DNA of 64,000 nt. Source: Acidobacteriaceae bacterium (GTDB lineage: Bacteria; Acidobacteriota; Terriglobia; Terriglobales; Acidobacteriaceae). The stretch's first letter is position 1. The number at the start of each line of letters is the position of its first letter. The notes under the pieces were generated by a model that worked only from the letters and a program-made list of their open reading frames with translations, was not told the origin of the DNA and made no database searches. The DNA lies in contig DAIDLI010000201.1 of NCBI GenBank assembly GCA_027449545.1, positions 1-64,000 on the forward strand, read 5' to 3'. A program made the position numbers and the translations under genes. Shown here piece by piece: positions 1-64,000 of the stretch.

Positions 1-622
1 GCTGATTGAGGAGTTGCATCAGCTTGGGCTGGCGGTCGCTGGCGTAGGTTCCCAGGTAGCTCAAATCGCAGCGGAACGCTTCGCGCTTGTGGGTGGGCCG
101 GTACAGCTCGGGATCAACCGAGCAGTAGAACGGCAATGCGCACCGTGCGCCAAACCTCTCTTCCAGCTCGTGCAGGATTGGGCCGCCGGTGAAGCTGAGA
201 TAGGCGGCGAATTGCGGGATCTGGGCGGCCTCAAGGTAGGATGTTTTTCCTTCGGCGCGCAGCCGCTCGATGGTGATGGGCGTGTCGATATCGTAGAAGA
301 CCAGGGGGCCGCGGCCGGCGTTCACCAGTTCATTGGTGGCGGCAATCGCGTCGGGGAAATAGGATCCGATGACGACCACGTCGGCATCCTTGGTCAGGCG
401 CAGAAAGCTGCGCCTGCTCGCTTCCCAGTCGTCGTACATATGAACCGTGCAGAAGTCCGGGTGGGGAAGATCGCGGTTGTTGCGATACCACTCCAGGTCC
501 TTCTCGACGAATTCGATGCGGTGCCCGCGCCGCGCCAGTGCCTTGCACAGCGAGCGGTACGTTGTGCCGTGTCCGTTGCCCCATGAGGAAGTGATGGCCA
601 GTCCAAAGATGACAATCTTCAT
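1..622 (-). CDS. CgeB-like glycosyltransferase, 3' end outside window
   Basis: The reading frame is open from the ATG at 622-620 to the window edge (207 codons, C-terminus missing). The product begins MKIVIFGLAITSSWGNG, a Rossmann-type first strand and loop typical of GT-B glycosyltransferases, and carries a later segment FRCDLSYLGTYASDRQP, which matches the start of the second domain in the two neighbouring CgeB-like proteins (FVGNRLPDRE and WIGNWGDDER). The start overlaps the stop of the upstream gene as ATGA (622-619), so translation is probably coupled. It is the third of three related glycosyltransferases in the same operon. Predicted role: cytosolic transfer of a sugar from a nucleotide donor; donor and acceptor unknown. 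A frame with no stop over 207 codons and clear similarity to its neighbours makes the gene call strong; the specific function is inference. Confidence 0.85.
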   Translation of the reverse strand, partial: MKIVIFGLAITSSWGNGHGTTYRSLCKALARRGHRIEFVEKDLEWYRNNRDLPHPDFCTVHMYDDWEASRRSFLRLTKDADVVVIGSYFPDAIAATNELVNAGRGPLVFYDIDTPITIERLRAEGKTSYLEAAQIPQFAAYLSFTGGPILHELEERFGARCALPFYCSVDPELYRPTHKREAFRCDLSYLGTYASDRQPKLMQLLNQ

Positions 623-1746
623 ACGTGCTCTCCGGGAACGGTGCTTGCAGCAGGTTGCGCGATGCTTACCGGAGTCTGCCGCCGACGCAGACAATCGCGG
701 AAGGCGGCATCGGCCGTCTCAGCGCGGCGCGCGTAGCTATGATGGCGGAGCGCTCGGTCGCGCAGCGCAGTGCCGATGCGGCGTCGGTCCTGCGGAGAAT
801 GCCGGCGCAGAGTCTCTACGATTTCCTGGGCGGTGCGCGCCACCAGGATTTCCTTTTCCGGCTCGAAGAAGCTGTCGATTCCCGGCCACTCGTCGCATAG
901 CAGGCATGCCCCTGCGCCAGCGGCTTCAAAGACCCGGGTGGGCGGTGAAAAGCCGCAGTTGGCCATCGAAGCGCGGTTGATGTTGAGCACGATGCCCGCA
1001 GAGCAGTTGATGCGATTGTGGTCGGCGGTAGGAACATGCCCGATCCAGCGCACATTGGCCGGCAGCCGCTTATCGCCCCATCCTTCTCCCCCCAAGAGGA
1101 AGCGTTTTTCGGGCGCGAGTTCCGCAGCCTTCAAAAAGAGCTCGTTTACGCGTGCTTCCCGATCAGGCAGCCGGTTGCCGACGAATGCCAGGTCGCATCT
1201 CAGCTCGGCGTCGGCCGGAACTGGAAAATGAGTCTCCGGATCGAGACCGTTGTAGATGCTGGAGTAGCTCCGGGCGCCAAGTTCAAGGTAGGCATTGCGA
1301 ATCTCTGGACCGCCGCCGTAGGTAAAGATGGCGTCATAACGCGGAATGGCGCGATGAAACGCGTCACCGGGGTTTTCGTGCAGCCGCGCGATGGTGGCGG
1401 GCGCATCGACATCCCAGAAGATCACAGCGCTGCGGGGAAGGCACTCCAGCACACGCTGCTCCAGCAGTTCGTCATCCACCCCGATGCCGCTGTGCTTGAT
1501 GACAACGTCGGCCATGGCGGCCCGGCGCAACATCGCATCGATGTCGGTGGCAGGACGGTAGACGACCGACTCCACGTAGGAGAAGTCGCCCTGGTCCCGA
1601 TGCTGCTGGCGCCCATAGGCATCGGGCTCGGCGAATACAATCCGATGGCCCATGCGCGCCAGGTACTTGTAACAGCCGCGGTAGTAGGTGGCAGCGCCAT
1701 TCCAGTAGGACGACGTGATGCTCGAACCGAAGACAAACAGGTTCAA
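619..1746 (-). CDS. CgeB-like glycosyltransferase
   Basis: A 375-residue GT-B type glycosyltransferase. The N-terminal half begins LNLFVFGSSITSSYWNG; the second half holds the nucleotide-sugar side, with FVGNRLPDRE, the GHVP loop and the acidic EAAGAGACLLCDEWPG motif that is typical of CgeB/Glyco_trans_1_2 domains. I chose the TTG at 1746-1744: it overlaps the preceding stop as TTGA and has a perfect AGGAGG (1759-1754) seven bases upstream. The ATG at 1764 would sit inside the preceding gene and lacks that spacing. It is the middle of three CgeB-like paralogues that probably act in sequence on one glycan. Substrate unknown. Confidence 0.88.
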   Translation of the reverse strand: MNLFVFGSSITSSYWNGAATYYRGCYKYLARMGHRIVFAEPDAYGRQQHRDQGDFSYVESVVYRPATDIDAMLRRAAMADVVIKHSGIGVDDELLEQRVLECLPRSAVIFWDVDAPATIARLHENPGDAFHRAIPRYDAIFTYGGGPEIRNAYLELGARSYSSIYNGLDPETHFPVPADAELRCDLAFVGNRLPDREARVNELFLKAAELAPEKRFLLGGEGWGDKRLPANVRWIGHVPTADHNRINCSAGIVLNINRASMANCGFSPPTRVFEAAGAGACLLCDEWPGIDSFFEPEKEILVARTAQEIVETLRRHSPQDRRRIGTALRDRALRHHSYARRAETADAAFRDCLRRRQTPVSIAQPAASTVPGEHV

Positions 1747-2867
1747 CGGAGGACCTCCTCGCAAATGGCCGTAAGCTGCTCGGCGCGATGCCGGCAGGTG
1801 TGACGCACCAGAACTGTTTCGAGCCCGCGGGCGGCCTGCTGTTCAGCCGCCTTGCTGTCGGTGAGCAAGGTCCGCAATGCGGCGACCATCTCGCTGGTGC
1901 TGTGGACAACTTGGAAATCGCCGGGGCGGAAGAGTCGTTCGCTGTCGATCCACGGCGCGCTCACCAGAGGGATGCCGCAGGCAAGAGCTTCAAAGACGCG
2001 GATCGTCGGAATCCCGGCCATCGCTCGCACATATTGCTGGCGCGGAATATGAACGGTAACTCGCGACTGCGCGAAGGTGGCCGGCCCATCGAGATTGGGA
2101 AGATAGCCGCCATACCGGGTGCGCGCAAAGTCAAGCGCCGCCAGCGCCTGCGGCGGGTACCGCACCCCGAAGACCTTGAAACGATACTCCGGCATCTCGG
2201 CGCTGGGGCGCAACAGATACTTGCAGATCTCCGCCGAGCGCTCGTCGTCGCCCCAGTTGCCGATCCAGACCACATCGATCGATTTCGTGGGAGCCTTCAG
2301 CGGCCGGAAGACGGTGGTGTCGGCGGCTTCATGCAGCGTCCAGGTGTGCGGGATATTGAAGCCGATGCGGTAGATTTTGCGCAGCGCTTCTCCGAATGCG
2401 ATCACGCCATCCATCCGGTCCACGCCGAGCAGGCGAATCTGTTCCGGCGTAGAAGACGCGCGATGATGCGTATCGTGGAAGAGCAGCCGGAAGCTTAGCC
2501 GCTCGCGGAGCGCGAGCAGGTGTTGCGCCAGTTGCGGCGGGTTCCACTCGTGCAGAATGACGATATCGGTATCGCGCAACAGGTGCTGCCAGTGCTCCAA
2601 CTCGTTGAAGGCGTCGCGGCCCTCGCGATCATACGGATGCACATGCAGATCGGGATAAGCGTCAGAAAGAGCGCGCAGAGAGCGATCGCCCAGGCTTTCT
2701 TCCCTCAGATTGCAGATGGACCATTCCTCGGCAGGCTCGAAGATCGTTACGTTATGACCGCATTCACCCAAGGCGCGCAGCAGCCCGCGCAGAAAATGAG
2801 CGTTGCCGTTGTTCCAGTCGGAGCGCACGGCATGGGCAAAGTAGGCGATGCGGAACTTACCGGTCAT
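1743..2867 (-). CDS. CgeB-like glycosyltransferase
   Basis: 374 residues. The N-terminus (FRIAYFAHAVRSDWNNGNAH) is a GT-B Rossmann start; the middle has VWIGNWGDDERSAEI and the C-terminal part RVFEALACGIPLVSAPW followed by FRPGDFQVV, the donor-binding acidic motif of family GT4/CgeB-type enzymes. It is separated by 11 nt from the GT4 gene upstream and overlaps the next CgeB-like gene by four bases. With its two paralogues it forms a run of retaining-type glycosyltransferases in a sugar-nucleotide operon, so assembly of an oligosaccharide or surface glycan is the likely role. Donor and acceptor cannot be read from sequence. Confidence 0.88.
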   Translation of the reverse strand: MTGKFRIAYFAHAVRSDWNNGNAHFLRGLLRALGECGHNVTIFEPAEEWSICNLREESLGDRSLRALSDAYPDLHVHPYDREGRDAFNELEHWQHLLRDTDIVILHEWNPPQLAQHLLALRERLSFRLLFHDTHHRASSTPEQIRLLGVDRMDGVIAFGEALRKIYRIGFNIPHTWTLHEAADTTVFRPLKAPTKSIDVVWIGNWGDDERSAEICKYLLRPSAEMPEYRFKVFGVRYPPQALAALDFARTRYGGYLPNLDGPATFAQSRVTVHIPRQQYVRAMAGIPTIRVFEALACGIPLVSAPWIDSERLFRPGDFQVVHSTSEMVAALRTLLTDSKAAEQQAARGLETVLVRHTCRHRAEQLTAICEEVLR

Positions 2868-2878
2868 AGTGGCGATCT

Positions 2879-3985
2879 TTATGCGACAGAGTGCTCCGCA
2901 AGGACAGGCTGCGAAACGGAGAGGAGAAGGTGGAGATAGCTCTTTGCCATCTTACGGGCGGTGAACTGCTGGGCTCTGCGACGGGAGCGCGCCCGGGCTC
3001 GCGCCAGCAAGCCTCCATCCGCTGCCAGCGCAGCCAGTAGAGAAGAAAGGGAAGCTGAGTCTTTGAAGTAGAGCGCGGCGTCGCTCCACACTTCGCGAAG
3101 AGAGGGAATGTCGTTGGCCACTACCGCACACCCGCAAAGCGCAGCTTCCAGCGGGGCCAGTCCGAATGGCTCATAGCTGGAGGTGCAGATGTAGATGGCG
3201 CTCTGCCGCATTACCTCCAGCAACTCTTCCTCGGTGAGCCGGCCCAGCAGCCGTGCCTGTCCGCAGCTCTCTTCCATGTACGACATCTCGTGTTCGGTTT
3301 CGCCCGCAATCAGGATCGGAACGGGCGATTCGACGTTGCTGAGCATCTTCAGGTTCTTGCCGTCGTCCCAGAGGCGGCCGGCAGTGACGGCTTGCAGATA
3401 GCACTGGGCAGGCCGCGACGATAGAGAAAGCGTGCGGCCATTGGGAATCACGTAGGTCTCTGAAGGAAGCTCGTAGTTGGCCGCCAGCGCATCCAGCATC
3501 CATCGTGTGGGAGCAACTACGGCATCGGCCTCCCTTAACCCGTCCTGGACCAACTTGTTATATCGGTCCAGCCAGTCCGAAGCCGGCAGCGCTCCATTTC
3601 GGCATGCTTTGGCCCAGCTAAGCACATCGCTATGTGCGACGACGATGCGCGGCATGGTCCCCTTGAGCGCACCCAGGCAGAATTGGCTGCTGAGGAGGAT
3701 GTCCGGGCAGAACTCCCGGACGATGCGCTTCAGGAGAGGCTCAGCCTCGCTCATGGCGCCCCAGTTGTCCTGCATCCACTCGAGCGGGGCATCGCAGGCC
3801 GCGAAGCGGAACTTCGATCCCCAGCGGCTGACCTGCGCAGCCACCCAGTCCAGTTGGGATGATGTGGGAATGCGGCCGAGGCTCACCAGGGCCACCGCGC
3901 AGCCGCTCGCCAAAAGCTCGCGCGACAGCTCTGCTGTGAATGTCCATACACCGCCAACGGCGTCAGTGGTCATCAGCACGCGCAT
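2879..3985 (-). CDS. GT4-family glycosyltransferase
   Basis: 368 residues. It starts MRVLMTTDAVGGVWTF, the usual first strand and glycine-rich loop of GT4 enzymes (glycogen-synthase-like fold), and has the C-terminal EX7E donor motif in YEPFGLAPLEAALCG, preceded by AGRLWDDGKN, the start of the second Rossmann domain. Start: ATG at 3985 gives the complete first strand; a second ATG at 3973 (one-base overlap with the upstream TGA) would truncate it. The 13-nt overlap with the radical SAM gene indicates one transcript. Expected to be a cytosolic retaining glycosyltransferase; sugar specificity unknown. Confidence 0.9.
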   Translation of the reverse strand: MRVLMTTDAVGGVWTFTAELSRELLASGCAVALVSLGRIPTSSQLDWVAAQVSRWGSKFRFAACDAPLEWMQDNWGAMSEAEPLLKRIVREFCPDILLSSQFCLGALKGTMPRIVVAHSDVLSWAKACRNGALPASDWLDRYNKLVQDGLREADAVVAPTRWMLDALAANYELPSETYVIPNGRTLSLSSRPAQCYLQAVTAGRLWDDGKNLKMLSNVESPVPILIAGETEHEMSYMEESCGQARLLGRLTEEELLEVMRQSAIYICTSSYEPFGLAPLEAALCGCAVVANDIPSLREVWSDAALYFKDSASLSSLLAALAADGGLLARARARSRRRAQQFTARKMAKSYLHLLLSVSQPVLAEHSVA

Positions 3986-5295
3986 GTGCCTGCCCCCTGT
4001 TCGAGTTGCTGGAGCGGCAGCGGATGCTGCTCCTGGATATCGCTGTAACCCCGCTCAGCAAATAGGCCCAGATAGAAGGAATGCGCCCGTTCCCAGGCGG
4101 TCTCGTCGGGTTGCGCGCCAAAGGTCTCCACATACTGCGGGCTCCCCGGGAAAGGAAACATGGGGACCGGTTCGCTCACCCAGACGTCCGCCGCCTTGAG
4201 GCGAGACTGAAATTGTGCGACCAGCGCTGCGTCGTCGTGATCGGTCTTGATCAGGTTCGCCTGCACCCAGGGAATGTGACGCCGCGCGTGAATCAGGAGT
4301 TCGGCAATGCGCTCGGTGCCGACCCGGCAGTTCTTGTTCATCTCCTCGCGGCCGGCTTCGGTGACGGACTCGACTCCACATTCGAAGGAGATGCAATGCG
4401 CGCGTCCCAGCAGATCAAGGCTCTCTTCGTTCCACAGGTCGATGCGCGACTGGAAGCCGATGGATATGGGACGTTGCGCGATCTCTTCCAGCAGAGTCCG
4501 TACTTGTTTTCCGACTCCAAATATCTCATCGATGAAGTAGACGTAACCCACGCCGCGGGCGATCAACTCGTCGATCTCTTCCAGTACGGCACTTACGTCA
4601 CGTTCACGAAATTTGTTGCGGAAGAGAGTCTTGTTGCAGAAGGTGCAGGAGTAGGGGCATCCCCGCGCGAACTCAACCTCAGCGCCGAGACGGATGTGGT
4701 CGCCCCCGTGACCGGGAAATACGTGATGCTTGTGCGTGTGCAACTCGACTGGATAGCGCGAGTAGTCGAGGGCGTCGATGGCGCACATATCAGTCACGCC
4801 GAGGCCCTGACCCAGGTGGAGCGCACCATCGGCACTGCGCCATGCGCAGCCTGAAATTGTCTCCCAGGGCAGGAGTGGGAGCAGCGGAAGCGTCTGGTCG
4901 GGCTCACCGCGAAGAACGACATCGGCGCCGGTCTTTTGCAAAGCCGCGCGCGGCGTTGCGGAACCATGCGGGCCAATGAGTACCTTCACGGATTTGCGCT
5001 CGAGAGCAGAGATCCACTGCCGCGGGACGCGCAGCTCCGGCTGTGGACACCGCCAGAAGAGGTAGGAAGGTGCGGTGGGTATCACGAGGAAGTCTTCTCC
5101 GAACCCCGCCAGGCGCGTCTTCACCTCGGCGGATGTGAGCGCTTCCATGTGGGCGTCCACGAGCAGAACCTCGTGACCGGCCTTGTGCAGCGTCTGCTCG
5201 GCGCAAAGCAACTCAATCGGGAAATGTGGCTCTGGGCAGCCGAAATAGGTACTGCCCTCGAAGGTCCACTTCGGATTGACAAGAGCAAATTTCAT
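3973..5295 (-). CDS. B12-binding domain radical SAM protein of the glycan operon
   Basis: 440 residues. Residues 1-140 form a cobalamin-binding-like Rossmann domain (ALVNPKW at the start, LLVDAHMEAL, LIGPHGSATP, RGEPDQTL). A radical SAM core follows, with the iron-sulfur ligands C213-X3-C217-X2-C220 in RGCPYSCTFC. Later strands include YFIDEIFGVG, ISFECGVESV and NLIKTDHDD. Such proteins use S-adenosylmethionine and often methylcobalamin for radical methylation or rearrangement. The start ATG overlaps the upstream stop as ATGA. I recall, without being able to check, that a TIGRFAM family of B12/radical SAM proteins marks a conserved glycosyltransferase cassette in rhizobia; this gene and its neighbours resemble that setting. 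The reaction here is unknown; modification of a sugar or lipid carrier is inference. Confidence 0.9.
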   Translation of the reverse strand: MKFALVNPKWTFEGSTYFGCPEPHFPIELLCAEQTLHKAGHEVLLVDAHMEALTSAEVKTRLAGFGEDFLVIPTAPSYLFWRCPQPELRVPRQWISALERKSVKVLIGPHGSATPRAALQKTGADVVLRGEPDQTLPLLPLLPWETISGCAWRSADGALHLGQGLGVTDMCAIDALDYSRYPVELHTHKHHVFPGHGGDHIRLGAEVEFARGCPYSCTFCNKTLFRNKFRERDVSAVLEEIDELIARGVGYVYFIDEIFGVGKQVRTLLEEIAQRPISIGFQSRIDLWNEESLDLLGRAHCISFECGVESVTEAGREEMNKNCRVGTERIAELLIHARRHIPWVQANLIKTDHDDAALVAQFQSRLKAADVWVSEPVPMFPFPGSPQYVETFGAQPDETAWERAHSFYLGLFAERGYSDIQEQHPLPLQQLEQGAGTCAC

Positions 5296-6386
5296 GCGAC
5301 CACCCCCAGAGCGGCTGCCTGGGAAGTATTTCCTGCGTAGCGAGTCTCTGAATCGGATTGGATCTCTCGCCAGAAGGCATGAATATCCGTGAGGATATCG
5401 GCGACGCTGCGCCGCGGGCTCCAGCCGGTGTCGCGCTCCATCTTGGCGGTATTGGAGATGTAGAGCGGCTGGTCGCCGGGGCGAACAGCACGGTTCTCCA
5501 AGATGGGTTTCTTGCCTGTGCGCTTTTCAATGGCCCGCAGCATCTCCAGGATGGAGACAGCGCGGTCCATGCCTCCGCCGATGTTGTAGATCTGTCCGCG
5601 GCTCGTGCGAACGTGCTTGCGCGCCAGCAGCATGGCGTCGATGAGGTCGTGCACGTGCAGAATATCGCGCACCTGAAAGCCGTCGCCGTAGATCGCGATG
5701 CGCTTGCCGCCCAGGACGGAATAGAGGAAATGCGCCACCCAGCCCTGATCTTCGGTTCCGAACTGGCGTGGGCCAGCGATGCACGACATGCGGAATACAA
5801 CGGTTGGCAGGCCGTAGATGCGCGCGTAGTCGCGCACGTACTGATCGGCGGTTCCCTTCGAGCAGCCGTAGGGCGAGTGGAAATCGAGAGGTTCGTCTTC
5901 TGTGACCCCGCGGAACGACTGTTCGCGCGCTCGATATTGCGCGCCGGTCGTAACCACCTCCAGCCGTTCCAGCGCGCCATAGACCTTGTTTGTCGAGGTG
6001 AACAGCAGGAAGGGCTTACGGCCGGAGAGACGCGCCGCTTCCAGAACATTGAGAGTGCCCTGGGCGTTCACCTGGAAGTCGCCAGCCGGATCCTCGACCG
6101 ATGTGGTGACCGCAACCTGCGCGGCGAAATGGTACACCTCCGTGGCATCGGCGATCGCTTTCTTGACAGCCTGCGCATCGCGCACGTCCCCTTCGATGAC
6201 TTCGAGGTTGTTGTCGCTTGCCTTGCTGCGCAGCCAGTCCAGGTTGCGGACGACGCCGGCGCGGGAAAGATTGTCGAAGATCCTAACCTTGAGTCCGGCG
6301 GTCGCCAGCAGGCGCTCGGCCAGATTGGAGCCTATGAAACCTGCGCCGCCGGTGATGACAGCCGTACGCGCGGTGTCCACTTTCAT
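5292..6386 (-). CDS. NAD-dependent epimerase/dehydratase (extended SDR)
   Basis: 364 residues from the ATG at 6386; a longer frame upstream has low-complexity arginine/alanine-rich sequence and no homology-like character, so I reject it. The protein shows the extended-SDR pattern: nucleotide-binding GGAGFIGSNLA near residue 13, GDVRD, the FTSTNKVYG strand, the catalytic SPYGCSKGTADQY (YXXXK) and substrate-region RMSCIAGPRQFG. It resembles NDP-sugar epimerases of the CDP-paratose/tyvelose 2-epimerase type (the FTSTNKVYG and YGCSK motifs), but the exact nucleotide sugar cannot be told. It lies 41 nt downstream of a second SDR gene and overlaps the radical SAM gene by four bases. Confidence 0.9.
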   Translation of the reverse strand: MKVDTARTAVITGGAGFIGSNLAERLLATAGLKVRIFDNLSRAGVVRNLDWLRSKASDNNLEVIEGDVRDAQAVKKAIADATEVYHFAAQVAVTTSVEDPAGDFQVNAQGTLNVLEAARLSGRKPFLLFTSTNKVYGALERLEVVTTGAQYRAREQSFRGVTEDEPLDFHSPYGCSKGTADQYVRDYARIYGLPTVVFRMSCIAGPRQFGTEDQGWVAHFLYSVLGGKRIAIYGDGFQVRDILHVHDLIDAMLLARKHVRTSRGQIYNIGGGMDRAVSILEMLRAIEKRTGKKPILENRAVRPGDQPLYISNTAKMERDTGWSPRRSVADILTDIHAFWREIQSDSETRYAGNTSQAAALGVVA

Positions 6387-6427
6387 TTGAGGTCGTGCTC
6401 CCTTCTTCGCTGCTGTGGCGCGATCGA

Positions 6428-7549
6428 CTACGCCGTCAGCCCGTACGCGCTCAGTTCGCTGAGCATCGTCTCTGCCTTGTCCTCGGCCTCCTGTCCCACC
6501 AGCCATTCAGCCAATTCGCTGAATCCTTCTTCGTGCGTTACCTGGGGTTCGTATCCCAGCAGCGCGCGTGCTTTGGTCAGGTCGGCGTAACAGTGGCGGA
6601 TATCGCCTGCGCGGTATTTGCGGGTCACCACAGGCTCGATGGATTTACCCAGCGACCGGGCCAGGATCTCGGCCACGCGGAGAATACTGATGGGTTTGCC
6701 ACTGCCGACATTAATCACCTCGCCATCGGACTGGCGGCGCTCCATTGCCAGCATGTTGGCGCGCACAATGTCGTAGACGCTCACAAAATCGCGCATCTGC
6801 CGGCCGTCTTCAAACACCAGCGGCGGCTGGTTATTGATCAGCCGGGAAGCAAAAATTGCCGCCACGCCGGTGTACGGGTTAGAAAGCGCCTGGCGCGTAC
6901 CGTAGATGTTGAAGAACCGCAGCGCCGTCACCGGAATTCCGTAGGTGCGGCCGTAGATTAGACAAAGCTGCTCCTGGTCCCGCTTGGAGAGCGCGTAAAC
7001 TGAGGTCGTCTCGGAGGGCTTTTCCTCGTCGGTGGGCGTGGGCCTGAGGATCCCACTGCAGAACTTGCAGCGCAGTTCCCATTGCCCGGTCTTCAACTGC
7101 TGGAGCGCGCGCGTTGACGGCGCGGCATGGCGCGCGCACTGTGAACACACATAGCAGCCCTCGCCGTAGATCGACATGGAGGAGGCGACGATCAGCTTTT
7201 CCGGTGCCTGCTTCATGTCGAGCATCGCCTGCAGCAACTCGGCGGTGCCCTGAGTGTTGGTGTTCATGTAGCGGCTGATCTCGTACATCGACTGGCCTAC
7301 GCCCACCGCGGCTGCCAGATGAAACACCACATCCACACGGTTCAAAGCGCGGCGCACCGTCATGGGATCGCAGACGTCGCCGATCATCAACTCGACATCG
7401 CGCGAGAGATAATCCGGCGCGTGCCCGCCGTGAACCTGCGGGGTCAGGTTGTCAAGCACGCGTACCGCATGGCCTGCATGCAATAGCTGGTCGGCCAAAT
7501 GCGAGCCGACGAAGCCGGCGCCTCCGGTAATCAGAATCTGCTTTCTCAT
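6428..7549 (-). CDS. NAD-dependent epimerase with four-cysteine insert
   Basis: 373 residues from the ATG at 7549, which overlaps the upstream stop as ATGA. Extended SDR: GGAGFVGSHLAD near residue 10, GDVCDPMTV, VASSMSIYGEG, catalytic Y185-X3-K189 in SVYALSK, and ALRFFNIYGTRQ. Between the SIYG strand and the catalytic tyrosine is an unusual insert of about 40 residues with C135-X2-C138 and C161-X2-C164, a zinc-ribbon-like pair. I recall a similar insert in dTDP-L-rhamnose 4-epimerase-type enzymes (WbiB-like), so that activity is a candidate; unverified. Probable role: supply of an NDP-sugar for the adjacent glycosyltransferases. Confidence 0.9.
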   Translation of the reverse strand: MRKQILITGGAGFVGSHLADQLLHAGHAVRVLDNLTPQVHGGHAPDYLSRDVELMIGDVCDPMTVRRALNRVDVVFHLAAAVGVGQSMYEISRYMNTNTQGTAELLQAMLDMKQAPEKLIVASSMSIYGEGCYVCSQCARHAAPSTRALQQLKTGQWELRCKFCSGILRPTPTDEEKPSETTSVYALSKRDQEQLCLIYGRTYGIPVTALRFFNIYGTRQALSNPYTGVAAIFASRLINNQPPLVFEDGRQMRDFVSVYDIVRANMLAMERRQSDGEVINVGSGKPISILRVAEILARSLGKSIEPVVTRKYRAGDIRHCYADLTKARALLGYEPQVTHEEGFSELAEWLVGQEAEDKAETMLSELSAYGLTA

Positions 7550-8484
7550 AAGGTGGCCACTTCCTTTTCCACGCAGCGCGGAAGACCGTTGGTTGTGAGA
7601 TGTGAGCCGTAACGCTCGGCCGCCCAAGCGGCAAAGTCGGCAAACTGTTGCAGATCGCGGGGCGGGCTGGTGTGGTGTTCTTCTACACCGAGGTGTGCAG
7701 GGGTGAAGCAAAGCGTCAGCGCAACCCGGAAGGGCTCAAGCGCAGCCATTTGCCGATCGAACCACTCCACCGCATTGGGGCGGAAGGAGTCTGCCCAGCT
7801 CAGCCCGGTGCGCAAATACTGCACCCCATGTTGCTTCATCCATGCCACCGCACCGTCCAGGCGGTGATCTTCAAAATGGAACCACTGACACAGGCCCACG
7901 CTGCCGTCGGTGGGGAATTTGGCGGCCGCGAGCTTGGGGCGCCCTTCGCTGGTCAGCAGGCCAAGATAGTAATGGCGGTAGTAAGACGAGCCCTCGGCTT
8001 CTTTGTGCCGCGTCTCCGCCGGCCATGCCGGGGGCAGATCATAGAGACTGTACCAGTGGAAGCGCTCCGGCAGATTGCGGGTCAACTCCAGCGTCTGCTC
8101 CAGTCCGAAGAGCTGCACCTCTTCCGCCCCAAAGGAAGATGCGCCGGCTTCTGTCACCCACACCGGCTTACCGGTCACTTCCGCCGCCTCGCGGATTCGA
8201 TCGGGCCACTCTCGGATCTGCCAGTGATTCCAATCGAGGGGAAAACCGTGGACGCCTACTGCATCGACTGAGTCCAGGACTCCATAGGAGCGCATCAGCC
8301 GCAGAAAGTCGCAATCGCATGCGGAGATTCCGCCCAGCACGACCGGAATCTGGGGATTGACTTTGCGAATTGCGGCTGAGGCCAGCTTGACCATCTCGCT
8401 GAACCGCTTCCATTCCGGATCAAGGTGGAAGTTCCAATGCGAAAGATTATTAGGTTCGTTCCAAAGCACGAGTGCTTCGAGCAT
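7546..8484 (-). CDS. Glycosidase-like TIM-barrel protein, apparently circularly permuted
   Basis: 312 residues. Glycoside hydrolase clan-A signatures are visible: WNEPNN with putative acid/base E10, and VWVTEAGAS with putative nucleophile E112, similar to GH39/GH5-type beta-glycosidases. In those families roughly 100-150 residues of barrel precede the WNEP strand; here WNEP sits at residue 8, while a segment at about 197-292 (QWFHFEDHRLD, YLRTGLSWAD, LCFTPAHLG, HTSPPRD, ERYG) looks like the missing first barrel strands. No such sequence can be read upstream: the frame closes at a TAG 64 nt before the start. The ATG has AGGA eight bases upstream. Either a natural permutation or a family that acts without the usual topology. 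No signal peptide, so cytosolic; substrate unknown. Confidence 0.8.
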   Translation of the reverse strand: MLEALVLWNEPNNLSHWNFHLDPEWKRFSEMVKLASAAIRKVNPQIPVVLGGISACDCDFLRLMRSYGVLDSVDAVGVHGFPLDWNHWQIREWPDRIREAAEVTGKPVWVTEAGASSFGAEEVQLFGLEQTLELTRNLPERFHWYSLYDLPPAWPAETRHKEAEGSSYYRHYYLGLLTSEGRPKLAAAKFPTDGSVGLCQWFHFEDHRLDGAVAWMKQHGVQYLRTGLSWADSFRPNAVEWFDRQMAALEPFRVALTLCFTPAHLGVEEHHTSPPRDLQQFADFAAWAAERYGSHLTTNGLPRCVEKEVATL

Positions 8485-8711
8485 GGATTGCGTCCTGGTA
8501 GTGCCTCGATCGGTTGCGTGGAAGAGTGAAGGAAAACTGAGCGCGCGCTACGCGGCCGGAACGGACAACCGGTGCAGCACAAACGGTTTAGAAGAGATGA
8601 GAACAGGACGGGTTGTATGAGCCGTCGGACTCACTGCACCCGCCCTGGGACTTTCCCTAGGCGTTGTTGGCGGCGCAAATGCGCAGCAGGATCAAGCCGG
8701 CTGGAAGGCGC
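8485..8711. other. Spacer between ugd and the glycosidase-like gene
   Basis: 227 nt without a credible gene. The minus-strand frame of the downstream gene is closed by a stop at 8550-8548 and the residues between that stop and the start do not look like protein sequence of the family. I see no clear terminator or strong promoter, so whether the downstream eight genes have their own promoter is undecided. Confidence 0.5.
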
Positions 8712-10184
8712 TCAGGCCACACGGTAAGGCGTCACGGCGCTGTGCAACTCCGAAGGTTCAGTGGCAGCCTCGACCGCCGCGCGACCCATCGAGACGTACG
8801 TGAAGCCGCGCTCCGCCATCACGGCCGGGTGATAGAGGTTGCGCCCGTCGAAGACGATCGGCTGGGCAAGCCGCGCTTTTACCTCGCTGAGATCCAGAGT
8901 GGCGAATTCCGGCCAATCCGTCAGGATCAGCAGCGCAGCGGCGCCGTCCATGGCCTGGAGCGCCGATTCTGCAAATTCCAGGCGGGGAGAGACGATGGCC
9001 CGCCGCGCATTTGCCATCGCGGCGGGATCGAAGGCGGTGATCGTGGCTCCTTCGGCGATCAGACTCTTCACCAGAGAAATCGCTGGCGACTCGCGGATGT
9101 CGTCGGTACCGCCCTTGAACGCCAGCCCGAGCACGGCAAGGTGCTTCCCGCGCAGATTCCATAGCGTGGATCGCACTTTCCGGAGAAATTGATCTCGCTG
9201 ACGCTCGTTGATGCGCTCCACCTCGCGCAAAAGCGTAAGCTCGGCCCCCATCTGCTCGCCGATAGAACAGAAGGCCTTGATGTCTTTGGGAAAGCAGGAG
9301 CCTCCGTAGCCCAGCCCAGGACGCAGAAACTGCGACCCGATGCGGCGATCCAACCCGATGCCGCGCGCCACTTCTTCCACATTGGCATTGACCTGCTCGC
9401 ACAGGTTTGCGACGGAGTTGATGAAGCTGATCTTCATTGCCAGGAACGCATTGGAGGCATGCTTGATCAGCTCCGCGCTCTTCGCGCTGGTGCGCAGCAG
9501 AGTTGCCTGCCGGGTTTCATTCGAGAATAGCGTGACGGCACTGGGACGTCGCGAGTAGCTGCCATCGATGAGCGGCCGATAGATGCGTTCCATGATACGG
9601 AAGGCGCGATCGCTACACGTCCCGATGATGATACGGTCTGGGTAAAGGAAGTCGGTAACGGCGGTGCCTTCGCGCAGAAATTCGGGATTCGACACGATGT
9701 CTGCTTCGCCTGGCCTCACGCCGTTGCGCCGCAGCACCCGTGCGATCCAGTCGCTGGTGTAGACCGGCACGGTGCTCTTTTCAACCACCACCTTATAACT
9801 GTCGATAGAGCGGGCGATCTCGACGGCCACTGCCTCCACGTAGGAGAGGTCTGCATCGCCGCTCTCCAGGGGCGGCGTGCCCACTGCGATGAAGACCACC
9901 TGCGACGCGCGAACCGCGTCGGCAAGAGAAGTGGAGAAGCGCAGGGAAGTTGGGCTCTGGCTGCGGAGCAATTCTTCCAGCCAGGGTTCGTGAATCGGAA
10001 TGCGGCCTTGTTGCAGGCATTCAATCTTCTCCGCATCGCTGTCGATGCAGATCACCGAATGACCAATTTCCGCAAAACACACCGCGGCGACCAATCCTAC
10101 ATAACCGCACCCGATCACCGCGATGCGAACGGGCTCCATGCTTCCAGGGCTGGCGCTCGACACCACTTCCTTGCTTTTACTCAT
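8712..10184 (-). CDS. UDP-glucose 6-dehydrogenase
   Basis: About 490 residues. Oxidises UDP-glucose to UDP-glucuronate with two NAD. The N-terminal NAD domain has IAVIGCGYVGLV; VGTPPLESGDADL and EKSTVPV follow; the catalytic cysteine is in GYGGSCFPKD, and the C-terminal domain carries GLAFKGGTDDIRESPA. Candidate starts: GTG 10196, ATG 10184 (preceded by AAGGTGAAA, preferred) and ATG 10139 (directly before the conserved domain). It lies 227 nt upstream of the glycosidase-like gene, same strand, so is either the first gene of the glycan operon or a separate unit feeding it. UDP-glucuronate (or UDP-xylose derived from it) is the likely precursor for the cluster. Confidence 0.95.
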   Translation of the reverse strand: MSKSKEVVSSASPGSMEPVRIAVIGCGYVGLVAAVCFAEIGHSVICIDSDAEKIECLQQGRIPIHEPWLEELLRSQSPTSLRFSTSLADAVRASQVVFIAVGTPPLESGDADLSYVEAVAVEIARSIDSYKVVVEKSTVPVYTSDWIARVLRRNGVRPGEADIVSNPEFLREGTAVTDFLYPDRIIIGTCSDRAFRIMERIYRPLIDGSYSRRPSAVTLFSNETRQATLLRTSAKSAELIKHASNAFLAMKISFINSVANLCEQVNANVEEVARGIGLDRRIGSQFLRPGLGYGGSCFPKDIKAFCSIGEQMGAELTLLREVERINERQRDQFLRKVRSTLWNLRGKHLAVLGLAFKGGTDDIRESPAISLVKSLIAEGATITAFDPAAMANARRAIVSPRLEFAESALQAMDGAAALLILTDWPEFATLDLSEVKARLAQPIVFDGRNLYHPAVMAERGFTYVSMGRAAVEAATEPSELHSAVTPYRVA

Positions 10185-10312
10185 TTTCACCTTCACTGGT
10201 GGCTATACGAAAGCGGCAGAGACCCTCCCCGCCTATTGGCGCTTGGATGCGCAACCAGCACAATCTGTCGCCAACTGCTGTCCTGCTGGCCCGGTCTTCC
10301 GGATGCAGAAGC

Positions 10313-12757
10313 TCAGAAGCTGGTGATAAGCCGCAGCATGAAGGTTCGGCCCGGGCCGATCGCATTGCCGGAGAACAAGCCCCCGAAATCGAGGACTTCC
10401 ATCGCGTTACTCAGGTCCTGACCATCAGCCTGCAAACGGACGGAGGTCTTCTCTCGCCGGTAGATTTCGGCGCTCATGGAAGCGTTCTGCGTGAAGTAGG
10501 GAAGAATCCGGCCGCGATTGAAGTTGAGATGATTCACCACCGCATGGCCGTACTCGGAAACATCCTGCGGCACGGTCTGATTGGCTTCAAAGGGCAGTCC
10601 GCTGTTGTACTCGCTGCCCAAGGCCAGCCACACGCGCGGCGTCACGTGGTAGCGAATCCGGTCGCGGAGCGTGTTGCGCTGGTCCTGGGTATCGGGGAAA
10701 TGTCCTGCAAGCTGGTGGGTGGCGTCGATTGCGTTTCCTCCGAGGAACAGCCCTCCGGTGACTGGATTCCAGACGCTTCCCACCATGTACGAGTAGCTGG
10801 CGAACCCGGAGAACCGTCCCCACTGCTGCACTTGGAGCTTGCCCTCCGCGCCATAGATGACCGCTTTCCTGAAAGCAATGGGAAAACTGATGCCGGTACT
10901 GAAGATCTGCGAGTCATCGGCATAGTTGTCCAGGTCGCGGCGGTACATGTTCGTATCCACCAGCAGCTTTCCGAAGAGCACCTTGGTGGCGCCGAGTTCG
11001 TAATAGTTGCCGTGCGCGGGCTCTACCGGAAGCTGCACGACTGGAACGCTGGTGTCGAGCGCCTGCGCCTGCGGGGAACTGGACAGGATGATGTTCTCAA
11101 ACGAGGGCGTCTGGAAGATGCGGTCCCAGGATGCGTGCACCTTGATGCCTGCCGAGGGGAAGAAGCGCGCGAGGGCCACACGCGGGCTGAGGGAACGTTT
11201 GTTCACCATGAGCTGGTAGTGATCCCAGCGCAGTCCCGCATCGATGGACCAGTTGCCAAACTGGGCGGAATCTTGGATGTACGCCGCCTGCTCCAGGTCC
11301 GGGCGGCTGCCGGTGAACGCAAATGTGGTTGCGGCCACATCCAGCACGCCCACATTGAAGGGGCATTGCGGGTCGGAAGAATTGCCGCAGTCGGGTATGA
11401 GGTAGCCTAAATTCTCCTTCAGAAATTTGCTGTCCGACTGGATGCCTGCCTTCCACTCCTGGTGGCCGCGGTCGGCGGTGACGCTGGCGTTGAAGTAGAT
11501 CTCCTTGAACCCATTGTGTTGTGTGATGTTCACCGGCCACGAGGCGGGGTTGGAGTAGAAATCGAGAGCGTTGTCGCGCGCCATTCCTCTCAACGCGCCC
11601 ATGGTGTTCGCAGAAAAGATGTGCTCGTAGGAGACGATCCCCATGGTTTCGAAGTTGTCGCTGGTCTGCAACTGCCCGCCGGGAATCCACACGCAATCAG
11701 CCGGCGGTGAGCCGCTGGAGCTGGTGGGGCAGCCGCTGGTGTTGTCAGAATTGGGCACATACCCGCCATTCTGCTGCACCAACTCGTTGGGGATCGCATA
11801 GCGCGCCAGCTCATGGCGCGCAATCATCGTGAGATGGTCCCGCGGCGTGAACTGCCGCTCAAAATTCAGGGAGAAGTCTCCGGTGGTGCCGTTATTAGTA
11901 AAGTTTTCAGGCGTCGGGGTGTTCAGATAGTGGCTCGTCCTATTTCCTGCGCCGCTGAATCCAAACGTATTTTTTCCGCGAGTGTATTCGCCCTGGGTGT
12001 CGATTCCTCCCGTTGCATAGCTGCCACCCAGTAAGGTCAGATCGCCGTGCAATCCCGGGCGCTCGTTTTGAACCGTATTGACCACGACCACCCCGCCCAT
12101 CTCGCGCCCGTACTCGGCGGGAATGCCGGCGGTATAGATACTCATCGACTGGATGTTGTTGGCTTCAATGGACAGGCCAAATCCGGGGGACCGGTTATCG
12201 GTCAACGGAATGCCGTCGATGACGAACTGCGTCTGATATTCCGATCCGCGCGGATGCAGCACCGCATTGCCCTCGAACAGCCATCCCGGTTCCGAGTTGA
12301 CCAGGTCCTGGATGGAGCGCCCCGGCAATGAGGTCACCCGGTTCTGGATGGCATGCAGGCCCATCTCCTGCACCGATCCCGCGGTGTAGGGATCGATCAG
12401 CGTGCCAGTCGCATGGACGGTGACCGACTGACGGACAGAAGTCAGATTGAGCTGGATGGTTCGGCGGACGGGAAGGGCGGAACGGATGGCAATGGCTGTG
12501 GTAGTTGCAGCAAACGACGGGGCGTGGACTGTGACCTGGTATAGGCCATAAGGCAGGCGTCTTGCGTCCAGACTGCCCTGCGCATCACTCGAGAAGGATT
12601 GATCGTATTGATTGGCTTCGCTCACCAACTGAACCTGGGCACTCCGGATTACGTGGCCTACGGCATCGGTTACCGTCAGGCGCAGTTCACCGCTATTGCT
12701 CTGAGGCAGCGCAGGGATGGCACAAAAGATGAGGAAGCCGATAAGGATCTTTTTCAT
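10313..12757 (-). CDS. TonB-dependent receptor with N-terminal carboxypeptidase-regulatory-like domain
   Basis: 814 residues. A signal peptide (MKKILIGFLIFCAIPALPQ) precedes a carboxypeptidase-regulatory-like beta sandwich at about 22-105 (LRLTVTDAVGHVIRSAQV, LPYGLYQVTV), then a plug domain (about 120-230: SIQDLVNSEPGW, TQFVIDGIPLTDNRSPG, AEYGREMGGVVVVNT) and a beta barrel to a C-terminal aromatic residue (LRLITSF). This architecture is typical of Acidobacteriota and Bacteroidota outer-membrane receptors for glycans or large substrates; the ligand is unknown. It lies upstream of, and on the same strand as, the glycan operon, 128 nt before ugd. The gene has no obvious Shine-Dalgarno sequence. 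Confidence 0.92.
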   Translation of the reverse strand: MKKILIGFLIFCAIPALPQSNSGELRLTVTDAVGHVIRSAQVQLVSEANQYDQSFSSDAQGSLDARRLPYGLYQVTVHAPSFAATTTAIAIRSALPVRRTIQLNLTSVRQSVTVHATGTLIDPYTAGSVQEMGLHAIQNRVTSLPGRSIQDLVNSEPGWLFEGNAVLHPRGSEYQTQFVIDGIPLTDNRSPGFGLSIEANNIQSMSIYTAGIPAEYGREMGGVVVVNTVQNERPGLHGDLTLLGGSYATGGIDTQGEYTRGKNTFGFSGAGNRTSHYLNTPTPENFTNNGTTGDFSLNFERQFTPRDHLTMIARHELARYAIPNELVQQNGGYVPNSDNTSGCPTSSSGSPPADCVWIPGGQLQTSDNFETMGIVSYEHIFSANTMGALRGMARDNALDFYSNPASWPVNITQHNGFKEIYFNASVTADRGHQEWKAGIQSDSKFLKENLGYLIPDCGNSSDPQCPFNVGVLDVAATTFAFTGSRPDLEQAAYIQDSAQFGNWSIDAGLRWDHYQLMVNKRSLSPRVALARFFPSAGIKVHASWDRIFQTPSFENIILSSSPQAQALDTSVPVVQLPVEPAHGNYYELGATKVLFGKLLVDTNMYRRDLDNYADDSQIFSTGISFPIAFRKAVIYGAEGKLQVQQWGRFSGFASYSYMVGSVWNPVTGGLFLGGNAIDATHQLAGHFPDTQDQRNTLRDRIRYHVTPRVWLALGSEYNSGLPFEANQTVPQDVSEYGHAVVNHLNFNRGRILPYFTQNASMSAEIYRREKTSVRLQADGQDLSNAMEVLDFGGLFSGNAIGPGRTFMLRLITSF

Positions 12758-12950
12758 CGTGAAAGATCAGAGCTGAGGATAGCTGTCCGAGCCTGGAGGG
12801 GAGGAGTAAAAAATCTGCCCGGCGGCAGCCCCTGATGAGTTCGATGCAAAAGCCAGCAACACTCTGTCTTCTGCCTGGGTTCTGGCTTGTTGCTGATCGA
12901 TCCGGTCTTTTGGAGGCTCCTCGGCTTCGCGCTCGGGGCATCGGGCGCTC

Positions 12951-12956
12951 TATAAT
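12951..12956 (+). promoter_or_regulatory. -10 element of the tnaA promoter
   Basis: A consensus TATAAT about 100 nt upstream of the tryptophanase start. No good -35 is visible 16-18 nt upstream, so it may depend on an activator (tryptophanase operons are commonly CRP- or activator-dependent in enterobacteria; extension to this organism is inference). Predicted transcript leader of about 90 nt. Confidence 0.5.
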
Positions 12957-13009
12957 ACTGCGTTCATTGGAGCGAGCTCGCTGGTGTGCTGAAAAGTTCC
13001 GGTCTGGCG

Positions 13010-13060
13010 ATGGAAAGCTGGTTCGCAGCGCAAGCTCGGGAAACTGAGGCTAGTTCGTGA
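13010..13060 (+). CDS. Possible tnaC-like leader peptide (16 codons, one Trp)
   Basis: A short ORF, MESWFAAQARETEASS, whose TGA overlaps the GTG start of tryptophanase (GTGA). In E. coli, tnaC is a 24-codon leader with a critical Trp followed by Phe; here Trp4 is also followed by Phe. The ORF lacks a strong ribosome-binding site, is shorter, has no terminal proline, and no Rho or terminator site is apparent in the four-base overlap, so a different mechanism (translational coupling) would be needed. It may be chance. Confidence 0.3.
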   Translation: MESWFAAQARETEASS

Positions 13061-14409
13061 AGACCGTCATCGAGCCGTTCCGCATCAAGAGCGTGGAACC
13101 GATTCGCTGGACCACGCGCTCCCAGCGCGAAGATTTGCTTAAAGCTGCCCACCACAACGTATTCCTGCTGCCGGCGGACGATGTGCTCATCGACTTGCTC
13201 ACCGATTCAGGCACCGGCGCCATGTCTACCCATCAATGGGCGGCCATCATGGAGGGTGACGAGAGCTACGCCGGCAGCCGCAGCTTCGATCGTTTTCGGA
13301 ACTCGGTGCAGGACATCTTCGGATACAAGCACGTCATTCCGACGCACCAGGGGCGCGCCGCCGAGCGCATCCTGTTTGGCGTAGCCTGCAAAAATGGCGA
13401 CGTGGTGCCCAATAACACCCACTTCGACACGACTCGCGCCAATGTCGAGTTCACCGGCGCCGAAGCCGTCGACCTGCTCTGCGCCGAGGGCCGGCAGCCC
13501 GCGCTCCAGCATCCCTTCAAGGGCAACATGGACGTACCCGCCCTCGAAGCGCTCATTGCGCGGGTGGGCCGCGAGCGTATTCCGCTGGTCATGCTTACCG
13601 TCACCAACAACTCCGGTGGCGGGCAGCCGGTCTCCATGGAAAACGTGCGTCAGGTCAGTGCCGTCTGCCGTCAGCACGGCATTCCGCTCTACTTTGACGC
13701 CTGCCGATTCGCCGAAAACGCCTGGTTCATCAAGCTGCGGGAGCCGGGGTATTCATCGAAAAGCTCCAAAGAGATCGCGCAGGAGATGTTCCGCTACGGG
13801 GACGGCTGCACTATGTCGGCCAAGAAAGATGGCATGGCGAATATCGGCGGCTTTCTGTGCACCAACGACGAGCATCTTGCCCAGCAGGAGAAGGATCTGC
13901 TCATCCTCACAGAAGGTTACCCGACCTATGGCGGCCTTGCCGGGCGCGATCTGGAAGCCATCGCCGTAGGCCTGCAGGAGGCGCTGGAAGAGGACTACCT
14001 GCGCTACCGCATCGCCTCCACCGCCTATCTGGGCAATCACATAGCGGCGGCGGGAGTTCCGATCGTGCAGCCTCCGGGGGGCCACGCCATCTATATCGAC
14101 GCGCGCGCTTTCCTGCCGCACATCCCTTCTGCGCAGTTTCCGGGAGTGGCGCTGGCCTGCGAGCTCTACCTCGAGGGGGGCGTGCGCTCGGTCGAGATCG
14201 GCACGCTGATGTTCGCCGGCGCCGCGCAGATGGACCTGGTGCGCCTGGCCATTCCGCGCCGCGTTTACACCCAGAGCCACGTCGACTATCTCGTCGAAGT
14301 CATCCTCGAAGTGTGGAAGAACCGTGAGCGGATTCGCGGCATGAAGCTTACCTACGAGGCTCCGTTCCTGCGCCACTTCACCGCACACCTGGAACCGATG
14401 ACAGAGTGA
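13057..14409 (+). CDS. tnaA: Tryptophanase (tryptophan indole-lyase)
   Basis: 450 residues, PLP-dependent fold-type I lyase producing indole, pyruvate and ammonia from tryptophan. Signatures: DLLTDSGTGAMS, PTHQGRAAERI, and the PLP lysine K257 in MSAKKDGM. Tryptophanase and tyrosine phenol-lyase are close relatives; at two sites that separate them this protein has the tryptophanase residues: D124 (Thr124 in tyrosine phenol-lyase) in HFDTTR and I381 (Arg381 in tyrosine phenol-lyase) in SVEIG. The GTG start is fixed by an in-frame stop just upstream and has TGAGG seven bases before it. Monocistronic; the next gene is convergent. Confidence 0.92.
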   Translation: MKTVIEPFRIKSVEPIRWTTRSQREDLLKAAHHNVFLLPADDVLIDLLTDSGTGAMSTHQWAAIMEGDESYAGSRSFDRFRNSVQDIFGYKHVIPTHQGRAAERILFGVACKNGDVVPNNTHFDTTRANVEFTGAEAVDLLCAEGRQPALQHPFKGNMDVPALEALIARVGRERIPLVMLTVTNNSGGGQPVSMENVRQVSAVCRQHGIPLYFDACRFAENAWFIKLREPGYSSKSSKEIAQEMFRYGDGCTMSAKKDGMANIGGFLCTNDEHLAQQEKDLLILTEGYPTYGGLAGRDLEAIAVGLQEALEEDYLRYRIASTAYLGNHIAAAGVPIVQPPGGHAIYIDARAFLPHIPSAQFPGVALACELYLEGGVRSVEIGTLMFAGAAQMDLVRLAIPRRVYTQSHVDYLVEVILEVWKNRERIRGMKLTYEAPFLRHFTAHLEPMTE

Positions 14410-14458
14410 GGAGCTGCGATCCACGCGTACCGTGGCGGCGTTCTCGCGGCGGCTGCGC

Positions 14459-14920
14459 TCAGCTCTTTCCGAACTCTTCCGGCATCTGGATCGCGATCAC
14501 CTCGCCGCGGGCAGTGGCGACGCCTTCCGCGTACACGGTGGACTCCACCACCACCTTGCGCCCGTCCATCTGCTTCACGCGGCCCCGGATGGTGAGTGGC
14601 GGGCCCAGCGGGGTTGGCTTCAGATAATCCACGCGCAGCGATCCGGTCACAAAGCGAAAGGCCGGCGTGCTGCCGGGCTCGCGGCCGGCGGCGCGGTAGG
14701 CCGCGGCTGCGGCCGTGCCGGTTGAGTGGCAATCGACCAGCGAGGCGATCACCCCGCCGTAGACAAATCCAGGAATGGCGATGTGCCAGGGTTCGGGCGT
14801 GAAGACGGAGACGGTCTCATCTCCATCCCAGTCGGTGCGAATATGGTGGCCCTGGCCGTTGAGCCGGCCGCAGCCGTAGCAGTGCGCGAGATTCTCGGGG
14901 TAATGATCCTGGATGGCCAT
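14459..14920 (-). CDS. PaaI-family hotdog thioesterase
   Basis: 153 residues. Contains the hotdog-fold pattern of the 4HBT/PaaI group: GFVYGGVIASLVDCHSTGTA (the helix with the usual GG...D/E motif) and a following VDYLKPTPLGPPLTIRGRV strand pair. The N-terminus carries CYGCG, common in a subgroup annotated as acyl-CoA thioesterases. Expected to hydrolyse an acyl-CoA in the cytosol; substrate unknown. It converges on tnaA with a 49-nt gap that shows no clear terminator. Confidence 0.85.
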   Translation of the reverse strand: MAIQDHYPENLAHCYGCGRLNGQGHHIRTDWDGDETVSVFTPEPWHIAIPGFVYGGVIASLVDCHSTGTAAAAAYRAAGREPGSTPAFRFVTGSLRVDYLKPTPLGPPLTIRGRVKQMDGRKVVVESTVYAEGVATARGEVIAIQMPEEFGKS

Positions 14921-15055
14921 GATCCTGACAGTCTATCCCGCTCGGCCCGTTCCACGCGGTGACGTGTTTCCGGGCGCGAAGTGGCTCTGAAGCCGGCACA
15001 CCGACTCCCGAACGCGCATCTACTTTTAGCGGAGGCCTGGAGGGCGATCTTCCGC

Positions 15056-15643
15056 ATGGGCAAGGCTACTCTCACCTTGATGGCGTTGCTGTTTTGCCTG
15101 ACCGTTGCGCAGGCGCGCGCGCAGAGCCGCATGGAAGCCGGCCTGCTGCTCGATTATCTGAACGTCTCCCAGACCCAGACCCCCAACTTCGGTCTGGGCG
15201 CACGGTTTGGGTACCGCGTTCATAGCCAAGTGATGCTTGAAGGCGAGTTGGCCTACGACTACGGCGTCAATTTCAACGAGCTTTACGTCAATGTCACCAG
15301 CGGCAAGGTGGCCGCGATTGGGCGCACCTCCATTGGCGTGACCGATGGCCTGTTCGGACCGATGCTGGAGCCGGCCCACCGCCATTTTCGCCCTTTCGTC
15401 ACGCTCAAGGGCGGGTTCATCGATTTCCGCCTGAGCCCCAGCCTGCTTCCCTATAGCTCCGTGGCCAGCTCGGTCTTTGGCATCCGCAACTCCACTCTCA
15501 ATGCGGCGCTCTATCCCGGCGGCGGCGCGGAAGCCAGCCTTGGACCGGTGGGACTGCGCCTGGAGTTTGGGGACCTGGTCTATTTCAACAACGGCGGTCA
15601 CAACGATTTACGTATCACCTTCGGCCCTATCGTCCGCTTCTGA
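15056..15643 (+). CDS. Predicted outer-membrane beta-barrel protein
   Basis: 195 residues from the ATG at 15056 (a longer frame adds 25 residues that would bury the signal peptide). Signal peptide TLTLMALLFCLTVAQARAQ is followed by alternating amphipathic strands (GLLLDYLNV, GLGARFGYRV, VMLEGELAYDYG, FVTLKGGFIDF, LRLEFGDLVYF) and a C-terminal phenylalanine (FGPIVRF), the mark of an outer-membrane barrel of about eight strands. Resembles small OmpA/OmpW-type barrels; no specific function can be assigned. Converges on the amidase gene. Confidence 0.75.
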   Translation: MGKATLTLMALLFCLTVAQARAQSRMEAGLLLDYLNVSQTQTPNFGLGARFGYRVHSQVMLEGELAYDYGVNFNELYVNVTSGKVAAIGRTSIGVTDGLFGPMLEPAHRHFRPFVTLKGGFIDFRLSPSLLPYSSVASSVFGIRNSTLNAALYPGGGAEASLGPVGLRLEFGDLVYFNNGGHNDLRITFGPIVRF

Positions 15644-15665
15644 GCGTGCAAGCTGACCAAGCCGC

Positions 15666-16985
15666 TCAACCTTGCTTTTCTCTCCTGCGCCGCCCGACCT
15701 GCGCGGCCAGTTGCAGCAGCGCCTCATCGTCTTCCCGAGCCGAGGCAATCTGCACGCCGCCGACGGAGGAGGGAACGGTCACGCAGGGAACGCCAGCCAG
15801 GCTGAAAGGTGTGGTGTAGCGCAGCAGCCGTTTGCGCATGGCATCGCCCTCCGCGCTTTTGGCAGCCGCCACTGTGATCCGGGAGATGGGGGCGCAGGGC
15901 AGCATCACCAGTTCGTGACTGGCAAAGAGCTCATCGATGCGGCCGCGAAACTCCGCATGGCGGCGGCGCAGCTTCGCGATCTGCTCCGGGGTGAAGCTCG
16001 CGCCCCACTTCAGCCGGTCGCGGATCAGCGGCTGAAAGTGGTCGAACAGGCCGGCGTGCAGTTTGGCCGCCTCGGAGGCCTGAATGGGAGCGAAGATGTC
16101 CATCGACTCAGCCCACCAGCCGACGTCAACCGCGCGGCCTTCCAATCCAAGCTCCTCTAGTTCGCGGACCGCGGCATGAAAGCAGGCAGCCACCTCCGGT
16201 TCGCAGTCGTCCAGGAATGAATCGCTGACGTACGCGAACTGCGTAAAGCTTCGCGCCGGCTTCTTCTCCGCGGGCGCAAACGGGATGTTGAGCAGCGGCG
16301 CGTCCTCCAGATCGCGGAAGAGCCAGCCGAGGGTGTCGAAGCTCTCGGCGAGATGCAATCCGCCGCGCCAGTCCCCGCGTCCCAGGGAGGCGCGATAGCC
16401 CGCCAGACCACATAGCGCCGCGGGCACTCGTACCGAACCGCCGGTATCTGTGCCGATGGCCGCCACCGCAGAGCCCTCCATTACGGTGGCCGCCGGGCCG
16501 CTGGATGAGCCGCCGGTGAGTGCGTCGGTTGTCCCCGGCTGGATGCAGTCGCCAAACTCCGGGTTCTCGCCGGTGATGCCGTAAGCCAGCGGGTGCAGGT
16601 GCGCCTTGCCAATCAGCACCGCGCCCAGGGCGCGCAGTTGTTCAATCATCCAGGAGTCCCGCTGGGCGATGCCATTGCGCTCGCGGTAAAACTCGATGCC
16701 CGCGGTGGTCGGCGCGCCGGCCAGATCGAAGCAGTCTTTCACCGCAATTGGAACGCCCCACAGCGCAGCTCGCCCGTCGCCGAACGGGCCGCCCGTGCCC
16801 CGCGGCATGGCCTCTGCTCGCCTGGCTTCCTGGCGTGTCCAGTCCGCGTCCTGCCAGAGGTAGGTGTTGCGGCCGGGATTGCCATTCGAGCGCGCCAGCG
16901 CCTCCTCTGCGACTTGGGAGGGGCGCAAACGTCCGTCGGCAAACGCGCGGCGCAGTTCATGCAGGTTCATGGGCTCGTTGGTCAT
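15666..16985 (-). CDS. Amidase (amidase signature family)
   Basis: 439 residues from the ATG at 16985. The Ser-cisSer-Lys catalytic triad is visible: Lys in VPIAVKDCFD, the glycine/serine-rich TGGSSSGPAA and GTDTGGSVRVPAALCG. Members hydrolyse amide bonds of varied small molecules or act in GatA; this protein lacks gatB/gatC neighbours and is probably a catabolic or detoxifying amidase. The frame upstream of 16985 is arginine-rich and unlikely to be translated. Divergent from the MFS transporter gene, with a 96-nt shared regulatory gap. Confidence 0.9.
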   Translation of the reverse strand: MTNEPMNLHELRRAFADGRLRPSQVAEEALARSNGNPGRNTYLWQDADWTRQEARRAEAMPRGTGGPFGDGRAALWGVPIAVKDCFDLAGAPTTAGIEFYRERNGIAQRDSWMIEQLRALGAVLIGKAHLHPLAYGITGENPEFGDCIQPGTTDALTGGSSSGPAATVMEGSAVAAIGTDTGGSVRVPAALCGLAGYRASLGRGDWRGGLHLAESFDTLGWLFRDLEDAPLLNIPFAPAEKKPARSFTQFAYVSDSFLDDCEPEVAACFHAAVRELEELGLEGRAVDVGWWAESMDIFAPIQASEAAKLHAGLFDHFQPLIRDRLKWGASFTPEQIAKLRRRHAEFRGRIDELFASHELVMLPCAPISRITVAAAKSAEGDAMRKRLLRYTTPFSLAGVPCVTVPSSVGGVQIASAREDDEALLQLAAQVGRRRREKQG

Positions 16986-17081
16986 ATTGAGAGATTGTAG
17001 GCCAGCGCCGCCGGCGCTTTCGGAGGCGCTCGGTGCTCCGGTACAATCAAGCCTTCGTACGCAGGAGTAGCTGCTTCCTCC

Positions 17082-18413
17082 ATGTCCGCTGCGCCGCAAA
17101 GGGAAAGCTCCGGTTTGACCACGCCCGGGCTACAGCGCAAGACTCTGCCGCGCCGCCGCTGGCGCATCGCCTGGCTGCTCGGCCTGGGCGTGCTGATCAA
17201 CTTCTTCGATCGCGTCAACCTTTCGGTCTCGCACGATGCGCTCTTTGCGGCCTTCGGGGTGAGCGATGTCGTCTTTGGCTATTTGTCGAGCGCTTACAAC
17301 CTCACTTACGCGTCGCTGCAACTGCCGATCGGAGTGATTCTGGACAAGCTGGGCGTCAAGAAGGTGGGCCGCATCAGCACTTTCCTGTGGAGCTGCGCGT
17401 CATTCGGCGGAGCGATCACACCCACCCTGGGCGGCATGTTCGGCGCGCGATTCCTGCTCGGCGTAGGTGAGGCGCCCAGCTTTCCGGGAAATGCGAAAGC
17501 CGTCGGCCTGTGGTTTCCTCCGCATGAGCGCAGCTTCGCCACCTCCTTGTTTGACTCCGCCGCCAAGCTCGCCTCCGTCATTGGCATTCCGCTGATGGGC
17601 TTTGTGCTGATCCGTTTCGGCTGGCGCTGGAGCTTTGGGCTGACCGGCTTGCTGAGCTTTGCCTACTTCCTGCTCTTCTGGCGCGTGTACCGCGATCCGG
17701 CCGACGATCCGGATCTGAGCCCGGAAGAGCGCGCCTATATCGATGCAGGCGAAGGCGAACAAAGCGAAGATGAGCGTCCTGCCGGCCCCGCGCGCTCCCT
17801 CTTTTACCTGATCGCGCAGCGCAAGGTCATCGGACTGGTGCTCGGCTACGGCGCTTACAACTACGTATTTTTCTTGCTGCTCACCTGGCTGCCGACCTAC
17901 ATTTCTTCGGCCCTGCACATCGACCTGATGCACTCGTTTCTTTACACCAGCGTGCCGTGGATGATCGCCACCTGCACAGACCTGTTCCTCGGCGGCCTGC
18001 TGGTCGATTGGCTCATCCGCCGCTGCGCGAGCGCCAACCGCGTGCGGCGCATTGTGCTGATCGGCGGGACGACCTTCGGCCTGGGCATCTTCGGCGCTGC
18101 GCATGCTACTACGGCCGGCCAGGCGCTGTTGTGGGTCAGCATCTCGATTAGCGGGCTTGCCGCGGCCGCTCCGGTGGCCTGGTCTCTCCCATCACTCATC
18201 ACCTCGCGCAACAACGTGGGCAAAGTCGGCGGCATCATCAACTTTTCCGGCCAGGTCTCCGGCATTACCGCCCAGATCCTCACCGGCTACATCGTTGAGG
18301 ACCTGCACTCCTATGCATGGGTTTTCATTGTGCCGGCGATCTATCTGGCTATCGGGATCCTCGGCTATCTCTTCTTGCTCGGCCGCATTGAGCTCACCCC
18401 CGCGATGGAGTAG
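17082..18413 (+). CDS. MFS transporter, ACS (anion:cation symporter) type
   Basis: 443 residues with 12 predicted membrane segments. The first segment LLGLGVLINFFDRVNLSVS matches the conserved INF-DR-N start of the ACS family (hexuronate/glucarate and related organic-acid symporters), and the loop between TM2 and TM3 holds PIGVILDKLGVKKVGR, the MFS DRXGRR-like motif. Inner-membrane uptake of a sugar acid or similar carboxylate is likely. Divergent from the amidase gene; the pairing suggests, without proof, import and hydrolysis of a related compound. Confidence 0.88.
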   Translation: MSAAPQRESSGLTTPGLQRKTLPRRRWRIAWLLGLGVLINFFDRVNLSVSHDALFAAFGVSDVVFGYLSSAYNLTYASLQLPIGVILDKLGVKKVGRISTFLWSCASFGGAITPTLGGMFGARFLLGVGEAPSFPGNAKAVGLWFPPHERSFATSLFDSAAKLASVIGIPLMGFVLIRFGWRWSFGLTGLLSFAYFLLFWRVYRDPADDPDLSPEERAYIDAGEGEQSEDERPAGPARSLFYLIAQRKVIGLVLGYGAYNYVFFLLLTWLPTYISSALHIDLMHSFLYTSVPWMIATCTDLFLGGLLVDWLIRRCASANRVRRIVLIGGTTFGLGIFGAAHATTAGQALLWVSISISGLAAAAPVAWSLPSLITSRNNVGKVGGIINFSGQVSGITAQILTGYIVEDLHSYAWVFIVPAIYLAIGILGYLFLLGRIELTPAME

Positions 18414-18558
18414 GACAGGAAAGTGAGTCTGTCGCATCCCTCCGGGTCTGCGCAGCGTCTAACGTCCGTCGGGACAGCCGTGACTGATCTGGTGCGTGCC
18501 ACCAAATTTCCTCCGGCTGTACCATGGAAGCAGCACAATCATTGCAGTAGGAGTACCG

Positions 18559-19230
18559 GTGCCTCGGATTCACTTTCAACAGCAGCTCGCCGAGCTGAAA
18601 GACAAGCTTCTGGCCATGGCTGCGCTCGCCCAGCAATCCGTGGACTCCGCGGTGGAGGCCTACCTGCGCCGCGATAAGGGCCTGTGTAAATTCGTCAAGC
18701 AAAACGAGCGGGCCATCGACACCGCGCAGCGCGAGCTGGACGAGATGGCTTATGAGCTATTGGCCAAGGAACAGCCGATGGCCATCGATCTGCGCTTCAC
18801 CATGGCGGTGATCAAGATCAACGCCGACCTGGAGCGCATTGGCGATCAGGCCATGGGGATCGTGCGCCGCACCAAAGAGACCCTCGATGAGCCCGCCGTG
18901 GAACTGCCGGTGGATTTTGCCGCCATGGGCGAATCTACCGGGCGCATGATCCGCTCCGCGGTGCAGGCACTGCTCGAAGGCGACGCCCGCCTGGCAGAAT
19001 CCATCCGCGACATGGACGACGAGGTCGATCGCATGAACCGGGCGGCCCATACCGATCTGCTCAAGCTCATTCAGGAGAAGCCTGAACTCACGCGGCAGGC
19101 AATGAACGGCATCTTGATTGCGAAGCATCTGGAGCGCATCGCCGACCACGCCTCGAACATCGCCACCGACGTGATCTTCTGGATCCGCGGCGCCGATCTG
19201 CGCCACCAGCTAAGCATGTCGATGGACTGA
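18559..19230 (+). CDS. phoU: Phosphate transport system regulator PhoU
   Basis: 223 residues from a GTG at 18559, which has AGGAG five bases upstream; an ATG at 18496 lacks a site and adds unrelated sequence. Two PhoU three-helix repeats are evident, each with the metal-binding helix pattern: VIKINADLERIGDQAMGI (first) and ILIAKHLERIADHASNIATDVIFW (second). PhoU controls the PstSCAB transporter and the PhoR kinase. No pst or phoBR genes adjoin it here. Confidence 0.93.
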   Translation: MPRIHFQQQLAELKDKLLAMAALAQQSVDSAVEAYLRRDKGLCKFVKQNERAIDTAQRELDEMAYELLAKEQPMAIDLRFTMAVIKINADLERIGDQAMGIVRRTKETLDEPAVELPVDFAAMGESTGRMIRSAVQALLEGDARLAESIRDMDDEVDRMNRAAHTDLLKLIQEKPELTRQAMNGILIAKHLERIADHASNIATDVIFWIRGADLRHQLSMSMD

Positions 19231-19393
19231 GGAAAGCGGCTTCAGCTTTGCCTGCCTTCGCCGCGCAAAGATTCGTTAGAATATTGAATCCTTGCGAATC
19301 CCTGTGAATCCCACTGGGTAAAATCACCCTATTTTCGATCGAGACGCTCTGCGCCTGCGGACGTGCTGCGTCGCGAAGCAAGGAGAAGATTCG

Positions 19394-19810
19394 ATGAACC
19401 TCCGGAAACTCGGGAATCTTGCCGTTCTTTTCTGCATGGTCGGGTTGGGCCTGCTGGCCTCCGCCCAAAGATCAGGCCGGTTGTACGATCCAGCCAAGGA
19501 GACGACGCTGACGGGCAAAGTGACCGCGGTTAACACCACCACCGGGCGGCGGGGCTGGAACGGCATCCATCTCACGGTGCAGGCCAGCGAAGGGACCTAC
19601 GACGTACACGTCGGGCCGGCCGCTTACCTCACGGAGCAGGGCTTCAGCTTCGCCGAAGGCGATCAGGTGGAGATTGTGGGCTCGAAGATGGACTTCAACG
19701 GTGCGCCGGCAGTGATTGCGCGCGAGGTGAAGATGGGAGATAAGGTGCTTTCGCTGCGGGATAAACAAGGAATTCCGCTGTGGTCGCGCGGGCGCGGGGC
19801 AGGGCAGTAG
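19394..19810 (+). CDS. Secreted small protein with OB-like domain, unknown function
   Basis: 138 residues. Signal peptide LAVLFCMVGLGLLASAQ, then a basic, beta-rich domain (LTGKVTAVNTTT, GIHLTVQASEGTYDVHVGP, EGDQVEIVGSKMDF, AVIAREVKMGDKVLSLRD) whose strand pattern resembles an OB-fold found in periplasmic proteins of Acidobacteriota. No catalytic motif is visible. Single gene; a 13-bp hairpin follows. Confidence 0.7.
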   Translation: MNLRKLGNLAVLFCMVGLGLLASAQRSGRLYDPAKETTLTGKVTAVNTTTGRRGWNGIHLTVQASEGTYDVHVGPAAYLTEQGFSFAEGDQVEIVGSKMDFNGAPAVIAREVKMGDKVLSLRDKQGIPLWSRGRGAGQ

Positions 19811-19833
19811 ACAGAGGGGAAGGGAATCGCGCT

Positions 19834-19866
19834 CCATCCTTGCCGCGATGACTGCGGCAAGGATGG
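19834..19866. terminator. Perfect 13-bp hairpin between convergent genes
   Basis: CCATCCTTGCCGC (19834-19846), a 7-nt loop, and its exact complement GCGGCAAGGATGG (19854-19866), placed between the stops at 19810 and 19880. Position suits a bidirectional terminator, but neither side has a T-run, so termination is inference. Confidence 0.55.
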
Positions 19867-19879
19867 AACGACGCGAAGG

Positions 19880-21042
<1,163 letters not shown>

Positions 21043-21046
21043 CGTA

Positions 21047-22447
21047 CTACATGTTGCCGATCATGCGCGTGGCAAACTCGCTGGTGCCCACCTTGGTGGC
21101 CCCGGCGGTCTGGCGCTCAAAGTCGTAGGTCACGAACTTTTGCAGGATCGTCTTCTCGAGCGACGCCTCGATCAGCCGCGCCGCTTCCTTCCAGCCCATG
21201 AATTCGAACATCATCACACCCGAAAGAATTACCGAGCCGGGATTGATCACGTCCTTGTCCGCGTACTTGGGCGCGGTGCCGTGCGTTGCTTCAAACACGG
21301 CGTAACCGTCGCCGATGTTGGCGCCCGGCGCGATGCCCAGGCCGCCCACCTGCGCGGCCGCCGCGTCGCTGATGTAGTCGCCGTTCAGGTTGGACGTGGC
21401 CAGCACGCTGTAGTCCGAGGGCCGGATGATGATCTGCTGGAAGATGGAGTCGGCGATCCGGTCGTTGATCAGGATCTTCGACTTCCATGCGCCATTGCCA
21501 TGCGACTTGCCGATCGAGTCCAGCACCGCCTTGACCTCCGCGCAGACGGAATCGCGGAAGGCCTGGGGCGCAAACTCCATACCCGGCTCGATCAACGCGG
21601 CGTTCTGCTCCACGGTGAGGCCGGGGTTCGTCTCCAGATTGCCCAGAATCCAGCTTTCGCGCTCCGTCACCACGTGGTCGCGGAACTCCTGCGTGGCCAC
21701 CTCGTAGCCCCACTCGCGGAAGGCGCCTTCGGTGAACTTTTGAATATTGCCCTTGTGCACCAGGGTCACGGTCTTGCGACCTGACTCCATTGCGTGGCGG
21801 ATGGCGTAGCGCACCAGGCGCTTGGTGCCAAAGATCGAAATCGGCTTGATGCCCACGCCGGAATCGGTGCGGACCTTCTTCTTGCCGCCCTTCAGCATCT
21901 CGTCGTTCAGGAAGCTGATCAGCTTGGCGGCTTCGGCGGTGCCTTCTTTGAACTCGATCCCCGAGTACACGTCTTCAGTGTTCTCGCGGAAGATCACGAT
22001 GTCTACCTGCTCGGGGTGCTTCACGGGGCTGGGCACGCCCTGGTAATACTTCACCGGGCGGACGCAGGCGTAGAGATCCAGAATCTGGCGCAGGGCCACG
22101 TTCAGCGAGCGGATGCCGCCGCCCACCGGCGTCGTCAGCGGCCCCTTGATGGAGATACGCAGGTCGCGCGCCGCCGCCACGGAATCATCGGGCAGCCAGG
22201 TGTTGAACTTGCGGAAAGCCTTCTCGCCTGCATAGATCTCATACCAGCGAATGGCGCGCTTGCCCGCGTAGGCCTTCTCCACGGCCGCATCGAAGACCCG
22301 CTGCGAGGCCTTCCAGATATCGCGGCCGGTGCCGTCGCCCTCGATGTAAGGAATGATTGGATTGTCAGGGATTGTGAATTGACCGTTGCTGTATTCGATC
22401 GGTTGGCCGTCTTTGGGCAATTCCAGCCCGTTGTACGTGTTCTGCAT
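21047..22447 (-). CDS. icd: Isocitrate dehydrogenase, NADP-dependent type
   Basis: 466 residues from the ATG at 22447 (a further ATG at 22477 adds ten residues). Signatures of the prokaryotic homodimeric enzyme: [14 protein letters not shown], the substrate loop with the regulatory serine [13 protein letters not shown], the long clasp region, and [17 protein letters not shown], in which the Lys-Tyr pair is the NADP-specific determinant of E. coli Icd. TCA-cycle enzyme, next to mdh. Confidence 0.95.
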
Positions 22448-22771
22448 TGTCTGTGCGGCGCCCCTTCCTGCGTGCAAAAAATTGCGAATGAAACCACTTT
22501 CGAGGCTAACACCTTGAAATCCAGGGTGGCAATGACAGCGAATCGCGCTGGCGGCGCCTGTCGAGCGCTACCCGGCTGGCGGCTTACTGGGTTTGCAGCC
22601 GGACTGCGAGACCACGCTTTTTCTTCTGGAAATCGGCCCTTCCCCGCATTCCGGGATGGACCCTCCATGAATTTATTCGGAATCCTGTTTTTGCCTGCCC
22701 GGATGCGATAGACTCATGCGGGAACCCCTTGACGGAACCGCTATTTTTGACCCCCGGAGGGCACATCGAAA
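22448..22771. other. Divergent regulatory gap icd / arginine decarboxylase
   Basis: 324 nt between divergent genes. I see no gene and no recognisable riboswitch. Only the GGAGG at 22756-22760, belonging to the downstream gene, is assignable. Confidence 0.5.
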
Positions 22772-23332
22772 TTGGGCAAGAACATGGTCCCAAAGAAGCT
22801 CTTCTTCACGAAGGGCGTCGGTAAACACAAGGAGCGGCTCACGTCTTTTGAGCTGGCCCTTCGCGACGCAGGCATCGCCTCGCAGAACCTGGTACGCGTC
22901 TCTTCCATCTTCCCGCCGCAGTGCAAGATTCTTTCCCGCAAGGAAGGTCTCAAGTACCTGAATCACGGCGAAATCGTATTCGCGGTGATCGCGGAGAACT
23001 CCACCCGCGAGCCGCACCGGCTGATCGTGTCCAGCATCGGCGTGGCCATCCCCGCCGACCGCAACACCTACGGCTACCTGAGCGAGCACCACAGCTTTGG
23101 CGAGACCGAGGAGCAGGCGGGCGAGTACGCCGAGGAACTGGCGGCCGAGATGCTTGCCACAACCCTCGACGTCGACTTCGATCCGGATAAGAGCTGGGAC
23201 GAGAAGAAGGAGATCTACCGCATCTCCAACAAGATTGTTCGCACCAGCAACATCACCCAGTCGGCGGTAGGCGACAAGAACGGCAAATGGACCACCACCA
23301 TCGCCGCGGCGGTTCTGATCCTCGAAGAGTAG
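22772..23332 (+). CDS. Pyruvoyl-dependent arginine decarboxylase
   Basis: 186 residues. Converts arginine to agmatine. The self-cleavage site that generates the pyruvoyl group lies in RVSSIFPP: cleavage between Ser44 and Ser45 would give a small beta and larger alpha chain, as known for the archaeal-type PvlArgDC family. Starts with TTG at 22772, eleven bases after GGAGG; an ATG at 22784 is too far from any site. Followed by a strong terminator, then by the two enzymes that turn agmatine into putrescine. Confidence 0.93.
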
Positions 23333-23401
23333 GCGCCGCATGCAGCGGAGCTTGAGAAGGAATCTCTGGCAGGCATAGGCGTCAGCGCAACGATGATTCG
23401 A

Positions 23402-23436
23402 GGCCAATTCCGCGCGGCGGGATTGGCCTTGTTCTT
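23402..23436 (+). terminator. Rho-independent terminator after arginine decarboxylase
   Basis: Twelve-base-pair stem with GGCCAAT (23402-23408) and ATTGGCC (23422-23428) at its base and a 3-nt loop, followed by TTGTTCTT. It suggests that aguB and aguA are transcribed from their own promoter. Confidence 0.75.
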
Positions 23437-23537
23437 GCCGGGCCTTTTGAAGCGGCCACGCTGTGTTGGCACAGCGCAGATGTCCGGGCGCAGACCTGCG
23501 AAGACACGATCTCTGACGTGAAAGGTTGATTCACACC

Positions 23538-24467
23538 ATGACCAGCGCGCGAACCTACACCGTCGCTCTCGTGCAGATGCGCATGGGTCCCGATCCCGAG
23601 GCCAACTTCACGGCCGCCCTCGACCGCATCCGGGAAGCAGCCCGAGGCGGCGCGCAGATCGTCTGCCTGCCCGAGCTTTTCCGCACCCAGTACTTCTGCC
23701 AGCGAGAAGAGCTTGCGCTGTTTGATCTTGCGGAGCCAATTCCGGGTCCATCCACAGAGCGGCTCAGCGCATTGGCGCGCGAACTGCGCGTGTCGATCGT
23801 CGCCTCGCTGTTCGAGCGCCGCGCGCCGGGGCTCTATCACAACACGGCGGTCACCCTGGATGCGCAGGGCAAACTGGCCAGCGTGTACCGCAAGATGCAT
23901 ATTCCTGACGACCCGCTCTACTACGAGAAGTACTACTTCACGCCCGGCGACATGGGCTTCCGCGCCGTGGATCTTGAAGTGGGCCGGGTGGGCACGCTGG
24001 TGTGCTGGGATCAGTGGTACCCCGAGGGGGCGCGCCTCACCGCCTTGCAGGGCGCCGAGGTCCTGTTTTATCCGACCGCCATCGGCTGGCACCCGGCGGA
24101 GAAGGAAGAGTTCGGTACCGCGCAGTACGAGGCCTGGCAGACGATCCAGCGCTCCCACGCCATTGCCAACGGCGTCTATGTGGTGGCCGCCAACCGCGTG
24201 GGCATGGAACATGGCGATATTCTTGGCAACCGCGCCGCAGGCCCGGGCCTCGAGTTCTGGGGCGGCAGTTTCATCGCCGATCCCTTCGGCCGCCTGATCG
24301 CCAAGGCATCGCACGACAAAGAGGAGATCCTCGTCGCCACGGTCGATCTGCACCTGATCGAGGAGACGCGCCGCAACTGGCCCTTTCTGCGCGACCGCCG
24401 CATCGACGCCTACGCGCCCATCACGCGCCGCTTTTTAGATCCCGCACAAGATAGGGAGCCGCACTAA
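23538..24467 (+). CDS. aguB: N-carbamoylputrescine amidase
   Basis: 309 residues, nitrilase superfamily. The catalytic triad is visible: Glu in VCLPELFRTQYFC, Lys in YRKMHIPDDP and Cys in TLVCWDQWYPE. The combination of QYFCQ, PDDPLYYEKYYF and WDQWYPEGAR is characteristic of plant/bacterial N-carbamoylputrescine amidohydrolases. It releases putrescine, CO2 and ammonia. ATG 23538 is chosen over TTG 23526. Followed 86 nt later by agmatine deiminase, its pathway partner. Confidence 0.93.
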   Translation: MTSARTYTVALVQMRMGPDPEANFTAALDRIREAARGGAQIVCLPELFRTQYFCQREELALFDLAEPIPGPSTERLSALARELRVSIVASLFERRAPGLYHNTAVTLDAQGKLASVYRKMHIPDDPLYYEKYYFTPGDMGFRAVDLEVGRVGTLVCWDQWYPEGARLTALQGAEVLFYPTAIGWHPAEKEEFGTAQYEAWQTIQRSHAIANGVYVVAANRVGMEHGDILGNRAAGPGLEFWGGSFIADPFGRLIAKASHDKEEILVATVDLHLIEETRRNWPFLRDRRIDAYAPITRRFLDPAQDREPH

Positions 24468-24553
24468 ACATGGGTGCCTCGCTCTAACCGCGCCCGTTGC
24501 GGTTACGGTGCCAAGGAAGAACGGATTCAGAACAGAAAGAGTACCGACGCACA

Positions 24554-25645
24554 ATGTCTCTGTCCGATACGCCGCGCCAACTCGGGTTCCGCATGCCCGC
24601 CGAATGGGAGCCCCACGAGGCCACCTGGCTGGCTTGGCCGCACAATCCCGAGGACTGGCCGGGCAAGTTCTCCTCGATCCCCTGGATCTATACGGAGATC
24701 GTGCGCCTGCTTGCAGAACGCGAGCGCGTGCACCTGGTTGTGGAAGACGCGAAGACGCAGAGCCGCGTCACCGGCATGCTGCGCCGCGCTCATGCCAACC
24801 TGGACAATGTGAGCTTTCACGCCTGGCCCACCGATCGCGGCTGGACGCGCGACTCCGGCCCCATCTTCGTGCGCAATGCCGAGGGCCAGGTAGCGCTTAC
24901 CAACTGGCAGTTCAACGCCTGGGCCAAGTACGAGGACTGGCAACTCGACGACCAGTTGCCCAGCCGCGTGAACGAGCTGCTTAGCCTGACCGAGTGGCAA
25001 CCCGCGCTGGCGCTGCCGGATGGAGTGCAGCACCGGGTAGTGCTCGAGGGCGGATCAATTGACGTCAACGGCGCCGGGATGATGCTTACGACCGAAGAGT
25101 GCCTGCTGAGCGACGTGCAGCAGCGCAACCCCGGCCTCACGCGCGAGCAACTGGAGCAGGTCTTTTCCGATTACCTCGGTATCGACCAGGTGATCTGGCT
25201 GGGCCGCGGCATCGCCGGGGACGATACCCACGGTCACGTGGACGACATCGCCCGCTTCGCGGGGCCAGACACCATCGTCGCCGCCGTGGAGCCGAATACG
25301 AAGGACCCCAACCACGAGCCGCTGGCAGAAAATCTGGCGCGCATGAAGGCCGCGCGGACGCCGCAAGGCAAGCAGTTTACGATTGTCGAACTGCCCATGC
25401 CTCGGCCGATTGTCTTTCGGAAGCAGCGGGTACCGGCCAGCTATGCCAATTTCTATCTTGCCAACGGCGTGGTGCTGATGCCGACCTTCCATGATCCCAA
25501 CGACCGCGTGGCTCTCAACATCCTGGCCGAGGCCTTTCCGGATCGCGAGGTGATTGGGGTACACAGCGTGGACCTGATCTGGGGCCTGGGCGCGCTCCAC
25601 TGCATGACCCAGCAGCAACCGGCGGCAGGAGTGGCGCGGCCATGA
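24554..25645 (+). CDS. aguA: Agmatine deiminase
   Basis: 363 residues, peptidylarginine-deiminase superfamily. Makes N-carbamoylputrescine from agmatine. Visible features: MPAEWEPHEATWLAWPHN at the N-terminus, DRGWTRDSGPIFV, LEGGSIDVNG, GDDTHGHVDDIARF, and the catalytic cysteine in GLGALHCMTQQQP. The stop overlaps the tadA start as ATGA (25642-25645), so the two are co-translated. Confidence 0.95.
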   Translation: MSLSDTPRQLGFRMPAEWEPHEATWLAWPHNPEDWPGKFSSIPWIYTEIVRLLAERERVHLVVEDAKTQSRVTGMLRRAHANLDNVSFHAWPTDRGWTRDSGPIFVRNAEGQVALTNWQFNAWAKYEDWQLDDQLPSRVNELLSLTEWQPALALPDGVQHRVVLEGGSIDVNGAGMMLTTEECLLSDVQQRNPGLTREQLEQVFSDYLGIDQVIWLGRGIAGDDTHGHVDDIARFAGPDTIVAAVEPNTKDPNHEPLAENLARMKAARTPQGKQFTIVELPMPRPIVFRKQRVPASYANFYLANGVVLMPTFHDPNDRVALNILAEAFPDREVIGVHSVDLIWGLGALHCMTQQQPAAGVARP

Positions 25646-26091
25646 CTGCCGATCTTGAATTCATGCAGGCGGCGCTGGCCGAAGCCCGTGCCGCGGGCCA
25701 TGCCGGCGAGGTGCCCATCGGTGCAGCCGTGGTCTTCGAAGGGCGGGTGATCTCGACGGGCCAGAACTCGGTATTACGCCGGCTCGATCCCACGGCCCAC
25801 GCGGAGATCGTAGCCATGCGCGGCGCAGCGCAGGTTATCGGCAATTACCGTCTGCTGGGCTGCACGCTCTACTGCACTCTGGAGCCCTGCGCCATGTGCG
25901 CCGGGGCGCTGATCCACGCGCGCGTGGGCCGGTTGGTGTACGCCGCGCCCGACCCGAAAGCGGGGGCTTGCGGCTCGGTTCTCACGGTGCTCAATCATCC
26001 TCAGCTCAACCACCAGATGCCGGTGGAGCAGGGCGTGCGGGCCGAAGAATCCGCCGAGCTGCTGCGGAATTTTTTTCGGGATCGACGGTAG
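25642..26091 (+). CDS. tadA: tRNA-specific adenosine deaminase
   Basis: 149 residues. Deaminates A34 of tRNA-Arg(ACG) to inosine. Zinc ligands and catalytic Glu are in HAEIVAMRGA and PCAMCAGALIHAR, with the TadA-specific VPIGAAVV and KAGACGSV loops. Its coupling to agmatine deiminase is probably positional only. Confidence 0.93.
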   Translation: MTADLEFMQAALAEARAAGHAGEVPIGAAVVFEGRVISTGQNSVLRRLDPTAHAEIVAMRGAAQVIGNYRLLGCTLYCTLEPCAMCAGALIHARVGRLVYAAPDPKAGACGSVLTVLNHPQLNHQMPVEQGVRAEESAELLRNFFRDRR

Positions 26092-26111
26092 AGTGAAAGT
26101 TAGGAGTCTGA

Positions 26112-26609
26112 ATGGAACATTTTGACCCTGCGCCGTGGATCAAGAATTCTCAGAAGGTCACGGATATATTCGGACGGTGGCCGTCATTTCACGACGCTGA
26201 AATTCAGGAAGTGCGTCTGTTCACAGCCGATGGAGAACCGTGGAGTATCGGCTCTGATTCGCCGGTAATGGAAATGGCCATTCACTTTTTTGAAATGACA
26301 AAGGATGTGACGCCGGAGGGCTACTTTGTTCTCAAAAACCACACCCTCGCCCGTTTCAAGTTCTGCAATGTCGAAGACCTGGAGCTTTCAGATTTCTGGT
26401 ATCAGAACTGCATCTTCGGACTCGAATTTGGAACTCAAACCGTCAGCTACCCACAAGGCCAGCGAAACGGGAACGCCGTAGATCTGTTGACAGTACAGAT
26501 AAACTCAAGCGTCGGACTGCGCGGCCATTTCCGGTGCCGTTCGGCTGAGGTACTTTCTGCAGAACTATGTGATGCTCGCGGCAGAATGATATTTCAACCC
26601 GAGTCCTAG
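26112..26609 (+). CDS. Imm50-like immunity protein family member
   Basis: 165 residues. The segment IFGRWPSFHDAEIQEVRLF is the hallmark of the Imm50 family (immunity proteins predicted from polymorphic-toxin loci); the remainder is beta-rich (FKFCNVEDLELSDFWYQN, LLTVQINSSVGLRGHFRC). AGGAG lies five bases before the ATG. Base composition is lower in GC than the neighbours and the codons look less biased, suggesting acquisition. No toxin, RHS or secretion gene adjoins it, so it is an orphan or has been recruited to another task. It may be read through from tadA, 20 nt upstream. Confidence 0.7.
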   Translation: MEHFDPAPWIKNSQKVTDIFGRWPSFHDAEIQEVRLFTADGEPWSIGSDSPVMEMAIHFFEMTKDVTPEGYFVLKNHTLARFKFCNVEDLELSDFWYQNCIFGLEFGTQTVSYPQGQRNGNAVDLLTVQINSSVGLRGHFRCRSAEVLSAELCDARGRMIFQPES

Positions 26610-26641
26610 CTCGTTAGCCCCGCCAGCACCGCTTCTGGCCT

Positions 26642-27124
26642 TTATCTCCGCGTGCGCTCGCGAATCCGCTCTGCCTCCGCGGGCCACTTCTCCGCCAGCT
26701 CGGCGTAGCTGCCGCTGCGGTAATCCGCGAAATCGAATCCTGGCGCCACCGTGCAGCCGAGCAGGGCCATCTTGCCGCCTTCAGCGAGCCGGGTGCCCTG
26801 CCACACTCCGGCGGGAACGAGCAACTGCACATGCTGCCCGGCCTCTAGGTCCTGTCCAAGGGTAAAGAGGGCGGAGCTGCCATCCGGTTTGAGCTGGAGC
26901 ATCTCGACTGGATCGCCGAGGTAAAAGTGGAACAGCTCGTCGGAGTCGATGGAATGCATCTCGGAGAAGGTGCCCGGCTCGAGCAGATAGTAGATGGCCG
27001 TGCCCAGGGCGCGGGCGCCGCGGGCCATGCCGATTCGTTCCTCGGAGATGTAGGTCTGCCGGTAAAAGCCGCCCTCCGGATGCGGCTCCAGGTTGAGCGT
27101 GCGCTTGAGGTCTTCCGCGTTCAT
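26642..27124 (-). CDS. Cupin, DUF985 family
   Basis: 160 residues. The pattern LNLEPHPEGGFYRQTY, GTAIYYLLEPGTFSEMHSIDSDELFHFYLGDP and PAGVWQGTRL marks the cupin_5/DUF985 family, with the cupin metal-site histidines and glutamate visible in HSIDSDELFH. Some relatives are described as epimerases or isomerases, but function is undefined. The ATG at 27124 touches its GGAGG, so an alternative start at 27142 is possible. Divergent from the glutaredoxin-like gene. Confidence 0.8.
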   Translation of the reverse strand: MNAEDLKRTLNLEPHPEGGFYRQTYISEERIGMARGARALGTAIYYLLEPGTFSEMHSIDSDELFHFYLGDPVEMLQLKPDGSSALFTLGQDLEAGQHVQLLVPAGVWQGTRLAEGGKMALLGCTVAPGFDFADYRSGSYAELAEKWPAEAERIRERTRR

Positions 27125-27195
27125 CCTCCGATAGTACGGCATTTCGATCGCATCGCGGGTACGGCGCCACGACTGCGCAGTAGAATGAAAGCAGC

Positions 27196-27453
27196 ATGAT
27201 CGTACAGGTTTACAGCGCGGCCTGGTGCCGCGACTGCCGGGCTGCGAAGCAGTTTTTGGACCGGCACGGCATCTCCTACAGCGAAATCGATGTGGACGCG
27301 AACCCCGCCGCATCGGCGGAGGTCATCCGCCACGTGGGCAAGCGCGCCGTTCCGCAGTTGGTGATCGACGGCGAGTGGTTTCAGCCCTATGCGCCGGGTC
27401 ACGGCCTGCTCTTCGATGAGTTGCACCGCCGTCTGGGAATCCCGCGCGAGTAA
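27196..27453 (+). CDS. Glutaredoxin-like protein
   Basis: 85 residues with a thioredoxin-fold glutaredoxin pattern: VQVYSAAWCRDCRAAKQFLD with redox pair C11-R-D-C14, then YSEIDVDANPAA and the cis-proline segment KRAVPQLVIDG. The WCRDC active site differs from the CPYC of classical glutaredoxins and is closer to the mycoredoxin/NrdH-like variety. Cytosolic thiol-disulfide exchange is likely; partner unknown. Confidence 0.85.
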   Translation: MIVQVYSAAWCRDCRAAKQFLDRHGISYSEIDVDANPAASAEVIRHVGKRAVPQLVIDGEWFQPYAPGHGLLFDELHRRLGIPRE

Positions 27454-27515
27454 GCCCTTTACCTCGTACAATCGAGAGTTGGCTTGCCGTAGAGATACGC
27501 AGCGCACCTCTGTGG

Positions 27516-27577
27516 TCTCCCAGGTCCCCAAATCGGGACCCTTCGACACGCTCAGGGCAGGCTCTGGGGCACCCGTT
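27516..27577. repeat. CCCAGGTC hairpin repeat, copy 1, interrupted
   Basis: Begins like the other members of the family (CTCCCAGGTCCCCAAATCGG) and ends with the family tail CTGGGGCACCCG, but about 24 nt reading CTTCGACACGCTCAGGGCAG lie between the arms. The inserted piece resembles the CTTCG...CTCAGG repeat family at 28976 and 47487. Confidence 0.6.
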
Positions 27578-27621
27578 GCTCAGGAAATCTTCAATAAAGC
27601 TGAAAAGCCAGGAGTTGACCG

Positions 27622-28932
<1,311 letters not shown>

Positions 28933-28975
28933 CAGCTTCTAGCTGCTTGTGACAGTTTATCGAGCAGCTCTAAAC

Positions 28976-29016
28976 GAAAAGCAACCGCAGATCCTTCGCT
29001 TTGCTCAGGGTGACAG
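28976..29016. repeat. AGATCCTTCG...CTCAGG repeat, copy 1
   Basis: The stretch starting GAAAAGCAACCGCAGATCCT and ending GCTCAGGGTGACAGG recurs at 47487-47547 with the same first 25 bases, where the middle is longer. Intergenic; no function apparent. Confidence 0.6.
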
Positions 29017-29131
29017 GCTCGTCTACTGATGGAGGGCTCCGTCGCCCCTCCGGGGCTGGCCTTAATTGGTCCGCGGACCCAGGATTGCGCCTTCGCTGCC
29101 GCTCAGGCTTCATCCTGGGCTAACATCCTGC

Positions 29132-29152
29132 GCTCCCTCCGGGAGCTTTTTT
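29132..29152 (+). terminator. Rho-independent terminator downstream of purB
   Basis: GCTCCC (29132-29137), loop TCC, GGGAGC (29141-29146), then six T. It lies 200 nt after the purB stop, beyond repeat DNA. The rest of 28933-29225 holds repeat-derived palindromes (for example GGTCCGCGGACC) and no gene. Confidence 0.75.
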
Positions 29153-29225
29153 GATGCGGACGTGATCCCGCGATGCAAAATGCACGAACCGGAAAGCTGA
29201 GCGCTGCCAGCCAGGAGCGAAGAGT

Positions 29226-29315
29226 GCCGCGCCATAGGCGCAGGGTTTATTAGCCCCGCGCTTCAGCGTGGGGTGGGCTTCGCGGTTATAGAATGGGAGT
29301 CCCGTTGGGACGGTG
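29226..29315. repeat. Left inverted repeat of the RAYT element
   Basis: Three blocks are shared, inverted, with 29763-29855: the GGCGC hairpin block (29226-29243), an exact 24-base block at 29250-29273 that is itself a hairpin (CCCCGCGCTTCAGCGTGGGG), and GAGTCCCGTTGGGACGG ending near 29313. The arms flank the transposase gene. Confidence 0.85.
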
Positions 29316-29319
29316 CACG

Positions 29320-29754
29320 ATGGCTCACACGTACGCGAGCAACTTCATCCATTGCATCTTCAGCACCAAGGACCGCAGCTCCTTGATTCCCGCCGCCCGC
29401 ACAACCGAACTCTATGCTTACCTGGGCGGCATCGCCCGAGGCGAGGGCTTCTCGCTTATCGCCGCAGGCGGCACGGCAAATCACCTTCATTTGCTCTTCG
29501 ATTTGCCGGCGTCCTGCGCACTCGCCCACGCAGTCCAAAAGCTGAAAGGAAGCTCTTCCCGGTGGATGGGAAAGGGATTTGCCTGGCAGGAAGGATACGG
29601 AGCCTTCAGCGTCAGCCCTTCGCAAATCGAGGTGGTCAAGAGATATATTCAAAACCAAGAGCAACACCACCGGAAGCGCAATTTTGAAGAGGAGTTTGTC
29701 GCCCTTCTGCGCAACTGTGGAATCGAATACGACGAGCGTTATGTGTTTGGGTAA
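29320..29754 (+). CDS. REP-associated tyrosine transposase (Y1, IS200-like)
   Basis: 144 residues from the ATG at 29320. Single-domain Y1/HUH nuclease: the HUH motif is NHLHLLFDLP and the catalytic tyrosine is in VVKRYIQNQEQHH. The start MAHTYASNFIHCIFSTKDR and the segment WQEGYGAFSVSPSQI are typical of Transposase_17 (REP-associated) proteins. It sits between inverted repeats rich in hairpins; another copy of the repeat occurs alone at 48851. Such enzymes cut and join single-stranded hairpin ends and are thought to spread REP sequences. The frame is intact, so it may be active. Confidence 0.93.
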   Translation: MAHTYASNFIHCIFSTKDRSSLIPAARTTELYAYLGGIARGEGFSLIAAGGTANHLHLLFDLPASCALAHAVQKLKGSSSRWMGKGFAWQEGYGAFSVSPSQIEVVKRYIQNQEQHHRKRNFEEEFVALLRNCGIEYDERYVFG

Positions 29755-29762
29755 AGGAAGGC

Positions 29763-29855
29763 GGCGCCGTCCCTACGGGACTCGACATGATCTCAATGGC
29801 TGCAATCCCCACGCTGAAGCGCGGGGCTAACAAACGTTGCGCCTACGGCGCGATG
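29763..29855. repeat. Right inverted repeat of the RAYT element
   Basis: Inverted match of the left arm: GCCGTCCCTACGGGACTC at about 29766, the exact 24-base complement at 29807-29830 (CCCCACGCTGAAGCGCGGGG then CTAA), and TTGCGCCTACGGCGCGATG near 29838. Confidence 0.85.
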
Positions 29856-29998
29856 CCGAGTGCAGCCGTAAGTCGGGCGGCAATTTGGCAAGTGGATCGC
29901 GCTGCGAGCAAAGGACGCCAAGGCTACGATGTAGCCTTTTTGCTGAGAGATGAAGGCTGAGAGCTGAGAGCGGAAGGCGAGCAGTCAGGAGCTAGAAG

Positions 29999-30589
29999 CT
30001 GAATATCACGGTTGCCATCACCGGCGCCTCGGGCGCGATCCTTACGCGTGAGGCCCTTCGCGCTCTGGAGGCTGATGAGCGCGTCTCCCGCGTACATTTT
30101 GTCGCCAGCGAAAACTCCCTCCGCGTCCTCGCCGAAGAACTGAATATCTCCGGCCGCACCGATCTTCTCGAGAAACTCCTGTTGTCCAAGACCAAGAAGA
30201 TCGTTCAGCACAGCGATGCTGACATCGGCGCCTCGATTGCCAGCGGCAGCCATCCGTCGGACGGCATGATCGTCATCCCGTGCTCGATGGGCACGCTGGC
30301 CTCGATTGCCAACGGGCTGGCCGACTCGCTGATCGCCCGCGCCGCCGACGTCACGCTCAAGGAGCGCCGCCCGCTGATCCTGTGCGTGCGCGAGACGCCC
30401 TTCAACCGCATCCACCTGCGCAATATGACGCTGGCCGCGGAGGCGGGCGCCACCATCTTCCCCTGCATGCCGGCGTTCTACCAGCCCAGCGCCGATCTGG
30501 CCGCGGTCACTCGCCAGTTCGTCTGCCGCGTGCTGGCCCACATCGGTTTGCCGCAGCCGGATGCCTACGTGTGGAAGCCGGAAGAGTGA
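29999..30589 (+). CDS. ubiX: Flavin prenyltransferase UbiX, apparent CTG start
   Basis: 196 residues. Makes prenylated FMN, the cofactor of UbiD-type decarboxylases. The FMN-binding start NITVAITGASGAIL, then IPCSMGTLASIANGLADSLIARAADVTLKERRPLILCVRETP and MTLAAEAGATIFP are the standard UbiX blocks. The conserved N-terminus lies upstream of the first in-frame ATG/GTG/TTG (TTG at 30182), and an in-frame TAG at 29993 forbids a start farther upstream. CTG at 29999 is seven bases after AGGAG (29987-29991), so CTG is the best start codon. No ubiD is seen nearby. Confidence 0.88.
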   Translation: MNITVAITGASGAILTREALRALEADERVSRVHFVASENSLRVLAEELNISGRTDLLEKLLLSKTKKIVQHSDADIGASIASGSHPSDGMIVIPCSMGTLASIANGLADSLIARAADVTLKERRPLILCVRETPFNRIHLRNMTLAAEAGATIFPCMPAFYQPSADLAAVTRQFVCRVLAHIGLPQPDAYVWKPEE

Positions 30590-30660
30590 GAAGAGCAGGG
30601 AACCGCAGGGAACAAGGGACCGAGGGAACAGGGGACAACGGGAACAAGGCCCGATGCTAA
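30590..30660. repeat. Purine-rich GGGAAC repeats after ubiX
   Basis: Imperfect tandem units such as CAGGGAACAAGGGACCGAGG and GGGGACAACGGGAACAAGG. Similar sequence encodes the C-terminal tail of LysS (36497-36545). Confidence 0.5.
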
Positions 30661-30673
30661 GGTCATTCTTTCC

Positions 30674-30703
30674 TTGACACCCCCGCATCCGGCCCTCGAT
30701 ACT
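30674..30703 (+). promoter_or_regulatory. Sigma70-type promoter of the metY leader
   Basis: TTGACA (30674-30679), 18-nt spacer, GATACT (30698-30703). It precedes the leader ORF by about 40 nt and would start transcription near 30710. Confidence 0.75.
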
Positions 30704-30743
30704 GCCGTTAATGCCGAACGCAAGAGAATACGGAAGGGCGGCC

Positions 30744-30803
30744 ATGTGCATGTGTATGCGCGGGGGACCCGTCCGTCCGGCTCTTGAACGGCTGATGCGA
30801 TAA
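30744..30803 (+). CDS. Cys/Met-rich leader peptide of metY
   Basis: Nineteen codons, MCMCMRGGPVRPALERLMR, then TAA. GGAAGG lies six bases before the ATG. The first five codons alternate Met and Cys (ATG TGC ATG TGT ATG), and two Cys in a 19-residue peptide placed between a good promoter and a terminator in front of a methionine-synthesis gene is what ribosome-mediated attenuation would need. Part of the ORF (CCGTCCGT, around 30769-30776) can pair with the 3' arm of the terminator stem (GCGGACG, 30841-30847), giving a possible antiterminator. That pairing is my reading by eye. The peptide itself need have no other function. Confidence 0.75.
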   Translation: MCMCMRGGPVRPALERLMR

Positions 30804-30823
30804 GCGCAACCGATTCCAAGCCG

Positions 30824-30863
30824 AGCGGCCCGGTCCCGAAGCGGACGCGGGCCGCTTTCATTT
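30824..30863 (+). terminator. Attenuator-type terminator before metY
   Basis: GCGGCCCG (30825-30832) pairs with CGGGCCGC (30848-30855), with an inner GTCC/GGAC extension, and is followed by TTTCATTT. It begins about 20 nt after the leader-peptide stop. With the promoter and leader ORF it makes a transcript of about 150 nt when terminated. Confidence 0.72.
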
Positions 30864-30925
30864 GTGCACGATCCGACGAATTCCCCCGGTTCGGCTCAAG
30901 TGCATAGACGGGAAAAGATGTTCCT

Positions 30926-32348
<1,423 letters not shown>

Positions 32349-32396
32349 GAGAGGCGGGCTTTTTGTTGGTGGCTTCCGCGCCTGCCGGGATTTGTG

Positions 32397-32515
32397 GTCT
32401 CCAGGTCCCCAAAAGCGGGGGACCCGGCACCTGCGGTGCGGCAGACGGCGCTTGCGCGCCAGTAGAGTTGTGCTCTCCCAGGTTCCCAAAAGCAGGGGAC
32501 CTGGGGCACCCACGG
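32397..32515. repeat. Repeat cluster between metY and metX
   Basis: Two members of the CCCAGGTC hairpin family (32397-32427 with arms GGTCCCC/GGGGGACC; 32473-32515 with arms CCCAGGT/ACCTGGG) flank a 25-nt unit, 32426-32450, starting GGCACCTGCGGTGCGGCAGA, that recurs exactly at 61411-61435. Confidence 0.7.
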
Positions 32516-32573
32516 TTGGCGGCGTTGAGTTAGATACCGGAAGGCTACGAACCAGAGGCCAGGAGCTAGAAGC

Positions 32574-33710
32574 TTGAGTCAGATGACCGAATCCATCAAG
32601 TCCAGCGCCAGCGGGTCTTCGCCGGGCGCGAAGGTTCTGGCGCCGACCTACGAGGGCGACTTTGTGCTCGACGGCGAGCTGCCGCTCGAGTGCGGATGTA
32701 CGCTGGTGTCGCCCACACTGCATTATGCGGTGTACGGCCGGCTGAACGCGGCCAGGGACAACGCCGTTCTCGTTTGTCACGCCCTCTCGGGTTCCGCCCT
32801 GGTGGGCTCCTGGTGGCCCGAGGTTTTCGCTCCCGGCGCGGTGCTCTCGCTGGAGCAGGACTTCGTCATCTGCATCAACATGCTGGGCTCCTGCTACGGT
32901 TCCACGGGGCCGGGCAGCGTCAATCCTGACACGGGCCAACCCTACGGCCCGGATTTCCCGCTCATCTCCATTCGCGACAATGTGCGTGCCCAGGCCCGGC
33001 TGCTGGACTCGCTGGGCGTGCGCCGTTTGCGCCTGGTGCTGGGCGGCTCCATCGGCGGCATGCAGGCGCTGGAGTGGGCCATTCAGTTCCCCGAGCGGGT
33101 CGAGCGCGGACTGGTGATTGGCGTGGCGCCGCTGGGTGCCATGGGGCTCGCACTGAACCATCTCCAGCGTCAGGCCATCCAGCACGATCCCGAATGGTAC
33201 GGCGGCCGCTATCTGCCGCAGAAGCCGCCACGGCGCGGCCTCTCGCTGGCCCGCCAGATCGCCATGCTGAGCTACAAGTCCGCCCCGCTCTTCGAGGAGC
33301 GCTACGGGCGCAATCCCGATCGCAGCGGCGAGGATCCGTGGCAGGCGGACGGGCAGGGAAGCGGCCTGATCGGCGGGCGGTTCGATATTGCCGGCTATCT
33401 CGATCACCAGGGCGCCCGCTTCATCGATCGCTTTGATGCCAATTCCTATCTGGCCATTCTGCGCACCATGGACACCTGGGATCCGCTGCGCGGCTACGCT
33501 TCGCCGCAGGAGGCCTTCGGGCGCATTCGCGCGCGGTTGAAGTTTATCGGCATCAGCACGGACTGGCTGTTTCCCGCCGAGGATGTACGCCGCTTTGCAG
33601 AGACGCTGCGCGCGGCGGGTGCCGATGCCGAGTATCGCGAGATGATCAGCGCGCATGGGCACGATGCGTTCCTGGCCGAACAGGCGGAACTGGTCCGGCT
33701 TTTGCAGTAA
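32574..33710 (+). CDS. metX: Homoserine O-acetyltransferase
   Basis: 378 residues, alpha/beta-hydrolase fold. Acetylates homoserine with acetyl-CoA, giving the MetY substrate. Nucleophile serine in LGGSIGGMQALEW; NMLGSCYGSTGP and ISAHGHDAFL (catalytic His) are also typical MetX blocks. Starts at TTG 32574, eight bases after AGGAG; the ATG at 32583 is too distant. The 15 bases CAGGAGCTAGAAGCT before this start are identical to those before ubiX. Confidence 0.93.
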   Translation: MSQMTESIKSSASGSSPGAKVLAPTYEGDFVLDGELPLECGCTLVSPTLHYAVYGRLNAARDNAVLVCHALSGSALVGSWWPEVFAPGAVLSLEQDFVICINMLGSCYGSTGPGSVNPDTGQPYGPDFPLISIRDNVRAQARLLDSLGVRRLRLVLGGSIGGMQALEWAIQFPERVERGLVIGVAPLGAMGLALNHLQRQAIQHDPEWYGGRYLPQKPPRRGLSLARQIAMLSYKSAPLFEERYGRNPDRSGEDPWQADGQGSGLIGGRFDIAGYLDHQGARFIDRFDANSYLAILRTMDTWDPLRGYASPQEAFGRIRARLKFIGISTDWLFPAEDVRRFAETLRAAGADAEYREMISAHGHDAFLAEQAELVRLLQ

Positions 33711-33787
33711 ACCTGCGGAAAAACAACCGCAGAGGAAATTTTTGCGTCTTTTCCCGCAGGCGCCGGGTGGTCTCCTGACGACTTTGC

Positions 33788-33816
33788 TTGTCAGGGTTAA
33801 CCCGGGTTTCTATAAT
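33788..33816 (+). promoter_or_regulatory. Strong promoter with palindrome in its spacer
   Basis: TTGTCA (33788-33793), 17-nt spacer, TATAAT (33811-33816). The spacer begins with the perfect palindrome GGGTTAACCC (33794-33803), which could be an operator. Drives the TPR protein gene at 33951. Confidence 0.8.
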
Positions 33817-33950
33817 CCTTTGCAATGCCTCAGAGGAGGCTTAGTATTGTTTGCCCGGCTCACCCGCCCTTGCGGCGCGTTCTTTGTTCCGCAGATGTCG
33901 GCGTGTGATTTATGATTTACCTCCAGTTTGGCGTTTCCCAGGAGCACAGA

Positions 33951-35528
33951 ATGAAGAAGCTAGTCCTTGCATCTGCGATGGCTCTGGCCAGCGTTGCCCT
34001 GATTGCCTCTCCCGCGTTGCGGGCGCAGGACAATTCGGGCCAGATCACCATCTCCGATCCGGCTGAATTCAACGCGTATCAAAACGCGGTCACCCAGACC
34101 CAGCCTGCGGCCAAGGCCGCGGCTCTGGAAGCATTTCTGCAGAAGTATCCGCAGAGCGTGGTCAAGAAAGCGGTCTTGCAGGAACTCATCGGGACCTACC
34201 AGCAACTCAACCAGCCGGACAAGGCGCTCAGCGCGGCCAGCCGCCTCCTGCAAGTTGAGCCTGAGAATATGCAGGCCATCTTCATCTCGGTTTACCTGAG
34301 GAAGAACGAGTGCCAGCAGAGCATCGATCCGAACACCGGAGAGAGCAAGAATCCGCAGACCTGCAATGACGCGGCGACTCTGGCCAACAAGGGCCTGACC
34401 GCCCCTAAGCCGAACGGGCTGGCGGATGCGGACTGGAAGAAGATCACGGATGCGGCCTATCCCATCTTCCACTCGGCCATCGCACTCGATGACGCGGTCG
34501 TGAAGAAGGACTACGCCGATGCCATCAAGCAGTACACCTCCGAGCTGATGCTCTACTCGCCGCAGCAGACCCAGGCCGGTCCTGGCCTGGTGGATACGCT
34601 GAATCTGGCGGAGGCCTACTCCAAGGAAGGTCCGACGCGCGATGAGGTCAAGGCCTGCTGGTTCTATGCCCGCGCCTGGAACTTCGCTCCGCCGGCCTAC
34701 AAGTCCCAGATCGAGCCCAAGCTCGAATACTGGTACAAGCGCTATCACGGCAACCTGGACGGCATCAATGATGTGAAGACGCAGTCGGCGCAGACGCTGT
34801 TCCCGCCGTCTACCTTCACCATCAAGCCCGCGCCCACGCCGCCGGAGATCGTGCACAACGTAATCACCAGCACGCCCGACCTGACCAAGCTGAACCTGGA
34901 AGACAAGGAGTTCATCCTGGCCAACGGCAACCCGGCTGACGCCCAGAAGCTGTGGAGCGTTCTGCAGGGCCAGATGACGCCGGTTCCGGGTATCGTGATC
35001 AGCGATCCCGCCACCGCGCTGAAGGTCACTGTGACCACCGCCGCAGGCAAGCCCAAGGACTACGTGGTGAAGCTGAACACGCCTGGGCCGTGCAGCGCCG
35101 TGCCGCCTGCGCCCACCTCCGACCTGCGCCTGAAGGAAGCCAAGGATTACCTGCAGGCCAACGGGGTGGCTGCCGACGTGAGTGCGATTACCGATCTCGA
35201 TCGTGCCCACAGGATCAAGATCGAGCCCGCAGTCACGGTGATCAATGTGGCTGTGACCCAGGACGCCAAGGACTCCAAGACGGCTGACTTCGTGGTCAAC
35301 CTGAAGGAACCGCTGAGCTGCAAGGATGCTCCGGCGGAGGGCACGGTCGCTGCGACCCTGCCGGCCCTGGAGATCGACGGCACCTACAGCACCTACACGA
35401 CCACGCCGGCCAAGCCGGGCGTTGCCGCCAAGGCGCAGATCGTGCTCAACGAGGGATTCGTGCAGCAGCCGAAGAAGGCTCCGGAGCATCATCGTCCGGT
35501 GCGCCGCACCACTCACCGCGCTCGTTAA
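33951..35528 (+). CDS. Secreted TPR-containing protein, unknown function
   Basis: 525 residues from the ATG at 33951. Signal peptide MKKLVLASAMALASVALIASPALRA. Residues about 30-110 form helical TPR-like pairs (AFLQKYPQSVVKKAVLQELIGTY, KALSAASRLLQVEPENMQAIF); a further helical stretch reaches about 280, then two beta-type segments around VIISDPATALKVTVTT-like repeats (IKIEPAVTVINVAV) and a basic tail (HHRPVRRTTHRAR). Exported, probably periplasmic. It has its own strong promoter and a terminator, so it is a monocistronic, probably well expressed gene. Function unknown. Confidence 0.8.
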   Translation: MKKLVLASAMALASVALIASPALRAQDNSGQITISDPAEFNAYQNAVTQTQPAAKAAALEAFLQKYPQSVVKKAVLQELIGTYQQLNQPDKALSAASRLLQVEPENMQAIFISVYLRKNECQQSIDPNTGESKNPQTCNDAATLANKGLTAPKPNGLADADWKKITDAAYPIFHSAIALDDAVVKKDYADAIKQYTSELMLYSPQQTQAGPGLVDTLNLAEAYSKEGPTRDEVKACWFYARAWNFAPPAYKSQIEPKLEYWYKRYHGNLDGINDVKTQSAQTLFPPSTFTIKPAPTPPEIVHNVITSTPDLTKLNLEDKEFILANGNPADAQKLWSVLQGQMTPVPGIVISDPATALKVTVTTAAGKPKDYVVKLNTPGPCSAVPPAPTSDLRLKEAKDYLQANGVAADVSAITDLDRAHRIKIEPAVTVINVAVTQDAKDSKTADFVVNLKEPLSCKDAPAEGTVAATLPALEIDGTYSTYTTTPAKPGVAAKAQIVLNEGFVQQPKKAPEHHRPVRRTTHRAR

Positions 35529-35588
35529 CCATCACCGGAGTACCGGCGCAGGAAACCGCGCCGGTACATTTTCTGGGGAGCCAAACAA

Positions 35589-35618
35589 GGGCAGCCGCAT
35601 AGGCTGCCCTTCTTGTTG
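35589..35618 (+). terminator. Rho-independent terminator of the TPR gene
   Basis: GGGCAGCC (35589-35596), loop, GGCTGCCC (35602-35609), then TTCTTGTTGTT. Confidence 0.85.
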
Positions 35619-35655
35619 TTGGGATGTGTAGGGTGTTGCGGCGCGCCGGCCTTTT

Positions 35656-36453
35656 CTACTCGCCGAGCATGATGCGCTGGATGCGGCTGGCCCGCCCGGT
35701 GGCCGGGTCGCACTCCACCAGCGCGGCGCACAGCTTCGGATTGCCCTTGGCCGCCTCGAACTTGCCCGGCATGCCGGTGAGGAAGCGGTGCAGCACCATA
35801 TCCTTTTCCACGCCGATGACGCTGTCGTAGGGTCCGCTCATGCCAACGTCGGTCTGGTAGGCGGTGCCGTTGGGCAGGATGCGCTCGTCGGCGGTAGGCA
35901 CATGCGTGTGGGTGCCCAGCACCGCCGTGACGCGCCCGTCCAGATACCAGCCCATGGCCACCTTCTCGCTGGTGGCCTCTGCGTGGAAGTCCACGAGGAT
36001 CACCTTGGCCTTCACCCCGGCCAGCAGCGCCTCCGCGCCTTGGAAGGGATCGTTGGTGGAACCCATGAAGACGCGCCCTTGCAGATTCAGCACGGCATAG
36101 GGGACGCCGCTCGCGGTGGCGCCTTCGTAGACTCCGTAGCCGGGCAGATTAGGCGCGAAGTTGGCGGGGCGCAGCACACGGCGCGGGCGGTCGTGGCTGT
36201 CGGGTGGGACCGACTTCAGGTACTCGGCCAGTTCCTTCTTGTCCCAGACGTGGTTGCCTGTGGTGAGCACGTCGGCGCCCCAGTCAAAGACCTCCTCGGC
36301 GATCTGCGGGGTCACCCCGAAGCCGCCGGCGGCGTTTTCCACGTTCACCACCGTCAGCTCCACGCTGTGCGTTGAGCGCAGGTGACCGATATGCTCGCGG
36401 ACGATGCGCCGCCCCGCGCTGCCGAAGATGTCGCCGATGAAAAGAATATTCAA
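35656..36453 (-). CDS. ymdB: YmdB-type metallophosphoesterase
   Basis: 265 residues of the TIGR00282/YmdB family, dimetal phosphodiesterases that cleave 2',3'-cyclic nucleotides and affect RNA turnover in Bacillus. Motifs in order: FIGDIFGSAGRR, VNVENAAGGFG, TTGNHVWDKKE, VDFHAEATSEKVAMGWYLDG and GTHTHVPTADE, which supply the metal ligands. The start is TTG (36453), seven bases after AGGAG. It lies 43 nt downstream of lysS, in the same direction, so may be co-transcribed. Confidence 0.92.
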   Translation of the reverse strand: MNILFIGDIFGSAGRRIVREHIGHLRSTHSVELTVVNVENAAGGFGVTPQIAEEVFDWGADVLTTGNHVWDKKELAEYLKSVPPDSHDRPRRVLRPANFAPNLPGYGVYEGATASGVPYAVLNLQGRVFMGSTNDPFQGAEALLAGVKAKVILVDFHAEATSEKVAMGWYLDGRVTAVLGTHTHVPTADERILPNGTAYQTDVGMSGPYDSVIGVEKDMVLHRFLTGMPGKFEAAKGNPKLCAALVECDPATGRASRIQRIMLGE

Positions 36454-36496
36454 AAACAGCTCCTAGCGATGCCGGCCTGTAGCCTATAGCGAATGG

Positions 36497-38059
36497 CTAC
36501 TGGCCTTCTTCCTGCCCGTTGTTTCCAGTGCCCTCGTTCCCTGTCTTTCTCATCAAGGGGAAGAGAATCACGTCGCGAATCGACTTCGAGCCGGTCAGCA
36601 GCATCACCAGGCGGTCGATGCCGATGCCTTCGCCGCCGGTGGGCGGCAGACCGTAGGACAGGGCGCGGACGTAATCCTCATCCATCTGGTGGGCTTCTTC
36701 GTCGCCGCGGGCGCGCTCGGCAAGCTGGTCGGCGAAACGCTTGTGCTGCTCGACCGGGTCGTTCAGCTCGCTGAAGGCGTTGCCCAGTTCGAAGCCGCCG
36801 GCGTAGACCTCAAAGCGTTCCACGAAATCCGGATTGTCCGGATATTGCTTGGAGAGCGGCGAGACGGCGGTCGGGAATTCGTAGATGATGGTGGGCTGGA
36901 CGAGGTGCTCTTCGGCAACCGCTTCGAAGATGCTGGCGATTGTTCTGCCGGCGGGCTCGTCTGGCTTGTAATCCACATGCCGGCCGATGCTGCGCAGCTC
37001 TGCAACCCACTCCTCCAGCTTGCCGGGTGTGCCGAACTCGGCGAGAGCAGGCCGCGTCTTCGTCGCGCCCTCCGGCCAGAACTTCACGATCGCCTCGCGC
37101 ATGGTCAGCCGCTCGAACTTGCCCAGGTCGATCTCCACGTCGTTGAAGACCGTCTTCGTGGTCCCGTTCACTTCCATCGCCACAAACCGGAAGAGTTCCT
37201 CGGTCAGGTCCATCATGTCCTGGAAGTTGGCGTAGGCCTGGTAGAACTCCAGCATCGTGAACTCGGGGTTGTGCTGGGTGCTGATGCCCTCATTGCGGAA
37301 ATTGCGATTGATCTCGTAGACGCGGTCGAGGCCGCCCACCACCAGCCGCTTCAGATACAGCTCCGGCGCGATGCGCAGGTAAAGGTCCATATCGAGGGTG
37401 TTGTGGTGGGTGATGAATGGACGCGCCGCCGCGCCGCCGGCGATGGGCTGCATCATGGGCGTCTCGACTTCCAGGTAGCCGCGGCTGTCAAAGAACGCTC
37501 GCAGCGCGCGCAGAGCTTTGGCGCGCTTGACGAAGACTTCGCGGCTATCGAGGTTCGTGAACAGGTCCACGTAGCGCTGGCGGTAGCGGATTTCCACGTC
37601 CGAGAGGCCGTGATACTTCTCTGGCAGCGCCAGCATGGCTTTGGAGAGGAAGGTCACCTTCTCCACGTGGACGGTGAGCTCGCCGGTGCGGGTGCGGAAG
37701 AGGTAACCGCTCACGCCGATGTGGTCGCCCAGGTCGAGCAGTTTATAGAGCGCGAAGCCCTGCTCGCCCACCGCATCGAGGCGGACGTAGATCTGGAGGC
37801 GAGACGCTTCCTGCTGGAGTGTGGCGAAGCCAGCCTTGCCCTGGGCGCGGATGGCCATGATGCGCCCGGCGATGGAGACCTGCGGCTTGGCGGAGTCGAG
37901 CGCCTCGGCTGCCGTCTCGCCCCACGCGGCGCGCACCTGCGCGATGGTGTGGGTGAAGGCGAACTGGTTGGGGTAGGCGGCCTGGCCCAGCTTCTCGATT
38001 TCCTGCAACTTGCTGCGGCGCAGATCGAAGAGATTGCGCTCAAATTCGGAGTCGAACAC
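36497..38059 (-). CDS. lysS: Lysyl-tRNA synthetase, class II
   Basis: About 520 residues. OB-fold anticodon domain ([22 protein letters not shown]) then the class II core: motif 1 around [22 protein letters not shown], motif 2 [26 protein letters not shown], motif 3 [15 protein letters not shown] favour GTG at 38059 (AAAGGA seven bases upstream, product begins FDSEFERN) over the TTG at 38095. The C-terminal tail after the usual end ([18 protein letters not shown]) is encoded by GGGAAC-type repeat DNA like that at 30590, so the protein seems extended by a repeat. Confidence 0.94.
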
Positions 38060-38261
38060 AGTGTTTTCCTTTGGGAGCGACCAGCGAAGGTCCAATCGTC
38101 AGTATAGCGGGCGAAGCAGCTCGCAACTCGTGGTTTGCCGCCCGCAGGCGCGGGCCAGGCAGGCAGCCATGCCGCTCAGGCGAAGCTGGCGGCTGCCTCC
38201 TTCAGACAATTGGCCGGTCCTCTTCGCGCGGGGATGCGCCGATCGTGTATAACCACCATGA

Positions 38262-38555
38262 ATGCCCTTCCACCCGCCCATTCCGAACCCTCGCCAGCCC
38301 TCCAAGGGCGGCGGACTGGTCAGCGCCATCGTGCAGGCAGAGAAGATGATGCAGATTGCCCTGATCCTGCCCTGTTCGGCTTTTGTGGGATGGCTGCTGG
38401 GGGGCTGGCTGGGCCTGCACTTCCATGTTCCCTGGCTGGGGCTGGTGGGCCTGGTCTTCGGCGGGGTCTCAGGCCTCGTCTACGTGGTCCGGCTGGCCAT
38501 GCAGGCGGCCAGAGCGCCAGAGGAAGGCGACGGCAAGAGGGAAACAAAGGAATGA
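38262..38555 (+). CDS. AtpZ/AtpI-family ATP synthase accessory protein
   Basis: 97 residues with two membrane helices (MMQIALILPCSAFVGWLLGGWL and WLGLVGLVFGGVSGLVYVVRL), the glycine-rich hairpin of AtpZ-type proteins that stand at the head of atp operons. Its stop overlaps the next start as ATGA. Likely aids assembly or ion supply of the F-type ATP synthase; role inferred from family and position. Confidence 0.8.
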   Translation: MPFHPPIPNPRQPSKGGGLVSAIVQAEKMMQIALILPCSAFVGWLLGGWLGLHFHVPWLGLVGLVFGGVSGLVYVVRLAMQAARAPEEGDGKRETKE

Positions 38556-38971
38556 TGGCGACTGAACAGGAACGTCCCCTGGCGGGGCTCACGGATGCCG
38601 GACTGGAAGCGTTGCTGCGGCGGGCGATCCGCATCACCCTGGTTTTGGGCTTGCTGGCTGCCCTGATTCTGTGGAAGGCCTCGGGGTGGCGGAACGCAGC
38701 CATGCTGGCCACCGGCGCGGCGATTTCCGCCGCCAGCATCTTCGAGTGGCAGCGGCTGATCCGGATCATCAACGCCAAGCTGGACCGCCAGCAATTGCCC
38801 CGCGGCGCCGGTCTGGCCCTGGCTTTTTTCCTCCTCCGTCTGCTGGTCTTTGCCGGGGTCATTTATGGTAGCCTTAAGTGTTTCCAGGGTTCCGTGGTGG
38901 CATTGCTCTGTGGCCTCGGACTGGCAGTTCTGGCCATGGTTTGGCAGGCGTTGAGCCTTCTTCGCAATTGA
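38552..38971 (+). CDS. atpI: ATP synthase subunit I
   Basis: 139 residues, four predicted membrane helices (ITLVLGLLAALILW, AAMLATGAAISAASIF, GLALAFFLLRLLVFAGVIYG, SVVALLCGLGLAVLAMVW), the size and layout of AtpI, a non-essential chaperone for c-ring assembly. Start ATG 38552 overlaps the preceding stop. A longer frame from 38135 has no membrane or conserved sequence before this point and is rejected. Confidence 0.82.
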   Translation: MMATEQERPLAGLTDAGLEALLRRAIRITLVLGLLAALILWKASGWRNAAMLATGAAISAASIFEWQRLIRIINAKLDRQQLPRGAGLALAFFLLRLLVFAGVIYGSLKCFQGSVVALLCGLGLAVLAMVWQALSLLRN

Positions 38972-39050
38972 ATTTTGCGCATCCTCCGGGATGGATTCCT
39001 GGCCCGCGCCCGCCGCCTGAACCCTCGAATCAACCGCAACGGGAAAGACT

Positions 39051-39800
39051 TTGGTGGCCATGCAGGAACTTGGAATTACGCATTTCTTCAACTCCATCTT
39101 CGGGTCCATCTTTGCGCGCTTGATGCTGCTGGTGGGCGTCCATCCGCTGCACCCCAACCGCCCCATCAACGACACCTTTGCCCTCGAGATGCTGGTCTTC
39201 TTCGCGCTGGTGGCGTTCTTTATCGCGGTCCGGCTGTCGCTCTCGGTGGAGCACCCCAACGGTTTTCAGCACGTGGCTGAGATGGTGCACGAATTTGTCG
39301 GCGACATGGGCGACCAGGTCATCGGGCATGGGCACGAGCGTTTCCAGGCCTTCGTCACCTGCGTTCTGCTCTTCGTGCTGCTGAACAACGTGATCGGATT
39401 GCTGGTGGGTCTGATTCCAGGCGTCGTGACTCCTACCGCCCAGCCGGTGGTGCCGCTGGGAATCGCGGTGCTTACCTTCCTCTACTACAACCTGCCCGGC
39501 GTGCGGGTGAACGGGCCGGGCTACATCAAGCACTTCCTGGGGCCGCTGCCGTGGCTGGCGCCGCTGATGTTCCTCATCGAGATCGTCTCGCACCTGGCGC
39601 GCGTGCTCTCGCTCACCGTTCGTCTTTACGCCAACATGTTTGCGAGCGATATGCTCACCCTGGTGTGGTTTTCGATTATTCCCATCGCCGTGCCGGCCGT
39701 CTTCCTGGGCCTGCACTTCCTGGTCTCGGTGATCCAGGCCTTTGTCTTCATGCTGCTGGCCCAGATCTATCTGTCCATGGCGGTGGCGCACGAGCACTAA
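39051..39800 (+). CDS. atpB: F-type ATP synthase subunit a
   Basis: 249 residues at most; TTG 39051, GTG 39054 and ATG 39060 are all possible starts. Polytopic subunit a that forms the ion half-channels. The conserved penultimate helix carries the essential arginine in LSLTVRLYANMFASDMLT, and the last helix has VIQAFVFMLLAQIYLSMAV. Upstream NFVGDMGDQVIG-like segment (VHEFVGDMGDQVIG) is also typical. Confidence 0.93.
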   Translation: MVAMQELGITHFFNSIFGSIFARLMLLVGVHPLHPNRPINDTFALEMLVFFALVAFFIAVRLSLSVEHPNGFQHVAEMVHEFVGDMGDQVIGHGHERFQAFVTCVLLFVLLNNVIGLLVGLIPGVVTPTAQPVVPLGIAVLTFLYYNLPGVRVNGPGYIKHFLGPLPWLAPLMFLIEIVSHLARVLSLTVRLYANMFASDMLTLVWFSIIPIAVPAVFLGLHFLVSVIQAFVFMLLAQIYLSMAVAHEH

Positions 39801-40141
39801 GGAGCAGAGGTCAGTTGTCAGAGATCAGAGATCAGTTTCTCTGCAATCGTCAAAATGGATTCTGATCTCTGATCCCTAATTTCTGATCTCTGAAGAGATT
39901 CCGCCGGAGGGGCTTCCGCTCCGGAACTACGGTAGGGCAGCAAGCGTGAGGGGGCCAAAGGAGCAAACCAGTTTTCCGTCTTCAGCGATTGGTTTTCAGC
40001 CTCTGCACCGGTGAATCGAAATGCTCGATGCACTGGAGACGAACTGAAAGCGGATAGCTGAGAGACGTTCGCTGGCTTTTCTCCGGCACGGTGAGCCTCA
40101 ACCACCCACTGGCTGCCAATTTTGCAGGAAGCAGGAGAACT
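39801..40141. other. Repeat-bearing gap between atpB and atpE
   Basis: 341 nt without a gene. It holds inverted repeats of AGAGATCAGAGATCAG (about 39820-39835) against CTGATCTCTGATC and TCTGATCTCTGAAG (about 39860-39895), plus a GC-rich CCGGAG/CTCCGG hairpin at about 39904. AGGAG (40131-40135) serves atpE. Unusually long for an atp operon. Confidence 0.6.
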
Positions 40142-40444
40142 ATGCGGAAACTTCAGTACCTGTTCATGGCCTTGGCGGCGCTTTGCTTCGCCGTGCCGGC
40201 CTTCGCGCAGAGCGGCGGGGCCACTGCGCCTCTTAACCTCATCCCGATCGGCGCCGGCCTGGGCATGGGCCTGGCTGCCGGCCTGTGCGGCATGGGCCAG
40301 GGACGCGCCGTGGGCTCGGCCTGCGAATCGCTGGCCCGGAACCCCGGAACCCGCGCCGGCATCATGCTGTTCCTGGTGCTCGGCCTGGCGTTCATCGAGT
40401 CGCTGACGCTGTTTACCCTGGTCATCGTCTTCGCCAAGATGTAG
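40142..40444 (+). CDS. atpE: F-type ATP synthase subunit c with N-terminal signal-like extension
   Basis: 100 residues. The c-subunit hairpin spans about 34-98: helix 1 AGLGMGLAAGLCGMGQGRAVGSA, polar loop ESLARNPGT, helix 2 with the ion-binding carboxylate E86 in GLAFIESLTLF. Q53 in helix 1 and the E86-S87 pair match three ligands known from the Na+ c-ring of Ilyobacter, although the following Thr of that enzyme is Leu here. Residues 1-23 (LFMALAALCFAVPAFAQ) look like a cleavable signal peptide, absent from most c subunits but known in some phyla. The genes for subunits b, delta, alpha, gamma, beta and epsilon do not follow. Confidence 0.92.
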   Translation: MRKLQYLFMALAALCFAVPAFAQSGGATAPLNLIPIGAGLGMGLAAGLCGMGQGRAVGSACESLARNPGTRAGIMLFLVLGLAFIESLTLFTLVIVFAKM

Positions 40445-40466
40445 TCTGGCGCCACGCCTCATGCAA

Positions 40467-40502
40467 GCGGCCCCGCGGATTCCGCGGGGCCGCGTGCTTT
40501 TG
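40467..40502 (+). terminator. Strong terminator after atpE
   Basis: Perfect 12-bp stem GCGGCCCCGCGG / CCGCGGGGCCGC with a 3-nt loop, followed by GTGCTTTTG. It ends the atp transcript after subunit c. Confidence 0.85.
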
Positions 40503-40684
40503 CCCGCTCCTTGCTGTCCTTCGCGCCTTTTGGGCCTCTCAGGGGTTGATGCGGAAGGCCGGGCACGAACTCTCTGGGGGCCAAAGCAGCGTGGAGAGTA
40601 CGGCTCCGGCGGCACGACCGAAGGGCTGCCGGGCTACTTATTTGCTGCCGGAGCCGCGCGCCAGGGAGACCGGGGCTGATCTCG

Positions 40685-40721
40685 AGCAAAAGCAAAGGGC
40701 GCCGGCATGGCCGACGCCCTT
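40685..40721 (-). terminator. Terminator of the TPR gene at 40738
   Basis: On the minus strand, AAGGGCGTCGGC and GCCGGCGCCCTT (12 positions, one mismatch, 3-nt loop) followed by TGCTTTTGCTC. Confidence 0.8.
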
Positions 40722-40737
40722 GAGCGGTTGGGGTGGA

Positions 40738-41961
40738 TTACCGTTTCTTGCCGTGCGCGCTGTAGGAGGAGCTGACCTTCTCGCCCGCCTGCTGCAGAAT
40801 GCCGGCAACCTCCGGAGCGAAGGGACCGTTAGGCGCCAGTTCCATGTACTTCTTGTAGGCGTCCAGACAATCCTGCGGAAGAACGATCCGCTGCGTCTTA
40901 GGGTCGATGGTCGCATTCTGTACGAGCGCCTGGCCCTTCAGGTAATAGAGGATCGGGTCGTTGGGATCGGCCTTGATAGCCTCATCGGCGGCCGCCGCCT
41001 GCGCCTTGGCATTGCCCTGCTGGAAGAAGATGATGGCCTCATTCTTGAGGAAGAGACCCGCCTGGGCCGGATCGGCCTGGGCGGCGGCATCATAGGCCGC
41101 ATTGGCCTGCGGCACCTTGCCTGTCCGGGCGTAAACTTCGCCCAAACCTGCCTGCGCCACGCCCAGAATCTCGGCCCGCGGCTTCTTGGCGGCTTTCTCC
41201 AGGTCGAGTGCCTTCTGGTAGGAGGTGATCGCCTGATCGTACTTCTGCAGGCCAGCCTCCGCATAGCCCAGGTTGGTCCAGAGGATCGGCTCATCCGGCT
41301 TGAGCTGAGTGTCTTTCGTCATCATGGTTTCGATATCGGTGTACTTGCCGGCCTTGATCTCGGCCACCTTCGCCGCGAGCTGCGCCTTGTTGGCGGAGGC
41401 GCCGAGCTGTTGCACAGCCGTCTGGGTGGCCAGATCGATATCGTGCTTATCGGCGGTGACGGCCTTCAGGTCGCCATTCAACTGCTTGATGACCTGATTG
41501 GCCTTCAGAGCGGAGGCATTTTCCTTCTTGATCTCCTCCAATTGCTTGCGCTGCTCCGGTGTCATCTTGGCCAGGTACTCGGGGCGGGTCATATCGATGT
41601 TCTGCTGGATGTCCTGCCCGGCGATGACCTTCACGTTCATGATCTCGTCGACCATCTGTCCGGCAGGCGTATTGGGCTCGCGATAAATAAGGCTATAGGT
41701 CCCCGGAGCTGCTTGGCCGCTGAAGTTGCCGTCGGAATCGACCGGGAACTCGTACTTGGGTTTAGGGGATCCGGGACTGGCCAGGCTCACCGTACCGTTG
41801 GTCTGAGCTTGCCCGGTCGGATTGATCACCTGGCCGTGAATTTTGCCCATCTGCTGCGCAGGTTGCTGCGCAGCCTGCTGCGCAAACGCGGGCGAAAGCG
41901 CGAACATCAGCAGGCCCACGAGCGCGGGCAGGGTCAGCCGAAGGGAAAGAGTACGTTTCAT
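40738..41961 (-). CDS. Secreted TPR protein with carboxypeptidase-regulatory-like domain
   Basis: 407 residues from ATG 41961, preceded by AAGGAG. Signal peptide LTLPALVGLLMFALSPAFAQ; a beta-sandwich domain (IHGQVINPTGQAQTNGTVSL, FPVDSDGNFSGQAAPGTYSLIY) of the carboxypeptidase-regulatory-like type; a charged helical linker; then four or so TPR units (PILWTNLGYAEAGLQKYDQAITSYQKAL, VYARTGKVPQANAAYDAAAQADP, DPILYYLKGQALV). Periplasmic scaffold or binding protein; partner unknown. Confidence 0.82.
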   Translation of the reverse strand: MKRTLSLRLTLPALVGLLMFALSPAFAQQAAQQPAQQMGKIHGQVINPTGQAQTNGTVSLASPGSPKPKYEFPVDSDGNFSGQAAPGTYSLIYREPNTPAGQMVDEIMNVKVIAGQDIQQNIDMTRPEYLAKMTPEQRKQLEEIKKENASALKANQVIKQLNGDLKAVTADKHDIDLATQTAVQQLGASANKAQLAAKVAEIKAGKYTDIETMMTKDTQLKPDEPILWTNLGYAEAGLQKYDQAITSYQKALDLEKAAKKPRAEILGVAQAGLGEVYARTGKVPQANAAYDAAAQADPAQAGLFLKNEAIIFFQQGNAKAQAAAADEAIKADPNDPILYYLKGQALVQNATIDPKTQRIVLPQDCLDAYKKYMELAPNGPFAPEVAGILQQAGEKVSSSYSAHGKKR

Positions 41962-42383
41962 CGTGTTCTCCTTGGAGCGGCGCGAAAAAACAGGCCCGCT
42001 CATAAGTTCTTTTTTCTTCTGCGAAAGCGCTGGCGCTTTTCGCCTGCTGCGCTGCTCCGGATCTGCGGTTTGACGGCAATTCCATGAGCCGTATCCGTTC
42101 CGTATGACCTTCCGGAGCGGCGGCCGAGCCCATCTGAGCAGACTCCGGCTCGCAGCTTGACAGAAGCGTAGCCCCACCAAGTTAAATCCTTGCCATACCG
42201 CCCGGCAAGGGCCGGCTGGTGTTGCCGGGTCTCTGCTGCCTTCCATTTGCATGTATGGAAACGCGAGTTCCGGGAAAGTTGCTTCGCTGCGGAAAGAGCG
42301 GCAATCCAACTCTCCTTTTCCGCCATGGTATTCGGATGCGGCGAATGCCTCCTGTGGCGCGTATCACACTCTAGAATCAAAGC
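41962..42383. other. Divergent gap, TPR gene / GNAT gene
   Basis: 422 nt. A hairpin GCGAAAGCGC / GCGCTTTTCGC lies at 42021-42043, in the predicted 5' leader of the minus-strand TPR gene. Long open frames cross the region on both strands but none shows a recognisable start or protein-like composition. No clear promoter consensus. Confidence 0.5.
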
Positions 42384-42899
42384 ATGAGCTTGAACCTTCG
42401 CAAGGCGGTTGCGGCGGACGTCCCGCAGATTCTGGCCTTTATTCGCGCCCTGGCCGAGTACGAGCGGGCGCCCCACGAAGTCTCCGCCACCGAGGAGGGG
42501 CTGCTGCGCGACGGATTCGGTCCGCGCCCCTTCTACGACTGCCTGATCGCCGAGCTGGACGGTCAGCCGGCCGGCTTCGCCTTGTTCTTCTTCAACTACT
42601 CCACGTGGAAGGGCCGGCCGGGGGTTTATCTGGAGGACCTGTTCGTAGAGCCGCATCTGCGCGGGAAGGGAATCGGTAAGGCTCTGCTCCAGCGGGTGGC
42701 GGCATTTGCCCTGGAGAACGGCTGCCAGCGGCTCCAGTGGGAGGTGCTGGACTGGAATACCCCTGCAATCGACTTTTATCGCGCTATGGGAGCCGAGTTC
42801 CTGGATGAATGGCGGAACGTGCGTGTGGGCGGCGAGGCGCTGGCCCGGCTGGCAGGCGCCGAAGCTGTTCAGGCGCCCTCAGCGGAGAGCGCGCAGTGA
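42384..42899 (+). CDS. GNAT N-acetyltransferase, SSAT-like
   Basis: 171 residues. Acetyl-CoA-binding motif A in FVEPHLRGKGIGKALLQRVA; the blocks AEYERAPHEVSATEEGL, FALFFFNYSTWKGRPGVYLEDL and WEVLDWNTPAIDFYRAMGAE are those of the spermidine/spermine (or thialysine) N-acetyltransferase group. Possible substrates are polyamines or diamines, which would tie in with the putrescine genes elsewhere in this window; inference. The stop overlaps the trmFO start as GTGA. Confidence 0.88.
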   Translation: MSLNLRKAVAADVPQILAFIRALAEYERAPHEVSATEEGLLRDGFGPRPFYDCLIAELDGQPAGFALFFFNYSTWKGRPGVYLEDLFVEPHLRGKGIGKALLQRVAAFALENGCQRLQWEVLDWNTPAIDFYRAMGAEFLDEWRNVRVGGEALARLAGAEAVQAPSAESAQ

Positions 42900-44263
42900 A
42901 GGTCCGGGTGATTGGCGGAGGCCTGGCCGGCCCGGAGGCGGCGCTGACGGCGGCGCGGTTCGGGTGCGAGGTGGAGCTCTATGAGATGCGCCGCGTGGTG
43001 GAGGGAAAGCTGCTGCTCACGCCGGCCCACCAGACCACCGACTTCGGCGAGCTGGTCTGCTCGAATTCATTGAAGAGCGAGTCGCCGAACACGGCGCCCT
43101 GGCTGCTGAAGCAGGAGATGCGGCGCGCGGGGTCGGCCCTGCTGCGGATGGCGGACGCAACCGCGGTACCGGCAGGGCACGCGCTGGCGGTGGACCGGGT
43201 CGAGTTTTCGCGGCAGATCTCGGAGGCGATCGCGGCCGAGCCGCGGATTCGGGTGATTCGCGAAGAGGTAACGAGCCTCGCTCGGGACGAGGACAGCACC
43301 AAGTACACGATTGTTGCCACCGGGCCGCTGACCTCGGACGCGCTGAGCCGCGAGGTCGAACGGCTGACTGGATCGGGGCACCTGGCGTTTTACGATTCGA
43401 TCTCCCCGATTGTCGATGCGGAGACGATCGATATGGAGCGGGTGTACTTTGCCGCGCGCTGGGACAAGGGCACCGCCGACTATATCAACTGCCCCATGAC
43501 GCGCGAGGAGTACGACCGGTTTTATGATGCGCTGGTGACGGCGGAGGCCGCCGAAGAAAAAGAGTGGGAGAAGCTGGAGTACTTCGAGGGATGCCTGCCC
43601 ATTGAGGTGCTGGCGCGGCGCGGGCGTGACACGCTGCGTTTCGGGCCGATGAAGCCGGTGGGCCTGCGCGATCCGCGCACCGGCAAGACGCCCTGGGCGG
43701 TGGTGCAGCTGCGCAAGGAGAATCTGCGCGCCGACAGCTACAACCTGGTCGGATTTCAGAACCACCTGAAGTGGGGCGAGCAGGCGCGGGTGCTGCGGTT
43801 GATTCCGGGGCTGGAGAACGCGCGGTTTCTGCGCTACGGCCAGATCCATCGCAATACCTACATCTGCGCGCCGGCGCTGATCGATGAATATCTGCGTCTG
43901 AAGGCCCACCCGCATATCGCGTTTGCCGGGCAGATCTGCGGTGTGGAGGGCTACACCGAGTCCATAGCTGCCGGCATGCTGGCTGGGATCTATGCAGCAG
44001 CGCTGGCGCGGGGCGTAGAGCCGAAGCCGGTTCCGCGCGGCACCGCGCTGGGCTCGCTGATGCACTACATCACCCACGCGGAGACGAAAAGCTTTCAGCC
44101 GGCCAATATCACCTTCGATCTGATCGAGCCGCTGGAGGAAGAGACCCGGCGCAGAATACGCGACAAAAAAGAGCGGCACAGGTTGCAGTGCGAGCGGGCG
44201 CTGGCGGTCTTCGACGCGTGGTGGGGGGAATTGGAACCGGCATTGTGCGCGGGCAGGGGCTGA
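42896..44263 (+). CDS. trmFO: Methylenetetrahydrofolate-tRNA-(uracil-5-)-methyltransferase
   Basis: 455 residues from GTG 42896. Folate/FAD-dependent formation of m5U54 in tRNA. FAD-binding VRVIGGGLAGPEAALTAARFG at the N-terminus, then LYEMR, HQTTDFGELVCSNSLKS (TrmFO/Gid signature), YDSISPIVDAETIDM, and GQICGVEGYTESIAAGMLAG. Translationally coupled to the GNAT gene. Confidence 0.95.
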   Translation: MKVRVIGGGLAGPEAALTAARFGCEVELYEMRRVVEGKLLLTPAHQTTDFGELVCSNSLKSESPNTAPWLLKQEMRRAGSALLRMADATAVPAGHALAVDRVEFSRQISEAIAAEPRIRVIREEVTSLARDEDSTKYTIVATGPLTSDALSREVERLTGSGHLAFYDSISPIVDAETIDMERVYFAARWDKGTADYINCPMTREEYDRFYDALVTAEAAEEKEWEKLEYFEGCLPIEVLARRGRDTLRFGPMKPVGLRDPRTGKTPWAVVQLRKENLRADSYNLVGFQNHLKWGEQARVLRLIPGLENARFLRYGQIHRNTYICAPALIDEYLRLKAHPHIAFAGQICGVEGYTESIAAGMLAGIYAAALARGVEPKPVPRGTALGSLMHYITHAETKSFQPANITFDLIEPLEEETRRRIRDKKERHRLQCERALAVFDAWWGELEPALCAGRG

Positions 44264-44344
44264 AGGGGCTCCGGAACAATTCATTGCCGTGCAGCCAGGG
44301 GGCGCCGGTCCGCGATACTTTGTGGCCGCGAGGCTCTGTCCCGG

Positions 44345-45553
44345 CTATGTCAGGTTAGGCAGGTTGATCACGTTCAGCACCACTTGCAGCAGGACCACGG
44401 CGGCGGCAGCGTAAAGCGCCATGCGCGCGCGCGGAGTCTCGAAGGCATCCGCGAAGACGCCGCCGATGAAGGTGAGCCAGAAGGGAATCGACCACAGCCA
44501 GGGGCTGCCCGGCGCACCCGTCATCACCAGCCACATCAGCACCGCGGCGCACTGCAGCGGCGCAGTGTTGCCGAAGAAGCGCGCCTTGGGCAGGCCCAGA
44601 TACAAGAAGAAGGCCGCGGCCGCCGCCACGGTGATGCCGGCCTCGGGGAGAGACGCAAAGAAGTGCTGGGCGGGCCGGAGGGAGAACCACAGGAATCCCG
44701 CTGAGGAGCGGAAGACGTAGCTGTAGGCGTCAGGCGAGAAGCCGTAGCAGGCGAAGACCACCAGCAGTGCTCCTAGACAAGCCAGCAGCACGATGGGCAG
44801 CGATTGGCTGCGATGGCCCTCGGCGATGTAGACCATGAGGACAAGCCCCAGCAGCGCCGCCACCGGCAGCGCTGCGATGTGGGCAGCGGCGGCCAGCCCG
44901 AAGGCCAGGGTGAGGAGCAGAATACGGGGACGCCATCTGTGCTGTGGTCCCTGCATGGCGTGAGCCCCCCCGATGCAGGTGTAGACGCCGCCATACACGC
45001 CCAGCGCGGCAAAGATCTCCGGCGAAGGCTCCAGACAGGCGTGGAGAATGGCGGGACAGAAGCAATAGAGCGCGAGCGCGACGTAGCCGCCGAGGTTTCC
45101 ATAGAGCCGGCGCGTCACCCACCATACCGCGCCACCCAGGACGCAACCCCCCAGCAGGAAGGGCAGGCGCAGCAGCAGCAGGATGTGGGTCATCTGGTGG
45201 CGCAGTTCCCAGGTGCTGATCTCGCCGCTCTCCTGCACCACGCGGTCTTCAGGCGCGCGGAAGTGGTCCAGGCCCTCTTCGGTGAGCAGGTTGAGCGTGA
45301 GGGGCAGACCGGCGAGCCGATAGGCCAGGATGCCGTCGTGGATATTGCCACAGGATGTGTAATAGCCGGCCAGCGGCGAGGCCTTCTCCCAGGTCTCGCG
45401 GCCGCAGCGCGCATAGCGGTAGTCCTGGTCGCTGAGCGTCTGATGGGCGGCGACCCACAGCCCTTGCAGAAGAAACAATGCAAGCAGGGTTGCCGCAATT
45501 TGCTGCGGGCGATTGAATCGAAATCGGCGGAGCTTACCAAACCGGTGGGTCAT
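44345..45553 (-). CDS. Polytopic membrane protein, GT39-like
   Basis: 402 residues with 9-11 predicted membrane helices. The segment RLPFLLGGCVLGGAVWWVTRRLYGNLGGYVALALYCF resembles the third/fourth helices of PMT/ArnT-type (GT39) lipid-linked sugar transferases, and the large periplasmic loop after the first helix (YRYARCGRETWEK...LTEEGLDHFRAPED) fits; however, the conserved Asp-Glu of the first loop is not clear. Converges on trmFO. Could be a glycosyltransferase or a family of unknown membrane proteins. Confidence 0.65.
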   Translation of the reverse strand: MTHRFGKLRRFRFNRPQQIAATLLALFLLQGLWVAAHQTLSDQDYRYARCGRETWEKASPLAGYYTSCGNIHDGILAYRLAGLPLTLNLLTEEGLDHFRAPEDRVVQESGEISTWELRHQMTHILLLLRLPFLLGGCVLGGAVWWVTRRLYGNLGGYVALALYCFCPAILHACLEPSPEIFAALGVYGGVYTCIGGAHAMQGPQHRWRPRILLLTLAFGLAAAAHIAALPVAALLGLVLMVYIAEGHRSQSLPIVLLACLGALLVVFACYGFSPDAYSYVFRSSAGFLWFSLRPAQHFFASLPEAGITVAAAAAFFLYLGLPKARFFGNTAPLQCAAVLMWLVMTGAPGSPWLWSIPFWLTFIGGVFADAFETPRARMALYAAAAVVLLQVVLNVINLPNLT

Positions 45554-45651
45554 CGCGCGGGGGACGTAAGCTCCAGTCTAAATGCCCGGGCCGGGCAGAT
45601 GTCTGCTGACGTGCGCAGCAGACATTTGGGGAACAGGGAATTGCGAAAAAT

Positions 45652-47100
45652 CTACGGCAGGTAGAGGTTCACGTACTCGTGGACGGGCATGGCGTCGAGC
45701 CGTGCAGAGTCGAGCGAGGCGTCGAGGACGCGCTGTTGCTGCGCGTCGCTGAAGCGGCGGCTGAGATTGCGCTTGAACTTCTCCACCAGCAGCGGCAAGC
45801 CTTCTTCACGGCGCCGGCGGTGTCCTATGGGGAATTCGACCGTCTCCTCCAGTACCGTTCCGTCGTTCAGCTCCACGACAAGACGGTTCGCTATGGATCG
45901 CTTTTCGGGATCGTGATAGTCGCGGGTGAACTGCGGGTTTTCGACGCAGTCCATTCTGGCGCGGAGGGCATCGATCCGCGGATCGGACGCAACTTCGTCC
46001 TCGTAATCGGCGGCGGTGAGGCGGCCGAAGAGCAGTGGGATCGCGACCATGTATTGCACGCAGTGGTCGCGGTCGGCGGGATTGGCGAGCGGGCCTTTTT
46101 TGTCGATGATGCGGAGGCAGGCCTCATGCGTGTGAATCTTGATGCGTTTGATGGAATCGGGCGAGAGCTTGCGGCGATCGAGTTCGGCGCGGACCTTCAT
46201 GGCCGCCTCCACGGCGGTCTGGGCGTGGAACTCGGCGGGGAAGCTGATCTTGAAGAGCACGTTCTCCATGACATAGGAGCCGTAGGGGCGCTGGAACTTG
46301 AAGGGCTGTCCGCGGAAGAGGACGTCGTAGAAGCCCCAGGTTTTGGCGGTGAGGGCCGAGGGATAGCCCATCTCGCCGGCGCGGGCCATCAAGGCGAGCC
46401 GCACCGCGCGGCTGGTGGCGTCGCCCGCCGCCCAGCTCTTGCGCGAGCCGGTGTTGGGGGCGTGGCGATAGGTGCGCAGGCTCTGGCCGTCGATCCAGGC
46501 GTTGGAGACGGCGTTGAGGGTCTGTTCGCGGGTGAGGTCGAGCAGCTGGCAAACCACCGCCGTCGAAGCCACCTTGACCAGCACCACGTGATCGAGGCCG
46601 ACCTTGTTGAAGGAGTTCTCGAGCGCGAGGCAGCCCTGAATCTCGTGGGCCTTGATCATGGCGGTGAGCACGGCGCGCATGGTGAGGGGCGGTTTGCCTT
46701 CGGCAATCGCCTGACGCGACAGCCAATCGGCGACGGCGAGGATGGCGCCGAGGTTGTCGGAGGGGTGGCCCCACTCGGCTGCCAGCCAGGTGTCGTTGAA
46801 GTCGAGCCAGCGGATGATGGCGCCGATGTTGAAGGCGGCCTGCACCGGATCGAGCACGTAGTCGGTGCCGGGAACGCGCGCGCCGTTGGGCACGATGGTG
46901 CCGGGGACGATGGGGCCGAGCAGCTTGGTGCAGGCCGGGTATTCAAGCGCCTCGAGGCCGCAGCCGAGCGTGTCGATGAGACAGGCGCGGGCGGTGGAGT
47001 AGGCGAGGTCGGAGGTGATCTCGTAGTTCAGGGCGTAGTCGGCGATATCGGTGAGGACCTGGTCGGGTGCGGGACGGTTGTTGCTGATGGGCGTGGACAC
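45652..47100 (-). CDS. prpD: 2-methylcitrate dehydratase
   Basis: 482 residues, MmgE/PrpD family. Dehydrates 2-methylcitrate in the methylcitrate cycle of propionate degradation. Blocks: [78 protein letters not shown] and [24 protein letters not shown], all typical of PrpD. Last gene of the prp group on this strand. Confidence 0.95.
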
Positions 47101-47115
47101 ACGGACTCCTAGTAT

Positions 47116-47364
47116 TTAAGCGGGTTTGATGAACCCGGCGTAAATGAATTCTCCAAGGACGATGAAATACATCAGGATAAGCATTCCCCAAAATTCAATT
47201 CTCTGGCGGCGGACCGTTTTTGGACTGATCTTGCCACCTTGCACGGTCCGTGCCCATCCTCGAGCCATTAGACGAAACAGGCCTGCCATGATCGGAGGTC
47301 CCAGGATCAGGATGGCTAATTGTTCAGGTAATGGTGCGGCGCCAGGTAACATTATCCTTTTCAT
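47116..47364 (-). CDS. Small membrane protein within the prp operon
   Basis: 82 residues with two membrane helices (LAILILGPPIMAGLFRLMA and FWGMLILMYFIVLGEFIYAGFI) separated by a basic loop. It lies 15 nt upstream of prpD and on the same strand. GGAGGA immediately precedes the first ATG, so the ATG at 47352 may be used instead. No family recognised. Its location suggests a role linked to propionate metabolism or just co-transcription. Confidence 0.65.
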   Translation of the reverse strand: MKRIMLPGAAPLPEQLAILILGPPIMAGLFRLMARGWARTVQGGKISPKTVRRQRIEFWGMLILMYFIVLGEFIYAGFIKPA

Positions 47365-47426
47365 TCCTCCAATCGCGGGTCGTCAGGTCTTAGGCACAAA
47401 AATGCCACAGATTTACATCTCGATTT

Positions 47427-47547
47427 CCCAGGTCTCAAAATCGAGACCTGGGGCACCCCGGCTTAGCAATTGATCCAGTGCGTGCCGAAAAGCAACCGCA
47501 GATCCTTCGACTCCCTGCGCTGCGCTCCGGTCGCTCAGGATGACAAT
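47427..47547. repeat. Two adjoining repeats in the prpC/prpD gap
   Basis: CCCAGGTC-family hairpin at 47427-47460: arms CCCAGGTCTC and GAGACCTGGG around AAAATC, with the GCACCCCG tail. At 47487-47547 is the second copy of the GAAAAGCAACCGCAGATCCT repeat, ending CTCAGGATGACA, with a longer middle than copy 1. Confidence 0.75.
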
Positions 47548-47576
47548 TTCAAGGAAAACCAAAGTCAGAAAGCAAT

Positions 47577-48737
47577 CTAGTTTCGCTGCTCGATGGACAC
47601 GAACCTCAGATTTTCCGGGCCGGTGTAGTTGGCGGAGGGGCGGATAATTTTGCCGTCCTGGCGCTGTTCGATGACGTGGGCGGCCCAGCCGGCGGTCCGC
47701 GACATGACGAAGATGGGCGTGAACAGATCGGTGGGAATGCCCATCAGGTGATAGGCGACGGCGCTGAACCAGTCGAGGTTGGGGAACATGCGCTTGGCGC
47801 TGTGCATGACGGTCTCGATGCGGGCGGCGACGTCGAAGAGCAGGCGGTCGTTGGCAGCGTCTGCCAGCGAGCGCGCGGTCCGCTTGATGATTTCATTGCG
47901 CGGATCGGAGATGGTGTAGACGGGGTGGCCGAAGCCGATGATGACCTCGCGGTTTTCGATGCGGCGGAGGATGTCCTGCTCGGCTTCGTCCGGGCTCTGG
48001 TAGCGCTGCTGAATCTCGAGCGCGACTTCGTTGGCGCCGCCGTGCTTGGGACCTTTCAATGCGCCGATGGCGCCGGTGATGGAAGAGTAGAGATCGGAGC
48101 CGGTGCCGGCGATGACGCGCGCGGTAAAGGTAGAGGCGTTGAACTCGTGCTCGGCATAGAGGATCAGCGAGACCTGCATGGCCTGAATCCATTCGGCGCT
48201 GGGAGCTTTGCCATGTAGCATGCGAAGAAAGTGTTCGGCGATGGTATCCCCGTCGGTTTCCACTTCGATGCGCTTGCCGTTGCGCGCGAAGTGGTGCCAG
48301 TAGAGCAGCATCGAGGGCAGCGTGGCGAGGAGCGTGTCGGCGATGTCTCGCGCGCCGGTCTCGCTGTGGCCGGCGGCTTCAGGGCGCAGGCAGCCGAGGA
48401 TGGAGACCCCCGTGCGCAATGCGTCCATCGGGTGGGCGGAGCCGGGAATCAGTTCGAGCGCCTGCTTCACCGCGGCGGGCAAGCCGCGCAGGCTGCGCAG
48501 GCGTTTGCGGCAGGCCGCAAGTTCGGCGGCGGTGGGCAGCGTGCCGTAGACGAGCAGGTAGGCGACCTCCTCGAACGCGCAGTGCGCGGCCAGGTCGGCG
48601 ATGTCATAGCCGCGATAGTGCAGATCGTTGCCGCTCTGGCCCACGGTACAGATGGCGGTGTTGCCGGCGGCGGTGCCGGAGAGGGCGACGGATTTTTTGG
48701 GCTTGAAAGCGGTTGGTTGTGCTTGCTGAGAATTCAT
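47577..48737 (-). CDS. prpC: 2-methylcitrate synthase
   Basis: 386 residues, citrate-synthase family. Condenses propionyl-CoA with oxaloacetate. Catalytic residues lie in [16 protein letters not shown] (His), GPKHGGANE (His) and, later, the Asp region of [14 protein letters not shown]. The type-II-like length, [30 protein letters not shown] and location between prpB and prpD indicate methylcitrate rather than citrate synthase. Confidence 0.92.
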
Positions 48738-48786
48738 GGAAATCTCCGGTCTATGACGTAAATCTGCCGCTGTTCATCGTGCTATC

Positions 48787-48819
48787 CCATGTCCCCTTCG
48801 GGGGACCTGGGGCACCCGG
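48787..48819. repeat. CCCAGGTC hairpin family, divergent copy
   Basis: TGTCCCC TTC GGGGGACCTGGGGCACCCGG: the 3' arm and tail match the family, the 5' arm is shortened. Confidence 0.6.
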
Positions 48820-48850
48820 CTTTGTTGATTCGTGCGCACCAGACCTTCCT

Positions 48851-48943
48851 TGCGCCGTCCCTACGGGACTGTCGAGGAGGTTGTTCTATCCGAACCCCAC
48901 GCTGAAGCGCGGGGCTAACCACCGCTGCGCCTGCAGCGCGATC
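48851..48943. repeat. Orphan copy of the RAYT-linked repeat
   Basis: Same order as the right arm of the 29.3-kb element: GCGCCGTCCCTACGGGACT, then the identical 24-base block at 48895-48918 (CCCCACGCTGAAGCGCGGGG plus CTAA), then GCTGCGCCTGCAGCGCGAT. No transposase is attached. Confidence 0.85.
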
Positions 48944-48960
48944 CAAAAACGATGATCGAA

Positions 48961-49887
48961 TCAAGTTTTTCCTGGTTTCGTTGTTTCCTTGCTCTGTGCT
49001 TTTATCGCGAAGAGCTCATCGAGCTTTTGCTCGTAGGCGTGGTAACCGAGGTACTTGTAGAGATCGGCGCGGGTCTGCATCATCGGCACCACGTTCTTCT
49101 GCGTGCCCTCGGCGCGGATCGTCTCGTAGACCTTGAGGGCGGCGGCGTTCATCGCGCGGTAGGCCGAGCAGCAGTAGAGGATGATGTCGACGTCCGCCGC
49201 GGCGAGTCCTTCGCGGGTGTACAGCGGCGTCTGGCCGAACTCGGTGATGTTGGCCAGGATGGGCACGCCCACCGCCTTGCGGAACTCGGCGTACATGCGA
49301 GCCTCGGTGACGGCTTCGGCAAAGATCATGTCGGCCCCGGCGGCCACGTAGGCCTGGGCGCGTTCGATGGCGCGGGCCAAGCCCTCGCTGGCCAGCGCGT
49401 CGGTGCGCGCCATAAGGACGAACGCAGGATCGCTGCGTGCGTCCACGGCAGCCTTGATGCGGTCCACCATCTCTTCGGTGGAGACAAGCTCCTTACCGGG
49501 CCGGTGCCCGCAGCGCTTTGCCCCCACCTGGTCCTCGATGTGTACCGCGGCAGCGCCGGCTTTGATCATGGAGCGGATGGTCCGCGCAATATTGAACGCC
49601 CCGCCCCAGCCGGTGTCGATATCCACCAGCAGCGGCAGGGAAGAGGCATCGGTGATGCGGCGGACGTCGGTGAGGACGTCTTCCATGGTGCTGATCCCGA
49701 GGTCGGGCAAGCCGAGCGAGTTGGCGGCCACGCCGCCGCCGGAGAGATACAGGGCGCGGAAACCGACGGCCTCGGCCATCCGCGCCGTGTAAGCGTTGAT
49801 GGCGCCGATGACCTGCAACGGCTTTTCGGCTGCGAGCGCCGCGCGAAAGCGCGCGCCGGGCGAATTGGGAGGGATAGGCTCGTTCAT
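48961..49887 (-). CDS. prpB: Methylisocitrate lyase
   Basis: 308 residues, isocitrate lyase/PEP mutase superfamily. Cleaves 2-methylisocitrate to succinate and pyruvate. [42 protein letters not shown] (Mg site), the catalytic-cysteine motif [12 protein letters not shown] and [10 protein letters not shown] are diagnostic for PrpB. ATG 49887 chosen; an upstream start adds five residues. First gene of the prp group. Confidence 0.95.
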
Positions 49888-50018
49888 GGCTGATCTGACC
49901 AAGGATGATAGCAGGGAAGGGCGCTGCGCATGCTCGCGCCTTCGGAGGGCCTTGAGGCGTTAAACTTAACCGACTTTGTTCCCGTCATCTAAACTGACTT
50001 CCCTCAGGAGGATTCACG

Positions 50019-50555
50019 ATGAAGCGCCTCTTCGCTTGTGTAACTCTGCTTTTCGCTGCGACCGCCATGCTGGCCCACGCCCAGGGAAGCCCCAAAGCGT
50101 CGGCCTCCACTACGGTTGGCGGAACGACCATCACCATCGACTACTCTTCGCCGCGGGTGCGCGGACGCCAGGGCCACATCTTCACAAAGGATGGCCTTAT
50201 CAGCCACGATCAGAACTATCCGTACTGGCGGGCGGGCGCGAACGCCGCCACTACGATGAAGACCACCGGGGACATCCACATCGGCAGCCTCAATGTGCCG
50301 GCGGGTACTTATACGCTGTTCGTGGACATCAGCAATCCCGACCAGTGGACGCTGGTGGTGAGCAAGAAGACCGGCGAGTGGGGATTGAACTACGACAAGA
50401 CCCAGGACCTCGGCCGGGTGAAGATGACCATGGCCAAGCCGCCGGCGCTGGTGGAAGACCTGACTTACAGCTTCAAGCACGAGGGCGCGAAGAAGGCCAC
50501 TATGACGCTCTCCTGGGAATATAAGAGCGCCTCGGTGGCGATCCAGGCGCACTAA
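50019..50555 (+). CDS. Secreted DUF2911 protein
   Basis: 178 residues. Signal peptide CVTLLFAATAMLAHAQ, then the DUF2911 pattern: TITIDYSSPRVRGRQ, YPYWRAGANAATTMKTTGDIHIGSLNVPAGTYTLFV and WEYKSASVAI. Extracytoplasmic protein of unknown function, common in Acidobacteriota and Bacteroidota. TCAGGAGGA precedes the ATG. Confidence 0.9.
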   Translation: MKRLFACVTLLFAATAMLAHAQGSPKASASTTVGGTTITIDYSSPRVRGRQGHIFTKDGLISHDQNYPYWRAGANAATTMKTTGDIHIGSLNVPAGTYTLFVDISNPDQWTLVVSKKTGEWGLNYDKTQDLGRVKMTMAKPPALVEDLTYSFKHEGAKKATMTLSWEYKSASVAIQAH

Positions 50556-50580
50556 CGGCCGCTGAAAGTTTCTCGCCTGC

Positions 50581-50612
50581 CCGGTCTCTCATGCGAGATC
50601 TGGGGCATCGCA
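50581..50612. repeat. Possible remnant of the CCCAGGTC hairpin family
   Basis: CGGTCTCTCATGCGAGATCT followed by GGGGCATCGCAGG; only partly like the family, with an AGATCT-type arm. Confidence 0.35.
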
Positions 50613-50649
50613 GGTGCGGCGTCATGGTCGAAGGGGACACCACAAGCGG

Positions 50650-51810
50650 ATGGAGCCACTCACCCATTTCCTCACCGGCGCCTGCATCGGGCGCGCGGGA
50701 TTCAATCGCAAGACGGCTTACGCCACGGTGGCGGCGGTGCTGGCCGCCGAGGCGGCTGACCTGGACGTTTTCTGGGGATTCGCCGGACCGGTCGAGGAGT
50801 TGAAGCACCATCGCGGGATCACGCATACGTTCGTGGGCGCGCCGGTGGTAGCCGCTGTGGTGGTCGGCGCGGTTTGGCTGTTCCGTCGCTGGCGCGTGCG
50901 AAGAGGAAGCAAGTCAGCGAGCCGGCCAGACGCCGAAGCCACGGGCCAGAGGAGATCCCAGCCAGTACATTGGGGCTGGCTTTATCTGACCACTTTGGTG
51001 GCGGCATTCAGCCACATCTTGCTGGACTGGACCAACAACTACGGCGTGCGGCCGTTCTATCCCTTCAACGCGCGCTGGTACGCCGGCAGCATTCTGTTCA
51101 TCGCTGAGCCAGTGCTATGGGCGCTGCTGCTGGTGGCGCTGATCCTGCCCTGGCTGCTGGGGTTGGCAGATCGCGAAATTGGGGTGCGCAGACAGCCTTT
51201 TCGGGGGCGGGGCTGGGCCATCTTTGCGCTGGCGGGGATGACGGCGCTGGGCGTCTGGCGCTGGACCGAGCGCAGCAAGGGGCTGGAGATGATCGCGCAA
51301 ACCCAGGTGGCTACGGCGCCGGTGACGCGTGTGGCCCTGGAGCCCTACCCGGTCAATCCGTATCACTGGCACGCCATCCTGGAGACGCCGCGCTACTACC
51401 AGACCGCGGAGGTTTACACGAACGCTGCCTCGCCCGCGGCAGGGATTGTGACTGATCCATCCACCGACATCCTGTATAAGCCGAAGGACACGCCCGCGAC
51501 GGAGGCCGCCAAGCAGACCTTCCTGGGGCGCGTGTATTTGGACTGGGGCCGCTGGGCAGTGGTGCGCGATGTTGGCCAGGAGGCGATTCCCGGTTTTCCG
51601 CCGCCTTTGCTGCCGCCGAGCCGAAGCTGGACGACCGTGCTCTTCAACGATCTTCGTTTTGACTACTCGTTCCTGAGCCGGCCCGACGGGCGGGCGCGCA
51701 AGCCCTTGAGTGGTTGGGTGTACATCGTAGACGGGCACGAGGAGGCGGCCGAGGGGATGGGCAGCCGCGGGCAGCAGCCTCCCGGTGGAGATGCCGGGGC
51801 GCGGCAGTGA
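50650..51810 (+). CDS. Membrane-bound metal-dependent hydrolase, YdjM family
   Basis: 386 residues from ATG 50650. MEPLTHFLTGACIGRAG, AADLDVFW and KHHRGITHTFVGAP give the conserved His/Asp set of the YdjM/LexA-binding inner membrane-associated hydrolase family (DUF457); SHILLDWTNNYGVRPFYPF is the last conserved block. About four membrane helices, then a C-terminal extracytoplasmic domain from residue 220. Substrate unknown. Confidence 0.85.
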   Translation: MEPLTHFLTGACIGRAGFNRKTAYATVAAVLAAEAADLDVFWGFAGPVEELKHHRGITHTFVGAPVVAAVVVGAVWLFRRWRVRRGSKSASRPDAEATGQRRSQPVHWGWLYLTTLVAAFSHILLDWTNNYGVRPFYPFNARWYAGSILFIAEPVLWALLLVALILPWLLGLADREIGVRRQPFRGRGWAIFALAGMTALGVWRWTERSKGLEMIAQTQVATAPVTRVALEPYPVNPYHWHAILETPRYYQTAEVYTNAASPAAGIVTDPSTDILYKPKDTPATEAAKQTFLGRVYLDWGRWAVVRDVGQEAIPGFPPPLLPPSRSWTTVLFNDLRFDYSFLSRPDGRARKPLSGWVYIVDGHEEAAEGMGSRGQQPPGGDAGARQ

Positions 51811-51998
51811 GGCCGGGACTGCACTACCGTGCTGAAAACTATTTTCACCTGGTCAAGCGCGGCAGGTTGACCGTATAGGATCGGAACAGCAGAATGGAAC
51901 GAGCATTTGTTTCATGGAAGGCGCTCTGTCGCGAGCCCGACCACCGCGAACCCTCGGAGACTGCCCGGGGCGCAAAAATTCGAAAATAGAGGTCTCTG

Positions 51999-52535
51999 AT
52001 GTTTGCTTACTTGCTGTTGCTGGTTGCCGTGTTGACCCGTGTTCTGCCCCATGCCGGCTGGATGAATTTCACCGCCGTAGGCGGCGCGCTGCTTTACTTT
52101 GGCGCACGCCGGCCGCTGCGGGAGATGGTGGCCCCCTTGGCGGTGCTGATGAGCACCGATTTTTACCTGACCACCTTCAGCTACGGCTATACGTTCCGCT
52201 GGGAGCAGTACGTGGTGACCTGGGGATGGTACGCGGCAGCGATCGTGCTGGGCGCGATCCTGCTGAAGTCGCGGATGTCCTGGAAGCGCGCGGGTGCGGG
52301 CGCTCTGCTGGGACCGACCTCGTTCTTTGTGGTCTCGAACTACGCGGTGTGGGCGGCCGGCGGCATGTATCCGCACACCCTGGGCGGCCTGGAGGCCTGC
52401 TACGTGGCTGGGATCCCGTTCTATCGCAATGACCTGGTCTCGACCGCGCTCGTGCTGGCCGTTGCCTTTGGCGTTCCGGCGCTGGTGCGGCGCATGCAGC
52501 CGCAGGAGTCGCAGGTGCTGGCGGCGGGGAAGTAG
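51999..52535 (+). CDS. Membrane protein, DUF6580-like
   Basis: 178 residues with five or so helices: AYLLLLVAVLTRVLPHAGW, FTAVGGALLYFGA, MVAPLAVLMSTDFYLTTF, YAAAIVLGAILL and LVSTALVLAVAFGVPALV. The NFTAVGGALLYFG and SNYAVWAAGGMYPHTLGGL blocks are what I know from DUF6580-type proteins, which resemble energy-coupling S components. Possibly a vitamin or substrate-binding S-like membrane protein; unproven. A terminator follows. Confidence 0.75.
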   Translation: MFAYLLLLVAVLTRVLPHAGWMNFTAVGGALLYFGARRPLREMVAPLAVLMSTDFYLTTFSYGYTFRWEQYVVTWGWYAAAIVLGAILLKSRMSWKRAGAGALLGPTSFFVVSNYAVWAAGGMYPHTLGGLEACYVAGIPFYRNDLVSTALVLAVAFGVPALVRRMQPQESQVLAAGK

Positions 52536-52587
52536 CGGTTCGGCAGATCGGCAGGTCAGTAGAACAGGGCTTGTCAGGACAGAATCA

Positions 52588-52624
52588 AAGGGCGCGGCTT
52601 CGGCCGCGCCTTCGCCGTTTTGTG
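52588..52624 (+). terminator. Rho-independent terminator after the DUF6580-like gene
   Basis: GGCGCGGC (52591-52598), TTCG tetraloop, GCCGCGCC (52603-52610), then TTCGCCGTTTTG. Confidence 0.8.
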
Positions 52625-52716
52625 CAGGATTTCGATTGACAGTGGCGGAGCAAGCCACCTAATTTTCAGTGGCGATAACACGAGCCCCCTTTCAATCGCG
52701 GAAGATGGAGGTCGGT

Positions 52717-53127
52717 ATGTGGCGAGGATTGCGCATGGTTGGTTGGATGGTGCTGCTGGCAGGCACCGGAATGTGGGCGGTGGGGCAGGGGCAGCAGAGC
52801 GCGGGCAGTGCGGCAGGGGGCCATCACGGCCATAAACACGCTTCGGACTATAACCAGGAATATGGTCCGCAGAGGGTCTCGCGCCGGGGCGACAAGATGA
52901 CCGCGGTCACGCCCGGAGGCAAAGGCGGTAAGCAGGAGTCGCAAACGATCAACCCCCGCGCCCAGGTGCGCGTCGAGAAGTTCAATGCGAAGCAAGCCGA
53001 CGGTTCGCAAGCGAAATCGCGGCATGGGGGCAGGGCTGCTGCGGGTCGGCGGGGCGCGGCTGACCGTCACAACGCGAGCCAGCAGGTGAGGCGGCGCAGG
53101 CGCCAGGAAAGCAGAAAGCAGCAGTAG
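52717..53127 (+). CDS. Secreted, highly basic small protein, unknown
   Basis: 136 residues from ATG 52717, which has GGAGG five bases upstream. Signal peptide GWMVLLAGTGMWAVGQG, then a low-complexity mature part rich in Gly, His, Arg and Gln (GGHHGHKHASDYNQEYG) and an Arg-rich tail (VRRRRRQESRKQQ). No family recognised. It may bind nucleic acid, polyphosphate or surface polymers, but nothing shows this. Confidence 0.6.
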   Translation: MWRGLRMVGWMVLLAGTGMWAVGQGQQSAGSAAGGHHGHKHASDYNQEYGPQRVSRRGDKMTAVTPGGKGGKQESQTINPRAQVRVEKFNAKQADGSQAKSRHGGRAAAGRRGAADRHNASQQVRRRRRQESRKQQ

Positions 53128-53191
53128 CCGGCCCCGTGGGTTCCGGGCATCGCGACCGAGCCGTGAAGGCCGGTTGAGCGGCGCCGGGTTC

Positions 53192-53812
53192 TTACTGGGT
53201 GGGGCGCTTGCCGGAGCGTTTTTTGCGGAACCACCAGAGGGCAAAGCCGGCAACGGCCAGGGCGCCGACAATAGCGATGGTGGCGAGTGCGTGGTGCGCG
53301 ACCAGATCGACGGCGCCCGGACCCAGCTTGATCACCAGGATCGCCAGCACCATCCAGCGGGTAAGCCGGCCGGCGAAGACGGCCAGCAGGTACTGCGCGA
53401 CTCGCATCTCAAAGACGCCGGCGGCGAAGACGAAGATCTTCCATGGAGCGGGAGGCGGCAGCATGGAAGGGATCATGACGGCCAGAAATTCCTGCTTTTC
53501 GAAGCGGTGCCGCAGGGCATCGAAGCGTGCGCGATTGATGCGCTTGAGCAGGAAGAGCTCGCCGCCCGCGCGGCCCAGCCAATAGGGCAGCAGTCCGCCG
53601 ACCGCGGAGCCGGCCGCCGCCAGCATGATGTAGATCCAGAACGTGGCCCGGTGGTTCCAGATGAAGACGGCCAACACTGCGTCAATAGGGACCGGGACCG
53701 ATGAGGAATCGAGTACGGCAACCACGAATGCTCCCCAGATGCCCAGCTTGGCCAGCGCCGGCATGAAGATGACGTTCCACTCATGAATCATGTGGGCGAT
53801 AAACGCCTTCAC
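53192..53812 (-). CDS. DedA/VTT-domain membrane protein
   Basis: 206 residues. WGAFVVAVLDSSSVPVPIDAVLAVF, AAAGSAVGGLLPYWLGRAGGE and PPPAPWKIFVFAAGVFEMRVAQYLLAVFAGRLTRW are VTT (SNARE-associated) domain features with the re-entrant loops of DedA proteins, now thought to be lipid flippases or transporters. Typical length. Monocistronic. Confidence 0.88.
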   Translation of the reverse strand: MKAFIAHMIHEWNVIFMPALAKLGIWGAFVVAVLDSSSVPVPIDAVLAVFIWNHRATFWIYIMLAAAGSAVGGLLPYWLGRAGGELFLLKRINRARFDALRHRFEKQEFLAVMIPSMLPPPAPWKIFVFAAGVFEMRVAQYLLAVFAGRLTRWMVLAILVIKLGPGAVDLVAHHALATIAIVGALAVAGFALWWFRKKRSGKRPTQ

Positions 53813-54086
53813 GCAGCGGTCCTTTCAGGGCGCGGGGTATTGCTCCAGTGCATCGCAGGGGATGGTTCGCTGCCGGCCAAGCGGTTGGATTATCTCGCCT
53901 TACCCTTGGGAAACGACCTGCCGGCTGGCCGTCTCCACGCAACCTTCTGCCTGGAAAAGCGTCTGAGGGTCAGATACCATTGTACGATCCCGGATTCGCG
54001 CGAAAATCGACAGGGTGAGAGAATAGCGGAAAGGAACCGACGCAGCGGACAGGAGAAGTGTTGTCCGCCGGGGCCCTGAGCAGCAG

Positions 54087-55178
54087 ATGCCGACCAGTGA
54101 AGCGCCAACCAACCTAGACGAAGAACAGGGACCCGCCGGTTCCGGCGAACCGCCTCGGCCCGAAGGGGACGCGGCAGGTTCGCGCAACGGCAACGGACTC
54201 CGAAGCAGTTCGCGCTGGGTGGACTACGACACCCACGAACTGCTGGAGATGATCAGCGAGCTCGAGGACGAGCGGCGCTGGGCGCGATTGCGCGAGGGCG
54301 TGTTGTGGGCTGTCCTCGTCCACATCATGATCATTTTGGCCGTGGTGCTGCTGCCCAAGTATTTTCCCAACCTGGTGCCACGGGTCATCACCAGCAACAT
54401 CAAGAACCACAAGGACTTCACCTATCTCGACACGCCCTACCTGCCCAAGCCCAAGGTGGTGAAGCCGCTGGTGCGCCCGCCGCAGATCGACCAGAAGACT
54501 CTGGAAGAGCTGAGGAAGGAACAGGAGGAGCGCGCCAAGGCTGCGCCGCAGCCGCCGGCGCCGCAACCTCCTCCGCCGCCGCAGGAGCAGGCCAAGGTCG
54601 AGCCCACGCCGCAGCCGGCCCAGCCCATTCCGCCCAGCCCGAAGTCGCAGTCGCCGGTTGAAGCGCCCAAGCCCGCTGCAGTCCCCGCAAAGCGGCCAGA
54701 CTTCTCGGCCTTGTCCCAGAGCCCGGTTGACCAGCTTCACCAGGCGATGCAAAATGCCATGCGCAGCGGAGGCCAGGAACAAGGCGGCAACTTCGGCGGT
54801 GGCGGCCTGCCCATGCATCCCGGCGCCGGCACGGGCGGGGTGCAGGTACTGTCCGATACCCAGGGCGTAGACTTCAGCGCCTGGCTGCGTGCCTGGCACT
54901 ATGAGACGGAGCGCACCTGGGATCCGCTGATTCCGGACGAGGTGAACCCGCCCATCCTCAAATCCGGCATGGTGGCGATCCGGTTCAAAGTGCTGCCCAA
55001 CGGGCGTCTGATGGACGGCAGCCTGGTATTGGAGGGCCGCTCCGGCGATGTGGCGCTGGATCGCGCCGCCTGGGGGGCTCTGACCGGCTCCAGCTATCCG
55101 CCGCTGCCCAAGGCGTTCCATGGCCCGTACCTCGAGCTACGAGCCTGGTTCCTCTACAACATGCAGCCTCCGCAATAG
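54087..55178 (+). CDS. Energy transducer TonB
   Basis: 363 residues. Cytoplasmic acidic N-terminus (about 1-70), a single membrane helix VLWAVLVHIMIILAVVLL, a Pro/Lys/Gln-rich periplasmic spacer (about 110-205: PQPPAPQPPPPPQEQ and similar), a glycine-rich linker and a C-terminal domain (AIRFKVLPNGRLMDGSLVLEGRSGDVALDRAAWGAL) of the TonB C-terminal fold. It transmits proton-motive force to TonB-dependent receptors such as the one at 10313-12757. No exbB/exbD adjoin. Confidence 0.85.
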   Translation: MPTSEAPTNLDEEQGPAGSGEPPRPEGDAAGSRNGNGLRSSSRWVDYDTHELLEMISELEDERRWARLREGVLWAVLVHIMIILAVVLLPKYFPNLVPRVITSNIKNHKDFTYLDTPYLPKPKVVKPLVRPPQIDQKTLEELRKEQEERAKAAPQPPAPQPPPPPQEQAKVEPTPQPAQPIPPSPKSQSPVEAPKPAAVPAKRPDFSALSQSPVDQLHQAMQNAMRSGGQEQGGNFGGGGLPMHPGAGTGGVQVLSDTQGVDFSAWLRAWHYETERTWDPLIPDEVNPPILKSGMVAIRFKVLPNGRLMDGSLVLEGRSGDVALDRAAWGALTGSSYPPLPKAFHGPYLELRAWFLYNMQPPQ

Positions 55179-55292
55179 CCTGGCAACTGGTTTTTCCTAA
55201 AGCAAGACTGGCGACGACGCATCCAATCACCCTCAGAAGTGCGCCCTGGGGGCGCAATCCAGAGGTCTGTCGTTATGATGGGTAGTGGGGGT

Positions 55293-55314
55293 CTGGAGAG
55301 CTGAAGCTCTCCAG
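55293..55314. promoter_or_regulatory. Perfect palindrome in the leader of the TPR gene
   Basis: CTGGAGAGCT, GA, AGCTCTCCAG: a 10-bp stem with a 2-nt centre, 65 nt before the start at 55379 and just after a TTATGAT that could be a -10. It may be an operator or an mRNA hairpin. Confidence 0.45.
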
Positions 55315-55378
55315 CCGTTCTCCTGCGGCCGAAACGCTGTGCCGTGAGCGATAGAGCGGCCTCGATCCTGGAGAAGGA

Positions 55379-56506
55379 ATGACCACTGAGTCAAGGCGAC
55401 TCGATCTTCCGCCTTATTTGAGACGAGAACCTGTGACCCTGGCGCTCCTCACCGGGGCGGCGGTTGTATTTTTTCTGGCGGTAAGCGCCCTTTCGGGGAT
55501 CCATGATGCCCAGCGCGAGTCGCTGGCGCAGCGCTGGGCCGGGCGCGGTGTCGCGGACCTCAAGCTTCAGCACTATGAGCCGGCAGTGGTGGATTTTCGC
55601 ACCGCGCTGCTCTATGCCCGCGATAGCAGCGCCTACCAGCTCAGCCTGGCGCAGGCGCTCATGGGTCTCCACCGCAACGACGAGGCGGAAGCCTATCTGC
55701 TGAACCTGTGGGAGCGGGAGCCAGAAAATGGCTTGGTGAGCCTGGAACTGGCGCGCATTGCGGCCAGCAAGGGCCAGACTGACCGTGCGTTGCGCTATTA
55801 CCACAACGCTATCTACGCCACCTGGACCGGCAGCCAGGACGAGGCGCGGCACCAGGCACGGCTGGAACTGATCAATTACCTGCTTCGAATCGATGCCAAG
55901 CCCCAGGCGGACGCGGAGTTGATCGACTTGGCTGCCTCCTTTGGGCGTAACTCCCAGGAGAACCTTCTCCTCGGCCAGCTCTTTCTGCGCGCCGGCGACA
56001 ACCGGCGGGCCCTGGGGGCCTTTCAGGATGCACTCAAGAGGCATCGGCACAATCCCACCGCACTGGCTGGCGCGGGAACCGCTGCCTACCAGTTGGCTCT
56101 GTACCCGGATGCGCAGCGCTATCTCGAGAAAGCGCACGCCGCAGATCCTGGCAACTCCGAGGTTTCGGCGGAACTGAAGATGGCGCAAGCGGTTCTTCGC
56201 TGGGATCCCTTCCGGCCGCAGGTTCCGCAAGCGGAACGAAACCGGATGGCGCTGGATGCATTCGCCGCAGTGGGAAAGCGCCTGAAGAGCTGCCTCTCGA
56301 ATCCCCAGGTGCAGCCGCTGCAACAGTCCTGGAGCAAGCTGAAGCCGCAGATGAACGAAGGTCTGCTGCGGCGTCAGCCCGATCTGGTCGATACCGCGAT
56401 GAATCTTGCCTTTCAGATCGAGAAGCAGACTGCGAACACGTGTGGCCCACAATCGGACACGGACCGGGCGCTGCTGCTGATTTCAAATCTGCACGAGGAG
56501 AACTGA
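55379..56506 (+). CDS. Membrane-anchored TPR protein
   Basis: 375 residues. A single N-terminal helix (ALLTGAAVVFFLAVSALSG) and then tandem TPR units from about 50 to 275 (AGRGVADLKLQHYEPAVVDFRTALLYARDS, AYQLSLAQALMGLHRNDEAEAYLLNLW, LELARIAASKGQTDRALRYYHNAI, NLLLGQLFLRAGDNRRALGAFQDAL, AAYQLALYPDAQRYLEKAHAADP). Faces the periplasm if the helix is a signal anchor. The next gene begins one base after its stop, with its ribosome-binding site inside this gene, so the two are coupled. Function unknown. Confidence 0.85.
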   Translation: MTTESRRLDLPPYLRREPVTLALLTGAAVVFFLAVSALSGIHDAQRESLAQRWAGRGVADLKLQHYEPAVVDFRTALLYARDSSAYQLSLAQALMGLHRNDEAEAYLLNLWEREPENGLVSLELARIAASKGQTDRALRYYHNAIYATWTGSQDEARHQARLELINYLLRIDAKPQADAELIDLAASFGRNSQENLLLGQLFLRAGDNRRALGAFQDALKRHRHNPTALAGAGTAAYQLALYPDAQRYLEKAHAADPGNSEVSAELKMAQAVLRWDPFRPQVPQAERNRMALDAFAAVGKRLKSCLSNPQVQPLQQSWSKLKPQMNEGLLRRQPDLVDTAMNLAFQIEKQTANTCGPQSDTDRALLLISNLHEEN

Positions 56507-56507
56507 C

Positions 56508-58280
56508 CTGAATCCGAACGCAAATGTGCAGCAGATTGCTCCGGTGGAGGAGGTGGAGGCGGTGGCCTCGCACACCTCGAGGTTTCAGCCGGCGCGCGTC
56601 CTGCAAACCGTGTTTCGCGAAGACAGCTTCTTTCTCATCCTTTCTGTCTTCATCGGAATCTTCTCGGGGCTTGCGGTTGTCTGCTTTCGTTACGCCATCG
56701 ACTGGTGTCAGTTGTATCTGCTGGGTTCGGGAGCCGAGCCATCGCACAGCCGGCTGCTGCTGGCGCCGGCGCTGACCGGAATCCTGATCGCGATCATCGT
56801 GATCCACTTCTTTCCCGCATCCCGTGGCAGCGGCGTGAATCAGACCAAGGCCGCGCTTTACATCTACAACGGCTTCATCCCGCTCAAGACGGCGGTGGGC
56901 AAGTTTATCTGCTCGGCTCTGGCGATTGGCTCGGGCCAGTCGCTGGGGCCGGAAGATCCCTCTTTGCAGATCGGCGCCAGCCTGGCTTCCGCATTGGGGC
57001 GCAAGCTGCACCTCTCACGGGAGCGCATGCGGCTGATTGCGCCGGTGGGTGCGGCGGCGGGACTGGCAGCCGCCTTTAACGCTCCCATCTCCGCGGTGCT
57101 GTTCGTCATCGAGGAGGTGATTGGGCGCTGGACGGCGGGCATCCTGGGCTCCGTGGTGTTGTCGGCGGTCTCCAGTGTGGTGGTCATGCGCTGGTTCCTG
57201 GGCTCGGAGTCGATGTTCCGCATTCCGCCGGTGGAGTTGAAAAGCCCGTCGGAACTGATCGCGTACTCGATCCTAGGCATCATCGGCGGGCTCGCTTCGG
57301 TGGTCTTTGCCAGCGGGATTCAGGAACTTCGGCCGCGGTTCCGCAGGATGAGCCCCTGGACCCAGTACCTGCAACCGGCGGTGGCTGGGCTGGTGATCGG
57401 GGTGATCGCCATGCTGGGCGCGCCGCAGGTGATGGGCGCCGGCTATGTCTACATCGACCAGGCCATGCACGGGCAGTTCACCTGGCAATTTCTTGCCATC
57501 CTGGCATTGCTCAAGATTGTTGCGACCCTGGTCTCGTTCGTGAGCGGAACGCCGGGCGGCATGTTCGCGCCCACTCTGTTCATCGGCGCCATGCTCGGCG
57601 CGGCGGTGGGCGGCGTGGAGCATATGCTTTATCCGCATCTGAGCTCCTCGCCGGGAACCTTCGCGCTGGTAGGCATGGGCGTGTTGTTTGCCGGCTTCCT
57701 GCGCGTGCCGATGACCTCGGTTTTCATGGTGCTGGAGGTGAGCGGCAATTACACCATCATCGTGCCCGTCATGATCGCCAACACCTTCGCCTACGTGATC
57801 TCGCGCGGCTTGATGCCTACGCCGATCTTCGACGTGCTGAGCCGCCAGGATGGTATGGAACTGCCCTCCATGGAGGAGCAGCGCGAGGAGAGCATTCTGC
57901 GTGTCGAAGACGCCATGCAGCCGCCCTCCGATCCGATTCTGAATCCGGAGGACTCGGTGGAGAAAGCCGAGCGGCTGGCGGAACAGACCTCGCGCCACGT
58001 CCTGCTGGTGCGCCTGCGGCCCTCGGGCTGGAGCACGGTCGGCATCGAGGAGCTGAAGAAGCTGGTCGCGGAGGGCAAGGGCACGCAGCCGATCGAGTCG
58101 GTGCTGACCGGCGATCCAGTGCCCTCGCTGCACCCCGACCTGCCCCTGGATACGGCACTGCGCTACGTGGATCGCTGGCCGGTGGTGCCGGTGGTCAATC
58201 GCGCCGACCTGAGCGAAGTCGAAGGCCTCATTACCGAACGCGACGTGCTGGAGCGGTATCGGGATTTTGGCGGAGAATAG
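56508..58280 (+). CDS. ClC-type chloride channel/antiporter with CBS domains
   Basis: About 584-590 residues. The selectivity-filter motifs are GSGVNQT, the gating glutamate in GQSLGPEDPSLQIGA, and GGMFAPTLFIGA; the proton-glutamate position is in VLFVIEEVIG, which would permit antiport. C-terminal CBS pair from about 455 (ILRVEDAMQPPSDPIL; IESVLTGDPVPSLHPDLPLDTALRYVDRWPVVPVVN). Start: a CTG at 56508 is seven bases after AGGAG (56496-56500) and directly follows the upstream stop; the first ordinary start, GTG 56526, has no site. Either is possible. Confidence 0.9.
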   Translation: MNPNANVQQIAPVEEVEAVASHTSRFQPARVLQTVFREDSFFLILSVFIGIFSGLAVVCFRYAIDWCQLYLLGSGAEPSHSRLLLAPALTGILIAIIVIHFFPASRGSGVNQTKAALYIYNGFIPLKTAVGKFICSALAIGSGQSLGPEDPSLQIGASLASALGRKLHLSRERMRLIAPVGAAAGLAAAFNAPISAVLFVIEEVIGRWTAGILGSVVLSAVSSVVVMRWFLGSESMFRIPPVELKSPSELIAYSILGIIGGLASVVFASGIQELRPRFRRMSPWTQYLQPAVAGLVIGVIAMLGAPQVMGAGYVYIDQAMHGQFTWQFLAILALLKIVATLVSFVSGTPGGMFAPTLFIGAMLGAAVGGVEHMLYPHLSSSPGTFALVGMGVLFAGFLRVPMTSVFMVLEVSGNYTIIVPVMIANTFAYVISRGLMPTPIFDVLSRQDGMELPSMEEQREESILRVEDAMQPPSDPILNPEDSVEKAERLAEQTSRHVLLVRLRPSGWSTVGIEELKKLVAEGKGTQPIESVLTGDPVPSLHPDLPLDTALRYVDRWPVVPVVNRADLSEVEGLITERDVLERYRDFGGE

Positions 58281-58555
58281 CGTTAGCGAAAGCAGACTTC
58301 AGGCGGCAGGGATCTGACGCTACGGGTCGCGCTTTCTTGCCTGTACGCAGGAGCGCTAAAATTCCAGAAGGGCTATGTACGACGCGTTCTTCCATGCCGG
58401 TATGCTGCTCAAGCGGTTTCGCCGCGGCCGCCACGACCGTGGACGGAATGCCACCGCCTCAGTAATCTGATTTCGACAGATCTGTCTTGCACCCGGGCGC
58501 CCCTGCGCGCATCCGTGGTGCCGCCTATGCACTTGTCCAAGATCAGGAGAAAGAA
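58281..58555. other. Gap before aconitase
   Basis: 275 nt with no gene that I can support and no recognised riboswitch; a CGTTAGCGAAAGC stretch at its start recalls the TAGCGG repeats near mdh. AGGAGA (58545-58550) serves acnA. Confidence 0.45.
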
Positions 58556-61375
<2,820 letters not shown>

Positions 61376-61410
61376 GCGGAGCCACCTGCGGTGGGGCGGC
61401 CGGCGCTTGC

Positions 61411-61494
61411 GGCACCTGCGGTGCGGCAGACGGCGACTACGCGCCCGGTGGTTTGTGGTCTCCCAGGTCTCAAAGTCGAGACCTGGGGCACCCG
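61411..61494. repeat. Composite repeat after acnA
   Basis: The 25-nt unit (61411-61435, exact match of 32426-32450) followed 26 nt later by a CCCAGGTC hairpin at 61462-61494 (arms CCCAGGTCTC / GAGACCTGGG, tail GCACCCGG), then short GGCACCC direct repeats. Confidence 0.75.
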
Positions 61495-61519
61495 GCACCC
61501 GGCACCCGACCCAACGGAA

Positions 61520-62374
61520 TCAGTTGCCGAAAGCGCTCGCCTGATGCGGCATCATGCTGAAGGGCGGCGCGCCGCCTTTGCCGCCCCAGGTCCAGTACAT
61601 GCCCACATAAGCGTAGTTCTCCGTCTGCCCTGCGACCGAGTGGCCGTAGCAGAACAGGAACTGCTTGTTGGGATTGTGGAAGTGATAGTAGCCTCCCACA
61701 TCGACCAGCGCAGACGGCTCAATCTGCGGAGTGGCAAGGCCTTCCGCGCCGTGGGCGAAGATCTCCGCGCCCAATTCGAGGCGTTCGTTCAGCTCCTTCT
61801 TGACCAGCCAGCCGGTGTAGGGATAGGTCTTGTAGCCCGCCTGGCGCACGATGGTGTAGCCCCCGCCGCCGTCGAAGAGCCATTTGCCCCAGTTCTTCTG
61901 GATCCATAACGGCACCTTGTACCAGACCTTGCCCACGCCCAGCCCTTTGTCGTAGTTGCCGGTGGGCATCTCGTACATCACGAAGGTGCCGATCTGGGGG
62001 ATGTGCCGGGACTCCTTGATGAAGGCGATCTTGGTGCCCAGTTCCATGTCGGTGAGGCCGAAGGCGGATGGTCCCACGCTGGCCGCCGGCGCGTACACGG
62101 GACTGTTGGAGGGATTGATGGAGCCCCAGGGCAGGATCATGTGCAACTGCACGCGGGGCAGTGCGCCCCAGTTGAACTCAGATGCCGGACCAGTCGAGTC
62201 CATTTCCACCGGGGTCCCATCGGCGCCGCCGAAGATGTAGAACTCGTAGTGGTGCAGATCCACGGGCACCGGATCGTCGGTTTGATAGGGAGGTCCCTGC
62301 GCATGCAGGCGTGCGCAAGCCCCCACCAGCAGGAGCAGCGCCAGGACCTTCACGGACTTGGGAAGAGCTTGCAT
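61520..62374 (-). CDS. Predicted outer-membrane/secreted protein
   Basis: 284 residues. Signal peptide VLALLLLVGACARLHAQ (a Cys lies within it, but not in a standard lipobox). The mature part is rich in aromatic, amphipathic strands (HHYEFYIFGGADG, LHMILPWGS, LTDMELGTKIAFI, IGTFVMYEMPTG, WLFDGGGGYTIV, LELGAEIFAHG, YAYVGMYWTWG) like the barrels of the phenol-degradation/MetA-type transporter group. Function unknown. Confidence 0.72.
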   Translation of the reverse strand: MQALPKSVKVLALLLLVGACARLHAQGPPYQTDDPVPVDLHHYEFYIFGGADGTPVEMDSTGPASEFNWGALPRVQLHMILPWGSINPSNSPVYAPAASVGPSAFGLTDMELGTKIAFIKESRHIPQIGTFVMYEMPTGNYDKGLGVGKVWYKVPLWIQKNWGKWLFDGGGGYTIVRQAGYKTYPYTGWLVKKELNERLELGAEIFAHGAEGLATPQIEPSALVDVGGYYHFHNPNKQFLFCYGHSVAGQTENYAYVGMYWTWGGKGGAPPFSMMPHQASAFGN

Positions 62375-62480
62375 TGAGAATCAGGCGCGGGGAACTAGGG
62401 CACCGCCAGCTATAGCCATGCTAAAAGCAAGCGTGGAGACTCAGCTCCATTCAGAATGACAGAGCTGTAAATTTTGCAGA

Positions 62481-63626
62481 TTAGTGCAGTGCCGCGATCA
62501 GCGAGCGCAGCCGCTTCTGCGCGGGCTTCTCTACGAAGTGGAGCGCCATTACCGCGATCACCACCATGAGGGCGTAGCTAATCCAGGGATCGAACTGCTT
62601 CAGGTGCAGCCACACCAGGATGTTCGACTCGTGAACCAGGTGCCACATATTGAAGTGCAGCAGGTACATGCAGTAGCTGGCTTCGCCGACGAAGACCAGT
62701 GGCGCCCAACCGAACAGCGTGGACAGGAAGTTTTCTCCCGCCAGGCCCAGCACCATGCAGCCAAAGATCGGCATCAGCATGCCATCGTGAATCAGGGCAT
62801 AGGGTAGCAGGTAAGCGTGGGAGAGCAGCAGATACAGCGAGCCGAATCCGAATGCGCCCAGCAGGGTGCGCAGCCGGCTGGCGCGCCCGATGACCTCGTC
62901 CAGCCCGGCGAGCATCACCCCGAAGATGAAGCTGGCCAGGTGAGGCAGCGGGGTGAACTTGAGCGCATTCAGCCAGAATCCCCAGCTATAGCGGTCGATC
63001 TTCGCCAGGCCGTCGGGATGGTAGAGCACGTAGAGTGTGCCCGGAATCAGGCTCAGCAGCCACACGCCGGCCATCTTGCTTACATGCCAGCCCACGTGCT
63101 GCGGGCGCTTCCAGCGGGCCATCCAGGGAAAGAGAAAATAAAAAAATGCCTCCGCCGACATGGTCCACGCCGGCGTGTTGAGAAACGTGGCGATCTGTGG
63201 CACCCAGCCTTGCAGCAGCAGCGGCGTGAGCGCCATGCCGGTCCAGAACATGCCATGGGTATGCGCCCTGTACTCCAGCGGCAGCACCTGGATCGAGATC
63301 AACAGGCTGAGGATGTAGATGGGGTAAAGCCGCGTGAAGCGCGCCTCCCAGAACCGCCGCTTGTCCAGCTTTCCGGCGCGCGCCTTTCCCGAGTAGTTGT
63401 AGGCCAGCACAAAACCCGAGAGCAGGATGAAGAAGCTCACCGAGGCGTAGCCGGCATTGATAACCGGCGCCAGGGGGCCAAACCAGTTGGGATTGGAGTA
63501 ATGAAAAAAGACGATGTTCAGCGCTGCAAAACAGCGCAAGCCGGTCAACGCGTTCAGGCGCGCAGGGCGCTCGGCCGTAATCTGTGCCTGTTCCGGCGCT
63601 GTGGCCGCCTGCCTGGCGGTCTTCAT
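62481..63626 (-). CDS. Acyltransferase family 3 membrane protein
   Basis: 381 residues from ATG 63626 (a longer frame adds 32 residues). Ten or so helices, with the acyltransferase-3 pattern: LNALTGLRCFAALNIVFFHY with the active-site histidine region, GYASVSFFILLSGFVLAYNY, RRFWEARFTRLYPIYILSLL (R-X10-R pair) and PAWTMSAEAFFYFLFPW. O-acylation of sugars or lipids at the inner membrane is typical; could decorate a glycan such as that of the 1-10 kb operon, but distance makes this speculation. Confidence 0.88.
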   Translation of the reverse strand: MKTARQAATAPEQAQITAERPARLNALTGLRCFAALNIVFFHYSNPNWFGPLAPVINAGYASVSFFILLSGFVLAYNYSGKARAGKLDKRRFWEARFTRLYPIYILSLLISIQVLPLEYRAHTHGMFWTGMALTPLLLQGWVPQIATFLNTPAWTMSAEAFFYFLFPWMARWKRPQHVGWHVSKMAGVWLLSLIPGTLYVLYHPDGLAKIDRYSWGFWLNALKFTPLPHLASFIFGVMLAGLDEVIGRASRLRTLLGAFGFGSLYLLLSHAYLLPYALIHDGMLMPIFGCMVLGLAGENFLSTLFGWAPLVFVGEASYCMYLLHFNMWHLVHESNILVWLHLKQFDPWISYALMVVIAVMALHFVEKPAQKRLRSLIAALH

Positions 63627-63808
63627 GGCCGGTAGAGGCAGGGCCGTGGAGATCTGGTTACCGATGACCTGCAAACAACAATCCTTCCAGGGAAGATCCT
63701 TAAAGCCTGTGGATAGACCCATCCCCTTCAGCGCCAGAAACGCCGTTGTTCATTGGACGCGATCCGGGCGATCGAGAGACGCACTGCGGAGGCAAATTTC
63801 ACGCCCGC

Positions 63809-64000
63809 CTAGGCAGTAACCAGCGACCCTACCCGCTCTCCCATCACCACCCGCTTGATGTTGCCGGGCTGGTTCATATTGAAGATGATCATGGGCAGGT
63901 TGTTGTCCTTGCACAGGCTGACGGCAGTCAGATCCATGACCCGCAGCCCCTGGCGCAGGATCTCCATGTAGCTGATCTCGTCGTACTTAACCGCGTCTTT
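63809..64000 (-). CDS. pyrH: Uridylate kinase, C-terminal end only
   Basis: The last 63 codons: [38 protein letters not shown] and [19 protein letters not shown] match the C-terminus of bacterial UMP kinase (amino-acid kinase fold). The start is outside the window. Phosphorylates UMP to UDP. Confidence 0.93.

Follow-up and report, generated by a model that had tools for sequence, protein, structure and literature searches.

The window, i.e., the whole stretch of 64,000 nucleotides that was analysed, begins at base 1 of contig C201, and its first 10,184 positions hold nine genes, eight of them complete and one truncated, that read along the minus strand from 10184 to 1, which bears out the single-strand run of nine genes in the preliminary description. 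The first is a UDP-glucose 6-dehydrogenase gene of the UDP-Glc/GDP-Man dehydrogenase family (UGD, 8712–10184; TIGR03026, 430 bits against a cut-off of 190), whose start was taken as the ATG at 10184 and which begins at GTG 10196 in the open-reading-frame list. It is followed by a circularly permuted clan GH-A glycosidase-like protein (GH, 7546–8484), assigned from swapped-order alignments and an AlphaFold2 model; a GalE-like sugar-nucleotide epimerase/dehydratase with a Cys4 insert (SDR1, 6428–7549; PF01370); and a sugar-nucleotide 2-epimerase that profile scores place in the CDP-tyvelose 2-epimerase (TyvE/RfbE) type (SDR2, 5292–6386). Next come a B12-binding radical SAM protein of the TIGR04295 family with the motif C213xxxC217xxC220 (rSAM, 3973–5295) and a GT4 glycosyltransferase (2879–3985) that exceeds the cut-offs of PF13439 and PF00534. 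Three CgeB-type glycosyltransferases end the run, namely CgeBa (1743–2867; PF13524, 112.5 bits), CgeBb (619–1746; PF13524, 131.4 bits) and CgeBc (1–622), of which the last is cut by the contig end and in this shortened form reaches no Pfam or NCBIfam cut-off. The genes had been said to be joined mostly by 4-nt overlaps; this holds for four of the eight junctions (GH/SDR1, SDR2/rSAM, CgeBa/CgeBb and CgeBb/CgeBc), and the other four are different: rSAM/GT4 overlap by 13 nt, and GT4/CgeBa, SDR1/SDR2 and UGD/GH are separated by 11, 41 and 227 nt, respectively. UGD hence stands apart because of the 227-nt gap between it and GH.

The expected continuation of the operon past the window was found on C75, a further contig of this assembly (4.3 kb) that overlaps the end of C201 by 223 nt at 96% identity and completes CgeBc (L035:3-782). 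Beyond CgeBc, on the opposite strand, C75 carries a TIGR04290 methyltransferase (MT), a nucleotidyltransferase (NTP) and a fourth CgeB (CgeBd). The same layout was observed in a very near relative (L036), in which one 18.9-kb contig holds, without a break, all nine genes and then the convergent MT–NTP–CgeBd block. The left flank thus contributes three more cassette genes, and the 4.3 kb seen contains no characterised polysaccharide locus. The nine genes are present as described, but the conserved unit is larger than these nine; MT, NTP, the fourth CgeB and the permuted order of GH were all missing from the first reading and have now been found.

Related loci were located in at least four phyla (Acidobacteriota, Myxococcota/Deltaproteobacteria, cyanobacteria and Alphaproteobacteria), with Azospirillum, Sorangium, cyanobacteria and many Acidobacteriota among the carriers. 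A rhizobial occurrence, which the first reading had mentioned, was confirmed by two Bradyrhizobium sp. 195 plasmids. The cassette is located on both chromosomes and plasmids, two of the latter being typed as conjugative. The idea of a conserved cassette marked by a B12/radical SAM model also proved correct, as rSAM passes the NCBIfam model TIGR04295 and the core order is kept: GT4–CgeBa–CgeBb–CgeBc/d follows rSAM in the same order and strand in 53 of the 68 loci of sufficient length, and SDR1 lies ahead of rSAM in 63 of 72. Across 80 loci, including some cut contigs, SDR2 was present in 64, CgeBa and CgeBb in 62 each, MT in 53 and NTP in 25; whole-genome searches found no NTP in four Azospirillum-type genomes or in the L109 genome. 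UGD had been counted as a member, but it lies near only 6 of the 80 cassettes and is accessory. Scattering of the genes in relatives was examined as a counter-indication, and they are together in most loci. Five deep acidobacterial genomes (L143–L147) have two blocks, i.e., a trio MT–SDR2–rSAM at one place and GH–(SDR1)–GT4–three CgeB at another, so that the genes are not singly dispersed. A search of 200 genomes of the window's family gave rSAM in 54, MT in 54 and permuted GH in 56; 59 genomes had at least one of the three, and 49 had them all. Chance is no credible account of the core arrangement, and the window almost certainly represents one copy of a shared glycan-building cassette.

When rSAM was searched against TIGRFAM-type models, as had been proposed, TIGR04295 was matched with 618.5 bits (cut-off 400) over positions 1–422 of its 422. 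The three cysteines of the CxxxCxxC motif are invariant in 32 of 32 aligned rows, and the B12-binding model PF02310 gave 19.5 bits, which is below its cut-off of 32.1. The nearest folds of the rSAM model (pLDDT 90.4) are TsrM, MgmA, OxsB, AprD4, TokK and CysS, which match over most of the chain. Among them, the cobalamin-dependent enzymes TsrM, MgmA, OxsB, TokK and CysS reach TM values up to 0.69 on the rSAM query, with identities of 13–18% and unrelated substrates. MT on C75 scored 392.5 bits against TIGR04290 (cut-off 300). TIGR04295 (B12_rSAM_oligo) and TIGR04290 (meth_Rta_06860) are both hypoth_equivalog models that name no reaction. C-methylation by the TIGR04295 enzyme is somewhat more probable than not. 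Some radical SAM relatives, such as AprD4 and OxsB, are not known to methylate, and rSAM could instead rearrange or dehydrate the sugar, by ring contraction as in OxsB or 1,2-diol dehydration as in AprD4, to give an unusual cyclitol or deoxysugar. AprD4 is the best PDB profile match of rSAM (47.6 bits), and both enzymes are within its first ten structural matches; by Foldseek E-value, however, the methylases TsrM and MgmA are nearer, and we consider this alternative unlikely.

The two SDR proteins had been described as epimerases, and their SDR epimerase folds agree with this, but the CDP-tyvelose 2-epimerase family of SDR2 had been missed. The two structures of TyvE, PDB 9RL0 (T. atlanticus) and 1ORR, were by far the best profile matches of SDR2, at 398.6 and 390.3 bits, and the next best structure gave 189.4. 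Comparison with the TyvE catalytic and binding residues given in PMC7851689 and PMC13098431 indicated that Thr132-Asn133-Lys134, Tyr173, Lys177 and Trp216 are kept in SDR2, of which the Thr/Tyr/Lys triad and the TNK segment are invariant in 25 rows. The CDP-binding residues of TyvE include Trp207, Trp210 and Phe211, with Trp210 as the second nucleotide-site Trp, according to PMC7851689; the position of Trp210 corresponds, in an alignment by eye, to an invariant His219 in SDR2, in which Trp216 and Phe220 are also invariant. For SDR1, the best solved relatives are 4-epimerase-like SDRs. Those of GT4 are Tll1590, a GlgM-type maltose-1-phosphate synthase, MshA-type enzymes and PimA, the first two being matched better than the MshA-type and PimA chains. 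The residues for inositol-phosphate binding are not clearly kept in GT4, and both observations count against an inositol acceptor.

GH presents the eight strands of its barrel in the order b4–b8 then b1–b3, instead of the b1 to b8 that is normal for clan GH-A. It aligns in swapped order to a canonical homologue, and a rotation scan (hhalign) supports the permuted order. In its native order GH reached no Pfam or NCBIfam cut-off, with 18.8 bits for PF11790 (cut-off 21) and 15.8 bits for PF00150 (cut-off 23.5); when the sequence was re-ordered to the canonical arrangement, it passed PF00150 with 25.1 bits. The residue pattern of the clan is retained, with a Glu in NEP at strand 4 and a Glu at strand 7. 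These residues, Glu10 and Glu112, are present in 48 of 48 aligned copies and are predicted to be the acid/base and the nucleophile. A gene-calling error, by which the true protein would start upstream in the normal order, might be suspected since the GH open reading frames do extend upstream in GC-rich relatives. However, the same permuted order was observed in all 48 full-length copies aligned, the AlphaFold2 model (pLDDT 85.7) forms a complete barrel with all 8 strands, and in the public annotations of four plasmids the beginning of GH overlaps the end of MT, by 1 nt in L118 and by 4 nt in L117, L140 and L142. Such an error is hence very improbable.

The canonical-order homologue occurs fused to SDR2, and for three such fused domains a Pfam search at E 1 returned nothing. 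Permuted GH was detected in 12 of 16 carrier genomes searched whole, with E10 and E112 in all 12 copies. Both Glu are retained in the canonical copy solely in genomes without a detected permuted copy, among them L086, L099 and L107; both catalytic residues are lost in five canonical fusions from genomes with permuted GH or its cassette type. Thus both catalytic Glu are found in one GH form, of either chain order, in 15 of the 16 genomes; in the sixteenth (L074) the GH gene is incomplete in the assembly. Intact permuted and intact canonical GH were never found together in the genomes checked.

A gene for inositol-phosphate synthase (INO1) adjoins the cassette in 11 of the 80 loci, all alphaproteobacterial, and is present in four of six annotated plasmid stretches (L117, L118, L140 and L142; not L119 or L141). 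All 12 alphaproteobacterial carriers of permuted GH have INO1, against a base rate of 18 in 190 Alphaproteobacteria. A different INO1 subfamily lies directly after the decarboxylase gene in three Sorangium loci and approximately 5 kb from the GH–glycosyltransferase block in L143. INO1 is missing from 4 of 33 genomes with permuted GH (L076, L085, L089 and L113, all MAGs) and from all four genomes with only canonical GH, and therefore inositol is not needed by every version of the cassette. The INO1 on C173 is no evidence for the link because 143 of 147 good genomes from the window's family have the gene. Overall, an inositol acceptor for the cassette glycan falls slightly short of an even chance.

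Gene content, order and co-occurrence, most of the families and the GH strand order were observed directly, and from these we infer substrates, product and C-methylation as follows. NTP, where present, would make an NDP-hexose, on which SDR1 and SDR2 would, by homology, invert C4 and C2, respectively. The TIGR04295 enzyme, taken as a cobalamin-dependent radical SAM methylase, would methylate an unactivated carbon of the NDP-sugar, and MT would methylate a hydroxyl; MT, SDR2 and rSAM probably act on one sugar, because they form a stand-alone trio in deep Acidobacteriota. GT4 would then begin the chain by glycosylating a soluble acceptor, the likeliest being inositol phosphate, by analogy with the first step of mycothiol synthesis, and a phosphatase of the histidine or HAD type may remove the acceptor's phosphate. 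Three or four CgeB-type transferases would extend the chain, and in some lineages UGD or UDP-glucuronate decarboxylase may provide a donor that is acidic or a pentose. GH would trim or transfer the chain in the cytosol during synthesis. We give about an even chance to the view that a methylated oligosaccharide, probably based on inositol, is assembled in the cytosol. In a simple hydropathy scan of the cassette proteins, a mean hydropathy above 1.5 over 19 residues was reached only at the Rossmann start of UGD, and no clearly membrane-like stretch was found; none of the cassette's own genes suggests a lipid product. Whether the product is soluble and intracellular is likewise evenly balanced.

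Surface-glycan loci typically combine several glycosyltransferases with SDR epimerases and with UGD or UDP-glucuronate decarboxylase, and the best solved relative of GH, PslG, is part of an exopolysaccharide system. The cassette might hence build repeat units or side chains for LPS, a capsule or an exopolysaccharide, with export and polymerisation encoded elsewhere; an ABC transporter ATPase (PF00005) was indeed identified in 4 of 112 flanking proteins scanned. This is rather unlikely, as no lipid-carrier sugar transferase, flippase, polymerase or ligase is among the named recurring neighbour families in the part scanned, nor is any of these four among the 25 families listed of 162 (112 of 154 flanking proteins scanned). 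The product might also be a secondary metabolite, such as a small glycosylated molecule or a glycolipid, with rSAM and MT tailoring its sugar and with an aglycone that comes from genes elsewhere. Natural-product pathways often include cobalamin-dependent radical SAM enzymes, and the solved relatives of MT include EvdMO1, which belongs to orthosomycin synthesis. The named recurring neighbours contain no aglycone-like gene in the part of the families scanned, however, and the same core in four phyla is unusual for a secondary metabolite, which makes this origin improbable. The cytosolic oligosaccharide is the preferred reading. Its fullest form, an undescribed class of bacterial cytosolic glycan that is inositol-primed and C-methylated, encoded by a mobile cross-phylum cassette and matured by a permuted GH that replaced its canonical ancestor, the latter decaying into a pseudo-enzyme domain of SDR2, is offered as a tentative and rather doubtful proposal.

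With roughly 9 to 15 genes, and occurring in several phyla on chromosomes and plasmids, the cassette represents an orphan pathway, and our literature search found no paper on it, its anatomy, the permuted GH or the inositol link. It ties the orphan TIGR04295 family to sugar-nucleotide chemistry, and thereby gives a testable substrate class, NDP-sugars or the sugars of an oligosaccharide. Mycothiol synthesis, whose first step is the transfer of a sugar onto inositol phosphate, offers one comparison: its first steps use INO1, MshA and a phosphatase, and a histidine phosphatase and GT4 accompany the INO1 of the L118 plasmid, whose best match is the mycothiol INO1 model, although its 528.8 bits stay under the cut-off of 638. 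The cassette differs in that its GT4 is not specifically MshA-like and that only 4 of the 80 loci have a PIG-L-type cluster nearby. PslG, at 31.3 bits in all, aligns with both catalytic stretches of GH, but the halves are swapped, with residues 2–153 of the query matching 131–301 of the chain (21.9 bits) and 200–295 matching 25–130 weakly (only 8.0 bits). The circular permutation between GH70 and GH13 is a known case of a permuted glycosidase barrel; it belongs to another clan, and GH, being in GH-A, is a rare natural experiment in which a fold shared by very many enzymes has been circularly permuted.

The window carries, on the minus strand from position 10184 to 1, the genes for UDP-glucose 6-dehydrogenase (UGD), a permuted clan GH-A glycosidase-like protein (GH), SDR1, SDR2, a B12/radical SAM protein (rSAM), GT4, CgeBa, CgeBb and a partial CgeBc. 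Adjacent genes overlap by 4 nt at 4 of the 8 junctions, and a gap of 227 nt separates UGD from GH. The rSAM protein scored 618.5 bits against TIGR04295 (cut-off 400). The preliminary description held that this operon extends past the window, and its continuation was located. CgeBc, whose first 622 bases lie inside the window, is completed on C75, a 4.3-kb contig of the same assembly (locus L035), where a TIGR04290 methyltransferase (MT), a nucleotidyltransferase (NTP) and a fourth CgeB (CgeBd) were found on the opposite strand. The two contig ends overlap by 223 nt (window 3–225, L035 1–223) with 96% identity, which may reflect a strain mixture in the assembly or a divergent copy. Because this value may represent a strain variant, the join was based on an 18.9-kb contig from a very closely related genome (L036), which holds all twelve genes unbroken and in identical order, with 93–99% protein identity to the window assembly (98% for CgeBc in the correct frame). 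The C75 copy of TIGR04290 is the only one in the window's own genome among the matches listed. A characterised polysaccharide locus was looked for in the left flank on C75 and L036, and none was seen. Elsewhere in the window, the Acido-Lenti-1 RNA (RF01687; 29807–29852, plus strand; 39.1 bits against a gathering threshold of 37) is the sole Rfam match at that threshold.

The rSAM protein was scanned against GTDB species genomes, which gave 183 relatives, of which the best 80 loci were retrieved together with as much as 10 kb of flank per side. Best-hit counts over these 80 loci, including contigs with cut ends, were rSAM 80, SDR1 66, GT4 65, SDR2 64, CgeBa 62, CgeBb 62, CgeBd-like 54, MT 53, GH 49, NTP 25, histidine phosphatase 14, CgeBc-like 13, inositol-phosphate synthase (INO1) of alphaproteobacterial type 11, UDP-glucuronate decarboxylase (UXS, a name taken from plasmid annotation) 10, UGD 6 and phosphopentomutase 1. 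The core of the preliminary reading stands, but its list of nine genes had to be revised, as more genes were found and UGD, near the cassette in just 6 of 80 loci, is accessory and was ruled out as a core gene. Gene order was examined in the 68 loci having at least 6.5 kb between the rSAM frame start and the contig end. GT4-CgeBa-CgeBb-CgeBc/d occurred in the same order and strand within 7.5 kb in 53 of them. Among the 15 exceptions, nine have no GT4, CgeB or UGD there (L061, L063, L065, L066, L068–L071, L079), two have only UGD after rSAM (L054, L056), two cyanobacteria have no final CgeB within this distance (L074, which has one further on, and L088), L093 has GT4 and CgeBa swapped, and L103 has GT4 only. 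SDR1 lies upstream of rSAM in 63 of 72 loci.

Carriers were found in Acidobacteriota, Myxococcota and other Deltaproteobacteria, three cyanobacteria and Alphaproteobacteria, as well as in 9 of 72,556 plasmid records (Azospirillum 5, Bradyrhizobium 2, Tistrella 1, Geminicoccaceae 1). Both plasmids of Bradyrhizobium sp. 195 carry on one strand INO1, histidine phosphatase, CgeBd, NTP, MT, GH (annotated as "beta-xylosidase") and phosphopentomutase, followed by SDR1, SDR2, rSAM, GT4, three glycosyltransferases and UXS. These two plasmids (L118, L140) are typed conjugative and hold diverged copies of the whole cassette. The phosphopentomutase inside these operons (L118:10419–11624, L140:10408–11613) is a true member of TIGR01696, scoring 459 bits for L118 (cut-off 341), and hints at a pentose phosphate step; in L112 there is one homologue, a weaker one. 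On the rSAM tree, loci labelled Rhodanobacteraceae (L042) and Verrucomicrobia (L048) were placed inside Acidobacteriaceae, and would be mis-binned contigs or a recent transfer. A GT9-like protein (e.g., L037:15709–17481) adjoins 19 of the 80 cassettes and a HAD phosphatase 11 (22 and 13 by another gene call); on C75 and L036, neither lies between CgeBc and MT. In the flanks of L072–L115, topoisomerase IB, DUF1003 and phospholipase D accounted for 2, 2 and 4 of 112 proteins scanned, and Ku/LigD, Mn-catalase and trehalose hydrolase (treZ) neighbour the plasmid cassettes. These may hint at stress islands around some cassettes, on which we make no claim.

TIGR04295 was passed by 7 of 396 genomes of the phylum, 52 of 200 genomes of the window's family and 2 of the 8 listed for its genus. 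In the family sample (n = 200; E thresholds of 1e-80 for rSAM and 1e-60 for TIGR04290 and permuted GH), these genes were detected in 54, 54 and 56 genomes, respectively, and all three were present in 49 of the 59 genomes having any. Pairwise Fisher P values were 1e-37 to 1e-43, with shared descent ignored. The ten exceptions had rSAM alone (2), rSAM and GH (2), rSAM and MT (1), MT and GH (4), or GH alone (1). Eleven loci contain no glycosyltransferase within 7.5 kb after rSAM; nine of them have MT nearby, seven of these also SDR2, and the remaining two (L054, L056) have SDR2 and UGD. At the GH site of five of these genomes (L143–L147), GH, GT4, CgeBa, CgeBb and a further CgeB lie together, joined by SDR1 in three. 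Therefore, the cassette can be divided into two modules, MT-SDR2-rSAM and GH-GT. A second block, CgeBd-NTP-MT-GH, was found in Sorangium (L148, L152), Lichenibacterium (L149) and the genome of L113 (L150). A literature search found no paper on TIGR04295 or TIGR04290, and nothing on radical SAM with CgeB and glycosyltransferase or on the cassette. This glycan cassette is real, conserved and uncharacterised.

The NEP acid/base motif, which belongs to strand 4, lies among the N-terminal residues of GH, and the strands expected as 1–3 lie within the final hundred residues of the protein. In public annotations, its start overlaps the MT stop. An AlphaFold2 model (pLDDT 85.7) has eight strands, whose predicted order we read as β4–β8 followed by β1–β3. 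In nine loci (L078, L080, L084, L085, L086, L088, L099, L107, L113) and on two plasmids (L119, L141), SDR2 carries a canonical homologue fused to its N-terminal end, with a partial copy in L074, and Blast paired the two forms in swapped order in the nine fusion loci. In a comparison of profiles built from 48 permuted copies and 9 canonical ones, the native order gave two swapped alignments with scores of 270.7 and 134.5, whereas shifting residues 196–296 to the front gave a single alignment of 279 columns scoring 402.6; the cut point 196 had the top score among eight tried. The identical swap was obtained against PslG, with a weak second half (21.9 and 8.0 bits). Re-ordered GH also passed PF00150 (Cellulase; 25.1, cut-off 23.5), while native GH fell below it (15.8). 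The clan assignment was based on motif, model and remote matches, because three fused canonical domains searched against Pfam gave zero matches. Foldseek against PDB returned one match below E 0.001, an aldolase with a TM score on the query of 0.31, and TM scores on the query did not exceed 0.46 among the 50 matches listed. Such low scores are as expected when a permuted chain is searched in an order-dependent way, and are not in themselves proof.

Both catalytic Glu residues are kept in all 48 permuted copies. Among the fused canonical domains, both are present in L086, L088, L099, L107, L119 and L141; five acidobacterial fusions have lost both (L078 Q/Q, L080 Q/Q, L084 R/A, L085 H/Q, L113 R/Q), for which a permuted GH was found in the same locus in four and elsewhere in the genome in the fifth. 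The L074 copy, whose frame lacks the initial part, keeps the nucleophile. A whole-genome search of 16 genomes, many of them drafts, and one plasmid (L088 outside it) found no permuted GH in the genomes of L074, L086, L099 and L107, and one each in twelve others (L051, L061, L063, L065, L066, L069, L070, L104, L105, L108, L110, L113), all twelve with both Glu, the L069 copy being cut by a contig end. Carriers of intact canonical GH occupy three places on the rSAM tree, which was built by a quick method and has several open forks: the cyanobacteria, L107, and L099 with L119 and L141. Thus, the permuted enzyme seems to have displaced the canonical GH, whose domain then decayed or was lost, a direction that we infer.

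SDR2 was assigned to the TyvE family, whose scores in a profile search of solved structures were far ahead of the next best, and its residues were compared with those given in PMC7851689 and PMC13098431. The best solved relatives of SDR1 are GalE-like, and NTP is RmlA-like. Relatives of MT include CmoB-type chains, "ToxA protein" and EvdMO1, and the rSAM model (pLDDT 90.4) is nearest to TsrM, MgmA, OxsB, AprD4, TokK and CysS. SDR1 (window 6428–7549) has two CxxC pairs in a zinc-ribbon-like insert, shared by six of the next seven acidobacterial alignment rows (not L051); the pairs are missing from the 16 rows that begin at L072, some of them acidobacterial. Only one 19-residue stretch in the cassette, at the Rossmann start of UGD (2.11), has a mean hydropathy above 1.5, CgeBc being measured over its C75 part only. 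Since no clearly membrane-like stretch was seen, these sequences would favour a soluble cytosolic assembly line.

Among the 11 alphaproteobacterial loci with INO1, histidine phosphatase lies beside it in 10 and was looked for without success in L109; the pair adjoins the MT-GH block. INO1 was detected in all 12 alphaproteobacterial genomes with permuted GH checked, eight of which are Azospirillum-like and hence not independent, against a base rate of 18 of 190 genomes sampled from the class; the 18 include one permuted-GH carrier. A second INO1 subfamily, with no match to the first at 1e-10, directly follows UXS in three Sorangium loci (66, 63 and 62% to the INO1 of the window genome) and was found in the acidobacterial genome of L143, whose cassette is split (L143:2313–4163, 72%), roughly 5 kb away from the GH-GT block and on the other strand. 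Across the 40 carriers checked, several of them incomplete MAGs, INO1 was present in 29 of 33 permuted-GH genomes, 0 of 4 canonical-only genomes and 1 of 3 with GH state left undecided. Co-occurrence in the window's own family carries no weight, as 143 of 147 good genomes have INO1. NTP was positive in 17 of 28 searched, and absent from the four canonical-only genomes, two plasmids, four Azospirillum-type genomes and the L109 genome. GT4 was considered as an MshA orthologue, for which neither profile rank nor the aligned acceptor-site region gave support. Bradyrhizose, an inositol-fused sugar of Bradyrhizobium O-antigen, was weighed as a possible product because INO1 sits in the Bradyrhizobium operon. 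The bradyrhizose work (PMC4743980) names rfaL, gdh and an eleven-gene cluster, "radical" was not found in its main text, and no link with the cassette was found. The permuted GH with its complementary decay, together with the inositol link, lifts this cassette above an ordinary orphan cluster.
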